Assembly: GCA_031459715.1 (NCBI GenBank)
Contig: JAVKIA010000017.1
Location: 1 to 53,878, forward strand
DNA length: 53,878 bases
Direction of reading: 5' to 3'
Origin: Armatimonadota bacterium
GTDB taxonomy: Bacteria > Sysuimicrobiota > Sysuimicrobiia > Sysuimicrobiales > Humicultoraceae
Positions 1 to 53,878 of the stretch are shown here, piece after piece. The translations under genes were made by a program, and so were the position numbers. The notes under the pieces are model-generated. The model saw only the letters and a program-made list of their open reading frames with translations. It was not told the origin of the DNA and did not search any database. Numbering within the stretch: position 1 is the first letter of the stretch; each line of letters opens with the position of its first letter.

Positions 1-1078
1 GCCGGGTCGCGCTTGGCGATTTCCGCAATTGCCGCAAGGGCGAGGGTGGTCTTGCCGATGCCGCCCGGCCCAGTCAGGGAGACGATGGGATGTCGATCCT
101 CTCTGCAGAGCTCTTCCCTGACGCGGGCCTCCAAGCTGTTCCTCGGGATGTGGCCCACCGGCATTGGGGGAAGGTTGGCGAACGTGTTGCCCCTAATTCG
201 AGCGCGATCGGCCCCTCCGTTTCGCTCGGCGGGAGGCGACCAGGAGGCTTTGACCACGCAGCGCCGTCCATGCGCGCCAGTTCGTTCGTGACGTACGAGA
301 TAGCTTCGAAGGTGTTAGACTTGAAGTTTCCATTCGGGACGAGAACATCGCGTACGTCCGGATCGCTGAAGACGAGCGGAACGTGGATGTGGCTGTCTAG
401 GTGTAAAAACACACCATTCGGAAGTGTTATGTCGCGTGTCCTCTTCAGGTACTCGAATGGCGAGCAGTCCCCCAGGAGTTGGGACACACGGTACTTCCCT
501 GACAGATTGCGGTGAAGGTAAGCCCAAGGAACCTGAAACAGCTCGAACTGACCCATCACAGATCCGATCGCTTCGGCCAGGAGGGGACAAGCATAGCTGC
601 AGTCGGCACTGGTGGGTGCGCCGTGGCCTCGCGTTCTGTTTCGGATAGCTGCGCCCAGTTGAAAGAACTGGCGAAGCGCGACCCTCGAGCCTATTTGGGT
701 GTCGAGCCCGAACCGCTTCGCCGCTTCGCGGAGGCGCAGTACGGCCGCGTATCGCCAGTCTCCTTCTGCTACGCGCTCCGTCAGGTGCCGGCGGATGCCG
801 CTAGCGGCCGGAAGGAAGTGCTGCGCCGCTGGCCCGGTTAGCGCCGCGTTCAGCACGTCCACCCACTCCCCGAGCGAATCGGCCCGTACAAGCGTGTGTT
901 CGAGAGAATACCTGTGGCGCTCGGGTTCCTCGTCTAAGCATGCAACAACGCTTGCCGTGGCCAGCTTTGTGATGTACTCAAGTTGGAGCAGTAGCGCGTG
1001 AAAGTACGCGATATCGCCCTCGCTCTGGTCGCGGGCGACGCGCGCTCTGATTCCGTCGAGCAGCGGGCCAGCGCTCAT
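1..1078 (-). CDS. HEPN-domain / P-loop (STAND-like) NTPase, 3-prime truncated, apparent frameshift
   Basis: The gene runs off the left edge. I start it at the ATG at 1078; about 20 extra in-frame codons upstream look like non-coding extension. Residues 1-150 are helical and contain R-N-R-T-R-G-H at about 146-152, which fits the HEPN ribonuclease signature R-N-x4-H. The reading frame open to base 74 loses protein-like character after about base 225. A different minus frame then reads NLPPMPVGHIPRN and, at bases 45-71, the Walker A motif GPGGIGKTT. The natural protein therefore spans two frames joined within about 180-235, which means an indel, a decayed gene or an assembly error. HEPN plus a STAND-like NTPase is an architecture known from anti-phage and toxin proteins; a defence role here is inference. 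The gene is visibly less GC-rich than its neighbours, which suggests transfer. Confidence 0.6.
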
Positions 1079-1542
1079 TGTCTCACCATCTTCAATCTGT
1101 CCGCCTAACAAGAATTGGACAGGCCTGCATAGCGCCTCCAACCCGGCCGGTTTCGCAGTCTAGCACCTGTCGCCTTTCCCGCCTTGATCTCACCCGCTTC
1201 CTTAAAATTAGCCACGCCCGCGACCGGCTACCCATCTCCGTGATAGGCAGACCTGCCTAACCCGTCCTGCGCCGACCTGTGGCATCCGCCGGCATGCCAG
1301 CTGTCTTTGGCGCCCATTATCGCGCGCCGGCGTTGCCTCTGCAATCCTGAAGGGGCCTCTGCCGCCCGGCGACCCGCCGGGGCCTGGCCATCTCTTCTAC
1401 AGCTCGGCCAACCGGCCGGCCGGGCTACGAACCGCACCGGGTCCCCCGTTCAGCACTCGGGACCTCAACTTGATATCATTTTCTAACAATTTTGTTCTAC
1501 GCTTTTTCCTGGGATCGTTCAAAAAGCGTTACACAGCAGCCG
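1079..1542. other. Intergenic region between divergent genes
   Basis: No convincing coding sequence or RNA gene is visible in this 464-base stretch. It holds a 16-base palindrome (1244-1259) and a looser inverted repeat TGGCAT...ATGCCA (1280-1299). An AT-rich island at about 1465-1500 is unusual in this GC-rich window. There a TTGATA (1470-1475) sits 17 bases ahead of a poor -10 match TGTTCT (1493-1498). This is a weak candidate promoter for the bcr operon. Confidence 0.5.
1244..1259. promoter_or_regulatory. 16-bp perfect palindrome, candidate operator
   Basis: TAGGCAG-AC-CTGCCTA: two perfect 7-base arms separated by 2 bases, lying between the divergent HEPN/NTPase gene and bcrC. Size and symmetry suit a dimeric repressor. 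No regulator can be assigned and no second copy was recognised by eye. Confidence 0.35.
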
Positions 1543-2709
1543 ATGAGTGTCTCCACTTTCGAGGTGGACGTACTCGCCCGATGCCGGGAGATCGTCGAGG
1601 ATCCGGCCTTCACCGCCGTCCGCCGCTGGAAAGAGGCTCATCCGTACCAGAAAGTCGTTGGGTGCTACCCCGTCTATAGTCCGATCGAACTAGTCCACGC
1701 CGCGGGCGCGCTGCCCGTGGGCATCATCGGCGGCGGCAACCAGGTGGAGATCGCCCACGCTGACGCCCGCTTCCAGTCCTTCATCTGCTCCATCGTGAAG
1801 AGCACCCTGGAGCTGGGACTGACCGGGCGGCTCGACCTCCTCGACGGGATTTTCTTCCACTCCATTTGCGATCCTGCCCGCAACCTGGCCGCCGTCTTCG
1901 CCCGGAACTTCCCGAACCTGCGCGTGGAGTACATCCACTACCCTCAGAACCTGGCCTCGCCCACGGCGGTGACCTACTTCCGCGCTGAGCTGGAGCGGAT
2001 CCGCGCCGCCCTGGCCGAAATCACGGGCCGGTCGATTGCCGATGAGGCTCTCCATGACAGCATCGTCCTCTACAACCGGTGGCGCACCCGCATCCGCCAC
2101 CTCTACGAATTGCGGCAGGCCGCGCCGGAGAAGCTGCCGGCGGCGGAGGCTTACACCCTGCTGCGCGCCGGCACGCTGATGCCGGTGGAGGAGCACCTGC
2201 CACTCCTGGAGGCTGCGTTGCGCAAGATCCCCGGACGGACGGCGAAACGGCAGGACCGCATCAGGGTCGTCGTGGAGGGAGCCTTCTGCGAGCAGCCTCC
2301 CGTGGACCTCATCGCTGCCATCGAGCAGGCGGGCTGCTACCTCCTGGACGACGACCTGCTGCTGGGGTGGCGGTGGTTCACCGGCGACGTGCCGGAAGAC
2401 GGCGACCCCCTGGAGGCGCTGGCCACCAGCTACATCGACCGCAGCGTCTACTGCGGGACCAAGCACGACACCCGCGCCCCCAAGGCCGCTCACCTGGTCC
2501 AGCGCGTCCGCGCCCTGGGCGCCGACGCCGTCCTGTTTCTGTGCGCTAAGTTCTGCGAGCCGGCGCTGTTTGACTACGCCCTCTACCGCCGCGCCCTGGA
2601 GGAGGCCGGGATCCCCCACCTCTTCCTGGAGTTCGAAGAGAAGATGTGGATCTTCGACCGGGCCCGGGGCGAGGTGGAGACCTTCGTGGAGTCCATGCTC
2701 TTCGGCTGA
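1543..2709 (+). CDS. bcrC: Class I benzoyl-CoA reductase, subunit C (BcrC/BadD/BzdN type)
   Basis: Catalytic-side subunit of ATP-dependent benzoyl-CoA reductase, which reduces the benzoyl-CoA ring to a cyclohexadienoyl-CoA in the cytoplasm. The 388-residue product belongs to the 2-hydroxyacyl-CoA dehydratase (HgdB) superfamily. Conserved cysteines at about 41, 82 and 109 and the FLCAKFCEP pair at 334/338 include likely [4Fe-4S] ligands. The ATG at 1543 is preferred over an upstream TTG at 1492, which would add 17 residues unlike the family. It is first in bcrC-bcrB-bcrA-bcrD, the order known from Thauera. The two downstream BcrA/BcrD-type ATPases argue for benzoyl-CoA reductase rather than a 2-hydroxyacyl-CoA dehydratase, which normally uses a single activator. 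Confidence 0.88.
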   Translation: MSVSTFEVDVLARCREIVEDPAFTAVRRWKEAHPYQKVVGCYPVYSPIELVHAAGALPVGIIGGGNQVEIAHADARFQSFICSIVKSTLELGLTGRLDLLDGIFFHSICDPARNLAAVFARNFPNLRVEYIHYPQNLASPTAVTYFRAELERIRAALAEITGRSIADEALHDSIVLYNRWRTRIRHLYELRQAAPEKLPAAEAYTLLRAGTLMPVEEHLPLLEAALRKIPGRTAKRQDRIRVVVEGAFCEQPPVDLIAAIEQAGCYLLDDDLLLGWRWFTGDVPEDGDPLEALATSYIDRSVYCGTKHDTRAPKAAHLVQRVRALGADAVLFLCAKFCEPALFDYALYRRALEEAGIPHLFLEFEEKMWIFDRARGEVETFVESMLFG

Positions 2710-2720
2710 TGGAGGGAAAC

Positions 2721-3998
2721 GTGGCGGCGGACCCAAAGACCAGCTATCAGGGCCGGATTCACCTGCTCCAGAAGGAGCTGATGGGGCGCTACTACCAGGA
2801 GCTGACGGCGGCCGCCCGGGACGGTAGTCCCCCGGCCGCCTACATGTTGATCAGCGGCAACCCCGTGGAGCTGGTGCGGGCCTTCGGCATGCTCCCCGTC
2901 TACCCCGAGGTCAACGCCCTGCAGATCGCCGTGAAGAAGCAGGCGCTGCCTTACATCCTCAAGGCCGAAGAGCTGGGCTACTCGGTGGACAACTGTGCCT
3001 ACGTCAAGGCGGACATCGGCCTGTACTTCAGCGGGCGGCAGGCGCCCTTTGGGACCATCCCCGAACCTGCCCTTATCCTGTGCAACTACGTGGGCTGCAA
3101 CGTCTACCTGAACTGGTTCGAGCACCTGAGAGAGTACGCGCGGGCAGAGGTCTTTTTTCTGGACATCCCCTTCGTCCGCGACCCGATGGCACCGCGGCCC
3201 GAGGACCTGGCCTATGTAGTGGCGCAGTTACGGGAGCTGATCTCCGTCTGCGAGCGGATCACCGGACGTCCTCTGGACTGGGAGTACCTGCGCCACATCT
3301 GCGCCCTCTCGGCGAAGACCGGCCAGCTGTGGGCGCAGATCAAGCACCTGACCAAGCACGTCCCCTGCCCCCTGGACGCCTACTTCGACGCCGTCACCCT
3401 CATGGGGCCGCTGTACTGCCTGCGGGGCAGCGAGGAGGGGCTGCGCTTCTTCGAGGAGGCCTACCGCGAGGTCAAGGAGCGCACCGAGCTGGGCCTGGGG
3501 CCGCTGCCCGAGGAGCGCTACCGCTTCGTCATCGAGGGGCCGCCGCCCTGGCCCTACCTGCGGGTCTTCCGCGACCTCTTCTCCCGCTGGGGGGCGGTGG
3601 CCGTTGCATCGACGTACTCCACCGTGGGGGGGCTGTGGGAGTTCGGGTTCGCCCACGACCCTGACCACCCCCTGGAGAGCATCGCCCAGCACATGCTCTA
3701 CTGGAACCTGACCAACCGCGACCTGCTCCGCCGCTACCAGCAGATCCGCCGGTACGTTCAGGAGTGGGGAGCCCACGCCCTGGTCATCCACTCGGTGAAG
3801 AGCTGTCGTCTCTTCAGCGCCGGCCAGGGCGACATGCGGGAGTACTTCAGCCGGGAGCTGGGAGTGCCCACCCTCCTGGTGGAGTCGGACCTGGAGGACC
3901 CCCGCTACTTCTCCGAGGCCCAGATGCGCAACCGCATCGACGCGTTCTTTGAAGCGCTGGAGCACCGCAGGCTGGTGGGCGCGGAGGCCCGGCCGTGA
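2721..3998 (+). CDS. bcrB: Class I benzoyl-CoA reductase, subunit B (BcrB/BadE/BzdO type)
   Basis: Second 2-hydroxyacyl-CoA dehydratase-superfamily subunit, expected to pair with BcrC to hold the iron-sulfur clusters and bind benzoyl-CoA. Cysteines in [16 protein letters not shown] and VKSCRLF sit where the family places cluster ligands. The GTG at 2721 is chosen because GGAGG lies 5 bases upstream. An ATG at 2709 (TGATG overlap with the bcrC stop) would add four residues but lacks a ribosome-binding site. Length, about 425 residues, is normal. The end overlaps the bcrA start (GTGA), so translation is probably coupled. Confidence 0.88.
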
Positions 3999-4858
3999 GG
4001 TTCGCTGCCGGCGTCGACGTCGGCTCCACCCAGACCAAGGCCGTCATCCTGAACGAGGATAGGGAGATCGTCGGCCGTGGCCTGCAGGATACCGGCGCCA
4101 ACATCACTCGGGCGGCTGAACAGACGTTCGGGCAGGCGCTGCGCGATGCGGGCCTGGATCGGGAAGAGGTCCTCTACGTGGTGGGGACGGGATATGGGCG
4201 CTTCCGCGTCACCTTCGGCCACGCCCAGATCACCGAGATCTCCTGTCACGCCAGGGGGGCCGCCTTCCTCTTCCCCCGCACCCGCACCGTGATCGACATG
4301 GGGGGTCAGGACGCCAAGGGGATCAAGGTCGGCCCCGGCGGCGAGGTGATCGACTTCGTCATGAACGACAAGTGCGCTGCCGGCACCGGACGGTTCCTGG
4401 CCAACGCTGCCGACGTCCTGGGCCTCACCCTGGACGCCATCGGGCCGCTCTCCCTGCGGGGCGCTCATCCGGTGCGTCTCTCCACCGTCTGCACGGTCTT
4501 CGTGGAGTCCGACATCATGGCCTACCTGGCGCAGGGCAAGCAGGTGGAGGACATCCTGGCCGGCGTGCACAGCGCCATCGCCGCACGCACTATCTCCCTG
4601 GTGCGGCGGGTGGGGCTGGAACCGGAGATCACCTTTACCGGCGGGGTCAGCCGGAACGTGGGGATGGTGCGGGCGCTGGAGGAGAAGCTGGGGGGAGCCA
4701 TCAACGTCAGCACCGAGGCGCACTACATGGGGGCGTTGGGCGCCGCACTCTTCGCCCTGGAGCGGGCGTTGCACATGGCCCCAGCGATGTCGGTGGAGGT
4801 GGCGGCGGGCCCTCCGGCCTGCGGACCGGGGGCGCAGAGCAGGGGTGCAGGGGGATGA
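3995..4858 (+). CDS. bcrA: Benzoyl-CoA reductase ATPase subunit A (BcrA/BadF/BzdQ type)
   Basis: Electron-activating ATPase of the BadF/BadG/BcrA/BcrD family. It couples ATP hydrolysis to low-potential electron transfer from ferredoxin to BcrBC. Visible motifs: phosphate-1 loop [10 protein letters not shown] (6-15), VGTGYGR (63-69), [11 protein letters not shown] (101-111), and Cys127 (NDKCAAGTG) and Cys166 ([11 protein letters not shown]). These match the two cysteines that hold the interfacial [4Fe-4S] cluster in HgdC-type activators. The GTG start overlaps the bcrB stop and the end overlaps bcrD by four bases. The last 25 residues are a Pro/Gly/Ala-rich tail of no evident function. Confidence 0.9.
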
Positions 4859-5661
4859 GGCTGGTCGCCGGCCTCGACCTGGGGTCCCGGTTCACCAAGG
4901 CCGTGCTCCTCAATGAGGAGCAGGCGGTGGTGGCCCGGGCCGCTGTGCGCACCCGGCCCGACTTTCCCGCGGTGGCCCGGGAGGCGCTGGAGCGCGCCCT
5001 GGAGGCCGCAGGATCCGAGGCCGCGGCGGTGGACTATGTGGCCACCACCGGTTTTGGCCGGGGTAACGTGCCGTTCCGGGACATCCAGATCACCGAGATC
5101 ACCTGCATCGCCCATGCGGCGGCGCGGCTCTATCCCCAGGCGCGCTTTGTGCTGGACATCGGCTTTCAGAGCACGCGGGCCGTGCGCACCGAGCCGGGTG
5201 GACGGGTGGCCGAGTTCGCCACCAACGACAAGTGCGCCGCCGGCGCCGGGGGGTTCCTGGAGCGGGCCGCCCGCTACCTGGAGGTGCCGCTGGAGCAGCT
5301 GGGGCGGCTCTCCCTGCGGGCGGCCACTCCCCAGTCCATCAGCAGCATCTGCGCCGTACTGGCGGAGACGGAGATTATCAACCACCTCACCGCGGGAGTC
5401 GCCCTGGAGGACATCGTGGGGGGAATCCACCGATCGCTGGCCGGGCGGGCACACGCGCTTCTGCGCCGGATCAGGCTGGACGGTGCAGTGGTCTTCCTGG
5501 GCGGCGTCGCCGTCCAGGAAGGCATGGTGCAGGCCCTGAGAGAGGTGCTGGGTGTGCCTGTGGAGGTGCCCCAGGCCCCAGAGTCCGTCTGCGCCCTGGG
5601 CGCGGCGCTGCTGGGGCTGCGACGGCACGCCGGAACAATGGCGGCGGGGAGGGTCCGGTAG
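4855..5661 (+). CDS. bcrD: Benzoyl-CoA reductase ATPase subunit D (BcrD/BadG/BzdP type)
   Basis: Second BadF/BcrA-type ATPase, 268 residues, expected to dimerise with BcrA around a shared [4Fe-4S] cluster. Cys127 (NDKCAAGAG) and Cys166 ([11 protein letters not shown]) fall at the same positions as in BcrA. The N-terminal [10 protein letters not shown] loop and TTGFGRG are present. The segment that reads [11 protein letters not shown] in BcrA reads [11 protein letters not shown] here, so the GGQD motif is lost, suggesting the two ATP sites are not equivalent. The ATG overlaps the bcrA stop (ATGA) and the stop overlaps the next gene by one base. Confidence 0.87.
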
Positions 5662-6329
5662 TGGGGCTACCCGCGGAGCGCAAGCAGGTCCTGCAGTGGC
5701 TGGCCAGCATCCTGGCGCTGGCTGGCGACGGCGCTTTCGCCGTCGACGGCGGGCAGCGCATCTTCCTCTGGAACAGCGCCGCTCAGGCGATGCTGGGACA
5801 CGCGGCCAGCGAAGTGATCGGCCGTCGCTGCCACGAGGTCTTGGACGGGCGAGACGCCTCCGGCAACCTCCTGTGCTGCGCGCGCTGCCCGCTGATGGTG
5901 ATGGCTCAGCGCGGCGAGCGCGTCGCCAGCCGGGACATGGCGGTCACCCCCCGGGTGGGCGAACCCCGGTGGCTGAACATCTCCACGCTGGTCCTGCCCA
6001 TGGGGATGGGCCTGGTACACTTCTTCCGCGACGTCACCGGCGAGCGGGCGCGACGGCGCCTCACCGAGGAGGCGCTGGCCGGCCGGCTGCAGGCGGCGGA
6101 GGCTACCATGGCTCCCCCGGGGCTTACGCGGCGGGAGGTGGAGGTCCTCAGGTGTCTGGTCCGGGGGGCCTCCACCCGGGAGATCGCCAGGACGCTGTAC
6201 ATTTCCCCTCTGACCGCGCGCAACCACATTCAGCGGATCCTGCGCAAGCTGGGGGCGGCAACGCGGGCTGAGGCTGTAGCCATTGCCCTGGGCGTCCGCC
6301 CCGACCCCACGGCGTCCCTGGTCAATTAG
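5661..6329 (+). CDS. PAS-domain LuxR-type transcriptional regulator
   Basis: A 222-residue regulator with an N-terminal PAS fold (about 15-120; FLWNSAAQAMLGH and VIGRRCHEVLDGRD are typical) and a C-terminal LuxR helix-turn-helix (about 150-210; LTRREVEVLRCL, STREIARTLYIS, TARNHIQRILRKLG). No receiver domain and no membrane segment, so it is a one-component cytoplasmic sensor. Four cysteines, C57 and the C72-C73-x2-C76 cluster, sit in the PAS region and could bind a metal or sense redox state; that is inference. The GTG at 5661 is preceded by GGGAGGG. It sits directly after bcrD, so control of the bcr or neighbouring operon is likely. Confidence 0.8.
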   Translation: MGLPAERKQVLQWLASILALAGDGAFAVDGGQRIFLWNSAAQAMLGHAASEVIGRRCHEVLDGRDASGNLLCCARCPLMVMAQRGERVASRDMAVTPRVGEPRWLNISTLVLPMGMGLVHFFRDVTGERARRRLTEEALAGRLQAAEATMAPPGLTRREVEVLRCLVRGASTREIARTLYISPLTARNHIQRILRKLGAATRAEAVAIALGVRPDPTASLVN

Positions 6330-6335
6330 TGCGGG

Positions 6336-6355
6336 CGCACCAGAAAATTGGTGCG
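6336..6355. promoter_or_regulatory. Hairpin/inverted repeat CGCACCA-N6-TGGTGCG
   Basis: Perfect 7-base arms around the loop GAAAAT, starting six bases after the stop codon of the PAS-LuxR gene. It is either a LuxR-type or other operator or a weak terminator; no T-tract follows, so an operator is favoured. Confidence 0.4.
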
Positions 6356-6404
6356 AACGACCTATTGTGGCTAATCCGTTGGTGCCATAGCATCGGGTCA
6401 CCGA

Positions 6405-6416
6405 CCGACCGGTCGG
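6405..6416. promoter_or_regulatory. Perfect palindrome CCGACCGGTCGG, candidate TetR-type operator
   Basis: Twelve-base perfect palindrome within ACCGACCGACCGGTCGG, 34 bases upstream of the LeuC-like gene that opens the second operon. ACCGAC/GTCGGT-like palindromes are common TetR-family operators, and a TetR gene lies in the same operon at 15976. The link is inference. Confidence 0.35.
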
Positions 6417-6450
6417 ACGCCTTCCGCATCCTGCTCCCGGGGGTGGGCGG

Positions 6451-7731
6451 ATGGGGCTGACCATGGCCGAGAAGATCCTGGCGCGCGCGGCGGGCCGGGA
6501 GGAGGTCGCCCCCGGAGAGTTCGTGGTCGCCGCCGTCGACCTGGCCATGGTGCACGACATCTTCGCCACCCGCGTCTTTTCACTGCTCCGTTCGGCCGGC
6601 TTCCGCCGCGTCTGGGATCGCACCAGGGTCGTGGCTGTGATTGACCACCTGGTGCCCGCGCCTACCGCGGCCGCCGCGGCTGTGCACCAGCAGATGCGCC
6701 GGGACGTGGCTGAGTTTGGCCTCACCCGATTCTTCGACGCCGGCACCGGAATCTGTCACCAGCTCCTCCCCGAGCGGGGACACGTGCGCCCGGGCATGTT
6801 GCTGGTGGGGACTGACTCCCACACCACCACCCACGGTGCCCTGGGCGCGGCGGCCACCGGCATCGGGACCACGGAGATGGCCTACGTCCTGGCCACCGGC
6901 CGCCTGTGGTTTCGCGTCCCCGAGACCGTTCGGGTGGAGCTCACGGGTGCGCCGGGCCCGGGTGTGGGGTGGAAGGACGCCATCCTCCACCTGGCCGGCC
7001 GCATCGGCGCGGATGGGGCACAGTACCGCGCCCTGGAGTTCGCCGGCGCCGCCCTGGCCGGCATGGGCATCGGCGGGCGGATGACCATGGCCAACATGGC
7101 CGTTGAACTGGGGGCGAAGTTCGGGCTCTTCCCCGCCGATGCCGCGGCCCTGGACTACCTGGCCGAGCGCGGCCTGGAGGTGCTGCCCTTTGGGCCCGAC
7201 CCCGACGCCGTCTATCAGGAGACCCTGACGGTGGACCTTTCGGCTCTGGAACCCCAGGTCGCCCTCCCCCACAGCGTCGACCGGGTCCGGCCCGTCTCTG
7301 CTGTGGCCGACCTCCCGGTCGACCAGGCCTTCATCGGATCATGCACCAACGGGCGGGTGGAGGACCTGGAGGTGGCGGCCCAGTACCTGGCCGGCCGCCG
7401 CGTCCACCCCCGCACCCGGCTCATCGTGGCCCCGGCGTCGCGCGCCGTCCTGCAGGAGGCCATGGAACGGGGGATCCTGCCAGCGCTGCTTGCGGCCGGC
7501 GCCCTCCTGCTGCCTCCCGGATGTGGACCATGCTTCGGCGGCCACCAGGGGTTGCTGGCCCCAGGGGAGCGGTGCATCGGCACCCACAACCGCAACTTCG
7601 CAGGGCGCATGGGGAGCCCGGCGGCGGAGATCTACCTGGCGTCCCCGGCCACGGTGGCGGCCAGTGCGCTGTACGGCCGCATCACCGACCCGCGCAGGGT
7701 GGAGAGGTCAGCCGGCCATGTCCTCCGCTGA
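6451..7731 (+). CDS. LeuC-like aconitase-superfamily dehydratase, large subunit
   Basis: Large subunit of a 3-isopropylmalate dehydratase/homoaconitase-type enzyme, 426 residues, moving a hydroxyl between adjacent carbons of a substituted malate through an alkene intermediate. The [4Fe-4S] ligands are visible: Cys in GSCTNGR and the pair in PPGCGPCFGG. DSHTTTHGALGA is the family substrate/cluster loop. The start matches the common LeuC beginning (MGLTMAEKIL) and GGGGGTGGG precedes it. It overlaps the small-subunit gene by 14 bases. No leuB is nearby, and the surroundings are a phenylacetate-CoA ligase and aryl-2-oxoacid oxidoreductases. A non-leucine substrate is therefore likely, though genuine leucine biosynthesis cannot be excluded. 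Confidence 0.82.
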   Translation: MGLTMAEKILARAAGREEVAPGEFVVAAVDLAMVHDIFATRVFSLLRSAGFRRVWDRTRVVAVIDHLVPAPTAAAAAVHQQMRRDVAEFGLTRFFDAGTGICHQLLPERGHVRPGMLLVGTDSHTTTHGALGAAATGIGTTEMAYVLATGRLWFRVPETVRVELTGAPGPGVGWKDAILHLAGRIGADGAQYRALEFAGAALAGMGIGGRMTMANMAVELGAKFGLFPADAAALDYLAERGLEVLPFGPDPDAVYQETLTVDLSALEPQVALPHSVDRVRPVSAVADLPVDQAFIGSCTNGRVEDLEVAAQYLAGRRVHPRTRLIVAPASRAVLQEAMERGILPALLAAGALLLPPGCGPCFGGHQGLLAPGERCIGTHNRNFAGRMGSPAAEIYLASPATVAASALYGRITDPRRVERSAGHVLR

Positions 7732-8269
7732 AGCCACCTCCGTCATCCGCGGCCGCGCCTGGGTCTTCGGGGACGACATCAGCACCGACCTGCTGGACCC
7801 GGGAGAATACGCCATCGCCCCGCTGCAGGAACGGGTGCGGCACACCCTGGAGGCGGCCAACCCGCGCTTCGCCCCGGAAGTACGGCCGGGTGACGTCCTG
7901 GTGGCGGGGAGGAACTTCGGCTGCGGGAGCAGTCGGGAGACCGCCGCCCAGGCGCTGCAGGCACTCGGCGTGGGGTGTGTGGTCGCCGAATCCCTGGCCC
8001 GCATCTTCCTGCGCAACGCAGTGGCCATCGGCCTGCCCGTCCTGGTCTGCCCCGGGGTCAGGGAGGCGGTGCGGGAGGGAGACCCGGTGGAGGTGGACCT
8101 GCATGCGGCACGGCTTATCAACCTGCGGACGGCGCGGACCGTCCAGGGCAACCCGCTGCCGCCGTTGATGCGCGAGATCCTGGCTGCCGGGGGGATGCTG
8201 CCCCTGCTGCGGAAGCTGGCTGCGGACGCGGCCGAGGGCCGCGGGTGGGTAGATGATCTGGGATCCTGA
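7718..8269 (+). CDS. LeuD-like aconitase-superfamily dehydratase, small subunit
   Basis: The 183-residue swivel-domain partner of the preceding large subunit. GDDISTDLL and GRNFGCGSSRE are the family signatures. The loop that in leucine and homoaconitase enzymes reads like YLRT or YLVY, and contacts the substrate side chain, here reads GEYAIAPL. This fits an altered substrate. The ATG at 7718 lies inside the end of the large-subunit gene, and the stop lies 17 bases inside the ligase gene, so these genes are tightly co-translated. Confidence 0.8.
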   Translation: MSSAEATSVIRGRAWVFGDDISTDLLDPGEYAIAPLQERVRHTLEAANPRFAPEVRPGDVLVAGRNFGCGSSRETAAQALQALGVGCVVAESLARIFLRNAVAIGLPVLVCPGVREAVREGDPVEVDLHAARLINLRTARTVQGNPLPPLMREILAAGGMLPLLRKLAADAAEGRGWVDDLGS

Positions 8270-9557
8270 GCGGGAGTGCGCCGACCGGGTCAGTCTGGTC
8301 CAGGTGCAGCTCGAACGGCTGCGGGCGGTCCTGGCGCGCCTTGCGGCTCGCGTGCCCTTCTACCGGCAGCGGCTGGCTGCGGCCCGCATCGACGCCGATG
8401 GCATCACTGCCCTGGAGGACCTCCGTCGGCTTCCCTTAACCACCAAGGACGACCTGCGCCGCCTCTATCCCTTCGGCCTCTTTGCCACGGACTCGGACGA
8501 ACCGGTGGAGCTGCATTGTTCTTCGGGTACGACCGGGACCGCCACCCTGGTGGGCTACACCCGCAGGGACCTGGAGATCTGGTCGGAGGTGATGGCCCGC
8601 ACGCTGGCGGCCGGGGGCGTGCGCCCCGGCGACCTGGTGCACAACGCCTACGGCTACGGGCTGTTTACCGGGGGGCTGGGGTTTCACTACGGCGCACTGC
8701 GCCTGGGGGCGCGCGTCCTGCCCATCTCCTCGGGCCAGACCGCCCGCCAGGTGAGGCTCCTGCGGGAGCTGGGGGCCACTGTGCTGGCGTGTACCCCCTC
8801 GTATGCGCTGCATCTGGCTGAGGTGGTGGAAGAGGCGGGGATGGGTCCTCTGTCTCTGCGCGTGGGGTTGCTGGGCGCCGAGCCCTGGAGCGAGGGGATG
8901 CGCAGGGAGATCGAGCGGCGCCTGGGGATCACGGCGGTGGACGTTTACGGTCTCAGCGAGATCATCGGGCCCGGGGTGGCCTGCGAGTGCGCCGAGGCTC
9001 GCCAGGGGTTGCACATCAACGAGGACCACTTCCTGGCGGAGGTGGTCGACCCTGCCTCCGGGGAGGTGCTGCCCGACGGGGAGACCGGCGAGCTGGTCCT
9101 GACCACCCTGACCAAAGAGGCCACGCCGCTTTTGCGCTACCGCACCGGCGACCTCACGGCGCTGGACCGCGCCCCCTGCCCCTGCGGCCGGCAGCTCGCC
9201 CGGATGGCCCGGGTGCGCGGCCGGGTGGACGACATGCTGGTGGTGCGGGGGGTTAACGTCTTTCCCGCCGACGTGGAGGCGGTGCTCACCTCCCTGGGAG
9301 AGCTGGCCCCGGCCTATCAGCTCATCGTGGACCGCCAGACGACCCTGGACGAGCTGGAGGTACAGGTGGAGGCGCGGGAGTGGCTCACCCCCGCTGCGGG
9401 CGAAGGCCTGGCCATGCGCGTGGCAGCGGCCATCCGAGACCAGCTGGGACTGCGCACCCGTGTCACCGTCCTGCCGCCCAGGCAGCTTCCGCGCAGCGAA
9501 GGCAAGGCGCTGCGGGTCGTGGACCGCCGCGGCCTCAAGGAGGGCGTCAGGAGATGA
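8253..9557 (+). CDS. paaK: Phenylacetate-CoA ligase (PaaK family), copy 1
   Basis: AMP-forming ligase activating phenylacetate or a related arylacetate to its CoA thioester. The 434-residue protein has the ATP loop SSGTTGTATLVGYT (about 89-102), NAYGYGLFTGG, GAEPWSEGMR, YGLSEIIGPG, YRTGDL and the C-terminal hinge region VRGRVDDMLVVRGVNVFP. It overlaps the LeuD-like gene by 17 bases and the LeuA-like gene by four (ATGA). A second paralogue lies at 25832. Substrate range (phenyl-, hydroxyphenyl- or indoleacetate, or benzoate) cannot be read from sequence; the hpa genes and IorAB nearby favour arylacetates. Confidence 0.85.
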   Translation: MIWDPERECADRVSLVQVQLERLRAVLARLAARVPFYRQRLAAARIDADGITALEDLRRLPLTTKDDLRRLYPFGLFATDSDEPVELHCSSGTTGTATLVGYTRRDLEIWSEVMARTLAAGGVRPGDLVHNAYGYGLFTGGLGFHYGALRLGARVLPISSGQTARQVRLLRELGATVLACTPSYALHLAEVVEEAGMGPLSLRVGLLGAEPWSEGMRREIERRLGITAVDVYGLSEIIGPGVACECAEARQGLHINEDHFLAEVVDPASGEVLPDGETGELVLTTLTKEATPLLRYRTGDLTALDRAPCPCGRQLARMARVRGRVDDMLVVRGVNVFPADVEAVLTSLGELAPAYQLIVDRQTTLDELEVQVEAREWLTPAAGEGLAMRVAAAIRDQLGLRTRVTVLPPRQLPRSEGKALRVVDRRGLKEGVRR

Positions 9558-10819
9558 GAGAGCAGGGCGGGGGACGGCAGTGGATCTACGAGTGGAACGC
9601 GGGCCGCGGAGCGCCTCGCCCCGCGCGGCGCGTGGAGGTAAACGACGAGACGCTGCGCGATGGCCTGCAGAGCCCCTCGGTGATCCATCCCCCCCTGGAG
9701 ACGAAGTGCCAGATCCTCCACCTGATGGCGGAGCTGGGGATCGAGAGCGCCAATATCGGCTATCCGGCAGCGGGCCCCCGGGCTCTGGAGGACGTTGTCC
9801 GACTGGCGCAGGAGATCGGGCGCGCCCGGCTACCCATCCGGCCCAACTGCGCCGGCCGCACCACCGAAGCGGACATCACGCCCATCGCTGAGGCCCAGGA
9901 CCGCTCCGGCGTGGCCATCGATGCGGCCCTGTTCATCGGCTCCAGCCCCATCCGCCAGTACGCCGAGGGCTGGGGCCTGGACTTCCTGCGGCGCACCACC
10001 GAGCAGGCGGTCACCCTGGCCCGGCGGCTGGGGCTGGAGGTCATGTTCGTCACCGAGGACACCACCCGGGCACGTCCCGCGCACCTGCGCGCCCTCTACA
10101 CCACGGCTATCGAGTGCGGCGCCCGGCGCATCTGCCTGGCGGACACGGTGGGGCACGCCACGCCCTGGGGCGTGCGGCGGCTGGTGCGCTTCATGCGTCG
10201 GGTCGTGGAGGGCACCGGTAGGGAGATCAAGATAGACTGGCACGGGCACCGTGACCGGGGGTTGGACCTGATCAACTCCCTGGCGGCTATCGAGGCGGGC
10301 GCGGACCGGATCCACGCCTGCGCCCTGGGGATCGGCGAGCGCGTGGGCAACACCCCCATGGACCTGCTGCTGGTCAACCTGAAGCTCCTCGGCTGGCGCG
10401 ACGCCGACCTCTCGGCGCTGCCGCGGTACTGCGAGACGGTGGCTCGGGCTGTAGGTCTGCCCATCCCCTGCAACTACCCGGTGGTGGGGAAGGACGCCTT
10501 CGAGACCAGCACCGGCGTCCACGCCGCGGCCATCCTCAAGGCCTACCGCAAGGGGCACCACTGGCTGGCCAACCGGATCTACAGCGGTGTGCCGGCGGAG
10601 GAGGTGGGCCGCCAGCAGGTGATCTCTGTGGGGCCGATGAGCGGTCAGGCCAACGTGGTCTGCTGGCTGCAGCGGCGGGGGATCGAGCCGGTGCCCAGGT
10701 TGGTGGAGGCGATCCTGGACGCGGCCAAGGCGTCCGACCGGGTGCTGCGGGACGAGGAGATCCTCTCGGTGATTCTGGAGCAGATCTCCCCGCTGCCCCA
10801 GGGCGGGGTGTCGGCGTGA
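9554..10819 (+). CDS. LeuA-like (2-isopropylmalate/homocitrate synthase family) condensing enzyme
   Basis: DRE-TIM metallolyase-family enzyme, 421 residues, predicted to condense acetyl-CoA with a 2-oxoacid to a 2-substituted malate. NDETLRDGLQSPS near residue 30 carries the catalytic Arg and metal Asp. DWHGHRDRG supplies the two metal-binding His residues, and GIGERVGNTPMD is the family loop. There is little room for the LeuA C-terminal allosteric domain, as in feedback-insensitive catabolic or secondary-metabolic members. The ATG overlaps the ligase stop. Between LeuC/LeuD-like genes and 2-oxoacid oxidoreductases it may extend an aryl-2-oxoacid such as phenylpyruvate. Citramalate, homocitrate or true 2-isopropylmalate synthesis are alternatives. 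Confidence 0.75.
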   Translation: MREQGGGRQWIYEWNAGRGAPRPARRVEVNDETLRDGLQSPSVIHPPLETKCQILHLMAELGIESANIGYPAAGPRALEDVVRLAQEIGRARLPIRPNCAGRTTEADITPIAEAQDRSGVAIDAALFIGSSPIRQYAEGWGLDFLRRTTEQAVTLARRLGLEVMFVTEDTTRARPAHLRALYTTAIECGARRICLADTVGHATPWGVRRLVRFMRRVVEGTGREIKIDWHGHRDRGLDLINSLAAIEAGADRIHACALGIGERVGNTPMDLLLVNLKLLGWRDADLSALPRYCETVARAVGLPIPCNYPVVGKDAFETSTGVHAAAILKAYRKGHHWLANRIYSGVPAEEVGRQQVISVGPMSGQANVVCWLQRRGIEPVPRLVEAILDAAKASDRVLRDEEILSVILEQISPLPQGGVSA

Positions 10820-12633
10820 ACGGACCCGCCGAGTCCCGGACAATGCCGGCGGTGGCCACCCGCCCGGCGCTGCGCCAGCTGCTCACGGGAAACGAGGCTA
10901 TCGCCCGCGGGGCGTTCGAAGCGGGTGTGCACCTGGCCACGGGATACCCGGGCACGCCCAGCACGGAAATCATCGAGGCCCTGGCCCGCTTTCCGGAGGT
11001 CAGGGTGCAGTGGTCCGTCAACGAGAAGGTGGCCCTGGACACTGCCCTGGGGGCGGCGCTGGGGGGAGCGAAGGCCCTGTGCGCCATGAAGCACGTGGGG
11101 CTGAACGTGGCGGCGGATACCCTGATGACGGCTGCCTACACCGGGGTGGGCGGCGCTCTGGTCGTGGTCTCGGCGGACGACCCGGGGTTGCACAGCTCGC
11201 AGAACGAGCAGGACAACCGCTTCTACGCCCGGTTCGCCGGCATTCCCATGCTGGAGCCCGCCGACGCCGAGGAGGCGCGGCGCTTCACCCGGTGGGCCTT
11301 TGAGCTGAGCGCCCGCTACGATGTCCCCGTGCTCCTGCGCACCACCACCCGTGTCTCGCACACCCGCTCCGCGGTCACCCCGGAGCGACGGGAGGAGGCG
11401 CCGCCTGCGGGGTTCGTGCCCGACCCGGCCAAGTACGTCATGCTTCCCGCCCATGCCCGCGGGCGCCACCCCGTGGTACTGGAGCGGCTGGCCCGGATGT
11501 GTGCCGAGGGTGACCCTCGCTTTGCTGTGGTGGAACCGGGAGACCCGGCGGTGGGGGTGGTCACCAGCGGCGTGGTCTACCACTACGTGCGGGAGGTCCT
11601 GCCTCATGCCAGCATCCTCAAGCTCAACCTGACCCATCCCCTGCCGCTGGATGTGGTGCGCGCCTTCGCCTCTGGGGTGCAGCGCCTCCTGGTGGTCGAG
11701 GAGCTGGAGCCGTTCCTGGAAGAGCAGCTCCGCGCCGCCGGTCTGGTCGTGGAGGGGAAGGCCTTCTGGCCCCGGGTGGGAGAGCTGACGCCTGCGCTGG
11801 TCCGGGCGGGATTTGCCCGGGCCGGGATCCTGCCACATGGCAGCCCGCCTGTGTCCGCGTCGGTCATGCCTCGACCCCCCGTCCTCTGCCCCGGGTGCCC
11901 GCACGTGCTGCCCCTATTGGCGCTGCGCAGGCTGGGGGCGACCATCTGCGGCGACATCGGCTGCTACACCCTGGCCGCCCTGCCGCCGCTTGGCGCCATG
12001 GACACCTGCGTGGCCATGGGTTGCAGCATCGGCATGGCTACAGGCCTGGCCGCATCCGGGCACCGCGGTCCCGTCGCCGCAGTCATCGGGGACTCCACCT
12101 TCCTCCACGCCGGAATCCCCGCGTTGCTGGACGCCGTCTACAACCGGGCGCGGATCGTCGTGGTGATCCTGAACAACGGCACCACGGCCATGACCGGGGG
12201 CCAGCCCCATCCGGGCACCGGGAGAGATGTCCGGGGGGAGGCCGCCCCCGCGGTGGACCTGGCCGCGCTGTGTCGCACCCTGGGCGCGGGCCTGGTGGCC
12301 ACGGTGGACCCCTACGACCTGGGGGGGACGTACCGGGCCGTGGAAGAGGCCCTGGCCTTTGACGGGGTGGCCGTCCTCATCACCAACCGCCCCTGTGTGG
12401 AAGCTCCGGTGAAGATCCGCGACATCCCCTACTTCGTCGTCTCCGAGGCGTGCATCGCCTGCCAGCTGTGCATGAACCTGGGCTGCCCGGCCATAACCTG
12501 GGGCCGCGGCTGGTACGAAGGCCGCCCCAGGGTCGTCATCGAGGAGACCCAGTGCACCGGCTGCACTGTCTGCGCGCAGCTGTGCCCTACCGATGCCATC
12601 CGGCCCGTGACCGCGCGGGCGGGGCAGAGATGA
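10816..12633 (+). CDS. iorA: Indolepyruvate:ferredoxin oxidoreductase alpha subunit (IorA)
   Basis: Thiamine-diphosphate subunit of an aryl-2-oxoacid:ferredoxin oxidoreductase, which converts aryl pyruvates to arylacetyl-CoA plus CO2 and reduced ferredoxin. The 605-residue protein has the pyrimidine-binding domain first (GYPGTPSTEI, about 41-50), then the CPGCPH region, the diphosphate-binding segment GDSTFLHAGI to NNGTTAMTGGQ, and a C-terminal ferredoxin domain with CIACQLCMNLGCP and CTGCTVCAQLCP (two [4Fe-4S]). Length and order are standard for IorA. The GTG start overlaps the previous stop (GTGA). It supplies the low-potential electrons that benzoyl-CoA reductase needs. Confidence 0.9.
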   Translation: MNGPAESRTMPAVATRPALRQLLTGNEAIARGAFEAGVHLATGYPGTPSTEIIEALARFPEVRVQWSVNEKVALDTALGAALGGAKALCAMKHVGLNVAADTLMTAAYTGVGGALVVVSADDPGLHSSQNEQDNRFYARFAGIPMLEPADAEEARRFTRWAFELSARYDVPVLLRTTTRVSHTRSAVTPERREEAPPAGFVPDPAKYVMLPAHARGRHPVVLERLARMCAEGDPRFAVVEPGDPAVGVVTSGVVYHYVREVLPHASILKLNLTHPLPLDVVRAFASGVQRLLVVEELEPFLEEQLRAAGLVVEGKAFWPRVGELTPALVRAGFARAGILPHGSPPVSASVMPRPPVLCPGCPHVLPLLALRRLGATICGDIGCYTLAALPPLGAMDTCVAMGCSIGMATGLAASGHRGPVAAVIGDSTFLHAGIPALLDAVYNRARIVVVILNNGTTAMTGGQPHPGTGRDVRGEAAPAVDLAALCRTLGAGLVATVDPYDLGGTYRAVEEALAFDGVAVLITNRPCVEAPVKIRDIPYFVVSEACIACQLCMNLGCPAITWGRGWYEGRPRVVIEETQCTGCTVCAQLCPTDAIRPVTARAGQR

Positions 12634-13472
12634 GCGAGGGCAGCGTCCTCATCGTGGGTGTGGGCGGCCAGGGGGTGCTGCTGGCCAGCGACCTGCTGGC
12701 CACGGTGTGCCTGGACGCCGGACTGGATGTGAAGAAGAGCGAGGTCCACGGGATGGCCCAGCGCGGGGGGGTGGTCATAAGCCACGTGCGCTTCGGGGCC
12801 TGGGTGCACAGCCCTCTGGTGGAGGAGGGCCAGGCCGACGCCCTGGTGGCGCTGGAGTGGGCTGAGGCACTGCGCTGGAGCGCCTTCCTGCGACCCGGTG
12901 GCGCGCTCATCGTCGACCCGGTGCAGATCGTCCCTCCTGCCGCCTGTGCCGACCGGCGCACCTGGACGTCCCGCTACCCGCCCATGGATCCCCCCTCCAC
13001 CGGTGGCCGGGGGCCTCAGCTGTGCCTGATCCCGGCGCAGGCCCTGGCCAAGGCGGCGGGCGTGGCCCGGGCGGCCAACGTGGTCCTGCTGGGCGCCCTC
13101 TCCACCCGGCTGGACTTCCCCCCGGCGGCCTGGGAGGAGGCTATCCGGCGGCTGGTCCCGGCGGCAGTGGTGGAGGCAAACCTGCGGGCGTTCGCTGCCG
13201 GGCGAGATGCCGACCCGCTCCCGCTCCCACCGCCGGGTCCCAGGGTCGCTCCCGGAGGGGAGCGTCGTTTCGCCGTGGCCGTGGTCTCTGCCTGGTGCAA
13301 GGGATGCGACATCTGTGTGCGCATCTGCCCCCAGGACTGCCTGCGCCTGGATTCGCTGGGTCTCGTCCGCGTCACTGCGCCGGAACGTTGCACAGGTTGC
13401 CGCCTGTGCGAGCTGCTCTGCCCCGACTTCGCCATCACCGTGGGGGAAGAGGGAGGGGCGGTCGTTGTCTGA
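12630..13472 (+). CDS. iorB: IorB-type gamma subunit fused to a 2x[4Fe-4S] ferredoxin domain
   Basis: Residues 1-190 are the IorB/gamma fold (GVGGQGV at 10-16; HGMAQRGGVV). A Pro-rich linker (about 195-212) leads to a ferredoxin domain with CKGCDICVRICP (223-234) and CTGCRLCELLCP (254-265). IorB normally lacks ferredoxin cysteines, while KorD/PorD-type delta subunits are separate small ferredoxins. The next three genes form an alpha-beta-gamma oxidoreductase without a delta gene, so this fused domain may serve that second enzyme or both. The ATG overlaps the iorA stop and the stop lies inside the next gene. Confidence 0.82.
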   Translation: MSEGSVLIVGVGGQGVLLASDLLATVCLDAGLDVKKSEVHGMAQRGGVVISHVRFGAWVHSPLVEEGQADALVALEWAEALRWSAFLRPGGALIVDPVQIVPPAACADRRTWTSRYPPMDPPSTGGRGPQLCLIPAQALAKAAGVARAANVVLLGALSTRLDFPPAAWEEAIRRLVPAAVVEANLRAFAAGRDADPLPLPPPGPRVAPGGERRFAVAVVSAWCKGCDICVRICPQDCLRLDSLGLVRVTAPERCTGCRLCELLCPDFAITVGEEGGAVVV

Positions 13473-14595
13473 GCCTCGCCTCCTGCTGGGCAACGAGGCC
13501 TGCGCTCTGGGAGCGCTGGCGGCCGGATGCCGCTTCTACGCCGGCTACCCCATCACCCCTTCGTCCGAGATCGCCGAGACCATGGCCGAGCTGTTACCAG
13601 CCCACGGCGGGGTCTTCGTCCAGATGGAGGACGAGATCGCCTCCCTGGCCGCCTGCCTGGGTGCCGCCCTGGGCGGGATGAAGGCGATGACCGCCACCAG
13701 CGGCCCGGGCTTTTCCCTGATGCAGGAACACATCGGCTTTGCCGCCATGGCCGAGCTGCCCTGCGTCATCGTGGACGTCATGCGCGGCGGTCCCAGCACG
13801 GGGCTACCCACCCTTCCCTCTCAGGCGGACATGCAGCAGGCCCGCTGGGGTACCCACGGAGACCACTCCATCATCGTGCTGGCGCCGGCCTCGGTGCGGG
13901 AGGTCTATGACCTTACCGTGCGCGCCTTCGCCTGCGCCGAGCGGTTCCGCACCCCGGTGATCGTGCTCTACGACGCCGTGGTGGGGCACCTGCGGGAGCG
14001 GGTGGAGCTGCCCGAGCAGGTCGAGGTGACCCCGCGGATGCGGCCGCGGGGGTCCTCCTACAGGCCCTACGCCGCCGCCGAGGGGGATGTCGCCCCGCTG
14101 GCCGCCTTCGGCGACGGCCACCGGTTCCACGTTACCGGGCTGGCGCACGACGAGCGGGGATTCCCCACCCAGGACCCGGCGGCGGTGGCGGCGCTGCAGC
14201 GGCGCCTGGTGCGCAAGATCGAGGACCACCGCGACGAGATTGTGCGCTGCGAGCAGATCTCCATGGAGGATGCGGAGGTGGCCGTGGTGGCCTTCGGCAT
14301 CGCCGCGCGGGCGGCGCGGGAGGCCATCCGTCAGGCGCGGCAGCAGGGCCTGCGCGTGGGGTTGGTGCGTCCCCTGACCCTGTGGCCCTTCCCCGACGGG
14401 GTACTGTCGGCGGCGGCCGCGCACGTGCGCGCCCTGGTGGTGGCCGAGATGAACCTGGGACAGATGCTGCGCGAGGTGGAACGGGCGGTGCGGGGGCGGA
14501 CCGAGGTGGTGGCCTGCGTGAGGGCAGACGGCCAGCCGCTCCAGCCCGAGGAGATCCTGCAGGCCCTGGAGGCGGAGGTGCCCGCGTGGAGGTAG
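13465..14595 (+). CDS. 2-oxoacid:ferredoxin oxidoreductase alpha subunit (KorA/VorB type)
   Basis: Pyrimidine-binding subunit, 376 residues, of a second 2-oxoacid:acceptor oxidoreductase. GYPITPSSEI near the N-terminus and MKAMTATSGPGFSLMQE are family hallmarks. The C-terminal third (domain II) begins near AVVAFGIAARAAREA. The TTG at 13465 is chosen because GGGAGGGG lies 6 bases upstream and no better start exists; it overlaps the iorB stop by 8 bases. No ferredoxin domain is present. Candidate substrates are 2-oxoglutarate, branched-chain or aryl-2-oxoacids including phenylglyoxylate; sequence alone does not decide. Confidence 0.85.
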   Translation: MSEPRLLLGNEACALGALAAGCRFYAGYPITPSSEIAETMAELLPAHGGVFVQMEDEIASLAACLGAALGGMKAMTATSGPGFSLMQEHIGFAAMAELPCVIVDVMRGGPSTGLPTLPSQADMQQARWGTHGDHSIIVLAPASVREVYDLTVRAFACAERFRTPVIVLYDAVVGHLRERVELPEQVEVTPRMRPRGSSYRPYAAAEGDVAPLAAFGDGHRFHVTGLAHDERGFPTQDPAAVAALQRRLVRKIEDHRDEIVRCEQISMEDAEVAVVAFGIAARAAREAIRQARQQGLRVGLVRPLTLWPFPDGVLSAAAAHVRALVVAEMNLGQMLREVERAVRGRTEVVACVRADGQPLQPEEILQALEAEVPAWR

Positions 14596-15425
14596 CTACC
14601 CCGGACGTGCGCCGCTACCTGCGCCGGGAGATGATGCCGCACATCCTCTGCCCCGGCTGCGGACACGGTATCGTCCTGCAGGCGCTGCTGCGGGCGGTGG
14701 CCAGCCTGGAGCTGGACCCCGACCGTGTGGCGGTGGTGGCCGGGATCGGCTGCAGCAGCCGCCTGGCCGGCTATGTGGACTTCTGCACGCTTCACGCCAC
14801 CCACGGCCGTGCGCCCGCCTTCGCCACCGGGCTGAAGCTGGCGCGGCCGGAGCTGACCGTGATCGTGATCACCGGGGACGGGGATGGACTGGCCATCGGG
14901 GGCAACCACCTCATCCACGCCGCCCGGCGGAACATCGACCTGCTGTGCCTGCTTTTTAACAACGCGGTCTACGGCATGACCGGCGGCCAGGTGGCTCCCA
15001 CGACGCCGCAGGGGAGTCGCGCCACCACCGCGCCGCGGGGGAACCCCGAGCCGCCGTTTGACGCCTGCCGGCTGATGATCGCCGCCGGCGCCACCTTTGT
15101 CGCCCGCGGCCTGGCCTATGAGCCCCTGACCCTGCAGCACCTGTGCATGGAGGGCTTGCGGCATCCGGGCTTCGCCTTCATCGACGTCCTGAGCGACTGC
15201 CCGGAGTTCTTCGGGCGGTACAACCGCCTGGGCAGGGGACCGGAGATGCTGCTCTCGCAGAAGCGGCGCACCACGGCCGTGGGACCGTTGCTGGCGCGGA
15301 AGCCGGCACTGGAGGGGGCCCAGGTGGCCACCGCTCCCGCCCTGCCCACCGGGGTACTCCACCGCGAGACCCGACCGGAGTTTACCCGGTTACTGCTGGC
15401 GCAACAGGGGGAGGGTTTCCCGTGA
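14586..15425 (+). CDS. 2-oxoacid:ferredoxin oxidoreductase beta subunit (KorB type)
   Basis: Thiamine-diphosphate-binding beta subunit, 279 residues. CPGCGHG (about 22-28) and the second cysteine region GIGCSSR are typical, and GDGDGLAIGGNHL to NNAVYGMTGGQ is the TPP/Mg motif. The GTG start lies 10 bases inside the alpha gene, and the stop overlaps the gamma gene by four bases. The C-terminal extension after residue 220 (RLGRGPEML onwards) is common in Kor/Vor beta subunits. Confidence 0.87.
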   Translation: MEVATPDVRRYLRREMMPHILCPGCGHGIVLQALLRAVASLELDPDRVAVVAGIGCSSRLAGYVDFCTLHATHGRAPAFATGLKLARPELTVIVITGDGDGLAIGGNHLIHAARRNIDLLCLLFNNAVYGMTGGQVAPTTPQGSRATTAPRGNPEPPFDACRLMIAAGATFVARGLAYEPLTLQHLCMEGLRHPGFAFIDVLSDCPEFFGRYNRLGRGPEMLLSQKRRTTAVGPLLARKPALEGAQVATAPALPTGVLHRETRPEFTRLLLAQQGEGFP

Positions 15426-15979
15426 TCGCTGTCCGGATCGCCGGGAGCGGCGGACAGGGCATCCAGCTTGCCGGCGTCGTCCTGGCCGAGGCCGCCATCG
15501 CCGCAGGCTGGAACGCGGCCTGCACGCAGACCTACGGGCCCGAGTCCCGCGGCGGGGCCAGCCGCTGCGATGTCGTCTTGGACCGCGGGGAGATCTACTT
15601 CCCGCAGGCGCGCCACCCGGATGTGCTGGTGGCGCTGTCGGCGGATGCCTGCCGCTCCTTTCTCCCCGACGTCAGGGCCGGCGGGCTGGTGCTCTGCGAT
15701 GCCGCAGCCATGGTGGAGACGCCCCCCCCACACCTGCACTGCCGCGCGCTTCCCATCGTGGAGACGGCCCGCGCCGTGGGCACTACCCTGGTGGCCAACG
15801 CGGTGGCGCTGGGCGCGCTGTGCGCTCTGATGGATCTCATGCCTGTGGACGTCCTGGCCCGAGCCCTGGCCACGCGCCGGCCCGAGCCACAAAATCAGAG
15901 GGCGCTGCAGGCGGGCTTCTCCCTGGGGCAGGCGGCCCGGGCAGACGGCGCGGCGCTGGCAGGGGAGGGTGGGAGATGA
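15422..15979 (+). CDS. 2-oxoacid:ferredoxin oxidoreductase gamma subunit (KorC type)
   Basis: The 185-residue gamma domain: AGSGGQGIQLAG at the N-terminus and YGPESRGGASRCDVV are the family signatures. It completes the alpha-beta-gamma set. With no separate delta ferredoxin, the ferredoxin half of the IorB fusion upstream is the obvious electron outlet. GTG start in a GTGA overlap; the stop overlaps the TetR gene (ATGA). Confidence 0.87.
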   Translation: MIAVRIAGSGGQGIQLAGVVLAEAAIAAGWNAACTQTYGPESRGGASRCDVVLDRGEIYFPQARHPDVLVALSADACRSFLPDVRAGGLVLCDAAAMVETPPPHLHCRALPIVETARAVGTTLVANAVALGALCALMDLMPVDVLARALATRRPEPQNQRALQAGFSLGQAARADGAALAGEGGR

Positions 15980-16593
15980 AGCCGCAGCGGGGCGAGAACG
16001 ACACCCGGGCCCGGATCCTGCGGGCCGCGGCTGCCCAGTTTCACGCCCGCGGGTTCGAGGGCACCCGGATGCACCAGATCGCCGCCGCTGCCGGCATCCG
16101 CAAGAGCAGCCTCTACCACCACTTCCGCGGCAAGCAGGAACTGCTCTTCGAGATCCTGCGGCACACCGTGGAGATGGCCCTGGCCGGGCTGCGGGAGATT
16201 GCCGACGCCGACCTTCCGGCCACGGAGCGGCTGCGCCTGGCCGTGCGACACCACGTCACCAGCCTGGTGGAGGACCTGGACAACGTGGCCTGCTTTGTGG
16301 AGGAGGGCCGGGCCCTGGCCCCGCAGCACCGGGAGGCCTACATCGCCCAGCGGGATACGTACGAAGGGTACTTCCGCCGGATCATCGAGGAAGGGGCGGC
16401 GCAGGGGGAGTTCGACCCGGTGGACGTCCGCCTGGCCGGGTTCGCCATCCTCGGCATGTGCAACTGGATGGCCCGCTGGTACCGTCCCGACGGGCCTAAC
16501 ACGCCGGAGGAGGTGGCCGACCGGTTCGCCGACCTGGCGGTGGCGGCGCTGGGAGGCCGGCACAGCGCGCCAGTAGCGGCAAAGGTGCGCTGA
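15976..16593 (+). CDS. TetR-family transcriptional regulator
   Basis: A 205-residue regulator with an N-terminal TetR helix-turn-helix (about 10-56; RARILRAAAAQFHARGFEGT, IAAAAGIRKSSLYHHF) and a helical ligand domain of the FadR/AcrR-like C-terminal type. It lies mid-operon between the oxidoreductase and the CoA-transferase genes with four- and one-base overlaps, so it is probably co-transcribed with its targets and may sense an acyl-CoA or aryl acid. The palindrome at 6405-6416 upstream of the operon is a plausible binding site. Confidence 0.85.
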   Translation: MKPQRGENDTRARILRAAAAQFHARGFEGTRMHQIAAAAGIRKSSLYHHFRGKQELLFEILRHTVEMALAGLREIADADLPATERLRLAVRHHVTSLVEDLDNVACFVEEGRALAPQHREAYIAQRDTYEGYFRRIIEEGAAQGEFDPVDVRLAGFAILGMCNWMARWYRPDGPNTPEEVADRFADLAVAALGGRHSAPVAAKVR

Positions 16594-17819
16594 TGTCAGG
16601 CGGGGCGCTGCAGGGTATCCGGGTGCTCGACCTCTCGCAGGGAGCTGCGGGCCCCATCTGCACCATGGTGCTGGGCGACCTGGGCGCCGACGTGGTGAAG
16701 GTGGAGCCCCCGGGCGGGGAGTGGGGGCGCACGCTGGGTCCGCCCTTTGTCCGGGGGGTGGCAGCGGCCTTCCTGGGGATGAACCGCAACAAGCGCAGCA
16801 TCGTGGTGGACCTGAAGCGTCCCGGCGGGGCGGAGGTGGTCTGCCGTCTGGCGGCCGCCGCCGACGTCTTCGTGGAGAGCTTCCGCCCCGGGGTGACCAC
16901 GCGGCTGGGTATCGACTACGACGCCCTGAGCGCACGTGTCCCCCGCCTGATCTATTGCGCCATCACCGCCTTCGGCGACCGCGGTCCCTGGAGGGACAAG
17001 CCGGGCGTGGACGGGATCGTGCAGGCGGCCAGCGGGCTGATGAGCGTCACGGGGACCGCAGATGGTCCGCCGACCAAGGTGGGCGTTCCCGCGGCGGACA
17101 TGGTGGGCGGCCACCTGGCGGCGGAGGCGATTCTGGCCGCCCTGCTGGCGCGCGACCGCACCGGCCGGGGGCAGCGGGTGGAGGTCTCGCTCCTGGACGC
17201 GCTCCTGGCCTTCCAGGCCGTGCCGCTTTCCATGTATCTGGCCTCGGGCCAGCCGCCGGCGCGCCTGGGGTCGGCCGCTCCCTACGCGGCCCCCAACGAA
17301 GCGTTTCCCACGCGTGACGGCCACATCATGGTCGCCGCCTACTCTCCGCAGCGGTGGATCCGGCTGTGTGAGGTGCTGGCGCACCCGGAGCTGGCTACGG
17401 ATCCCCGCTTCGCCAGCAACGCCGACCGCGTGCGGCACCGCGGGGAACTGCACCGGATCCTCGCGGAGATCTTCCGGCAGCGGTCGACGGCGGAGTGGCT
17501 GGAGGATCTGGAGGCGGCGGACATCCTCTGCGGGCCGTTGCTGACCTATCCGGAGCTGGTGGGCCACCCGCAGGTGGCGGCCAGCGAGATGATCCTGGAG
17601 CTCTCGCACCCTGCCCTGGGCAGCGCGCGCGTTCCGGGGATCCCGCACCGTCTGCAGCAGACCCCCGGCACACTGCGCCTGCCGCCTCCGCTGCCCGGGG
17701 AGCACACCGTGGAGGTCCTGCGCGTGGCCGGCTTCTCCCCCGGGGAGATCGACCGGCTGGTGGCAGAGGGAGTGGTCGAGGTACACGCCGCTACGGCGGC
17801 TGCGGCGGAGGCCACGTAA
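16593..17819 (+). CDS. Type III (CaiB/BaiF family) CoA-transferase
   Basis: Moves CoA from a donor thioester to a free acid. The 408-residue length is normal. Family landmarks include GIRVLDLSQGAAGP, ADVVKVEPPGGE and NRNKRSIVVDLK, and Asp169 in VPAADMVGG falls at the position of the catalytic aspartate of formyl-CoA transferase. Start ATG forms TGATG with the TetR stop. In the bbs (benzylsuccinate) pathway this family appears as a two-gene BbsEF pair; here there is one gene. The acceptor is unknown and is probably an aryl or dicarboxylic acid of the surrounding pathway. Confidence 0.82.
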   Translation: MSGGALQGIRVLDLSQGAAGPICTMVLGDLGADVVKVEPPGGEWGRTLGPPFVRGVAAAFLGMNRNKRSIVVDLKRPGGAEVVCRLAAAADVFVESFRPGVTTRLGIDYDALSARVPRLIYCAITAFGDRGPWRDKPGVDGIVQAASGLMSVTGTADGPPTKVGVPAADMVGGHLAAEAILAALLARDRTGRGQRVEVSLLDALLAFQAVPLSMYLASGQPPARLGSAAPYAAPNEAFPTRDGHIMVAAYSPQRWIRLCEVLAHPELATDPRFASNADRVRHRGELHRILAEIFRQRSTAEWLEDLEAADILCGPLLTYPELVGHPQVAASEMILELSHPALGSARVPGIPHRLQQTPGTLRLPPPLPGEHTVEVLRVAGFSPGEIDRLVAEGVVEVHAATAAAAEAT

Positions 17820-17856
17820 GGCGGCTGCGGGACATGTCGCGGGGAGGTGAGTTCCC

Positions 17857-18642
17857 TTGACGGAGCCTGTGCTCTGGGAGCAACGCGGACGGGTGGTGAT
17901 CCTGACGCTGAACCGGCCGGAGGCACTTAACGCCATGACGCCGCAGCTCCTGGACCTGCTGGAGGCGCACCTGGCGCGCATCGAGCAGGATCCGGAGGTC
18001 CGCGCGGTGGTCCTCACCGGCAGCGGGGAGAAGGCCTTCTGCGTGGGCGCCGACCTGAAGGCCCGGCAGCAGGAGTTCGCCGCCATGGAGGCGGGAGACC
18101 CCTTTGCCCAGCGGGTGGAGCGGGTCTTCGGACACATAGAGAGTCTGCCCCGGCCGGTGATCGCGGCCATCAACGGTTACTGCCTGGGCGGCGGGCTGGA
18201 GCTGGCGCTGACCGCGGACCTGCGGATTGCCGCCGCCGAAGCCCGCTTCGGGTTTCCCGAGGCCAAGGTGGGCAGCATGCCGGGGGCCGGCGGGACGCAG
18301 CGGCTGCCGCGGCTGGTGGGGCCGGCGCGGGCCAAGGAGCTGATGTTCCTGGCGGAGCACATCGATGCCGAGACTGCCCTGCGCCTGGGGCTGGTCAACC
18401 GGGTAGTGCCGCGGGCGGAACTGATGGAGGCCACCCTGGAGCTGGCCCGCGCCATCGGCCAGCGGGCACCTCTGTCCATTCAGGCCATCAAGGCGGCGGT
18501 GAACCGGGCCATGGACGTGCCGCTGGCCGAGGGGCTGGCCTTCGAGCGGGAGCGGTTCGCCGTCCTGCGTACCAGCGAGGACCGCAAGGAAGGCATCGCC
18601 GCGTTCCTGGAAAAGCGCGAGCCGCAGTTCGTCGGCCGCTAG
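17857..18642 (+). CDS. Enoyl-CoA hydratase/isomerase (crotonase family)
   Basis: The 261-residue crotonase-fold enzyme has the oxyanion loops (FCVGADLK; NGYCLGGGLELAL) and both catalytic glutamates of true hydratases, Glu115 and Glu135, spaced 20 residues apart as in mitochondrial crotonase. FGFPEAKVGSMPGAGGTQRL is the standard signature. TTG start at 17857 with GGGGAGGTGA upstream. It would hydrate an enoyl-CoA (aryl-acrylyl or alicyclic) ahead of the SDR and thiolase encoded downstream. Roles like BadK, BbsH or PaaF cannot be separated by eye. Confidence 0.85.
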   Translation: MTEPVLWEQRGRVVILTLNRPEALNAMTPQLLDLLEAHLARIEQDPEVRAVVLTGSGEKAFCVGADLKARQQEFAAMEAGDPFAQRVERVFGHIESLPRPVIAAINGYCLGGGLELALTADLRIAAAEARFGFPEAKVGSMPGAGGTQRLPRLVGPARAKELMFLAEHIDAETALRLGLVNRVVPRAELMEATLELARAIGQRAPLSIQAIKAAVNRAMDVPLAEGLAFERERFAVLRTSEDRKEGIAAFLEKREPQFVGR

Positions 18643-18751
18643 AGGCATGTCCGGGAGTCCCTGCGCAGCACTGCCCGGGGCCCGCGGGAAGTCGCGGCAG
18701 CGAATTTCCGGGCTAGGCTAAGGAGTGGGGTCGTCCAAGGGAGGGGTAAGC

Positions 18752-19498
18752 ATGGGGGTTGCTGGTCGGGTGGCCATTGTCACCGGATCTGGGCAGGGGA
18801 TCGGCGAGGGTATCGCCCGCCGCCTGAGTGCCGATGGAGCCAAAGTCGTCGTCAACGACATCTTCCCGGAGAAGGTGGACCGCGTGACCGGGGTGCTGCG
18901 AGAGGCAGGTGGGGAGGCCCTGGGCGTGGTGGCCGACGTGAGCCAGGATGCCGGCGCGAAGGCGCTGGTGGCCCGCGCGCAGGAGGCGTTTGGGCGGGTG
19001 GACATCCTGGTGAATAACGTGGGCATCGCCCGGGACACGTACCTGACCAAGATGGCGGAGGCGGACTGGGACGAGGTGCTGCGGGTTAACCTCAAGTCCC
19101 AGTTCCTCTGCTGCCGCGCTGCCGTGCCCCTGATGATGGAGCAGAAATACGGGCGGATCATCAACATCTCCTCGCGGGCCTGGCTGGGCAACCCAGGGCA
19201 GGTCAACTACGCCGCGGCCAAAGGCGGCGTGATCAGCCTGACCCGCACCCTGGCCCTGGAGCTGGCCAAGTTCGGCATCACCGTCAACGCCATCGCTCCG
19301 GCGCTGATCGACACGCCGCTGTTCCGCGGTCTGAAGGAAGAGATCCAGGAGCGACTGCTCAAGACGGTGCCGGTGGGGCGGATCGGCACCCCGGCGGACG
19401 TGGCCCAGGCGGTGGCCTTCTTCGCCGCAGACGAGTCGTCTTACATCACGGGGCAGACCCTCTATGTCTGCGGCGGGCGCAGCCTGGGTGCCGCGTAG
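18752..19498 (+). CDS. Short-chain dehydrogenase/reductase (FabG/BadH-like)
   Basis: Classical SDR, 248 residues: NAD(P) motif TGSGQGIGEG (11-20), NNVG (88-91), catalytic Ser near 141 and Tyr153-x3-Lys157, with a C-terminal ITGQTLYVCGG. The ATG at 18752 is preferred over an upstream GTG (18725) because GGGAGGGG lies about 8 bases before it. Asp36 (VVNDI) suggests NAD+ preference, as in catabolic 3-hydroxyacyl-CoA dehydrogenases. It likely oxidises the product of the upstream hydratase. BadH (2-hydroxycyclohexanecarboxyl-CoA dehydrogenase) and BbsC/D are comparable family members. Confidence 0.78.
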   Translation: MGVAGRVAIVTGSGQGIGEGIARRLSADGAKVVVNDIFPEKVDRVTGVLREAGGEALGVVADVSQDAGAKALVARAQEAFGRVDILVNNVGIARDTYLTKMAEADWDEVLRVNLKSQFLCCRAAVPLMMEQKYGRIINISSRAWLGNPGQVNYAAAKGGVISLTRTLALELAKFGITVNAIAPALIDTPLFRGLKEEIQERLLKTVPVGRIGTPADVAQAVAFFAADESSYITGQTLYVCGGRSLGAA

Positions 19499-19532
19499 CG
19501 TGACGGGCGCATCGGCGAGAGGAGGGAATAGA

Positions 19533-20564
19533 ATGCGCAGGCTCGGGTGGGTGTCCCGTGTGGCCACGGTTCTGACGCTGCTGATGATGGCTCACCTGCC
19601 GGTGAGCGGCGGCGCCGCGGTGCACCAGGTGCGGATCGCGGTCGGCCCGCCCAACGTGCTGGGATATCTGCCCCTGTACATGGCGAAGGGCCTCGGCTAC
19701 TTCACGGACCTGGAACGGAAGCGAAACATCAAAGTCGACCTGGTCGACTTTCGTGGAGGGAGTGAGGCCGCCACGGCCTTGATCGGCGGTGATGTGGACT
19801 TCGCCACGGTGACACTGACGCACGTGATCAAGGCTCACGAAGCCGGCAAGGACCTCAAGTTTCTGCTCACCTTCTTCAACGCGCAGACCATGGCCATGAT
19901 CGTGCAGGCGGATCTGGACGTGACCTCGCCCGCGCAGCTGCGCGGCCGGCGCATCGGGATTACCAGCCTGGGGTCGGCCACCCACATGCAGGCCCGGCAC
20001 ATCCTGGCCGCCCACCAGGTGGACCCCGACGCGGTCCAGTACGTGCCCGTGGGCGGCCCGCCCACAGCGCGGGCGGCCTGGCAGCGCAAGGCGGTCGATG
20101 CCATGGTGTACCTCGATCCATTGATCACGACGCTGGTCGACGGACGCATGGCCCGGCTGATCTACGACGTCCGGACGTTGGAGGGGACGGTGCGGCTCTA
20201 CGGCGCGCCGCACATCAGCAGCGGCCTCCTGACCCGGCCCGAGGTCATCGCCCGGGACCCGGAGACCGTGCAGCAGGTGGTGGGCGCCTTCGTCTGTACC
20301 CTGCGCTGGCTGCGCATCCAGCGCACCCGTCCCGAAGAGATTGCCCGCAATCTTCCCGCCGGGCTCGACTGGTCGCCGGCGGTGATCCGGGCGAACCTGG
20401 GAGGTCTCTCCGCCGACGGCCGGGTCCTCCCCGACGCCGTGCAAACTGTCATCTCCTTCCTCAAGCGGGACGGACTGCTCGTCGCCGGGTTCGCCGTGCC
20501 GCTGGACCGCCTGGTCAACGACACGTTCGTGCGGCGGGCGATCCTGAGCGGGGGGTGTCCGTGA
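19533..20564 (+). CDS. NitT/TauT-type ABC transporter substrate-binding protein
   Basis: Extracytoplasmic binding protein of the NMT1/THI5-like (SsuA/TauA) superfamily, 343 residues. A signal peptide is visible at 1-28 (RR, then a hydrophobic stretch from VATVLTLL, ending SGGAA); there is no lipobox Cys. The mature start VRIAVGPPNVLGYLPLYMAKG is characteristic. GGAGGG lies 7 bases before the ATG. It begins a four-gene importer inserted between SDR and DUF35/thiolase genes, so the ligand is probably an aromatic or related acid of this pathway. Sulfonate or nitrate would be the textbook guess but has no contextual support. Confidence 0.82.
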   Translation: MRRLGWVSRVATVLTLLMMAHLPVSGGAAVHQVRIAVGPPNVLGYLPLYMAKGLGYFTDLERKRNIKVDLVDFRGGSEAATALIGGDVDFATVTLTHVIKAHEAGKDLKFLLTFFNAQTMAMIVQADLDVTSPAQLRGRRIGITSLGSATHMQARHILAAHQVDPDAVQYVPVGGPPTARAAWQRKAVDAMVYLDPLITTLVDGRMARLIYDVRTLEGTVRLYGAPHISSGLLTRPEVIARDPETVQQVVGAFVCTLRWLRIQRTRPEEIARNLPAGLDWSPAVIRANLGGLSADGRVLPDAVQTVISFLKRDGLLVAGFAVPLDRLVNDTFVRRAILSGGCP

Positions 20565-21343
20565 GGCGGACGGGCATCCCTGCGGTCGCCGCCGTGCGCG
20601 CGGCGCAGGCCGCCATCGTCGGCGGTCTCCTGGTCGGCTGGGAGGTGGGCGTGCGCCGGGGCTGGCTGTCGGCGGAGTTCCTGAGCCGGCCCACCGCCGT
20701 GGGGGCGGTGCTGGTGGAGTGGATCAGGAGCGGGTTCCTCTGGCCCCACCTGGCGGCGACGCTCCAGGCCGCGATTGCCGGCCTGGCCCTGGGGCTCGTC
20801 CTCGGCGCGGCGCTGGGCTTTCTGGCCATGTTCGTGCCAGCCGTGGGGGAGATGATCGAGCCGGCCATGAGCACCCTCAACGCCGTGCCCCGCGTCGTCT
20901 TCTACCCGCTGCTGGTGCTGTGGCTCGGTCTCGGCATGGCCTCGAAGGTGGGCCTCGTCGTGACCATCGTGGCGTTCGTGGGCTACTTCACCACCGTCGG
21001 GGCGGTGCGCGAGGTAGACCGGCTCCTGCTGGCGCAGGTACGCATTCTGGGCGCGTCGCCGGGGGCCACCCTCCGCCACCTCTACCTCCCCGCCACCCTG
21101 GCCTGGATGGTGACCAGCCTGCGGACCAGCGTGGGACTGGCGTTCATCGGGGCCATCCTGGGTGAGTACCTGGGTTCGATGCGCGGCATGGGGAACATCA
21201 TCATGGGGGCGCAAAACCTCTTTCAGACCCCCCAGGTCATGGCGGGCCTGGTCCTCACCCTGGGCCTGGCCGGCGCCGTCGATACCATTCTGGCCCATCT
21301 GGAGGGGCGCTGGTCGGCATGGCGCCGGGCGCCACAGACATGA
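20561..21343 (+). CDS. NitT/TauT-type ABC transporter permease, first subunit
   Basis: BPD_transp_1-family membrane protein of about 260 residues with six predicted transmembrane segments. The EAA-like loop is near GASPGATLRHLYLPATLAWM, followed by GEYLGSMRGMG. The GTG at 20561 overlaps the binding-protein stop (GTGA); a GTG at 20555 would add two residues. A paralogous permease follows the ATPase, so the translocation pore is probably a heterodimer. Confidence 0.82.
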   Translation: MRRTGIPAVAAVRAAQAAIVGGLLVGWEVGVRRGWLSAEFLSRPTAVGAVLVEWIRSGFLWPHLAATLQAAIAGLALGLVLGAALGFLAMFVPAVGEMIEPAMSTLNAVPRVVFYPLLVLWLGLGMASKVGLVVTIVAFVGYFTTVGAVREVDRLLLAQVRILGASPGATLRHLYLPATLAWMVTSLRTSVGLAFIGAILGEYLGSMRGMGNIIMGAQNLFQTPQVMAGLVLTLGLAGAVDTILAHLEGRWSAWRRAPQT

Positions 21344-22170
21344 GGGCACCTCTTGCCACCATGGCAGCGCGCCGGCCGACGGATGTCCCGGCCATCGAAC
21401 TCACGGGACTTTCCAAGCGCTTCCAGACCGCGGAAGGGACGGTGCAGGCCATCGAGCGCGTGACCTTCGCCGTTGCTTCCGGGGACTTTGTCTGCCTGGT
21501 GGGGCCGTCCGGATGCGGCAAGTCTACCCTGCTCAACATCATCGCCGGTCTGCTCCCCGCTTCCGCGGGGGAGGTGCGGATCTGCGGCGAACCCGGCGGG
21601 AGCGTTCGGCCGGATCGCATCGGCTACGTCTTCCAGCGTGACGCGCTGCTGCCCTGGAAGACGGCGCTCCAGAACGTCATGCTGCCGCTGCTCCTGCGGG
21701 GCGTCCCGCCGGCGGAGAGCCGCGAGACCGCCCGGCACTGGGTCCACAAGGTCGGGCTGGCCGGTTTTGAGCACCACTACCCGTCTCAGCTCTCCGGCGG
21801 GATGCGCAAGCGCATCGCGCTGGCCATGACCATGGTCTACCGCCCCTCCATCATCCTCATGGACGAGCCCTTCGCTGCCCTGGACGTCCAGACGCGCAAC
21901 CTGATGGAGAACGAGCTGCTGGCGCTGTGGGCGGAGACGGGCAGTGCCATCCTCTTCGTCACCCACGACCTGGAAGAGGCCATCGCGCTGGCCGACCGGA
22001 TCGTGGTGCTGACGGCGGCGCCCGCCCGCGTCCGGTGCGAGTACCCCGTTCCCCTGGAGCGCCCCCGGGATGTGGCCGAGATCCGGACCACCAGCGCGTT
22101 CCTGGACATCTACCGCCACATCTGGCGGGACCTGCGCGAGGAGGTGGCGGCCAGCCATGGTCGGCGCTAA
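21319..22170 (+). CDS. NitT/TauT-type ABC transporter ATP-binding protein
   Basis: ABC ATPase, 283 residues: Walker A GPSGCGKST (62-70), Q-loop FQRDALLPWK typical of SsuB/TauB proteins, signature LSGGMRKR, Walker B ILMDEPFAALD, and switch His in VTHDLEEA. ATG at 21319 has GGAGGGG 11 bases upstream; an ATG at 21340 in an ATGA overlap is an alternative. It energises import together with the flanking permeases. Confidence 0.85.
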   Translation: MAPGATDMRAPLATMAARRPTDVPAIELTGLSKRFQTAEGTVQAIERVTFAVASGDFVCLVGPSGCGKSTLLNIIAGLLPASAGEVRICGEPGGSVRPDRIGYVFQRDALLPWKTALQNVMLPLLLRGVPPAESRETARHWVHKVGLAGFEHHYPSQLSGGMRKRIALAMTMVYRPSIILMDEPFAALDVQTRNLMENELLALWAETGSAILFVTHDLEEAIALADRIVVLTAAPARVRCEYPVPLERPRDVAEIRTTSAFLDIYRHIWRDLREEVAASHGRR

Positions 22171-22942
22171 CTCCCCGGCCCCGGCGCGGCGCCGCCGGGC
22201 GGCCCACGCTCTGGTGCTCCTGTCCCTGCTGGCTGCCTGGGAGGGCGGCGTCCGCGCAGGTCTCCTGGACCCGTTCTATACGAGCGCACCGCTGCCGGTC
22301 CTGACGACCGTGCTCCGGTGGATTGCCTCGGGGTACGTCTTTGAGCACGTGTTCGCCACGCTGGCAGTGACCCTGGCCGGCCTGGCCGGTGGGGTGCTCC
22401 TGGGGGTCGCCGCCGGGTTTGCCCTGGCGTTCCTGCGGGGATTGGAGGCGATCGCCTCCCCCTTCCTGGCGGCGGGCAACGCCATGCCCCGGATCATCCT
22501 GTATCCGCTGATGGTGCTGTGGCTGGGATTTGGTCCGCTCTCGCGTATCGTCCTGGTGGCCTCCCTCGTGGTCTTCCCCGCCCTTCTCACCACCCATTCC
22601 GCTATCCGCCAGGTGGATGCGGAGATCGTGCGCAACGCGCGCGTCCTCGGCGCACGCGGTCTTGGCCTGATCCGTCACATCTACATGCCGGCTGTGGCCC
22701 TGTGGATTTTCCGCACCATCAGGGTGACCATGGGCTTCGCCCTGGCCGGGGCCATCGTCGGCGAGTATGTGGGCGCCGTGCGCGGGATGGGTATGGTCAT
22801 CGCCTTCGCCCAGTCCATGTTCCGAGCACGCGACGTCATGGCGGGGACGGCGGTGCTGCTGGCCGTGATTTGGCTCATCGACCTGGGGCTCCGGGCGGCT
22901 GAGAACGCGGCGGCCCGGTGGCGTCTTTCGGAGGTGGTCTAG
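22157..22942 (+). CDS. NitT/TauT-type ABC transporter permease, second subunit
   Basis: Second BPD_transp_1 permease, 261 residues, about six transmembrane segments, with the GARGLGLIRHIYMPAVALW loop and GEYVGAVRGMG mirroring the first permease. It overlaps the ATPase gene by 14 bases, and the next gene starts directly after its stop codon. Family systems usually encode a single homodimeric permease, so two divergent copies flanking one ATPase are uncommon. Confidence 0.82.
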   Translation: MVGANSPAPARRRRAAHALVLLSLLAAWEGGVRAGLLDPFYTSAPLPVLTTVLRWIASGYVFEHVFATLAVTLAGLAGGVLLGVAAGFALAFLRGLEAIASPFLAAGNAMPRIILYPLMVLWLGFGPLSRIVLVASLVVFPALLTTHSAIRQVDAEIVRNARVLGARGLGLIRHIYMPAVALWIFRTIRVTMGFALAGAIVGEYVGAVRGMGMVIAFAQSMFRARDVMAGTAVLLAVIWLIDLGLRAAENAAARWRLSEVV

Positions 22943-23377
22943 GTGGTTGAAGTCACAGAAACCGGTCGAAGCGGGGTCGTCCCCGTCCATCCCGACGTCT
23001 TCGCCGGGGAACTGGAGGGGGAACCACAGCTGGTGGGGAGCCGCTGCCGGCAGTGCGGCGCGCGCTTCTTTCCCCGCCGCGGGGTCTGCGCGCGCTGCCT
23101 GTCGGCCGAGGTGGAGGTCGTGCCGCTTGGCCGGGTCGGCACCCTCCACACGTACACCGTCGTCTACCAGTCCACGCCCGAGTTCCCCACGCCCTACATC
23201 CTGGCCTACGTCGACCTGCCCGAGGGGGTGCGGCTGCTGGCTCCGCTGGCGGGGGTTCCGGTGGACCAGGTGCGGATCGGCATGCCGCTGCGCCTGCAGG
23301 TGGAGCCGCTGCGCACCGACGCCGCAGGGCGCACGGTCCTGGGGTATCGCCTGTACGCCCATGGAGGTGGGGCATGA
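22943..23377 (+). CDS. DUF35 OB-fold / zinc-ribbon acyl-CoA-associated protein
   Basis: A 144-residue protein with a rubredoxin-like zinc ribbon C-R-Q-C (35-38) and C-A-R-C (49-52), followed by an OB-fold. DUF35 proteins act as stoichiometric partners of thiolase-like enzymes, bridging CoA substrates (archaeal HMG-CoA synthase/thiolase complexes; BbsA with BbsB in toluene degradation). The thiolase gene follows with a four-base overlap, which fits that role. GTG start with GGAGG about 8 bases upstream. Confidence 0.83.
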   Translation: MVEVTETGRSGVVPVHPDVFAGELEGEPQLVGSRCRQCGARFFPRRGVCARCLSAEVEVVPLGRVGTLHTYTVVYQSTPEFPTPYILAYVDLPEGVRLLAPLAGVPVDQVRIGMPLRLQVEPLRTDAAGRTVLGYRLYAHGGGA

Positions 23378-24519
23378 GCGACGTTTACGTGGTGGGCATC
23401 GGGATGACCAAGTTCGGTAAGCACCCCGACCGCACGGTGGTCGACCTGGGCAGCGAGGCCGTGCGGGAGGCCATCCGCGACGCGGAGGTGGACCCGCGGC
23501 GGATCGAGGCCGCCTACTGCGGTCACGTCTTCCAGGGGATGGTGGCGGGGCAGCGGGTGCTGGCGCAGACGGGGCTGGCGGGCATCCCCCTGACCAATGT
23601 GGAAGACGCCTGCAGCAGCGGGGCCGTGGCTATCCGGGAAGCCGCCCTGGCCATCCGCGCCGGGGAGCACGACGTCGTTCTGGCCTTCGGCATGGAGCAC
23701 CTCACCGGGAGGTTCCGCGGGGCGCTCACCCCGGCCGAGGACGACCTGGAGGCCGCGGTGGGCCTGACCATGCCAGCCATCTACGCTATGCGGGCGCGGC
23801 GACACATGGAGGAGTTCGGCACCACTCGCCGCCAGCTGGCCCTGGTCTCGGTGAAGAACAAGCGCAACGCCAGCCTCAACCCGCTCTCCCAGTTTCAGAC
23901 CCCGGTGAGCGTAGAGGAGGTGCTGGCCTCCCGGCCGATTGCCGAGCCGCTGTGCCTGTACGACTGCTCCCCGGTCAGCGACGGAGCCGCCGCCGTCGTC
24001 CTCTGCTCCGCCAGGTGGCTGCGGCAGCTGACCCGCTCGCAACGCCCCATCCGCCTGGCCGCCGCCGCGTTGCGCAGCGGTGAGGTGGAGAGCGGACTGC
24101 CCTCCATGGCCTTCGAGCCCCTCACCCGGCGCACCGCCGAGGCGGCCTACGAGCAGGCCGGCCTGGGCCCGGAGGAGATCGACCTGGCGGAGGTGCACGA
24201 TTGCTTCAGCATCGCCGAGGTGCTGCGGGTGGAAGGGCTGGGGCTCTTTCCGGTGGGGGAGTACCCGGATCGTCTAGAGCGTGGCGAGGCCGACATTGGC
24301 GGCAGGCTGCCCATCAACCCGAGCGGCGGGCTTCTGGGGAAGGGGCACCCGCTGGGGGCGACGGGGGTGGCGCAGGTCGTGGAAGTGGTCCGTCAACTGC
24401 GCGGCCAGGCTGGCCCGCGGCAGGTGGCCGGCGCCCGCGTGGGACTGGCCCACTGCCGGGGAGGCAAGGCCGCCGGCGTGGAGGGAGCGGCCTGTACGGT
24501 GAACATCCTGGCGGCATGA
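23374..24519 (+). CDS. Thiolase-family acyl-CoA acetyltransferase (BbsB/SCPx-like)
   Basis: A 381-residue thiolase-fold enzyme. Cys80 in EDACSSG is the acyl-accepting cysteine, EVHDCFSIAE carries the catalytic His, and GKGHPLGATG is the C-terminal signature (a second conserved Cys in AHCRGG). This subfamily (SCPx/thiolase-like) works with DUF35 partners, encoded just upstream. The ATG (23374) has GGAGGTGG before it. It would perform thiolytic cleavage ending the CoA-transferase, hydratase and dehydrogenase sequence encoded upstream. The exact 3-oxoacyl-CoA is unknown; benzoylacetyl-CoA or benzoylsuccinyl-CoA types are plausible. Confidence 0.82.
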   Translation: MSDVYVVGIGMTKFGKHPDRTVVDLGSEAVREAIRDAEVDPRRIEAAYCGHVFQGMVAGQRVLAQTGLAGIPLTNVEDACSSGAVAIREAALAIRAGEHDVVLAFGMEHLTGRFRGALTPAEDDLEAAVGLTMPAIYAMRARRHMEEFGTTRRQLALVSVKNKRNASLNPLSQFQTPVSVEEVLASRPIAEPLCLYDCSPVSDGAAAVVLCSARWLRQLTRSQRPIRLAAAALRSGEVESGLPSMAFEPLTRRTAEAAYEQAGLGPEEIDLAEVHDCFSIAEVLRVEGLGLFPVGEYPDRLERGEADIGGRLPINPSGGLLGKGHPLGATGVAQVVEVVRQLRGQAGPRQVAGARVGLAHCRGGKAAGVEGAACTVNILAA

Positions 24520-25814
24520 GGATCGCCCACCGGTCTGAGATGATTGGATCTCAGATCCCGATTCGATGCGTGCTGATGCGGGGAGGCACCAGCAAGGCCG
24601 TCTTCCTCCGCGCCCGCGACCTGCCCTCCGATCCGGCCCGCCGGGATGCGGTGATCCTGGCGCTGTTCGGCAGCCCCGACCCCCGGCAGATCGACGGGCT
24701 GGGGGGCGCCGACATCCTCACCAGCAAGGTGGCTGTCATCGGCCCTCCCACACGCCCCGATGCCGACCTGGATTACACCTTTGGCCAGGTGAGCATCCGG
24801 GAGCCGGTGGTGGATTACGACATCAACTGCGGCAACATCTCGGCGGCGGTGGGGGTCTACGCGGTGGAGGAAGGGCTGGTGCACGTGCGGGAGCCGGTCA
24901 CGCCCGTGCGTGTGCACAACACCAACACGGGCAAGGTGTTCGTAGCGCACGTCCCCGTCCAGGACGGCTCTCCTGCGATAGAGGGGGAGTGCGTGGTGGA
25001 GGGTGTCCCGGGCAGCGGGGCCGAGATCGTCCTGGACTTCACCGGAACTGTGGGCGCATCTACCGGATCGCTCCTGCCCACCGGCCGGGTCCGCGATCGT
25101 CTGCCCGTCCCCGCCCTGGGGCGGACTGTGGAAGCCACCATCCTGGACGTGGCCAACCTCTGCGTCTTTGTAACCGCCGCAGACGTGGGTATGACAGGCC
25201 AGGAGGGCCCGGCCGAGTTCACCCCCGCGCACCTGCAGGCCCTGGTGGCGGTGAAAGAGGCGGCCGCGCACCTGGTGGGCCTCTCTCCTGAGGGGCTGGT
25301 CCCCCTGCCAGTGGCTGTGGCCCCGCCGGCCTCCTTCCGCACCATCGCCGGGGAGACGGTCGCTGCCGACCGCATCCACCTGCTGGCCCGCATGGCCGGG
25401 GGCCGCCCCCCGGTGCTGCACAAGGCCTATCCCGGCACTGCTGCTGCCTGCACCGCGGTGGCGGTGATGATGGCAGGCACGGTCCCGGCCGCTGTCGCCC
25501 GCACTCCCGCGGCGGACGGGACGGTCGTCATCGGGCACCCCAGCGGAGCGATGCTGGCGCGGGCCCGCCTGCGTCAGGGGGCGGGGTGGGTGGTGGAGCA
25601 GGCGGGGTACTCCCGCACCGCCCGTCGGTTGATGGAGGGGTACGCCTTCGTCCGCGCCGCCGTCCTGGCGGCGTCCCCGGCGCGGGCCTGGAGCTCCCCC
25701 GGCGGGGCGGGGGAGCCTGAGGCATCGCCCGGTGAGGCGGTCGCGGGGAGCGAAGGAGAAGCCTTCCCCTCGACCGAAACCATTCGGAAATTTTCCTCCG
25801 GGGAGGCAGGCTGA
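24516..25814 (+). CDS. PrpF-family isomerase (methylitaconate/aconitate-type tautomerase)
   Basis: A 432-residue member of the PrpF fold related to diaminopimelate epimerase; relatives isomerise 2-methylaconitate, 3-methylitaconate or 4-oxalomesaconate. Landmarks are MRGGTSKAVFL (21-31), Lys71 in ILTSKVAVIG and Cys105 in DYDINCGNISAAVG, candidate proton-transfer residues. The last 45 residues are a low-complexity Gly/Glu/Ser tail absent from typical members. The ATG overlaps the thiolase stop. PrpF usually accompanies AcnD in the methylcitrate cycle; here an aconitase-like LeuCD pair lies 15 kb upstream in the same direction, so it may act on that pathway's alkene intermediate (inference). 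Confidence 0.75.
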   Translation: MRIAHRSEMIGSQIPIRCVLMRGGTSKAVFLRARDLPSDPARRDAVILALFGSPDPRQIDGLGGADILTSKVAVIGPPTRPDADLDYTFGQVSIREPVVDYDINCGNISAAVGVYAVEEGLVHVREPVTPVRVHNTNTGKVFVAHVPVQDGSPAIEGECVVEGVPGSGAEIVLDFTGTVGASTGSLLPTGRVRDRLPVPALGRTVEATILDVANLCVFVTAADVGMTGQEGPAEFTPAHLQALVAVKEAAAHLVGLSPEGLVPLPVAVAPPASFRTIAGETVAADRIHLLARMAGGRPPVLHKAYPGTAAACTAVAVMMAGTVPAAVARTPAADGTVVIGHPSGAMLARARLRQGAGWVVEQAGYSRTARRLMEGYAFVRAAVLAASPARAWSSPGGAGEPEASPGEAVAGSEGEAFPSTETIRKFSSGEAG

Positions 25815-25831
25815 GCGCTGAGGAGGGGGCC

Positions 25832-27163
25832 ATGATCTGGGAGCCGCAGCTAGAGACTATGTCCCGTGCCGAGTTGGCGGCGCTGCAGCTGCAGCGGCTG
25901 CAGGCGCTGGTGCGCCGGGTCTACGAGCGTGTGCCCTTCTACCGCGCCCGCTTTGAGGAGGCGGGAGTGCGTCCGGAGCAGGTCCGCACCCTGGACGACC
26001 TGCGCCGGCTGCCCTTCACCCGCAAGAGCGACTTCCGGGACAACTACCCCTTTGGCCTCTTCGCTGTACCGCTCGGCCAGGTGGTGCGCGTGCACGCCTC
26101 CTCCGGGACGACCGGCAAACCCATCGTCGTCGGCTACACCGCCAACGACCTCCGGATCTGGGCGGCGGTCTGCGCCCGCTGCCTGGCTGCCAGCGGGGCG
26201 CAGCCCGGCGACATCTTCCAGAACGCCTATGGCTACGGGCTGTTCACCGGAGGCCTGGGTATGCACTACGGGGCGGAACTCATGGGCCTGGTGGTGCTGC
26301 CGGTCTCCGGCGGTAACACCGAGCGGCAGGTGATGCTGTTGCGTGACTTCGGCCCCAGGATCATCGCCTGCACCCCCTCCTATGCCCTGACCCTGGCCGA
26401 AGCATTAGCCGCTCAGGGAATCCGTCCGGGCACGCTGGCGCTGCGGTACGGCGTCCTGGGGGCGGAGCCCTGGACCGAGGCCATGCGCGACGAGATCGAG
26501 GCCAAGCTGGGAATCGCCGCGCTGAACATCTACGGGCTGAGTGAGGTGATCGGTCCGGGAGTGAGCAACGAGTGCGTGGAGGAGAAGAACGGGGCCCACG
26601 TCTTCGAGGACCACTTCCTGGTGGAGGTGATCGACCCGCAGACCGAAGAGCCGCTGCCCCCGGGCGAGGCCGGGGAGCTGGTCTTCACCACGCTGACCAA
26701 GGAGGCGCTCCCCGTCATCCGCTACCGCACCGGGGACATCGCCGCCCTGGATCCCACGCCCTGCCGCTGCGGGCGTACCTTCGTCCGCATGTCCCGCGTC
26801 ATCGGGCGGACGGACGACATGCTCATCATCCGCGGCATCAACGTCTATCCCTCTCAGGTGGAGGCAGCGCTGGTGGGCCTCCCGGAGCTCTCGCCGCACT
26901 ACCAGCTGGTGGTCACCCGGGAGCGCACGCTGGACGAGCTCGAGGTGAAGGTGGAGGTGAACGAGGTGTTTGCCAAGCAGCTGGGTGGGAGCTTCAGCAG
27001 CGAGGAGGCACCGGTGGCGGAGCTGTCCCTGCGCTGCCAGCAGAAGCTGCTGGGCGTGCTGGGGATCACCGCCCGGGTGACCCTGGCTCCTCCGGGCACC
27101 CTGCCGCGCAGCGAGGGGGGCAAACTGCGCCGGGTCGACGACCGCCGTCGGGTCTACGCTTAG
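25832..27163 (+). CDS. paaK: Phenylacetate-CoA ligase (PaaK family), copy 2
   Basis: The 443-residue AMP-forming ligase is a clear paralogue of the one at 8253 (shared NAYGYGLFTGGLG, CTPSYAL, GAEPWTEAMR, YGLSEVIGPG). The ATP loop SSGTTGKPIVVGYT retains the usual Lys, whereas copy 1 has Thr-Ala there. YRTGDIAALDP and GRTDDMLIIRGINVYP follow. GAGGAGGGGG precedes the ATG. A thioesterase gene abuts its stop and a Liv-type importer follows, suggesting uptake and activation of an arylacetate. Confidence 0.88.
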   Translation: MIWEPQLETMSRAELAALQLQRLQALVRRVYERVPFYRARFEEAGVRPEQVRTLDDLRRLPFTRKSDFRDNYPFGLFAVPLGQVVRVHASSGTTGKPIVVGYTANDLRIWAAVCARCLAASGAQPGDIFQNAYGYGLFTGGLGMHYGAELMGLVVLPVSGGNTERQVMLLRDFGPRIIACTPSYALTLAEALAAQGIRPGTLALRYGVLGAEPWTEAMRDEIEAKLGIAALNIYGLSEVIGPGVSNECVEEKNGAHVFEDHFLVEVIDPQTEEPLPPGEAGELVFTTLTKEALPVIRYRTGDIAALDPTPCRCGRTFVRMSRVIGRTDDMLIIRGINVYPSQVEAALVGLPELSPHYQLVVTRERTLDELEVKVEVNEVFAKQLGGSFSSEEAPVAELSLRCQQKLLGVLGITARVTLAPPGTLPRSEGGKLRRVDDRRRVYA

Positions 27164-27574
27164 ATGCGCGCCGGACTGAAGCCGGGGGCGGTGGCGCAGG
27201 TGGACGTGGTGGTCACCCTGGAGATGGTGGCGGAGTTTGAGGATCTCGGGCTGGTCCATCCCGTCTACTCCACCTGGGCCATGGTGCGGCATATGGAACA
27301 GGCCAGCCGCAGGCTCCTCCTCCCGTACCTGGAGCCGGAGGAGGAGGCGGTGGGCTACGCGGTGAGTGTCACCCACCTGGCGCCCACGGCGGTGGGGATG
27401 CGCGTGACGGTGACCGCGCGCCTGGAGCAGATTGAGGGGAACCGGGTCGTCTGCGCGGTGGAGGCTCATAACGGGTTGACCCGGATCGGGGAGGGTACGC
27501 ACACGCAGGTGGTCTTGCCCAAGAGTCGGCTGCAGGCCCGAATCGCGCAACTGGTCAATCGAAGGCAACCCTGA
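27164..27574 (+). CDS. FlK-type hot-dog thioesterase
   Basis: A 136-residue hot-dog protein resembling fluoroacetyl-CoA thioesterase FlK. Thr37, Glu45 and His71 fall at a constant offset from the FlK catalytic residues Thr42, Glu50 and His76, and HLAPTAVGMRVTVTARL is the family core strand. Its ATG directly follows the stop of PaaK copy 2. In this position it probably releases CoA from stalled or misactivated acyl-CoA esters, as PaaI does in phenylacetate catabolism. Fluoroacetate resistance itself is not implied. Confidence 0.75.
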   Translation: MRAGLKPGAVAQVDVVVTLEMVAEFEDLGLVHPVYSTWAMVRHMEQASRRLLLPYLEPEEEAVGYAVSVTHLAPTAVGMRVTVTARLEQIEGNRVVCAVEAHNGLTRIGEGTHTQVVLPKSRLQARIAQLVNRRQP

Positions 27575-27591
27575 CGGGGAGGTGGCGCAGG

Positions 27592-28866
27592 ATGAGTCGA
27601 CGGATGTGCGGTAGTGCAGAGGCGGCAGAGCCCCGGCTTCGCCGCCGCAGGAGCAGGTTTCTGGCCCGACTCCTGCTGGCGGCGGTGATCCCTGTGCTGC
27701 TGGCGGCATTCCCTTCAAGCAGCACAGCCTCGCATATATACAAGATCGGGTTCATCGCCTCCATCACCGGGCCCGGCGCCAGCCTGGGCGAGCCGGAGCG
27801 GGACGTGGCGCGGCTGCTGCAGGACCAACTGACCTCAGCCCGGGGGGTGGTCGGCCCGGACCGCGTGAGGCACGCCGTAGAAATCCTCATCTTTGACGAT
27901 CAGAGCCGGGCCGATACCGCAGCCAGCCTGGCCCGCCGGCTGATCAACGAGGAAAAGGTCGTCCTCCTGGTCGCCGGCACGCTCAGTGGACCCAGCCTGG
28001 CCATGGTGCCCATCGCCACGGAAGGTCGGACCCCCATGATCTCCATGGCCTCGGCCCGGGCTATCATCGAGGACCCGCAGACCAAGCGCGCCCGCCCCTG
28101 GATCTTCAAGCCGGTGCCGGAGAACCTCCACTCGGCCCAGAAGCAGGCCGAGTATCTGAAGGCCATCGGGGCGACCAGCGTCTGCCACCTGTACGAGAAC
28201 ACCGCCTACGGGCAGGACACCTTTGCCAGCGCCGGAGCCATCTTCCCCGCGGCCGGCATCACCATCGTCTACGGTGACGCCTTCGATCGCACCGCCACCG
28301 AGTTCCCGCAGGTGGCACGGGTGCGCGCCAGCGGCTGCCGGGCGGTGGTCATCGGCTCCATCCCCCCTGCGGCCTCGGTGATCAACGTGGCCGTGCGGGA
28401 GCGGGCGGCTCAGGTGCGCATAGTCCATGGCCATGGAGCCTGCAGCCCCGACCTGATCAAGACGGCGGGTGCGGCCGCCGAGCGCACGGTGATGCCCTGC
28501 GGCAAAATCCTGGTGGCCGACCAGTTGCCCGCCGGCGACCCGGTGAAGACGCTAAACCTGAAGTTCATCAGCGACTTCAGGCGCTTCACCGGCGGCAGGG
28601 AGATCAGCACCTTCGCCGGGCACGCCTTTGACTCGCTGCAGTGGGCCCTGATCGCCCTGCGCAACCTTCCGGACGGCCTCTCGCTGGAGCGGCAGCGCGA
28701 CGCCGCCAGGGAGGCGCTGGAAACCAAGGTAAAGCGCTGGGCCGGGACCCACGGCTTCTACACCCTCAGCCCGGAGGACCACCTGGGATGGAAGGCCGAG
28801 GAGTTTGCCTTCGTCACGGTGCAGGGAGGGAAGTTCCTCATCCTGCCGCGTGACCAGTGGAAGTAG
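27592..28866 (+). CDS. livK: Branched-chain/aromatic-acid ABC transporter substrate-binding protein (LivK type)
   Basis: The 424-residue periplasmic-binding protein type 1 begins with a long basic n-region (RRRRSRF), a hydrophobic segment (ARLLLAAVIPVLLAAF, about 29-44) and a cleavage region near SSTAS, after which the mature domain starts YKIGFIASITGPGASLGEPE. That start is typical of LivK/HbaE-like proteins. GGGGAGGTGG lies ahead of the ATG. It is the first gene of a complete livKHMGF-type set; association with PaaK and thioesterase genes points to an aromatic acid rather than branched-chain amino acids (inference). Confidence 0.83.
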   Translation: MSRRMCGSAEAAEPRLRRRRSRFLARLLLAAVIPVLLAAFPSSSTASHIYKIGFIASITGPGASLGEPERDVARLLQDQLTSARGVVGPDRVRHAVEILIFDDQSRADTAASLARRLINEEKVVLLVAGTLSGPSLAMVPIATEGRTPMISMASARAIIEDPQTKRARPWIFKPVPENLHSAQKQAEYLKAIGATSVCHLYENTAYGQDTFASAGAIFPAAGITIVYGDAFDRTATEFPQVARVRASGCRAVVIGSIPPAASVINVAVRERAAQVRIVHGHGACSPDLIKTAGAAAERTVMPCGKILVADQLPAGDPVKTLNLKFISDFRRFTGGREISTFAGHAFDSLQWALIALRNLPDGLSLERQRDAAREALETKVKRWAGTHGFYTLSPEDHLGWKAEEFAFVTVQGGKFLILPRDQWK

Positions 28867-28899
28867 CCCGCCAGGCGGATCCTGAGAGGCGCACGGCAC

Positions 28900-29997
28900 G
28901 TGCGGCGGGTGGGGAGCGGCGGTCCCCACCCGCCGCCTGAGGAGGCTGTCCGCACGGCGACGGAACAGGCCATCGGGGTCAGACAGGTTTCTTCCCCCCG
29001 CCGCAGCCTGCCTGCGGGGCAATGGCTGGGCGGCGTCCTCGTCCTGCTGGTGATCGGTCTGGTCCTGTGGGGCCGCCGCCACGGCTTCGGTCTGGCGGAC
29101 TACCTGCAGTTCCTGGTGGACGGGCTGCAGGCCGGCGCCATCTACACGCTGGTGGCGCTGGGGTTCGTGGTGGTGCACCGGGTCACCGGCATCATCAACT
29201 TTGCCCAGGGGGCGTTTGTCATGCTGGGCCCGATGGTCACCATCACCATCTACGGGCGGGGCTGGCCCCTGCCGCCCGCCGTACGGCTACTCCTGGCGGC
29301 TGGGCTGGCGGCCGGGCTCACCGCCGTCGTGGGGGTGGCGGTCTACCGGCTGGCCGTACATCCGGCACGGGGGGCGTCCCTGCTCACGCGGATCATGATC
29401 ACAGTGGGGGCCTACGTGGCCCTGCAGGGAGTGGCTCTGCTCCTGTGGGGACCGCGCTCCTACGTCCTGCCCGCCTTCAGCACGCTGCAGATGGCCGACC
29501 GCACCTTCCTGGTCGGCGATGTGCTCTTCAAGGCGCAGAGCCTGTGGATCTGGGTGACGGCCGGGGTGACGCTGGCTCTCCTGGCGCTCTTTTTCGAGCG
29601 GACCATACTGGGCAAGGCGATGCGGGCCTGCGCGGCCGACCGGCTGGCGGCGCGCCTGGTCGGCGTCCGCGTGGACACCATGGCAACTGTGGCCTTCGGG
29701 CTGGCCGCCGTGCTGGGGGCGGTTGCCGGGATCGTCGTCGGCCCGCTGACGCGGCCGGCGTACGACATGGGGCTGGAGATCGGCCTGAAGGGATTCGTCG
29801 CTGCGGTGATGGGGGGGCTGGTCAGTTTCCAGGGAGCCGTGGCCGGAGCGCTGCTCCTGGGAGTGCTGGAGACCCTGTGGGCCGGGGTGACGCTGGCAGG
29901 CTTCAAGGACCTCTTTGCCTTCGTGGTGCTCATCCTGGTGTTGCTGGTCAGGCCCCACGGCGTCGCCGGTGGTGAGGAGGAGGTGGGAGGCTCGTGA
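28900..29997 (+). CDS. livH: Liv-type ABC transporter permease (LivH family)
   Basis: The 365-residue polytopic permease has the LivH landmarks GLQAGAIYTLVALGFVVV, INFAQGAFVMLG and GLEIGLKGFVAAVMGGL. About 40 mostly polar residues precede the first transmembrane segment (about 43-58), so the true start may lie downstream of the GTG used here. The end overlaps livM by four bases. Confidence 0.83.
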   Translation: MRRVGSGGPHPPPEEAVRTATEQAIGVRQVSSPRRSLPAGQWLGGVLVLLVIGLVLWGRRHGFGLADYLQFLVDGLQAGAIYTLVALGFVVVHRVTGIINFAQGAFVMLGPMVTITIYGRGWPLPPAVRLLLAAGLAAGLTAVVGVAVYRLAVHPARGASLLTRIMITVGAYVALQGVALLLWGPRSYVLPAFSTLQMADRTFLVGDVLFKAQSLWIWVTAGVTLALLALFFERTILGKAMRACAADRLAARLVGVRVDTMATVAFGLAAVLGAVAGIVVGPLTRPAYDMGLEIGLKGFVAAVMGGLVSFQGAVAGALLLGVLETLWAGVTLAGFKDLFAFVVLILVLLVRPHGVAGGEEEVGGS

Positions 29998-31103
29998 GGC
30001 GCCTCTCAGGGAACGCGGCGGTCTTTGTCCTGTCGGCTGCGCTCGTGGGGGCCATCGGCTGGCTGGAAGGCACCCGCCCCGGCGGGCTCTCCCTCCCCAG
30101 GCTCACTGCGGGGCTGGTCACCCTGGACCTGCTGATCCGTGCCGGGGTGTTCACCATCATCCTGGTCGGGCTCAACCTGCTCATGGGCTACGCCGGTCAG
30201 GTCTCGTTGGGCCAGGCGGCCTTCTACGGCATGGGAGCCTTCTTCTCGGCCATCTTCACGGTGAAAGCGCGCCAGGTAGGGATACCCCTGACCCTGTCGG
30301 GTGCGTGGTGGTGGCCCTGGGTCGTGATGGGGCTGGGCGCTGCCCTGGTGGGCGGGTTCGCCTACCTCATCGGCTGGGTGATCCTGCGCCTGCGCGGACA
30401 CTATCTGGCCATGGCCACGCTGGGACTGGGGGTTGCTGTCTTCATCATCCTGCGGGAAAATCTGGGCCTGTCGCGTCTGGACCTTACGGGCGGGTTCGAC
30501 GGCGTGGTGGGCATCCCGCGCCTGCGTGTGGGCACCTATCCCCTTTGGCCTTTGCACCGCTACTTTTTCCTGGTCTGGTCCTTTGCCCTGGCTGCGGTGG
30601 CGCTGGGGCTGAACATCGTGGATTCCCGTCTGGGCCGGGCGCTGCGGGCGATCCACCACAGTCAGGTGGCGGCGGAGACACTGGGGGTGAATGTTCCCCG
30701 ATACAAGGCGCAGATCTTCGCAACCAGCGCCGCGCTGGCGGCGCTGGCCGGCAGCCTTTACGCCCACTTCCAGGCAGCGGTGGTCCCGGCCACCTTTGGC
30801 TTCGTCCCCTCGCTGGAACTGGTGCTGATGTCGGCGGTAGGGGGGATGGCCAGCATCTGGGGAGCGCCGTTGGGGGCACTGGCCATCCTCCTCCTGGAGG
30901 AGCTGCTGCGTACCCGCCTGCGCCTCCTCCTGCCCGGGACGGGAGGCGAGCTCGAGGCAGTGGCCTTCGGGCTGCTCTTGATCCTGGTGTTGCTCTTCTG
31001 GCCCCGAGGCCTGGCCGGCCGTGCCTCCGGTCCCCTGCGCCGTCCCATCCCGACCGGGGGAGCGGGGCAGTCGGTGCGGCCCGCGGGAGTTCCCAGGGCA
31101 TGA
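29994..31103 (+). CDS. livM: Liv-type ABC transporter permease (LivM family)
   Basis: The 369-residue permease has the LivM hallmarks LNLLMGYAGQVSLGQAAFYGMGAF and LGRALRAIHHSQVAAETLGVNVPRYK (split here across the coupling loop) and eight to ten hydrophobic segments. GTG start in a GTGA overlap with livH; the stop overlaps livG (ATGA). It forms the heterodimeric pore with LivH. Confidence 0.85.
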   Translation: MRRLSGNAAVFVLSAALVGAIGWLEGTRPGGLSLPRLTAGLVTLDLLIRAGVFTIILVGLNLLMGYAGQVSLGQAAFYGMGAFFSAIFTVKARQVGIPLTLSGAWWWPWVVMGLGAALVGGFAYLIGWVILRLRGHYLAMATLGLGVAVFIILRENLGLSRLDLTGGFDGVVGIPRLRVGTYPLWPLHRYFFLVWSFALAAVALGLNIVDSRLGRALRAIHHSQVAAETLGVNVPRYKAQIFATSAALAALAGSLYAHFQAAVVPATFGFVPSLELVLMSAVGGMASIWGAPLGALAILLLEELLRTRLRLLLPGTGGELEAVAFGLLLILVLLFWPRGLAGRASGPLRRPIPTGGAGQSVRPAGVPRA

Positions 31104-31882
31104 CCGTACCCCTGCTGGAGATTAGGCGGATCACCAAGGCCTTCGACGGTCTGGTGGCGCTGCAGGATGTCTCGCTGGCGGTGTGGCCGGGGCAGATCAA
31201 GGGCCTGATTGGGCCCAACGGCGCCGGCAAGACCACGCTGTTCAATCTCATCACAGGGCTCATCCCACCCCTGGGAGGCGACATCCTGTTTCGCGGGCGA
31301 TCCATCGTCGGGCTCCCGCCGTACCGCATCGCCGACCTGGGCATCGCCAGGACGTTCCAGAACGTGCAGCTCTTCGTGGGAATGACGGTCCTGGAAAACG
31401 TCCTGGTGGGGTTTCACCGGCACATGCGCGGGGGGCTGCTGGACGCGGCGTTCCGCTCCAGGCGGATGCGGCACGAGGAGCGGGAGGTGCGCGACCGGGC
31501 CCTGCTGCTGCTGGAGGAGTTCGACCTGCTGCGCTGGGCCCATGAGCCGGTGGAGAGCCTCCCCTTCGGGCTGCAGCGGGTGGTGGAGGTAGCCCGGGCA
31601 GTGGCGGCGGCGCCCAGCCTGGTCCTGCTGGACGAGCCCGGGGCGGGGCTCGGCGGCGCGGAGAAAGTCCGCCTGACCCAGGCGATCCGCAACTTCTGCC
31701 GGGACGGGGTCACCGTCTTTCTGGTGGAGCATGACATGGAGCTGATGATGGGACTGGCCGACGAGGTGGCGGTGCTGGACCAGACCGTGCTCATTGCCGA
31801 GGGTCCCCCGGCGGTCATCCAGAATCACCCGGCAGTGATCGCCGCCTACCTGGGGGAGGCGGAACCGACCGATGCCCCTTGA
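31100..31882 (+). CDS. livG: Liv-type ABC transporter ATP-binding protein (LivG family)
   Basis: ABC ATPase of 260 residues: Walker A GPNGAGKTT, LivG-specific GIARTFQNVQLFVGMTVLENV, Walker B LVLLDEPGAGLG and switch His in VEHDMELMMG. The signature loop reads LPFGLQR instead of LSGGQ, a usual type of deviation in LivG proteins. It overlaps livF by 11 bases. Confidence 0.87.
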   Translation: MTVPLLEIRRITKAFDGLVALQDVSLAVWPGQIKGLIGPNGAGKTTLFNLITGLIPPLGGDILFRGRSIVGLPPYRIADLGIARTFQNVQLFVGMTVLENVLVGFHRHMRGGLLDAAFRSRRMRHEEREVRDRALLLLEEFDLLRWAHEPVESLPFGLQRVVEVARAVAAAPSLVLLDEPGAGLGGAEKVRLTQAIRNFCRDGVTVFLVEHDMELMMGLADEVAVLDQTVLIAEGPPAVIQNHPAVIAAYLGEAEPTDAP

Positions 31883-32606
31883 GGTTCGGGACCTGGAGGC
31901 CGGATACGGCTACCTGCAGGTGCTGCGCGGGATCTCCCTGGACATCCGCCCGGGGGAGATCGCCGCGGTCATCGGCGCCAACGGCGCGGGCAAGACCACC
32001 CTGCTGCGCACGCTCTCCGGCCTGCTGCGTCCGGCCAGGGGGAGGGTGATCTTCGACGGTCGCGACATCACCGGCTGGCCCCCCGAGCAGATCGCGGCCC
32101 TGGGTCTGGTCCATATCCCCGAGCGCCGCCACCTCTTCGGACCCCTGCCCGTCGAGGACAACCTCCTGCTGGGCGGGTACCTGCGCCTGCGCCGCGAGTC
32201 GCGGGCCGCCATCCGCGATGACCTGCAGCGCGTCTACACGCTCTTCCCCCGGCTGAGGGAGCGGCGGCGGCAGCGTGCTGCCACCCTCAGCGGCGGGGAG
32301 CAGCAGATGCTGGCCATCGGCCGGGGGCTGATGGCCCGGCCGCGCCTGTTGATGCTCGACGAGCCCTCCCTGGGCCTGGCCCCGCTGCTGGTGCGCGAGC
32401 TCTTCCGGGTGATCGTGGAGCTTCGGGCGCAAGGACAGACTATCCTCCTGGTGGAACAGAACGCCCGGCAGGCGCTGCAGGTTGCCGATGCAGCCTACGT
32501 AATGGAGACCGGCCGGATAGCCCTGCGTGGTCCGGGCCGCGACCTGTTGACGTCGCCGGTGGTGCAGGCCGCCTACCTGGGACGCAGCGTGGCTACGGGG
32601 CGCTGA
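31872..32606 (+). CDS. livF: Liv-type ABC transporter ATP-binding protein (LivF family)
   Basis: The 244-residue ABC ATPase has Walker A GANGAGKTT, LivF-specific HIPERRHLFGPLPVEDNL, signature LSGGEQQMLAIGR and Walker B LLMLDEPSLGLAP. It completes the importer and is the last gene of the 31-kb co-directional catabolic run; a 110-base gap follows. Confidence 0.88.
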   Translation: MPLEVRDLEAGYGYLQVLRGISLDIRPGEIAAVIGANGAGKTTLLRTLSGLLRPARGRVIFDGRDITGWPPEQIAALGLVHIPERRHLFGPLPVEDNLLLGGYLRLRRESRAAIRDDLQRVYTLFPRLRERRRQRAATLSGGEQQMLAIGRGLMARPRLLMLDEPSLGLAPLLVRELFRVIVELRAQGQTILLVEQNARQALQVADAAYVMETGRIALRGPGRDLLTSPVVQAAYLGRSVATGR

Positions 32607-32716
32607 GCCATGCCGGCGTAGCCCGGCGCGGCCTCGCCTGGCGGCCACAGGCCTGAAACGTCCGCATCCTGGGCAGAGATGCCACCAGGATACCCGACGC
32701 AGCAGGGGAGGAGTGC

Positions 32717-34075
32717 ATGATCGGTCCGGCAGTCCCTCGACGCCTCAGCGGGATCCTGCTGGCCCTGGTCCTGGCTCTGGGCGGCGTGGCCGCGCCGTGG
32801 GCCCCCCGCGCCGCTGCGGCCGCTGATGCGGCCGTTGTCTTCGCCGCGGTGGACATCCTGGCACAGCAGCACTACGCGGCGCCCGACCCGGTACGGTTGC
32901 TCGCCGCCGCCGCCGAGGGGCTACGCCGGGCGCTGGCCCAGGCGGGGATCGCCGCGCCGCCGGCGGCGCTGCAGGCGGTGACGGAGGCGGGCGCGCGGGA
33001 GGAGTTCCAGCGCTACTACGACCGGGCCGCCCTGCTGGCCCAGGGTCGCCTCAGCCTGACCCAGTTGCAGTACGCCGCGGCTGCTGCGGCGGCCGCCAGC
33101 CTGGACGATTCCCACACCGCCTTCCTCCTCCCGGAGCAGTGGGCGGAGGTGCAGCGCGAGCTCTCCAACCAGGCCTCCTTCACCGGCATCGGCATCCGTC
33201 TCCTCACCCGGGGAGGCCAGTTCTATGTGATGAACGTCTTCCCGGGGACTCCCGCGGCGCGGGCCGGGTTGCGCGACCTGGACCGCGTCGTCGCCGTGGA
33301 TGGCCAGAGTACCGAGGGCATGCCCCTCCAGGAGGTCTCGCGGCGCATCCGCGGCCCGCAGGGCGTGCCGGTGGAGGTGGTAGTCCGTCGCCCGGGCGAA
33401 CCCGCCCCGCTGGTGTTCACCATCACCCGGGAGCCCATTCAGGTCCCCGCGGTGGACGCCCGTATGCTGGAGGGGCAGACGGGGTACCTCCGCCTGCACC
33501 ATCTGGGCAGCGGCGCCACGGTGCAGTTCCGGCGGGCACTGCAGCACCTGCAGGCGCAGGGGATGCGGGCCCTGGTGCTGGACCTGCGGGGCAACGGCGG
33601 GGGGCTGGTGGGCGAGACGGTGAGCGTGGCCAGCGCCCTGCTGCCGGCCGGGCTACCGGTGATGCAACGGGAGAACCGCCTGCGCCGTATCGCCGAACGG
33701 ACCAGGGGCGGGCCGCTGCTGCCCACGTTGGTGCCGCTGGTGGTGCTGATCGACGAGGCCACCGCCTCCGGCGGCGAGGTCATCGCCGCGGCCATGCGGG
33801 AGCACCGGCAGGCGCCGCTGGTGGGCGTGCGCACCGCCGGGGCGCTGCTGGCCAGCCTGTACTTCTCCCTCCCCGGGGGCGCGGCCATCGAGGTGGCGGT
33901 GGAGCGCGTGACCACCGGCAAAGGGGCGGTGGTGGAGAAGGTGGGGTTGGGGCCGGACATCGACGTCGAGCTGACCCCCGACCATCTGGAACAGGGAGTA
34001 GACGCGCAGCTGGAGCGGGCGCTCCAGCACCTGCGACAGCGCGTTCGCGCTCCGGCGCTGGCGCCGGCGGCCTGA
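32717..34075 (+). CDS. S41-family (C-terminal processing) peptidase homologue, catalytic Lys missing
   Basis: The 452-residue exported protein has a signal peptide at 1-36 (RR, ILLALVLALGGVA, ending RAAAAA), a helical N-domain, a PDZ domain (about 150-240; GIGIRLLTRGG, GTPAARAGLRDLDRVVAVDG) and the S41 core (LDLRGNGGG, LVVLIDEATASGGEVIAAAM). Ser351 aligns with the CtpA/Prc nucleophile. The residue 25 positions later, where Prc has the catalytic Lys, is Ala376: the motif reads VRTAGALL, not a GKG-type motif. The protein may be inactive or use another base. GGGGAGGAG precedes the ATG. No functional link to flanking genes is evident. Confidence 0.8.
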   Translation: MIGPAVPRRLSGILLALVLALGGVAAPWAPRAAAAADAAVVFAAVDILAQQHYAAPDPVRLLAAAAEGLRRALAQAGIAAPPAALQAVTEAGAREEFQRYYDRAALLAQGRLSLTQLQYAAAAAAAASLDDSHTAFLLPEQWAEVQRELSNQASFTGIGIRLLTRGGQFYVMNVFPGTPAARAGLRDLDRVVAVDGQSTEGMPLQEVSRRIRGPQGVPVEVVVRRPGEPAPLVFTITREPIQVPAVDARMLEGQTGYLRLHHLGSGATVQFRRALQHLQAQGMRALVLDLRGNGGGLVGETVSVASALLPAGLPVMQRENRLRRIAERTRGGPLLPTLVPLVVLIDEATASGGEVIAAAMREHRQAPLVGVRTAGALLASLYFSLPGGAAIEVAVERVTTGKGAVVEKVGLGPDIDVELTPDHLEQGVDAQLERALQHLRQRVRAPALAPAA

Positions 34076-34110
34076 ACCTCCCTCCCGGCACAGCCCTCCG
34101 CCCCGGGGTG

Positions 34111-34119
34111 TGCTATTCT
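34111..34119 (+). promoter_or_regulatory. Candidate extended -10 element before the hpa-like genes
   Basis: TGCTATTCT gives a TG extension plus a 4/6 match to TATAAT. It lies about 30 bases upstream of the TTG start of the DapA-like gene, in the only non-coding gap before the hpa cluster. No convincing -35 was found. Confidence 0.28.
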
Positions 34120-34151
34120 TACACCTAAGTTCGCCTGGCCCGGAGGTCCCC

Positions 34152-35060
34152 TTGTTGCGCGGGTCACTTGTGCCGCTGGTCACGCCTTTCCGCGACGGCC
34201 GCATCGACGAACCCGGCTTCGACGACCTGGTGCGGTGGCAGATAGAGAGCGGCAGCCATGGCGTGGTGATCGGCGGGACCACGGGCGAGCCCGCGGCCCT
34301 CTCCCTGGAAGAGCGGGAAGAACTGGTGGCCCGCGCGGTGCGGGTAGCGCGCCGCCGCGTCCCCGTGGTCGCCGGCACGGGGACCGACAATCTGGGGGAA
34401 ACGCTGCGGCTGACCGCTGCCGCCAGGAAGGCGGGAGCGGATGCGGTCCTGGTGGTGGTCCCCGCCTACAGCCGTCCTTCCCAGGAGGGACTCTACCGGT
34501 ACTTCCGCACCGTGGCCGAGTCGGTAGACCTGCCGCTGATCCTGTACAACATTCCCGGCCGCACTGCCATCAACCTGGAGGCCCCCACCATCGCCCGCCT
34601 GGCGCGCGACGTGCGCAACATCATCGGGGTGAAGGAGGCGAACAAGGACTTTGAGCACATCACCCGGGTCTTCCACCTGGTGCCGAAGGGGTTCCTGGTG
34701 TACTCCGGCATCGAGCTGTTCTGCTTCTCCCTGCTGGCCCTGGGTGGCGCCGGGCACGTGAGCGCCACCGGGAACGTCATGCCCCGCGAGGTGGCGCGCC
34801 TCTACGAGCTGGCCGCCGCCTCTCGCTGGGAGGAGGCGCGGGAACTGCACAACTACCTGCTGCCGCTGAACGACGCCCTCTTTATCGAAACCAACCCTGT
34901 ACCGGTGAAGACGGCGCTGGGCCTGATGGGCAGGATCGCTCCGGAGGTGCGCCCGCCCCTGGCTCCGCTGGCCCCCCAGAACGTGGAGCGACTGCGCGCG
35001 GTGCTGGCGGACTACGGCCTGCTGGCGCCCTCACCCGTGCCAGCAGAGGGCCATGCTTAG
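34152..35060 (+). CDS. DapA/NAL-family (class I) aldolase or lyase
   Basis: A 302-residue TIM-barrel Schiff-base enzyme of the dihydrodipicolinate synthase/N-acetylneuraminate lyase family. Thr43-Thr44 (GGTTGEP), Tyr132 (LYNIPGRT) and Lys161 (GVKEANK) match the E. coli DapA catalytic set T44/Y133/K161 almost in register. The TTG at 34152 is selected because GGAGG lies about 6 bases upstream; a GTG at 34110 would add a non-family extension. It opens the 4-hydroxyphenylacetate cluster, which has no HpaI-type class II aldolase. A pyruvate-forming aldolase role in that pathway is an attractive alternative to lysine biosynthesis. Confidence 0.75.
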   Translation: MLRGSLVPLVTPFRDGRIDEPGFDDLVRWQIESGSHGVVIGGTTGEPAALSLEEREELVARAVRVARRRVPVVAGTGTDNLGETLRLTAAARKAGADAVLVVVPAYSRPSQEGLYRYFRTVAESVDLPLILYNIPGRTAINLEAPTIARLARDVRNIIGVKEANKDFEHITRVFHLVPKGFLVYSGIELFCFSLLALGGAGHVSATGNVMPREVARLYELAAASRWEEARELHNYLLPLNDALFIETNPVPVKTALGLMGRIAPEVRPPLAPLAPQNVERLRAVLADYGLLAPSPVPAEGHA

Positions 35061-35072
35061 CCGGGGGCTGCC

Positions 35073-35819
35073 ATGAGGCGGGTCCGCTTTCTGGCGCAGG
35101 GCCGGGTGCACCACGGCACCTGGGACGAGGAGGGGCTGCGGGACGAGACAGGGCGCGTCTGGCCGCCGGACGGCGTCACCTGGCTGCCTCCTGTGGTCCC
35201 CTCGAAGATCCTGGGCTTCGCCCTGACCTACGCCGACCACGCCGCGGAACTGGGCGTGGCCCGGCCGGAAGAGCCGGTGCTCTTCTTCAAGCCTCCCTCA
35301 GCGCTGGTGGGCCACCGCGTCCCCGTGATCTACCCCGCAGGGGTGGCGTACCTGCACTACGAAGCGGAGCTGGCGGTGGTGATCGGCCGGCGCTGTCGCC
35401 GCGTCCGGCCGGAGGCAGTGCGTGACCTGGTCAAAGGGTACACCGTGGCCAACGACGTCACCGCCCGCGACTTCGTGGGCACCTTCTACCGTCCGCCGGT
35501 GAAGGCCAAGGGGTGGGACACCTTCCTGCCGCTGGGTCCGGCACTGGTGGACGACGTGCCGGCCCCCGGCGACCTGGCCCTGCGCACCTTTGTGAACGGC
35601 GAGCTGCGCCAGGAGGGAAACACCCGGCACCTCCTTTACTCGGTGGAGGAGCTGGTGGCATACCTCTCCGCCTTCATGACCCTGGAAGAGGACGACGTGA
35701 TCCTCACCGGCACGCCCGGAGGCATCTCCCCCGTCCGCCCCGGTGATGTGATGCGCGTGGAGGTGGAGGGAGTGGGGGTGCTGGAAAACCCCGTCGTTGC
35801 CGAGGAGGGCGCAGGCTGA
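35073..35819 (+). CDS. hpaG: Fumarylacetoacetate hydrolase-family protein (HpaG/HpcE type)
   Basis: The 248-residue FAH-fold enzyme is probably the decarboxylase/isomerase acting on 5-oxopent-3-ene-1,2,5-tricarboxylate in homoprotocatechuate degradation. Metal ligands Glu97, Glu99 (YEAELAVVIG) and Asp128 (ANDVTARD) are present; the N-terminal lid is short. HpaG of E. coli is a two-domain fusion of about 430 residues; this is a single domain, so one gene must do both half-reactions or a partner lies elsewhere. It lies between the DapA-like and hpaE genes. Confidence 0.78.
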   Translation: MRRVRFLAQGRVHHGTWDEEGLRDETGRVWPPDGVTWLPPVVPSKILGFALTYADHAAELGVARPEEPVLFFKPPSALVGHRVPVIYPAGVAYLHYEAELAVVIGRRCRRVRPEAVRDLVKGYTVANDVTARDFVGTFYRPPVKAKGWDTFLPLGPALVDDVPAPGDLALRTFVNGELRQEGNTRHLLYSVEELVAYLSAFMTLEEDDVILTGTPGGISPVRPGDVMRVEVEGVGVLENPVVAEEGAG

Positions 35820-35820
35820 G

Positions 35821-37350
35821 GTGAAGACTCCGCCGGAGCTGTGGATGGTGAGGCACTTCGTCGATGGAGAATTGGTGGACGGGGCCAGCGGGCGGACCTT
35901 TCCCAGCCTGAATCCCGCCACGAACACCCCCATAGCCGAGGTGGCCGAGGGGGGCACGGAGGACGTGGACCGCGCCGTGCGGGCCGCCCGCAGGGCCTTC
36001 GACGACGGCCCCTGGCCGCGAATGCGTGCCGCCGACCGTGCCCGGGCGCTGCAGCGCATTGCCGACATCATCGAGCAGCGGGTCGACCAGATCTCCCTGG
36101 CCGAGTGCCTGGACACCGGCATCCCATACAGCCAGATCCGGGAGGGGCAGATCCCCCGCGCCGCGGAGAATTTCCGGTTCTTCGCGGAAGTGGCCACTCG
36201 CCTCCCCCACGAGGCCTTCCCGGTGGAGGGCGCGTTTCTCAACTACTTGCAGCGCCTCCCCGCCGGCGTGGCCGGATTGATCACCCCCTGGAACACGCCT
36301 TTCATGCTGGAGACCTGGAAGGTGGCGCCCTGCCTGGCCGCGGGGTGCACCTGCGTGCTCAAGCCGGCGGAGTGGGCGCCGCTCTCAGCGGCCCTGCTGG
36401 CCCAGGTCATCCGCGACGCCGATCTTCCTCCCGGTGTCTTCAATGTCGTCCAGGGATTCGGGGAAACCGCGGGCGCGCCGCTGGTGGCCCACCCCATGGT
36501 CAACCTGATCTCCTTCACCGGCGAGACCACAACCGGCCAGGAGATCGTGCGGAACGGGGCGGCCACCCTGAAGCGGTATTCGATGGAGCTGGGCGGGAAG
36601 TCGCCGGTGGTCGTCTTCCCGGACGCGGACCTGGACCGGGCCCTGGACGCTGTCATCGTTGGCCAGTACACGCTGAACGGGGAGCGCTGCACCGCCAACT
36701 CCCGCCTGCTGGTGGACCGGCGAATCCACGACGAGTTCGTTGGCCGCCTGGTCGAGCGTGTGGCCCGGCTTCGCGTGGGCGACCCCCTGGACCCGGCGAC
36801 GGAGGTCGGGCCCCTGATTCACCCCGACCACTGGCAGCGCGTCACCGGCTACATCACCATCGGGCAGGAGGAGGGGGCGCACCTGGCGACCGGTGGCCGC
36901 CGGCCCGCACACCTGCCGGTGGGCAACTACCTGGAACCCGCGGTCTTCACCCGCGTGACGAACTCGATGCGCATCGCGCAGGAGGAGATTTTCGGGCCCG
37001 TCCTCGTGGTCATCCCCTTCCAGACCGAAGAAGAAGCCATCCGGCTGGCCAACGATGTACGCTACGGCCTGGCCGCCTACGTCTGGACGGGGGACATCGC
37101 CCGCGGCCACCGGGTGGCCCAGGCGCTGGAGGCGGGGATGGTCTGGGTCAACTCCCAGAACGTGCGCGACCTGCGCACCCCCTTCGGGGGCATGAAGCAC
37201 TCCGGGATCGGCCGCGAGGGAGGCCACTATTCCTTCGACTTCTACCAGGAGTACAAGACGATCCACGTCGCCCTGGGCACGCACCGCATCCCGAAGATGG
37301 GGACGGGCGAGCGCGCCCGCCAGACCGACTTCCGGGGGCTGAACGGGTAG
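35821..37350 (+). CDS. hpaE: 5-carboxymethyl-2-hydroxymuconate semialdehyde dehydrogenase (HpaE type)
   Basis: NAD-dependent aldehyde dehydrogenase oxidising the ring-cleavage aldehyde of homoprotocatechuate. The 509-residue protein carries Asn158 (ITPWNTPF), Glu256 (MELGGKSP) and nucleophile Cys290 (NGERCTANSR, the HpaE-like context). The GTG at 35821 follows the hpaG stop by one base; a TTG at 35797 is a less likely longer start. The C-terminal FDFYQEYKTIHVALGTHRIP is typical of HpaE/AldA-like enzymes. Confidence 0.85.
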   Translation: MKTPPELWMVRHFVDGELVDGASGRTFPSLNPATNTPIAEVAEGGTEDVDRAVRAARRAFDDGPWPRMRAADRARALQRIADIIEQRVDQISLAECLDTGIPYSQIREGQIPRAAENFRFFAEVATRLPHEAFPVEGAFLNYLQRLPAGVAGLITPWNTPFMLETWKVAPCLAAGCTCVLKPAEWAPLSAALLAQVIRDADLPPGVFNVVQGFGETAGAPLVAHPMVNLISFTGETTTGQEIVRNGAATLKRYSMELGGKSPVVVFPDADLDRALDAVIVGQYTLNGERCTANSRLLVDRRIHDEFVGRLVERVARLRVGDPLDPATEVGPLIHPDHWQRVTGYITIGQEEGAHLATGGRRPAHLPVGNYLEPAVFTRVTNSMRIAQEEIFGPVLVVIPFQTEEEAIRLANDVRYGLAAYVWTGDIARGHRVAQALEAGMVWVNSQNVRDLRTPFGGMKHSGIGREGGHYSFDFYQEYKTIHVALGTHRIPKMGTGERARQTDFRGLNG

Positions 37351-37402
37351 AGGGACCAGATGCCGCACCGAGGCCTGAGTGAGGGGTGAGGAGGCGGACA
37401 GC

Positions 37403-38911
37403 ATGCCGGCACGGACGGGAGCCGAGTACATAGAGGGGCTGCGGGCGCGCCCGCCCGATCTGTGGATCGGGGGGCAGCGGGTTGCCGACCCGACCACACA
37501 TCCGGCCTTCCGCCACGTCGTCCGCAGCCTGGCCGCCCTCTACGACCTGCAGCACGACCCGGCGCTGCGGGAGGAGATGACCTACGTCTCTCCGTCTTCG
37601 GGGGCGCGTGTGGGGATGTCGTTCCTGGTCCCCCGTTCCCGTGAGGACCTGGCCCGCACCCGAAAGATGATGAAGCGCTGGGCGGACTACTCCGGCGGCA
37701 TGATGGGGCGCACCCCCGACTACCTGAACCGGGCGCTAATGGCCTACGCCACCGCCGCCGACTACTGTGCCCAGAACGACCCGCGCTTCGGCGAGAACAT
37801 CCGCCGCTACTACGAGTACGTCCGTGAACACGACCTGGTGCTCACCCACACCCTGATCAACCCCCAGGCCAACCGCAGCGTGGGTCCCGGCGGGCAGGCC
37901 GACCCCACGCTGGCCGCTCGGGTCATCCGGGAGACCGCCGACGGCCTGCTCATCCGCGGCGCCCGCATGCTGGCCACCCTGCCGGTCGCGGACGAGCTCA
38001 TGGTCTTCCCGTCCACCCTGCTCAAGGCCACCGACGAGGACCGTCCCTACGCCTTCGCCTTCGCCCTCCCCACGGCCACTCCGGGGTTGCGTTTCCTCTG
38101 CCGGGAGAGCTTCGATCCGGGCGGGACCACCTTCGACCACCCCCTGGGCGCTCGCTTCGAGGAGATGGACGCGGTAGTCGTCTTCGACGATGTCCTGGTC
38201 CCATGGGAGCGCGTCTTCCTCCTGGGGGATGTGGAGCGCTGCAACAAGGCCTTCGGCGCCACCAACGCCGTGGTGCACATGGCGCATCAGGTCGTCACCA
38301 AGAACGTGGCCAAGACCGAGTTCGTCCTGGGAGTCGCCTCCCTGATCGTCGACGCCATCGCCATCGAGTCCTTCCAGCACGTGCAGGCGAAGATTGCGGA
38401 GATCGTCTACTACCTGGAGACGATGAAGGCGTTCCTGCGAGCCGCCGAGGCCGACGCCCAGGTGGATAAGTGGGGGATGATGACCCCTGCCTGGCCGCCC
38501 CTGGACGCTGCCAGGAACATGTTCACCTGGATGTACCCGCGGATGATCGAGATCGTCCAGTTGCTGGGCGCCAGCGGGCTGATGGCCCGTCCTACCCGGG
38601 CGGATGTGGAGGGGCCACTGGGCCAGGCCGTGGAGAAGTACTATCAGGCGGCGCGCCTCCCGGCGGTGGAGCGGATCAAACTCTTCCGCCTGGCCTGGGA
38701 CCTGGCCCTCTCGGCCTTCGGTTCCCGGCAGGTCCTCTACGAGCGCTTCTTCTTCGGGGATCCCGTGCGGATGCAGATGGCCACCTTCGCCAACTACGAC
38801 CGCACGCCCTACATGGAGCGGGTGCGGGCGTTCCTGGACCGCGAGGACGCCGTCCATTCCCCCGGGCCGGCGGCTTCCCGCGCCGGCGTACCGCTGCCTG
38901 CGGGCGAGTAG
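37403..38911 (+). CDS. hpaB: 4-hydroxyphenylacetate 3-monooxygenase, oxygenase component (HpaB type)
   Basis: FADH2-using hydroxylase converting 4-hydroxyphenylacetate to 3,4-dihydroxyphenylacetate. The 502-residue length and landmarks TGAEYIEGLRARPPDLWIGG, THTLINPQANRS, VFFDDVLVPWERVFL-like (here VVFDDVLVPWERVFL) and MYPRMIEIVQLLGASGLM fit the HpaB/PvcC family. The ATG at 37403 has GAGGAGG about 10 bases upstream; an upstream GTG at 37379 gives eight extra residues. It relies on the HpaC-like reductase encoded next. Related 4-hydroxybutyryl-CoA dehydratases share the fold, but context supports HpaB. Confidence 0.86.
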   Translation: MPARTGAEYIEGLRARPPDLWIGGQRVADPTTHPAFRHVVRSLAALYDLQHDPALREEMTYVSPSSGARVGMSFLVPRSREDLARTRKMMKRWADYSGGMMGRTPDYLNRALMAYATAADYCAQNDPRFGENIRRYYEYVREHDLVLTHTLINPQANRSVGPGGQADPTLAARVIRETADGLLIRGARMLATLPVADELMVFPSTLLKATDEDRPYAFAFALPTATPGLRFLCRESFDPGGTTFDHPLGARFEEMDAVVVFDDVLVPWERVFLLGDVERCNKAFGATNAVVHMAHQVVTKNVAKTEFVLGVASLIVDAIAIESFQHVQAKIAEIVYYLETMKAFLRAAEADAQVDKWGMMTPAWPPLDAARNMFTWMYPRMIEIVQLLGASGLMARPTRADVEGPLGQAVEKYYQAARLPAVERIKLFRLAWDLALSAFGSRQVLYERFFFGDPVRMQMATFANYDRTPYMERVRAFLDREDAVHSPGPAASRAGVPLPAGE

Positions 38912-38918
38912 CGCTGCC

Positions 38919-39479
38919 GTGGACGCCGTCGCCGAGCTCAGCGCAACCGCCTTCCGCCGGGTGATGGGGCTGTTCGCCACGGGCGTCACCGTCCTCGCCG
39001 TCGAGATCCCCGACGGCGTGCACGGCATGACGGCGAACGCGGTGGCTTCGGTCTCGCTGGATCCGATCCTGGTCCTGGTGTGCGTGGACCGGCGTGCCCG
39101 CACCCGCCAGTACCTGCAGACGGGGCGGCCCTTTTCCATCAACATCCTGCGGCAGGAGCAGGAACCGCTCTCGCGCTACTTCGCCGGGGCCTGGCGGTAT
39201 GCCGGGGCGCCCGAGTTCCGCTTCCAGCGGTGGGCCCACGGGCCGCTGCTGGTCGGTGCCCTGGCCTCCGTGGGCTGCCGGGTCGAGCGGCTGGTGGAGG
39301 CGGGCGACCACACCATCGTGCTGGGAGCCGTGACGGGACTGCACCAGGGCGAGCCGGGCGATCCCCTGCTCTTCTTCGGCGGCCGCTACCGCCGCCTGAT
39401 GCAGGCCGAGGCGTACGTCGGCGCGCCGGCCGACCCGTGGACTCACGAATCGGCCCGCATTCACTACGACCAGTCCTGA
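38919..39479 (+). CDS. hpaC: Flavin reductase component (HpaC type)
   Basis: The 186-residue FMN-binding split-barrel reductase supplies FADH2 to HpaB. FRRVMGLFATGVTVL, GMTANAVASVSLDP and PFSINILRQEQEPLSRYFAG are characteristic. GTG start seven bases after the hpaB stop, without a clear ribosome-binding site, so translation is probably coupled. Confidence 0.85.
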   Translation: MDAVAELSATAFRRVMGLFATGVTVLAVEIPDGVHGMTANAVASVSLDPILVLVCVDRRARTRQYLQTGRPFSINILRQEQEPLSRYFAGAWRYAGAPEFRFQRWAHGPLLVGALASVGCRVERLVEAGDHTIVLGAVTGLHQGEPGDPLLFFGGRYRRLMQAEAYVGAPADPWTHESARIHYDQS

Positions 39480-39484
39480 CCACG

Positions 39485-40477
39485 ATGGGCCACGAGCCGC
39501 CGCAGATCCTGCGCGCCGCGCACATCGAGTTCCGGGTCACGGACCTGGACCGGGCCGCCGAATTCTACGCCAGCCTCCTTGGATTCGTGGAGACGGCGCG
39601 GGACCCGACCCGGATCTACCTGCGTGGCTACGAGGAGTGGCTGCACCACAGCCTGGTGCTGCGCCGGGCTCCGTCGCCGGGGGTGGGGCACATCGCCTTC
39701 CGCGTGGCCGGTCCCGCCGATCTGGAGGCGCTCGTGGCGATCGCAGGGCGCGACGGTCTCCCGCATCGCTGGGTTGAGGACGAGGAGGCAGGGCAGGGGA
39801 GGGCGCTGCGGGTCCAGGACCCGGCGGGACTCCCGCTGGAGTTCTTCCATGAGATGCAGCCGGTGGAGCGGCTGCTGCAGCGCTACGACCTCTACCGCGG
39901 GCCCGGGGTGATGCGTCTGGACCACTTCAACTGCCAGGTGCCCGACGTCCCCACAACCGCCGCCTGGTATCAGCAGACGCTGGGTTTCCGCTGTTCGGAG
40001 CTCACCGAGACCGAGGACGACCCCCCGCGTCTGTGGGCCATCTGGCTGCACCGCAAGCAGAACGTGCACGACGTGGCGCTGATGACCGGTCGCGGTCCCC
40101 GGGTGCATCATGCCGGATTCTGGATGGCGGATCCGGCAGGGGTCCTGCGCGCCTGCGACGTGCTGGCGGCGGCGGGGCGGGTCCAGGCCATGGAGCGGGG
40201 GCCCGGGCGCCACGGGCTCAGCAACGCCTTCTTCCTCTACCTGCGCGACCCCGACGGCAACCGCATCGAGCTCTACACCGGCGATTACATGATTGCCGAC
40301 CCCGACTGGCCGGCCATCCGCTGGAAGCTCGACGACCCGCGCCGGGCGACGCTGTGGGGTCACCCCGCGCCGCCTTCCTGGTTCGACGAAGCCGCGGCGG
40401 TGGAGTCCGTCATCGACGGGGCCCTTCAGCCAATACAGCCACCGACGCTGCCCGACCGTCCCGCTGCGGTGCGCTGA
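39485..40477 (+). CDS. hpaD: 3,4-dihydroxyphenylacetate 2,3-dioxygenase (HpaD type, vicinal oxygen chelate)
   Basis: Extradiol ring-cleaving dioxygenase of two vicinal-oxygen-chelate domains, 330 residues. His147 (RLDHFNCQ), His209 (VHHAGFWM) and Glu262 (NRIELYTGDY) correspond to the metal ligands of homoprotocatechuate 2,3-dioxygenase, and His195 and His243 are candidate second-sphere residues. It cleaves the HpaBC product to the semialdehyde taken by HpaE. The ATG lies six bases after the hpaC stop. Confidence 0.87.
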   Translation: MGHEPPQILRAAHIEFRVTDLDRAAEFYASLLGFVETARDPTRIYLRGYEEWLHHSLVLRRAPSPGVGHIAFRVAGPADLEALVAIAGRDGLPHRWVEDEEAGQGRALRVQDPAGLPLEFFHEMQPVERLLQRYDLYRGPGVMRLDHFNCQVPDVPTTAAWYQQTLGFRCSELTETEDDPPRLWAIWLHRKQNVHDVALMTGRGPRVHHAGFWMADPAGVLRACDVLAAAGRVQAMERGPGRHGLSNAFFLYLRDPDGNRIELYTGDYMIADPDWPAIRWKLDDPRRATLWGHPAPPSWFDEAAAVESVIDGALQPIQPPTLPDRPAAVR

Positions 40478-40501
40478 CGCCGGAGCGGGAGGATTCATCC
40501 C

Positions 40502-40678
40502 ATGGAGCGGATGCTGGAGGAGCTGTTGCGGGACCTGCTGGGGGCGGCCCCGGACGACCAGACCCTGCGTGCGGTTGAGGAGTGGCGGCGCGCCTGGCGC
40601 CGGGAGTGGGAGCGAGTGGAGGGCGTCCGGCTGGGAGAGGAGGACCTGCCCGCGCCCCTGTGGTGCTGGCCGCCGTGA
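40502..40678 (+). CDS. Small 58-residue protein, possible amidase partner (AtzG/GatC-like)
   Basis: Short, acidic/basic and helical (EELLRDLL, RAVEEWRRAWRREWERVEG), ending LGEEDLPAPLWCWPP. GGGAGGATT lies about 9 bases ahead of the ATG, and the stop overlaps the amidase start (GTGA), which argues that the gene is real. Small GatC-fold or DUF4089 proteins such as AtzG partner amidase-signature enzymes and end in a comparable D-L-x-P-x-x-x-P tail. The resemblance here is by eye only and the function is unproven. Confidence 0.55.
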   Translation: MERMLEELLRDLLGAAPDDQTLRAVEEWRRAWRREWERVEGVRLGEEDLPAPLWCWPP

Positions 40679-42063
40679 GCGCCGACCTGGCCGCGCTGGC
40701 TTCGGCGGTCCGTGGCGGGCGCCTCTCGTCCGTCGACCTGGTGGAGCGTTGCCTGGAGCGGATCCGCGACACCGGGGAGCGCCTCCGGGCGTTCATCCAT
40801 GTGGACGCGGAGGGCGCGCGGGAGGCGGCGCAGCAGCGGGACATGGAGGCGCGCCGCGGTCAGATCCGTGGCCCGCTGCACGGGATCCCCGTGGCGGTGA
40901 AGGACCTGTTCGACCAGGCCGGCCTGCCCACCACCGCCGGGGCGGCGATCCGTCGCGGGCACCGGGCTCAGACCACCGCCACGGCGGTGCACCGCCTGCT
41001 GGACGCCGGGGCGGTAGTCATCGGCAAGACCAACCTGCACGAGTTCGCCTTCGGGGTTACCTCGGTCAACCCGCACTTTGGCGCCGTGGCCAACCCCTGG
41101 GATCCCGAGCGCGTGGCCGGCGGGTCCAGCGGCGGGTCGGCGGCGGCGGTGGCGGCGGGGTGCTGCGCCGCCGCCCTGGGGACGGATACAGGAGGATCCA
41201 TTCGCATCCCCGCGGCCCTGTGCGGTGTGGTGGGGCTGAAGCCCACCTTCGGCCGGGTCAGCCGGCACGGGGTGGTGCCACTGGCCTGGTCCTTCGACAC
41301 CGTGGGCCCCATGGCCCGCAGCGTGGCCGACGCGGCCCTGCTCCTTGGCGTCCTGGCAGGTCCCGACCCCCAGGATCCCCTCACCGGAGGGAGCGCCCCC
41401 TGCGCGTCTCGGGTCCCGCCTGCTCCACCGTCCTTTCGCATCGGCCGCCTGCGCGGTCCGCTCTTCGACGAGGAGTTGGACGTTGAGGTAGGGACGGCAC
41501 TGGAGCGGGCCTGCACCCTACTGGCCCGCGCCGGAGGCCGGGTCGAGGAGGTGGGTTTGGAGGAGGCGCTGGCCGGGCAGGCTGCGCAGACAACCATCCT
41601 CTTCGCCGAAGCCAGCGCCTACCACCGCCGCGCCTACCCGGGCCGACTGGCGGAGTACGGGCCGGACGTGCGTGAGCTGCTGGCCGCTGGTGCCACCATC
41701 CCCGCCACAGCTTACGTGGACGCGCAGCGGGTGCAGGGGATGGTGATCCGCCAGATCCGGCACCTGCTTACGGACTTCGACGCGCTGATCTGTGCCGCCG
41801 TCCCCGTGCAGGCTCCTCGCATCGAGGACGTGGACCCGACGCGGGGTGAGGGGTGGCGGCGCGCCCGGGCCCCCCTTTCCCGCCTCACCCGGCTCTTCAA
41901 CCTCACCGGGCTCCCCGCGGTGGTCGTGCCGGTGGAGCAGTCCCGCAGCGGCCTGCCGCTGGGTGTGCAGCTGGCAGCGGCGCCGGGGGAGGAGGAGCGG
42001 TTGCTGGCGATCGCGGCGGTGCTGGAGGCCGCTACAGGCTGGTCCTTACCCATCCTGCCGTAG
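40675..42063 (+). CDS. Amidase-signature hydrolase
   Basis: The 462-residue amidase-signature enzyme has the full Ser-cisSer-Lys triad: Lys76 (VAVKDLFD), Ser151 (AGGSSGGS) and Ser175 (GTDTGGSIRIPA). It is closest in look to GatA/AtzE-type proteins. Co-translated with the 58-residue gene upstream and following hpaD, it may release arylacetates from arylacetamides or hydrolyse another small amide. A tRNA amidotransferase role is unlikely because gatB is absent. Confidence 0.82.
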   Translation: MSADLAALASAVRGGRLSSVDLVERCLERIRDTGERLRAFIHVDAEGAREAAQQRDMEARRGQIRGPLHGIPVAVKDLFDQAGLPTTAGAAIRRGHRAQTTATAVHRLLDAGAVVIGKTNLHEFAFGVTSVNPHFGAVANPWDPERVAGGSSGGSAAAVAAGCCAAALGTDTGGSIRIPAALCGVVGLKPTFGRVSRHGVVPLAWSFDTVGPMARSVADAALLLGVLAGPDPQDPLTGGSAPCASRVPPAPPSFRIGRLRGPLFDEELDVEVGTALERACTLLARAGGRVEEVGLEEALAGQAAQTTILFAEASAYHRRAYPGRLAEYGPDVRELLAAGATIPATAYVDAQRVQGMVIRQIRHLLTDFDALICAAVPVQAPRIEDVDPTRGEGWRRARAPLSRLTRLFNLTGLPAVVVPVEQSRSGLPLGVQLAAAPGEEERLLAIAAVLEAATGWSLPILP

Positions 42064-42066
42064 CTT

Positions 42067-42876
42067 CTACCCCCTCCGCGCCGCGGCGACGATCAGCTCG
42101 GCCGCAGCCGCGGGAAAGGGGGCACCCAGGACGTAGCAGCGCGCGCCGCGGAGCAGTCGGCTGAACCCGGCGAAGGCATCTTCCAGGCGGTGCGCGTAGC
42201 GCAGGGAGGAGTGCTGCTGCTCTCCCAGGTACATCAGGAGCTCCGCGCGGGAGAAAGGCGCCAGGCCTCCGCCATCCGGCCGCAGCAGCACGAACGCCTC
42301 CACCGGGACCTCACCCGCCGCCCGCGCCGCGGGGAGGTAGAAACGAACGCCGCCCTCCCGCGCGACCTCTGCGCCCCGGGGAAGAGCCCCGACCGCCTGG
42401 GCGGTCCAGGGTTTGATGGCCATGGGCAGCGCAAACGGCGCCGCCGCCCCCGTGGCCGGATCAAGCAGCGTGATCTCGTCGGTGAGGTAGGCCGCCCCGT
42501 GCCGGACCAGGATGGCCACCGTGGATGTCTTCCCCGCGCCACTTTCCCCGATGACGATCCAGGCCCGCCCGTCGACGGCCACTGCGCCGGCGTGGATGAA
42601 GAGCAGGTGGCGCAGCAGGGCCGCGCCGGTTGCGCCCACCTGCCCCAGCAGCAGAGGGAGCCACCCGGTCTGTGGCAGCGTGACCGACCACAGAACCTTG
42701 CCGTCCACGGTCCCCGTGGCCAGGCGGTCCTCCTCGGCCACGGTGACGTCCAGGGGAGGGAGGGGCTCCGCCGCGCACAGCGAGCTTAGGGCCGGGGCCA
42801 GAGCGGCGGCTATCCGGTCTGGCGCGGCGATGCGGATCTGCCAGCCGGGCAGGGTCAGGGTGTGTCGCGCGGGCAT
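42067..42876 (-). CDS. HprK-related P-loop kinase/ATP-binding protein
   Basis: A 269-residue protein with the HPr-kinase-type core: LFIHAGAVAVDG before Walker A GESGAGKT (110-117), then LTDEITLLD. Genuine HprK also needs an N-terminal DRTGG domain and a PTS partner; neither is seen. Such orphan HprK-like proteins recur beside PqqD-family genes in peptide-modification or HPr-rel loci of unknown role. The ATG forms TGATG with the PqqD-like stop (GTG at 42879 is an alternative). It is the last gene of the minus-strand operon and ends three bases from the convergent amidase gene. Confidence 0.75.
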   Translation of the reverse strand: MPARHTLTLPGWQIRIAAPDRIAAALAPALSSLCAAEPLPPLDVTVAEEDRLATGTVDGKVLWSVTLPQTGWLPLLLGQVGATGAALLRHLLFIHAGAVAVDGRAWIVIGESGAGKTSTVAILVRHGAAYLTDEITLLDPATGAAAPFALPMAIKPWTAQAVGALPRGAEVAREGGVRFYLPAARAAGEVPVEAFVLLRPDGGGLAPFSRAELLMYLGEQQHSSLRYAHRLEDAFAGFSRLLRGARCYVLGAPFPAAAAELIVAAARRG

Positions 42877-43142
42877 CACGGAGGCTCGACCCAGCGCAGG
42901 GCTGCGCGCCGCCAGCGGCCATCTTCCTCCCGGAGCAGGCCCGCGGCCGCCAGGCTCTGCAGCGATTCCGCAAGGTGCTCCTGCGGCCCGCCGAGGCTGG
43001 CGGTCACCTCCGCCGTCGTCCGTCCCTCGCAGGTCTCGAAGACCCGCCGGGTTGCCGGGTCCAGGAGGATAAGGCGCGCCTGCGCCACGTCCAGCAGGAC
43101 GACCTCCCCGTCGAGCTCTGCGGCCAGGAAGGGCGCGCTCAC
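42876..43142 (-). CDS. PqqD-family (RiPP recognition element-like) small protein
   Basis: An 88-residue winged-helix-type protein. The run of strands then helices (VVLLDVAQARLILLDPATRRV, then TTAEVTASLGG, ESLQSLAAAGLL) is the PqqD pattern. In RiPP pathways such domains bind a precursor peptide leader; no radical SAM or cyclodehydratase gene is nearby. The GTG overlaps the sortase stop (GTGA) and the stop overlaps the HprK-like gene. Confidence 0.72.
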   Translation of the reverse strand: MSAPFLAAELDGEVVLLDVAQARLILLDPATRRVFETCEGRTTAEVTASLGGPQEHLAESLQSLAAAGLLREEDGRWRRAALRWVEPP

Positions 43143-43798
43143 GGCGCGGCGGCCGGGGTCACCCCGCGCAGGACTCCCAGGACGACCAGTCGGAAGGCGG
43201 CGCTGTAGGCCGGGGTGCAGGTGACCAGGGCGATGCCACGCTCCCCAAGCGGCGCCGAGAGCACTTCCACCCGCTCGGGGCGCACGACCTGCGACTCTAC
43301 CACCGCATACCTGTAGCGGCGCCCCCCGTACTCCACCAAGATTACGTCCCCGCGGCGCAGGGTGTCCAGGCGGAAGAAGGGCGCTCCATAGGTGGTGCGG
43401 TGGCCGGCGATACCCAGGACCCCGGGGCGGTCGGGAAGCGGGGTCCAGGTGATCCGGCCGACCCCAAACCTGCGCAGGTGCTCGGGGGTCGCCCCTTCGG
43501 GGACGTAGCGCCGCAGTTCCAACCGGGGGATCGTCAGTACCATCCCCTGGGAGGCGGTACCGTCCGCCGCCGGCCGCCCGCCCTGCGCGGGTTCCCCGGT
43601 GGTTACCGCGCGCTCGCTCTGTGCAGACTCCCAGGCTGCCAGCGCCGCGGTCTGCGCCGGCCCCACCGCCACGGCTGTGTAAGCGATCCACCCAAAGGGA
43701 GCGAGCACCAGCAGCACGCCCGCGGCAATGCACAGGGTTCCTGCCATCCGCAGGGCCCTGCGGAAAGGCGGAGGCTCCTTGATACCGTAGACGATCAC
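43139..43798 (-). CDS. Sortase, class E/D-like
   Basis: Membrane-anchored transpeptidase of 219 residues: one N-terminal transmembrane segment (about 19-45), a linker, then the sortase barrel with His133 (IAGHRTTYGAPFFRLD), Cys194 (LVTCTP) and Arg203 (AAFRLVVLG). The GHRTTYGAPF context is typical of class E enzymes. The GTG at 43798 overlaps the stop of the upstream gene, whose product ends in an LPYGG-type sorting signal, so enzyme and substrate are translated together. It attaches a protein to the cell envelope or catalyses a related transpeptidation. Confidence 0.85.
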   Translation of the reverse strand: MIVYGIKEPPPFRRALRMAGTLCIAAGVLLVLAPFGWIAYTAVAVGPAQTAALAAWESAQSERAVTTGEPAQGGRPAADGTASQGMVLTIPRLELRRYVPEGATPEHLRRFGVGRITWTPLPDRPGVLGIAGHRTTYGAPFFRLDTLRRGDVILVEYGGRRYRYAVVESQVVRPERVEVLSAPLGERGIALVTCTPAYSAAFRLVVLGVLRGVTPAAAP

Positions 43799-44313
43799 GA
43801 CCTGGCGCCCGCGCGCCGCAGGACGATCCCCAGAGAGATCAGACCGACCCCGCCGGCAAACGGGATCCACAGGTTCGCCCCGCCGTAGGGCAATACTTCG
43901 ACCGGGAGCAGCCTGGGGCGCACCGGACGCACGGCCTCAGCCAGCGGGCGGACGACCGGCCGGGCCGGGGGAGTGGCCACTGCCCTGGGGACGGCGGGCA
44001 GGACGACGGGGGTCACGCGAACCACTGGCGGCGCCGCTGGAGGCGGAACTGCCGGTGCGAGGGGCGTGGCCGGCGTGTGGGGTGTGACCACCGGCGTGGG
44101 CGGAGGGACGATGGCCTCAGGAGGCGGCGCCGGGGGAGCCACAAGCAGGGGTGCGGCGGCCAGGATGGGCAGGAGGATTCCGATGATCGGCAGGATAGGC
44201 AGCCACGGCGCGGGAGGCCCCGCCGGGGGAGGAGGGGGAGGAGGAATGGGAGAGACCACCTCCACCCCTGTGGCCAGGGGAATCGACGCGATCTTCACTC
44301 CCCGAGGCTGCAA
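43795..44313 (-). CDS. Pro-rich membrane protein with LPYGG-type sorting signal, probable sortase substrate
   Basis: The 172-residue protein has an N-terminal motif VKIASIPLATGVEVVSP (6-22), a poly-Pro stretch, a first hydrophobic segment (about 38-60), an extended Pro/Ala/Val/Thr region (61-138), then LPYGG (141-145), a hydrophobic segment (about 148-165) and the basic end RRAGARS. That last arrangement is a cell-wall sorting signal, with GG replacing the usual TG. TTG start at 44313; an internal GTG at 44298 preceded by GGGGA is an alternative. The N-terminal motif recurs in the protein encoded at 44480-44782. The sortase gene overlaps its stop. Confidence 0.7.
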   Translation of the reverse strand: MQPRGVKIASIPLATGVEVVSPIPPPPPPPAGPPAPWLPILPIIGILLPILAAAPLLVAPPAPPPEAIVPPPTPVVTPHTPATPLAPAVPPPAAPPVVRVTPVVLPAVPRAVATPPARPVVRPLAEAVRPVRPRLLPVEVLPYGGANLWIPFAGGVGLISLGIVLRRAGARS

Positions 44314-44410
44314 CCCTATCAGCCCCCGGCGGAAAGGGAATTCTTGCGCTCAATACCTTTCGCCAGAGAAGCCCCCCTCTTTGATAACACAGATATGGGA
44401 TCAGGCGCCA

Positions 44411-44455
44411 CGGACCAAAAGCAGTCTCCGAGCCGGTTATCCGGCCCGGAGACTG
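44411..44455 (-). terminator. Rho-independent-type terminator or attenuator
   Basis: Hairpin with a 9-base perfect outer stem (CAGTCTCCG/CGGAGACTG), one mismatch, a 5-base inner stem (GCCGG/CCGGC) and a 4-base loop. On the minus strand it is followed by CTTTTGG. It lies 25 bases past the stop of the 100-residue membrane protein and upstream of the Pro-rich protein, so it separates or attenuates transcription within this locus. Confidence 0.7.
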
Positions 44456-44479
44456 GAAGAATGCCGCCGGGACGTCCTG

Positions 44480-44782
44480 CTAGCGCATCAGGTTCAGCCG
44501 TTCCGACGGCGGTACCTCCAGCGGCCCGGTTGCCACCACCGCTGGAGCAGCCGGCTGGGACGGGGCCCGGGTCTGCTCTTCCTGAGGAGGTCCGGTCAAC
44601 AGGGCTCCTCCCATCCCCAGGGCCAGCAGCAGCAGGCCGATCAGTCCTGCCGCCCCCGCCCCTCCACCGCCGGACGCAGGCGGTGCCGGAGCGGGGCCGG
44701 GTTCGGGGAGCGGCGAGGTGTTCTGCACGGATGTCGCCAGCGGGATAGAAGCGATCCTGATACCACCTGGCAATGCAGGCAT
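44480..44782 (-). CDS. Small single-pass membrane protein sharing an N-terminal motif with the sortase substrate
   Basis: The 100-residue protein has the motif IRIASIPLATSVQNTSP (8-24), a Pro/Gly-rich linker, one hydrophobic segment (about 42-64) and a polar Pro-rich tail ending PPSERLNLMR. Start ATG at 44782, with AAAGGGG about 7 bases upstream; longer in-frame versions run into the divergent promoter region. No known domain is recognised. The shared motif with the Pro-rich protein (44313 start) is nearly identical over ten residues and probably faces the cytoplasm. No sorting signal is present. Confidence 0.65.
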   Translation of the reverse strand: MPALPGGIRIASIPLATSVQNTSPLPEPGPAPAPPASGGGGAGAAGLIGLLLLALGMGGALLTGPPQEEQTRAPSQPAAPAVVATGPLEVPPSERLNLMR

Positions 44783-44926
44783 AATCATACCCCTTTCTGC
44801 TGAGTTCGAGCCTAGCACCGGCTCCTCGAAGCCTACAATCTGTCGGAGGACAGAAAACGGGCGCGTGAACGACCGATCTTCCGAAGCGCCCATTTCGTCC
44901 GGAATGGCCGGCAGGAAACGACGCGC

Positions 44927-45742
44927 ATGGCCCGGGAAGTACACGTAGCTGTGGTCGAAACCTGGAACCTCGGCAAGACCTTTCACCCGCCCCCGTGGCC
45001 CCTCTCTCTGGCAGGACGGATCGCCGCGCGCCCCGTGCGTGCGCTGGCCGGTATCTCCCTGCGCATCGAGCCGGGGGAGGTCTTCGGTCTGGTGGGACCC
45101 AACGGCGCCGGGAAGACCACGCTGCTCAAGCTCCTGGCGACGTTGCTGTTGCCCTCAGAGGGGGCCGCCCGGGTGGACGGCGCGGACCTGGTGAGCCAGG
45201 CGGGGATGGTACGGCGGCGGGTGGGGCTGGCCACCGGGGACGAGCGCACTTTCTACTGGAGGCTCACGGGGCGGGAGAACCTGGAATTCTTCTGTGGCCT
45301 GCGCGGGCAATCCCCGGCGGTGGCGCGTCGGCGGGCCGCGGAGGTCCTGGAACGCGTGGACCTGGTGGAGCAGGCGGACGAGACCGTAGGGCGGTACTCC
45401 ACGGGGATGCGCCAGCGTCTGGCCATTGCCCGGGCCCTGCTGGACGATCCCCCGGTCCTGCTGCTGGACGAACCCACGCGCAGCCTTGACCCTGTGGCCG
45501 CCGCCCGCGTGCAGACCCTCATCCGCCGCCTCTCCCGCGAGGAGGGGCGCACCGTGCTGCTGGCCACGCACCAGCTGGGCGAGGCTGCCACTGCCTGCGA
45601 CCGCATCGGCATCCTCGTGGCCGGGGCGCTGCGTGACGTGCTGGCGCCGCAGGCGGTGGGGGAGGATGGTCTGCGCCGGCGCTACCACGCCCTGGTGGAG
45701 GCTACGGATGAGCGTCCTCAATCAGTTGCGGGCCTTTCTTAG
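44927..45742 (+). CDS. ABC-2-type exporter ATP-binding protein
   Basis: ABC ATPase, 271 residues: Walker A GPNGAGKTT, signature YSTGMRQRL, Walker B VLLLDEPTRSLDP and switch His in ATHQLGEA. The N-terminal NLGKTFHPPPWPLSLAGRI insertion before the first strand is like that of NatA/CcmA-type polysaccharide or drug exporters. Divergent from the small membrane-protein gene, with 144 bases between starts; the permease gene overlaps its end by 35 bases. It may belong functionally to the sortase locus. Confidence 0.83.
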   Translation: MAREVHVAVVETWNLGKTFHPPPWPLSLAGRIAARPVRALAGISLRIEPGEVFGLVGPNGAGKTTLLKLLATLLLPSEGAARVDGADLVSQAGMVRRRVGLATGDERTFYWRLTGRENLEFFCGLRGQSPAVARRRAAEVLERVDLVEQADETVGRYSTGMRQRLAIARALLDDPPVLLLDEPTRSLDPVAAARVQTLIRRLSREEGRTVLLATHQLGEAATACDRIGILVAGALRDVLAPQAVGEDGLRRRYHALVEATDERPQSVAGLS

Positions 45743-46520
45743 ACGGGACTACCTCCTGGCCAGCTACTCCCGCCTCGCCCTGGCCTGGCAGGTCTTCACC
45801 GTCGTCCTGGTGGCGCCTACGCTGTACTACCTGGGACGGCTCATCCGGCCGGCTGCCTCGCCGCACCTGGCCCCCTACGGCGGAGACTACTTCGCCTTCG
45901 CCGTGCTGGGGGTAGCGCTCTTCGGGCTGCTGGCCGCGTCCATGGCCGCTGCGGCCGCAGCGATCCGTCAGGAGCAGATGATCGGCACCCTGGAGGTCCT
46001 GGTCGCTGCACCCATCTCATTGCTCACCCTGGCGGCGGGGCTCTCGCTGTGGAGCGTCCTGCTCGCCGCCGCGCAGACGCTCCTCTACCTGGTGCTGGGC
46101 GTGGTCGTCTTCGGAATCGACCTGGGCCGGGCCAATCTCGCCGCGGCCGGCATCGCCGTGATCCTGGCGGTGGCCACGTTCGCGGCCATGGGGCTGTTCG
46201 CGGCGGCCTTCGTCCTGGTTTACAGGCACGCCGATCCGTTCAGCAGCATCTTCGCCGGGCTTTCGGCCCTTCTGGGCGGGGTCTTCTACCCGCCAAGCGT
46301 CCTGCCCCCGGTGCTGCGGGTGCTGGCGGAGTTCGTCCCGCTGACGCATGCGCTGCGGGCAGTCCGCCTGGCCGTGCTGGAAGGGGCCGGGCTCGGTGCG
46401 CTGCGCCGTGAACTACTCGTGCTGCTCCTCTTTGCCGTGGTGCTCCTGCCGCTGGCGACGGTGGTCTTCCGCGGGGCGGTGCAGTACGCCAGGCGAGCGG
46501 GGACGCTGAGCGCCTACTGA
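45708..46520 (+). CDS. ABC-2-type exporter permease
   Basis: The 270-residue membrane protein has about six hydrophobic segments of the ABC-2 type (YYLGRLIRP loop, IRQEQMIGTLEVLVAAPIS, and LGGVFYPPSVLPPVLRVLAEFVPLTHALRAVR). It pairs with the overlapping ATPase. The exported substrate is unknown. Confidence 0.82.
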   Translation: MSVLNQLRAFLRRDYLLASYSRLALAWQVFTVVLVAPTLYYLGRLIRPAASPHLAPYGGDYFAFAVLGVALFGLLAASMAAAAAAIRQEQMIGTLEVLVAAPISLLTLAAGLSLWSVLLAAAQTLLYLVLGVVVFGIDLGRANLAAAGIAVILAVATFAAMGLFAAAFVLVYRHADPFSSIFAGLSALLGGVFYPPSVLPPVLRVLAEFVPLTHALRAVRLAVLEGAGLGALRRELLVLLLFAVVLLPLATVVFRGAVQYARRAGTLSAY

Positions 46521-46537
46521 GGGGACCCCCGGGGCGG

Positions 46538-47071
46538 TCAGTCCCCGAAGTTCTCCACCACCACCACGCCGTAGGGTCCGCCGTCGATCACCCCGATGCC
46601 CACCAGACGGTAATCCGGCAGCAGGATGTTCTCCCGGTGTGCCTCGCTGGTCATCAGGGCCTCATGCGCCTCCCGGATGGTGGCGGCGTAGGCGATGTTC
46701 TCACCGACCAGGCGCACGCGCACTCCCCGCCGCAACACTCGTTGCTGCGGCCCCAGGCCGCTGCGGTCCACGTGGGAGAGGTAGCCGAAGGCGACCATCT
46801 CCAGGCCGTGGGCGCGGGCCACGCTGCGGATGGTGGCGTGAGGCATGAGCGGGGCCAGCCCCGCGGCTGCACGCTCATTGTTGACCAGATTGAGCATGGT
46901 CACCTCGCGCTCCCAGCTGCTCTGCGCCGCCGTGGTGCGAAAGGGCAGGGGGTAGGTCGCCCACGCCGTGGGTGCTCCCAGCACCACCGGGTCCGGGGAG
47001 AGGATCGGGGCCGGGTTGATGAACGTGGCCGCGGCCGCCACCAGTACGAGGAGGGATACGGGTCGCCACAT
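46538..47071 (-). CDS. CAP/SCP (YkwD-like) domain secreted protein
   Basis: The 177-residue exported protein has a hydrophobic signal region at 6-24, then the CAP domain (about 55-177): NLVNNERAAAGLAPL, ARAHGLEM, FGYLSHVDRSG, GENIAYA and HRENILLPDYRLVGIGV. The two histidines and two acidic residues of the CAP cavity are present. GGAGG lies 5 bases before the ATG. The family occurs in spore and envelope proteins of unknown chemistry. It converges with the ABC permease gene. Confidence 0.83.
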   Translation of the reverse strand: MWRPVSLLVLVAAAATFINPAPILSPDPVVLGAPTAWATYPLPFRTTAAQSSWEREVTMLNLVNNERAAAGLAPLMPHATIRSVARAHGLEMVAFGYLSHVDRSGLGPQQRVLRRGVRVRLVGENIAYAATIREAHEALMTSEAHRENILLPDYRLVGIGVIDGGPYGVVVVENFGD

Positions 47072-47290
47072 GCCAGCCTCCGGGGGAGCTCCGCACTCCG
47101 GACGCGGCCGGTGGAAGTGCCCGGCGCTTTCCGCCCCCTGGTGCAGGAGGGGTTGCCCGTTCGGAGATCCCTACCGGGAGTGTGTGCCCAGATCGTGGGT
47201 GGTCTAGTCGAGATGGCACAGTTGAGCAGGCAGGAGGCGGGGAGCGCGCGCCAAACATCTTCAGGGAATCCTGGGGCAAGGGTGAAATCA

Positions 47291-48139
47291 ATGGCGGCGA
47301 ACTGGCGAACGGCGGAACCTCTGGCGGACAAGGTGGCGCTGGTCACCGGTGCCTCGCGGGGCATCGGGCGCGCCACCGCCCTCCTGCTGGCCGAACGCGG
47401 CGCCCATGTGGGCGTCCACTATAAGAGCGCCGAGGCCCAGGCCCGGCAGGTGGCGGAGGCGATCGTTGCCATGGGCCGCCGGGCCGTCCTGGTGCAGGCC
47501 GACCTGGAGCGGCCCGAAGACGTGCGGCACATGTTCGACGTGGTGGGCGAGACGTTTGGCGGGCTGGACATCTTCGTGGCCAATGCCGCGTCCACCGCCT
47601 TCCGGCGCTTCGTCGACCTCAAGCCCCACCACTTGGCCCGGACCTACCAGATCACCGTCTTCTCCTTTGTTCAGGCGGCGCAGGAGGCGATGCGTCTGAT
47701 GGCCGGACGCCGCGGTCGGATCGTCACCGTGTCCAGCTTCCCTACCCACCGCTACCTGCCCGACTACTCTCTGCTGGCCTCAGCTAAGGCCGCTCTGGAG
47801 TCGCTGACCGCCTATCTGGCGGTGGAGGCGGCGCCGCACGGCATCACGGTCAACGGTGTGAGCCCCGGCGTGGTGGTCACAGACTCGGCGGAGGTGTACG
47901 AGAGACGCCGGCACCCGGGGCTGCTGGACGCGGCGCTGCGGTACACGCCCAAGGGGCGACTGGGCCAGCCCGAGGATATCGCCCGCGTCATCGCCTTCCT
48001 GTGCTCCGACGACGCGGAGTGGATCGTCGGGCAGACCATTGTCGCAGACGGGGGGCTCACCCTGCCCAGTCCCTACTATCCACAGGTCGATTCCTCCCGG
48101 CCCGCGGCCGCAACATCATCCTCGGAGGAGCGTTCGTGA
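47291..48139 (+). CDS. FabL-like enoyl-ACP reductase (divergent SDR)
   Basis: The 282-residue SDR has TGASRGIGRA (19-28) and NAA (98-100), but the catalytic pair is Tyr159-x6-Lys166 (YSLLASAK) rather than Tyr-x3-Lys. Y-x6-K spacing is the mark of enoyl-ACP reductases FabI and FabL. SAKAALESLTAYLAVEAAPHG and the GQTIVADGG end resemble FabL of Bacillus. It probably reduces enoyl-ACP in fatty acid synthesis. The last 25 residues are a Ser/Pro-rich tail. AAGGGTGA lies upstream of the ATG at 47291. Confidence 0.65.
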   Translation: MAANWRTAEPLADKVALVTGASRGIGRATALLLAERGAHVGVHYKSAEAQARQVAEAIVAMGRRAVLVQADLERPEDVRHMFDVVGETFGGLDIFVANAASTAFRRFVDLKPHHLARTYQITVFSFVQAAQEAMRLMAGRRGRIVTVSSFPTHRYLPDYSLLASAKAALESLTAYLAVEAAPHGITVNGVSPGVVVTDSAEVYERRRHPGLLDAALRYTPKGRLGQPEDIARVIAFLCSDDAEWIVGQTIVADGGLTLPSPYYPQVDSSRPAAATSSSEERS

Positions 48140-48148
48140 ACACCCTTC

Positions 48149-48874
48149 CTAGCCGCGCTGGCTGAGCCAGGCGGCCGCGGCCTCGTCCAGAAACCAGCAG
48201 ACCTGCGCCCAGCGCAGCAGGGAGGCCGGCACCGCTGCGGAGGGCTCGTCCTCCAGCGCGCGACGTACCGCCCGGGCCTTGTCACTGCCACTGGCGAGCA
48301 CCAGTACCCGGGAGGCCAGCCGGATCACCTGGGGCGTGAAGGTGACCCGCCGCAGTGGCGGGTGGGGCGCAGTGGTGGCCACGACCAGACGGTGGTCGCC
48401 GAGCGCCGGATCGCCAGGGAAGAGTGAGGCCGTGTGCCCGTCGCGGCCGACCCCCAGGAGTACCAGGTCGAGCCGCGGCGGGTCGCCGAGCACCCGGCGC
48501 AGTTCCGCTTCGTAGTGGGCCGCGGCCTGCTGGGGGTCCACTTCGCCGCGGATGCGGTGGATGCGCGCCGCTGCAAGCGGAGCACGGGAGAGCCACACCT
48601 GCCAGGCCAGGCCGTAGTTGCTCTCCGCGTGGTCGGGCGGCACGGCCCGCTCGTCGCTCCAGAAGACCTCCATGCGGTCGTAGGGCAGCGCCCCTGCGCC
48701 GCCCTCGGCCAGCAGCGAATAGAGGTCCTGCGGCGTGCGCCCACCCGACAGCGCCAGGGCGAAGCGGCCGCAGGCCGCCACCGCCCTAACCGCCAGGCTG
48801 CGGATAGAGCGGACGGCCTCCTCGACCAGGGCGCGGGGTGTGGGGAAGATGCGGACGGCCGGCGCCGCCCTCAT
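48149..48874 (-). CDS. pgl: 6-phosphogluconolactonase
   Basis: The 241-residue member of the NagB/SOL family has ALSGGRTPQDLY, VFWSDERAVPPDHAESNYG and LLGVGRDGHTASLFPG, the family signatures, at the expected spacing. It hydrolyses 6-phosphogluconolactone, the product of the adjacent zwf. It forms gnd-zwf-pgl on the minus strand, 46 bases after zwf. Confidence 0.9.
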   Translation of the reverse strand: MRAAPAVRIFPTPRALVEEAVRSIRSLAVRAVAACGRFALALSGGRTPQDLYSLLAEGGAGALPYDRMEVFWSDERAVPPDHAESNYGLAWQVWLSRAPLAAARIHRIRGEVDPQQAAAHYEAELRRVLGDPPRLDLVLLGVGRDGHTASLFPGDPALGDHRLVVATTAPHPPLRRVTFTPQVIRLASRVLVLASGSDKARAVRRALEDEPSAAVPASLLRWAQVCWFLDEAAAAWLSQRG

Positions 48875-48920
48875 CCCTGCTCCAGGATGGCGCCAGGCCG
48901 CCGCGACTCCTCGTCGACGG

Positions 48921-50498
48921 CTACAGTTGCCGCCACCGCCGCCCGTCCCGCTCGATGAGGGCGCGCGCCGCCGGCGGGCCCCACGTGCCCGCTTCGTAGT
49001 TGGGGAAGTCGGCCGGGGGGTGGGCCGCCCACGCGTCCAGGATGGGCATCACCAGCGCCCAGGCCTTCTCCACCTCATCGTGGCGGGCGAACAGCGTCCG
49101 GTCACCGATCATCGCGTCCAGCAGCAGCCGCTCGTAGGCGGTGGGCTCCTCCACGCCGAAGGAGGTCCCGTAGTCGAACTGCATGTTCACCGGCTGGATG
49201 CGGGTGGCCTGTCCCGGGACCTTGGCGGCGAAACGCAACGCGATCCCCTCATCGGGCTGAATGTTCAGCGCCAGCATGTTGGGCTGCGTGGCCTCCACGC
49301 CTGCCTGGTGGAAGAGGATGAGCGGCGGCAGCTTGAACTGGATGGCGATTTCCGTCACCCGCTTGGGCAGCCGCTTGCCGCTGCGCAGGTAGAAGGGGAC
49401 CCCCGCCCAGCGCCAGTTGTCGATCTCGAAGCGCACGGCCACGTAGGTGGGGGTGACCGAGTCCGCGGCCACGCGCTCCTCCTCCCGGTAGCCCGGCACT
49501 TCCCGCCCCTCCACCATGCCGCGGCCGTACTGTCCGCGCACCGCCAGGCGCTCCACCTCCCCGGGGTCAAATGGGCGGATGGCATGCAGGATCTTCACCT
49601 TCTCGTTGCGCACCGCGTCCGCCTCGATCAGCGCCGGCGGCTCCATGGCCACCAGGGTCAGCAGCTGCAGCAGGTGATTCTGCAGGATATCCCGCACCAC
49701 GCCGGCTTCCTCGTAGTACCCCCCGCGGCCGCCGATCCCTACCGACTCCGCCACGGTGATCTGCACGTGGTCCACGTACTGCCGGGTCCAGATAGGCTCG
49801 AAGATGGTGTTGGCGAACCGGAAGATCATCAGGTTCTGGACCGTCTCCTTGCCCAGGAAGTGGTCGATGCGGTAGATCTCCGTCTCATCGAAGACCTGGT
49901 GCACCCTGGCGTTGAGGGCGCGCGCCGTCTCCAGGTCGGAGCCAAAGGGTTTCTCGATAATGATGCGCCGCCACCCGGCGGCCTCGCTCTGCCACCGGCC
50001 GCGCCCCCCCAGCCCCGCCTCATCCAGCCGCTCGACGATGGTCGCGTAGGCGCTGGGCGGCGTCGCCAGGTAGTAGAGGCGGTTGCCGCCCAGGCCCAGG
50101 CGGCCGTCCAGATCGGCCAGGAGGACGCCCAGGTGCCCGTATCCCTGCGGGTCGTCGTAGTCGCTCTGGATGTAGTGGATGCTCCCGGCAAACGCCTGCC
50201 AGGCGGCGGGGTCGTAGCGGACCTCCGTGCTTTCCCGCACCGCCTCCCGCACCTGCTCCCGGAAGGACTCGCTGGTGAAGGGGCGCCGGGCGAAGGCTAC
50301 TACGGCGAAGGACGCGGGCAGCAGCCCCTTGCGCGCCAGGTTGTACAGGTCGGGGATGAGGCGGTTGCGCGCCAGGTCCCCCGTGGCCCCGAAGATGACG
50401 ACGGCGCAGGGCTGGGGTGTCCGCCCCACCCACAGACTCTCGCGCAGCCGGTCGACCAGCGCCTCCGCTCCGGTCCGCCCGGCCAGCCCGCCCTCCAC
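48921..50498 (-). CDS. zwf: Glucose-6-phosphate 1-dehydrogenase
   Basis: The 525-residue enzyme has the NADP-binding start IFGATGDLARNRLIPDLYNL, IIEKPFGSDLETA and the active-site RIDHFLGKE. GTG at 50498 is chosen because GGGAGGG lies about 8 bases upstream and it follows the gnd stop by five bases; the longer open frame upstream lacks similarity to the family. It produces NADPH and feeds the pentose phosphate pathway. Confidence 0.9.
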   Translation of the reverse strand: MEGGLAGRTGAEALVDRLRESLWVGRTPQPCAVVIFGATGDLARNRLIPDLYNLARKGLLPASFAVVAFARRPFTSESFREQVREAVRESTEVRYDPAAWQAFAGSIHYIQSDYDDPQGYGHLGVLLADLDGRLGLGGNRLYYLATPPSAYATIVERLDEAGLGGRGRWQSEAAGWRRIIIEKPFGSDLETARALNARVHQVFDETEIYRIDHFLGKETVQNLMIFRFANTIFEPIWTRQYVDHVQITVAESVGIGGRGGYYEEAGVVRDILQNHLLQLLTLVAMEPPALIEADAVRNEKVKILHAIRPFDPGEVERLAVRGQYGRGMVEGREVPGYREEERVAADSVTPTYVAVRFEIDNWRWAGVPFYLRSGKRLPKRVTEIAIQFKLPPLILFHQAGVEATQPNMLALNIQPDEGIALRFAAKVPGQATRIQPVNMQFDYGTSFGVEEPTAYERLLLDAMIGDRTLFARHDEVEKAWALVMPILDAWAAHPPADFPNYEAGTWGPPAARALIERDGRRWRQL

Positions 50499-50503
50499 GC
50501 CGC

Positions 50504-51409
50504 CTATCCCTCCCGCACGGGGTGTCCGCCGAACTGCTGGCGCAGCGCGGCGACGACCCGGGCGGTGAAGGAGTCGTCCTGGCGGGAGCGGAAGCGGGTC
50601 TGCAGGGCCAGGGTGATCACCGGCAGGGGGACGGCCTTCTCGATGGCCTCCTGCACCGCCCAGCGGCCCTCTCCGGAATCCTCCACGTAGCCGCGGACGC
50701 GCTCCAGCTGCGGGTCGGCGGCCAGTGCCCGCTGCACCAGTTCCATCAACCAGGAGCGCACCACGCTGCCGTGGTTCCACAGGTCGGCGATGCGCGGCAG
50801 GTCCAGCCGGAACCCGGAGGCCGCCAGCAGCTCGAAACCTTCGCCGATGGCCTGCAGCATGCCGTATTCGATGGCGTTGTGCACCATCTTCACGAAGTGC
50901 CCCGCCCCCGAGGGGCCTACCAGCGCGTACCCGTCCTCGGGGGCCAGCGTGCGGAAAACGGGCTCCAGGCGGCGGAAGGGTTCCTCCTCACCGCCGACCA
51001 TGAGGCAGTATCCAACCTGCAGCCCCCAGATGCCGCCGGAGACTCCGGCGTCCAGCAAGTGGATGCCCTGGGCGGCCAGCTCCGCGGCGCGCCGCTGGGA
51101 GTCGCGGTAGTGGGCGTTGGCTCCGTCCACGACGATGTCGCCCCGGGCCAGCAGGGGGGTCAGGGTGTCCAGCATCCTTGTGGTCGGGTCTCCCGCCGGC
51201 AGCATCATCCACACGGCGCGCGGGCTGCCCAGGCGCTCCACCAGTTCGGTCAACGAGCGGGTGCCCACCGCACCTTCCCGCTGCGCCTCCTCCACAGGGA
51301 GCGGGCTGCGGTTGAAGGCGACAACACGGTGCCCGCCGCGGAGCAGCCGGCGGGTCATGTTCAGGCCCATCCGCCCCAGCCCCACCATACCGATCTCCAC
51401 ACCACTCAC
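50504..51409 (-). CDS. gnd: 6-phosphogluconate dehydrogenase, short (GndA/YqeC-type) form
   Basis: About 301 residues, matching the short decarboxylating type rather than the roughly 470-residue classical enzyme. MVGLGRMGLNMTRRLL is the nucleotide-binding loop, DAGVSGGIWGLQVGYCLMVGG the substrate loop, and GHFVKMVHNAIEYG carries the catalytic Lys and Asn. The start is uncertain: GTG 51409 is used, while GTG 51400 or TTG 51433 are possible. First gene of gnd-zwf-pgl. Confidence 0.86.
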   Translation of the reverse strand: MSGVEIGMVGLGRMGLNMTRRLLRGGHRVVAFNRSPLPVEEAQREGAVGTRSLTELVERLGSPRAVWMMLPAGDPTTRMLDTLTPLLARGDIVVDGANAHYRDSQRRAAELAAQGIHLLDAGVSGGIWGLQVGYCLMVGGEEEPFRRLEPVFRTLAPEDGYALVGPSGAGHFVKMVHNAIEYGMLQAIGEGFELLAASGFRLDLPRIADLWNHGSVVRSWLMELVQRALAADPQLERVRGYVEDSGEGRWAVQEAIEKAVPLPVITLALQTRFRSRQDDSFTARVVAALRQQFGGHPVREG

Positions 51410-51565
51410 CCCCAGCGGCCCTGCACTGGCCAAACATACCCTTAGTGTACCCGGCCCTTCTGACGGCGCAATTGGTCATTAGTCCTGGCCGGGAGCTGGG
51501 CAGGGAAGTCACAAATACATCCTCCGCCCGATAGACAGGGACACGTGCGCGGGGTAAATGGAACT

Positions 51566-51579
51566 AAAGAGGTCTCTTT
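51566..51579. promoter_or_regulatory. Palindrome AAAGAG-GT-CTCTTT before the Rrf2 gene
   Basis: Perfect 6-base arms ending seven bases upstream of the ATG at 51587, overlapping the place of the ribosome-binding site and lying in an AT-rich patch. The position suits autorepression by the Rrf2 product. Confidence 0.4.
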
Positions 51580-51586
51580 TATCCCC

Positions 51587-52099
51587 ATGCAGCTGACACG
51601 CGAGGCGGACTATGCCATCCGGACGCTGGTGGAGCTGGCCTCCAGGCCCCAGGGGGAGATTGTTCCCCTGCGCCGCATCGCCTCCCGGCAGCTTGTCCCC
51701 CTGGCCTACCTGAAGAAGATCGTCCGCCGCCTCACCGCCGCCGGCGCCGTGAGCACGTTGCGAGGACGCGGGGGCGGGATTCAGCTTGAGCCCTCCGCCG
51801 CCACGCTCACCCTCTACCGGGTCATCAGCATCATCGAGGGTCGTCTGGCCCTCAACCGCTGCCTGGTCCGTCGGGGCGCCTGCCCGCTGGAGCGGACGTG
51901 CCCGGCCCATCCGGTGTGGCGGCACGTGCAGGATGTCCTGATCCGGGAGCTGGAGGCCGTGACGCTGGCGGATCTGGTGGCGTCACGCCGCAAGCGGCGC
52001 CTCCGCCAATCCGGGCCCCGCAGGCCAGCACCTCCGGCGCGACCGCAAGGGGCGGGCCGCGGCCCGGCGGGCGGGGATGTCGGAGCGGTTCGCGGATGA
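51587..52099 (+). CDS. Rrf2-family iron-sulfur transcriptional regulator
   Basis: The 170-residue regulator starts MQLTREADYAIRTLVELA, the standard Rrf2 beginning, which fixes the ATG at 51587 over a start 14 codons upstream. Winged helix with AYLKKIVRRLTAAG and RGRGGGIQL. Cys92, Cys99 and Cys105 sit almost exactly where IscR binds its cluster (C92, C98, C104), so a cluster sensing oxygen, NO or iron is likely. The last 30 residues are a Pro/Arg/Gly tail. It overlaps coxB by four bases, indicating control of the terminal oxidase. Confidence 0.85.
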   Translation: MQLTREADYAIRTLVELASRPQGEIVPLRRIASRQLVPLAYLKKIVRRLTAAGAVSTLRGRGGGIQLEPSAATLTLYRVISIIEGRLALNRCLVRRGACPLERTCPAHPVWRHVQDVLIRELEAVTLADLVASRRKRRLRQSGPRRPAPPARPQGAGRGPAGGDVGAVRG

Positions 52100-52821
52100 C
52101 CGGACACCTGCGCAATGCCGCCATCCTCTGGCTCCTCCTCACGGTCCTGGGGGAGGTGGTGGCGCTTCGCGCCCGGATCTACCCGCCAGCGGCGGCGGAG
52201 GAGGCCCAGGTGGTGGACGGCGCCTTTCGCCTGCTGCTGCTGCTGGCTGTGCCGGTGTTCACCTTCGTCCTGGCTGCCCTGCTGTACAGCGTCGCCCGCT
52301 TCCGCGTCCGCGGCGAGCCGCGGGGCGACGGGCCGCCGCTGCACGGGCGGGGGGCAGTCCCCTGGGTGTGGCTGGCCGTCACTACCGCTTTGGCCGTCTA
52401 CGTCATCTTCAACCCCGGACTGCGCGGCCTGGCCGAGCTGCGGGCCAACCCCACGGCCGACCTGGTGGTGCGGGTGGAGGGGACGCGCTGGCTCTGGAGG
52501 ATCTCCTATCCCCAGTACGGCCGCACCGCGCGGGAGGTAGTCCTGCCGCTGGGGAGGCGCGTGCGCTTCGACGTCACCGCCACCGACGTGGTGCACTCTT
52601 TCTGGATCCCCGCCTTCCGCATGAAGATCGACGCGGTCCCCGGCATGACCACCCGCGTCTTCGTCACCCCCACGGCCGTGGGCTCGTTCCAGGACAACGT
52701 CCACTTCCGGCTGCAGTGCGCGGAGCTGTGCGGCCTGGGACATTACCTGATGCGCAGCCCGGTGCGGGTCGTGGACCCGCAAGAGTTCGAGGCGTGGGTG
52801 GCTGAGGCGAAGGCACGATGA
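52096..52821 (+). CDS. coxB: Cytochrome c oxidase subunit II
   Basis: The 241-residue subunit has two transmembrane segments (about 45-68 and 89-106) and a C-terminal cupredoxin domain exposed outside. The CuA ligands are all present: His167 (VVHSFWIP), Cys208, Glu210 and Cys212 (CAELC), His216 and Met219. No cytochrome c domain is fused at the C-terminus, so it is aa3-like rather than caa3. ATG in an ATGA overlap with the Rrf2 gene. Confidence 0.9.
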   Translation: MTGHLRNAAILWLLLTVLGEVVALRARIYPPAAAEEAQVVDGAFRLLLLLAVPVFTFVLAALLYSVARFRVRGEPRGDGPPLHGRGAVPWVWLAVTTALAVYVIFNPGLRGLAELRANPTADLVVRVEGTRWLWRISYPQYGRTAREVVLPLGRRVRFDVTATDVVHSFWIPAFRMKIDAVPGMTTRVFVTPTAVGSFQDNVHFRLQCAELCGLGHYLMRSPVRVVDPQEFEAWVAEAKAR

Positions 52822-52843
52822 AGCGCGAGGGGGTCAGGCAGTG

Positions 52844-53878
52844 ATGCCACTGCTGAAGGGGCTGGGCCTTGGGGCGGTGGGGTTCCTGCTGGGCGGGGGC
52901 GCCACCGTAGGGGCGGCCGCGCTCCTGGGCCGCCCGGCACCACCGGTGGAGGCGGCGATCACCATCGGCTACCTTGTCGGCCTGGCCGGCTGGCTGCTGG
53001 GCGTGGGGGTGTGGGACTACTGGGCCCGCGGCTGGTTCGGCCTGCCCCTGCGCCGGGAGGAAGTCCGGGGCTGGCGGCGCTACTTCCACTTCACCACCGA
53101 CCACAAGGTCATCGGCCTGCAGTACCTGGTGACCTTCGTCGTGCTCTTCCTGCTGGCCGGCCTCTTCGCCATGCTCATGCGCATCGAGCTGGCCGCTCCC
53201 GGGCAGACCATCATGACGGCGGGGCGGTTCACGCACCTGATGAGCATGCACGGGATCATCATGATCGCCGTAGCCGTGGCCACCATCATCGGCGGCCTGG
53301 GCAACTTCGCCGTGCCCCTGCTAATCGGCGCCGAAGACATGGCCTTCCCCCGCATCAATGCCCTCAGCTACTGGCTGGTCCCTCCCGTGGCCCTACTGCT
53401 GGTGGCCACGTTCCTGACCGGCGGGTTCGACACCGGTTGGACGGCCTACCCGCCGCTCAGCGAGGTGAACGCCACCGGTCAGGTCCTGTTCAACCTGGCG
53501 GTGATTACCTTCGGCTTCTCCTCCATCCTGGGCGGCCTGAACTTCCTGGTGACGGTGGGCCGCCTGCGGACACCGGGGATGACCTGGGGCCGGCTGCCCG
53601 TCTTCGTCTGGTCGGTCTTCGCCGCGTCACTGATCAGCCTCACCGCTACCCAGTTCCTGGCCGCTGGACTGTTGATGATCCTGCTGGACCGCATCGCGGG
53701 CATGGCCTTCTTCTCCGCGGCCCGGGGCGGTGCCCCGCTGCTTTACCAGCACGTCTTCTGGTTCTACTCCCATCCCGCGGTGTACATCATGATCCTCCCC
53801 GCCTTCGGGGTGGCGCTGGAGGTGCTGACCCACTTCTCGCGCAAGCCGCTGTATGCCTACCGCTGGGTGGTCGGGGGC
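52844..53878 (+). CDS. coxA: Cytochrome c oxidase subunit I, A2-type, truncated by the window edge
   Basis: The frame is open from the ATG at 52844 to the end (345 residues seen). The haem-copper core begins at FHFTTDHKVIGLQYL (about residue 84), after an N-terminal extension with two hydrophobic segments. MSMHGIIMI carries a haem-a His ligand. Helix VI reads FYSHPAVY: the YSHPxV motif of A2-type oxidases, lacking the D-channel Glu of A1 enzymes. GAGGGGGT lies about 9 bases before the start; a GTG three bases upstream is equally possible. Confidence 0.9.
   Translation, partial: MPLLKGLGLGAVGFLLGGGATVGAAALLGRPAPPVEAAITIGYLVGLAGWLLGVGVWDYWARGWFGLPLRREEVRGWRRYFHFTTDHKVIGLQYLVTFVVLFLLAGLFAMLMRIELAAPGQTIMTAGRFTHLMSMHGIIMIAVAVATIIGGLGNFAVPLLIGAEDMAFPRINALSYWLVPPVALLLVATFLTGGFDTGWTAYPPLSEVNATGQVLFNLAVITFGFSSILGGLNFLVTVGRLRTPGMTWGRLPVFVWSVFAASLISLTATQFLAAGLLMILLDRIAGMAFFSAARGGAPLLYQHVFWFYSHPAVYIMILPAFGVALEVLTHFSRKPLYAYRWVVGG

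Follow-up and report, generated by a model that had tools for sequence, protein, structure and literature searches.

What does a short N-terminal segment do when it is shared by two otherwise different membrane proteins encoded near a PqqD-like gene? The locus lies in the window, meaning the whole 53,878-nucleotide stretch that was analysed, which is contig C17 of a 2.76 Mb Ca. Sysuimicrobiota (CSP1-3) genome from a little-known soil and sediment bacterium. A sequence-only reading had proposed that the segment acts as a recognition tag on the two proteins, called A and B here, whose features are:

44480 to 44782, minus strand: protein A, 100 aa, with tag, Pro/Gly linker, one transmembrane segment and short tail (GPLEVPPSERLNLMR)
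44711 to 44782, minus strand: tag of A, residues 1-24 (MPALPGGIRIASIPLATSVQNTSP), in which the invariant Ser is S23
44597 to 44647, minus strand: hydrophobic segment of A, hydropathy 2.26
44422 to 44455, minus strand: terminator-like hairpin between A and B, 15-bp stem, tail CTTTTGGTCC
43795 to 44313, minus strand: protein B, 172 aa, with tag, Pro linker, first transmembrane segment (TM1), Pro-rich stalk and sorting signal
44248 to 44313, minus strand: tag of B, residues 1-22 (MQPRGVKIASIPLATGVEVVSP), in which the invariant Ser is S21
44137 to 44187, minus strand: TM1 of B, placed by hydropathy, with AxA-like sites at its end followed by Pro
43966 to 44016, minus strand: conserved stalk element of B (VTPVVLPAVPRAVATPP)
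43807 to 43893, minus strand: sorting signal of B, with LPYGGANLW, a second transmembrane segment (TM2) and an Arg-Arg tail

Protein A starts at an ATG at 44782, with AAAGGGG ~8 nt upstream, and ends at 44480, while B runs from a TTG at 44313 to 43795. Both frames are where they had been reported to be, and the pattern claimed for them, [IV]-[RK]-IASIPLAT-x-V-x3-SP followed by a Pro/Gly linker and a hydrophobic segment, was found exactly as written. Local alignment of the first 45 residues of A and B gave a score of 103, while none of 2000 shuffles exceeded 63, ruling out a chance origin of the likeness. The shared stretch contains ~8.7 synonymous differences over 17 aligned codons (pS 0.58), which rules out a recent duplication as its source and indicates that the protein sequence is what is conserved. 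That the two proteins diverge completely after this segment was nearly right, except for a faint likeness of the A tail (GPLEVPPSER) to the conserved stalk element of B, which is only suggestive of homology at shuffle p = 0.013 for the window protein and 0.19 for its homologue in the closest relative (G001) of the window genome (G000). Protein A is limited to the genus of the window, with G001 carrying the only homologue, and the general component of the locus is B. The strong hairpin may mean that A is expressed separately from the B-sortase-PqqD-HprK operon; an identical scan of G001 found no equivalent hairpin between its A and B genes.

Recurrence of the segment was followed through 386 genomes, including 43 from Sysuimicrobiota (G000-G042) that all belong to a single order, the next genomes on the list sharing only the domain. 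The segment profile gave 13 matches at E<1e-8 (two in G000 and two in G001), and all 13 lay within one gene cassette beside PqqD-like, HprK-like and sortase genes, as the sequence-only reading would predict, although the top matches are the model's own members and the search is thus informative chiefly for the absence of the tag elsewhere. Outside the cassette only four matches fell below 0.01, with E-values of 0.002-0.005, which is approximately the chance expectation for these 386 genomes. The idea that the segment is a commonplace signal-peptide or lipoprotein feature was rejected, since good matches in these genomes occurred in cassettes only, and the B homologues, one apiece in 11 genomes, carry the segment rather than lacking it. 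The tag of A was matched by profile A7 at 44699-44782 (E 9.2e-13), and an HMM made with no sequences other than A and B found G001_B (6e-10), G001_A (2e-5) and, in a different family, G020_B (2e-5), with the next match at E = 0.19 (465,299 six-frame residues).

All B proteins share one architecture, starting 1-5 residues ahead of an R-G-[GV]-like step, with a segment of 22-25 residues containing many alternating hydrophobics, then a Pro/Gly linker of 14-43 nearly uncharged residues, TM1, a Pro/Ala-rich stalk with P[IV]VL..GP in most, and finally LP[FY][TG]G..[LI]W, TM2 and an Arg-rich end. Linkers of this length and lack of charge indicate that the tag would be free of the membrane. The Ser at the end of the segment is invariant in 12 of 12 aligned tags, usually as SP, and tag-bearing proteins number one or two per genome, always within the cassette. 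Two sequence types of tag were found, type I (IASIPLA) and type II (VQPxxF), with no cross-detection by HMM: models of type I alone detect only type I (family f1 and G020), and models of type II alone only type II (family f7). The equivalence of the two types rests on position and architecture. In the stalk, the conserved element of B is 80% identical to that of G001 compared to 50% for the linker, and family f7 has P[IV]VL..GP. Counterparts of this element, TP[IV]VLPAVPRA[VI]ATP (43966-44016 in the window), were also seen in other families.

The C-terminus of B identifies it as a predicted sortase substrate, since LPYGG/LPFTG..W, TM2 and RR are present in 11 genomes with a sortase gene adjoining. 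The signal of B was matched by profile A8 (E 1.6e-16), and relatives carry LPFTGANLW. Each genome has a single B-type LPxxG signal, which suggests a dedicated pair of sortase and substrate. The genes around A and B are:

43139 to 43798, minus strand: class-E-like sortase (PF04203, 6.7e-25), sharing its first 4 nt with the end of B
42876 to 43142, minus strand: PqqD-like protein, 88 aa, a candidate stand-alone RRE
42067 to 42879, minus strand: HprK-like kinase, 270 aa, with H96, G111, G114, G116, K117, T118, D134 and E135
44927 to 45742, plus strand: ABC transporter ATPase (DrrA-like), divergent (PF00005, 3e-33)
45708 to 46520, plus strand: ABC-2 permease (PF01061)
46538 to 47071, minus strand: secreted CAP/YkwD-type protein, a usual neighbour (PF00188, TIGR02909)

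A PqqD-type protein is encoded close by, as had been noted, and in one operon with B, but the gene directly downstream of B encodes the sortase, followed by the PqqD-like and HprK-like genes. In the window, overlaps of 4 nt link B to the sortase, the sortase to the PqqD-like gene and the PqqD-like gene to the kinase, and the first of these is also present in most relatives. A complete locus was found in 11 of the 43 genomes of the phylum, and a twelfth (G006) is interrupted at a contig end, with ABC, PF14907 and CAP genes on a separate second contig. Strong matches to the HprK-like kinase (E<1e-90) occur in exactly 12 genomes, 11 of which have the sortase and the tag, and the PqqD-like gene is present in 11 of 11 cassettes having B and the sortase, so that the invariant core is B, the class-E-like sortase, the PqqD-like protein and the HprK-like kinase. 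The ABC ATPase gene is kept in most cassettes, and a PF14907 gene follows the permease in nine; the G016 locus stops at a contig end. Cassettes without PF14907 are those of G000, where the sole PF14907 gene is on a different contig in an unrelated glycan-type locus, and G020, whose cassette is the smallest, consisting of B, sortase, PqqD-like, HprK-like and CAP genes with neither ABC nor PF14907. A hidden small precursor between the genes was rejected, as no other small ORF at the cassette is conserved across families, and no RNA family was found in the region. Beyond the phylum, the cassette did not appear among 76 other sortase relatives in GTDB species genomes, in whose retrieved flanks PqqD, HprK and PF14907 were not found.

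As the candidate partner of the tag, the PqqD-like protein was compared to known RREs. Its PF05402 score of 16.7 bits in the window is under the gathering cut-off of 23.4, compared to 21.3 in G001 and 25.5 in G038, and PF05402 is the top Pfam match in G001, G034 and G038. TIGR04353 does not match the window protein. An AF2 model built with eight homologues (pLDDT 92.3) has the order bbb-aaa-bbb, with an N-terminal three-strand sheet as in RREs. TbiB1 with its leader was the top full-length solved match by Foldseek (TM 0.61-0.63 over 82 columns), alongside a sactipeptide thioether enzyme, and it was also first in a sequence profile search against the PDB (E 0.0011). The sactipeptide enzyme carries an RRE. 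With modest E-values, the combined evidence supports a predicted RRE of the B1 type. These same results bear on whether the protein could be a winged-helix DNA-binding regulator, with PqqD and HprK regulating the operon and the tag being unrelated to either. The top Pfam match in the window is HTH_20 (2.3e-4, under cut-off), and partial winged-helix matches lead the Foldseek results by E-value, many matches being winged-helix domains; this resemblance and the low window score also count against docking of the tag on the protein. A regulator is nevertheless very unlikely given the RRE-type sheet, the TbiB1 match, the PF05402 matches of relatives and the repeated occurrence of PqqD-HprK pairs in RiPP-type clusters of the phylum.

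The AF2 model of the kinase (pLDDT 94.6) matches the PEPCK/HprK fold, and the top NCBIfam match of the protein is TIGR04352 (HprK_rel_A) at 1.5e-13, with 50.5 bits compared to a curated cut-off of 200 bits. In the lasso precursor kinase BsfK, the catalytic residues are H148, G163, G166, G168, K169, S170, D186 and D187 (PMC10368454), and this H-G-G-G-K-S-D-D set is matched in residue and spacing by 12 of 12 cassette kinases, with T in place of S and E or D as the final residue. All 12 therefore display the His, the P-loop GxxGxGK[ST] and the Asp-Asp/Glu pair at BsfK spacing that characterize HprK-like peptide kinases. In that lasso pathway, the RRE BsfB1 greatly speeds BsfK, a core peptide lacking the leader is left unphosphorylated, and the phosphate is placed on Ser3 of the core, shortly after the leader (PMC10368454).

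The cassette resembles lasso clusters with a kinase and a nucleotidyltransferase (paeninodin, pseudomycoidin and bsf of Bradymonas) in that it combines a stand-alone RRE with an HprK-like kinase of identical catalytic residues, an ABC transporter and, in most members, PF14907, and in that the N-terminal segment of its substrate is conserved. In contrast to these clusters, it lacks a B2 protease, a cyclase and a YxxPxL leader, its substrate is a membrane and sortase protein of 170-220 aa, and its kinases form a separate clade. The B2 transglutaminase-like leader peptidase (PF13471) has no match in G000 and is present in G005 and G013, no asparagine-synthetase-like cyclase was among the neighbouring genes scanned, and no small precursor with a YxxPxL leader and Gly-initiated core was found at the cassette; identity as a lasso cluster was rejected on these grounds. 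As a lasso leader motif the tag has only the Pro-x5-Gly spacing of type II, which is too weak. Direct descent from the lasso clusters of the phylum was likewise unsupported, since the tree puts the cassette kinases (98/97) and the G005, G013 and G037 lasso kinases (100/100) in different clades, and in BLASTP the PqqD-like protein of the window did not match the B1 of G005. Lasso clusters with a kinase were located at L168:3210-8980 (G005), L169:1077-7802 (G013) and L172:1-2050 (G037), with PF14907 in the G013 cluster and close by in G005, where the precursor is at L168:5434-5640 with a YKPPELMELG leader. A PqqD-family protein is also paired with an HprK-like kinase in the HPr-rel-A and SynChlorMet cassettes (TIGR04352/TIGR04353 and TIGR04248/TIGR04249), but all matches here are far under the curated cut-offs, and we know of no sortase or LPxTG partner in those cassettes. 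In the open PMC literature, no description was found of a sortase substrate linked with an RRE and an HprK kinase.

Restricted to the cassette as it is, the N-terminal segment is best read as a recognition tag, because an RRE fold is predicted for the PqqD-like protein and the kinase shares its catalytic residues with lasso precursor kinases. The proposal is only partly supported by these sequence comparisons and models, as there are two tag types and YxxPxL is absent. We consider it slightly better than an even proposition that the tag of B docks on the RRE, which would present B, together with A where it exists, to the kinase within a cassette for a sortase-anchored surface protein. The mechanism we infer, from tag binding through phosphorylation and its site to the order of steps and the biological role, would begin with B as a bitopic precursor whose short N-terminal tag lies in the cytoplasm and is joined to TM1 through a flexible, uncharged linker of Pro and Gly. 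Outside the cytoplasm would follow the Pro-rich stalk and, at the C-terminus, the LPxxG signal to be cut by the protein's own sortase. The stand-alone RRE would bind the tag as an additional beta-strand, as lasso B1 does with a leader, and deliver B, along with its short paralogue A, to the HprK-like kinase, either ahead of membrane insertion or once this has taken place. The kinase would then phosphorylate the precursor, with the invariant Ser at the end of the tag as the most plausible site (S21 of B and S23 of A), PF14907 where present may extend the phosphate (cf. the pseudomycoidin report), and the dedicated sortase would anchor the stalk of B after the kinase step. The nucleotidyltransferase of lasso clusters, which by our own reading belongs to PF14907, attaches hexoses to the phosphate (PMC8498205).

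Conservation of the tag among relatives could equally be explained by a different partner. Docking on the sortase or on the ABC transporter would fit the invariance of the sortase and its direct adjacency to B, or the usual position of the divergent transporter beside B, yet G020 has the tag without an ABC transporter, and sortase relatives without PqqD/HprK nearby (G007, G028 and G031:C65) have no tag, although no sorting signal was recognised next to those sortases either; we regard both partners as improbable. The sortase itself is closest to the class E sortases of Actinobacteria, which also supply its nearest named relatives outside the phylum, with a match to NF033747 of 7e-30 that is under that model's cut-off. 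In Streptomyces, the class E sortase SrtE1 has the substrate LAXTG (PMC5148588), unlike the cassette sortase, whose single predicted substrate has LPYGG/LPFTG. In two loci, L030 (G007) 8409-10481 and L027 (G031) 3888-6042, a class-E-like sortase adjoins a CAP/YkwD gene with no PqqD/HprK, so the sortase-CAP association extends beyond the cassette.

The principal rival does without a docking partner and treats the tag as a YSIRK-like extended signal-peptide element that steers Sec-dependent surface proteins towards a site in the membrane or a partner in secretion, with PqqD and HprK acting elsewhere. YSIRK-type motifs adjoin the hydrophobic core, and a genome has several proteins that carry them. 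Like YSIRK/GxxS and KxYKxGKxW signal peptides, the tag is a conserved N-terminal motif on a sortase substrate, and such motifs on LPxTG proteins have well-known pre-translocation roles (e.g. PMC5962339). The tag differs in being separated from TM1 by the long, nearly uncharged linker of 14-43 residues, and in occurring on one or two proteins per genome, in the cassette only and always linked to the RRE and kinase genes. Judged by eye in the B alignment, the AxA-like sites after TM1 mostly have Pro next, which disfavours signal peptidase, and together these features make a trafficking signal unlikely.

With signal peptidase impeded by these Pro residues, the tag would stay on the protein, whereas if TM1 is cleaved the modified tag would be lost from the mature protein. 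In the former case B would remain uncleaved after TM1 and reach from the cytoplasm into the wall, with TM1 as its hold in the membrane and a covalent link to the wall made by its own sortase, and its tag would be phosphorylated by the RRE-guided HprK-type kinase. A RiPP-type modification module would then have been repurposed as a trans-envelope tether or signalling device, an outcome that we consider improbable.

Docking of the tag on the RRE is made more plausible by other PqqD/HprK loci of the phylum, where small exported proteins with a short conserved N-terminus and divergent low-complexity tails adjoin, a pattern that suggests PqqD/HprK pairs often serve exported proteins. In G040 (L166), two small exported proteins encoded in tandem, in frames from 5618 and 6484, begin with a conserved TRRALIxxGWxxPAV..AFA[EG]Y stretch, and G042 (L167) has one exported protein with this type of N-terminus at 1414-1668. 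These proteins have divergent Gly/Ser/Thr-rich tails, are encoded upstream of PqqD and HprK-like genes, and are possibly a further tag family of similar kind. In a different phylum, a locus of G090 (L173, 5274-8817) contains PqqD, HprK and PF14907-like genes, with a small TAT-like protein and exopolysaccharide-type genes as neighbours.

Leader recognition by RREs has so far been known from small natural-product precursors. If the proposed docking is true, RRE-guided modification reaches beyond natural products to a sortase-anchored surface protein, in a compact cassette with a single substrate per genome in most species, and substrates for other PqqD/HprK pairs would be findable through short conserved N-termini on adjoining membrane proteins.
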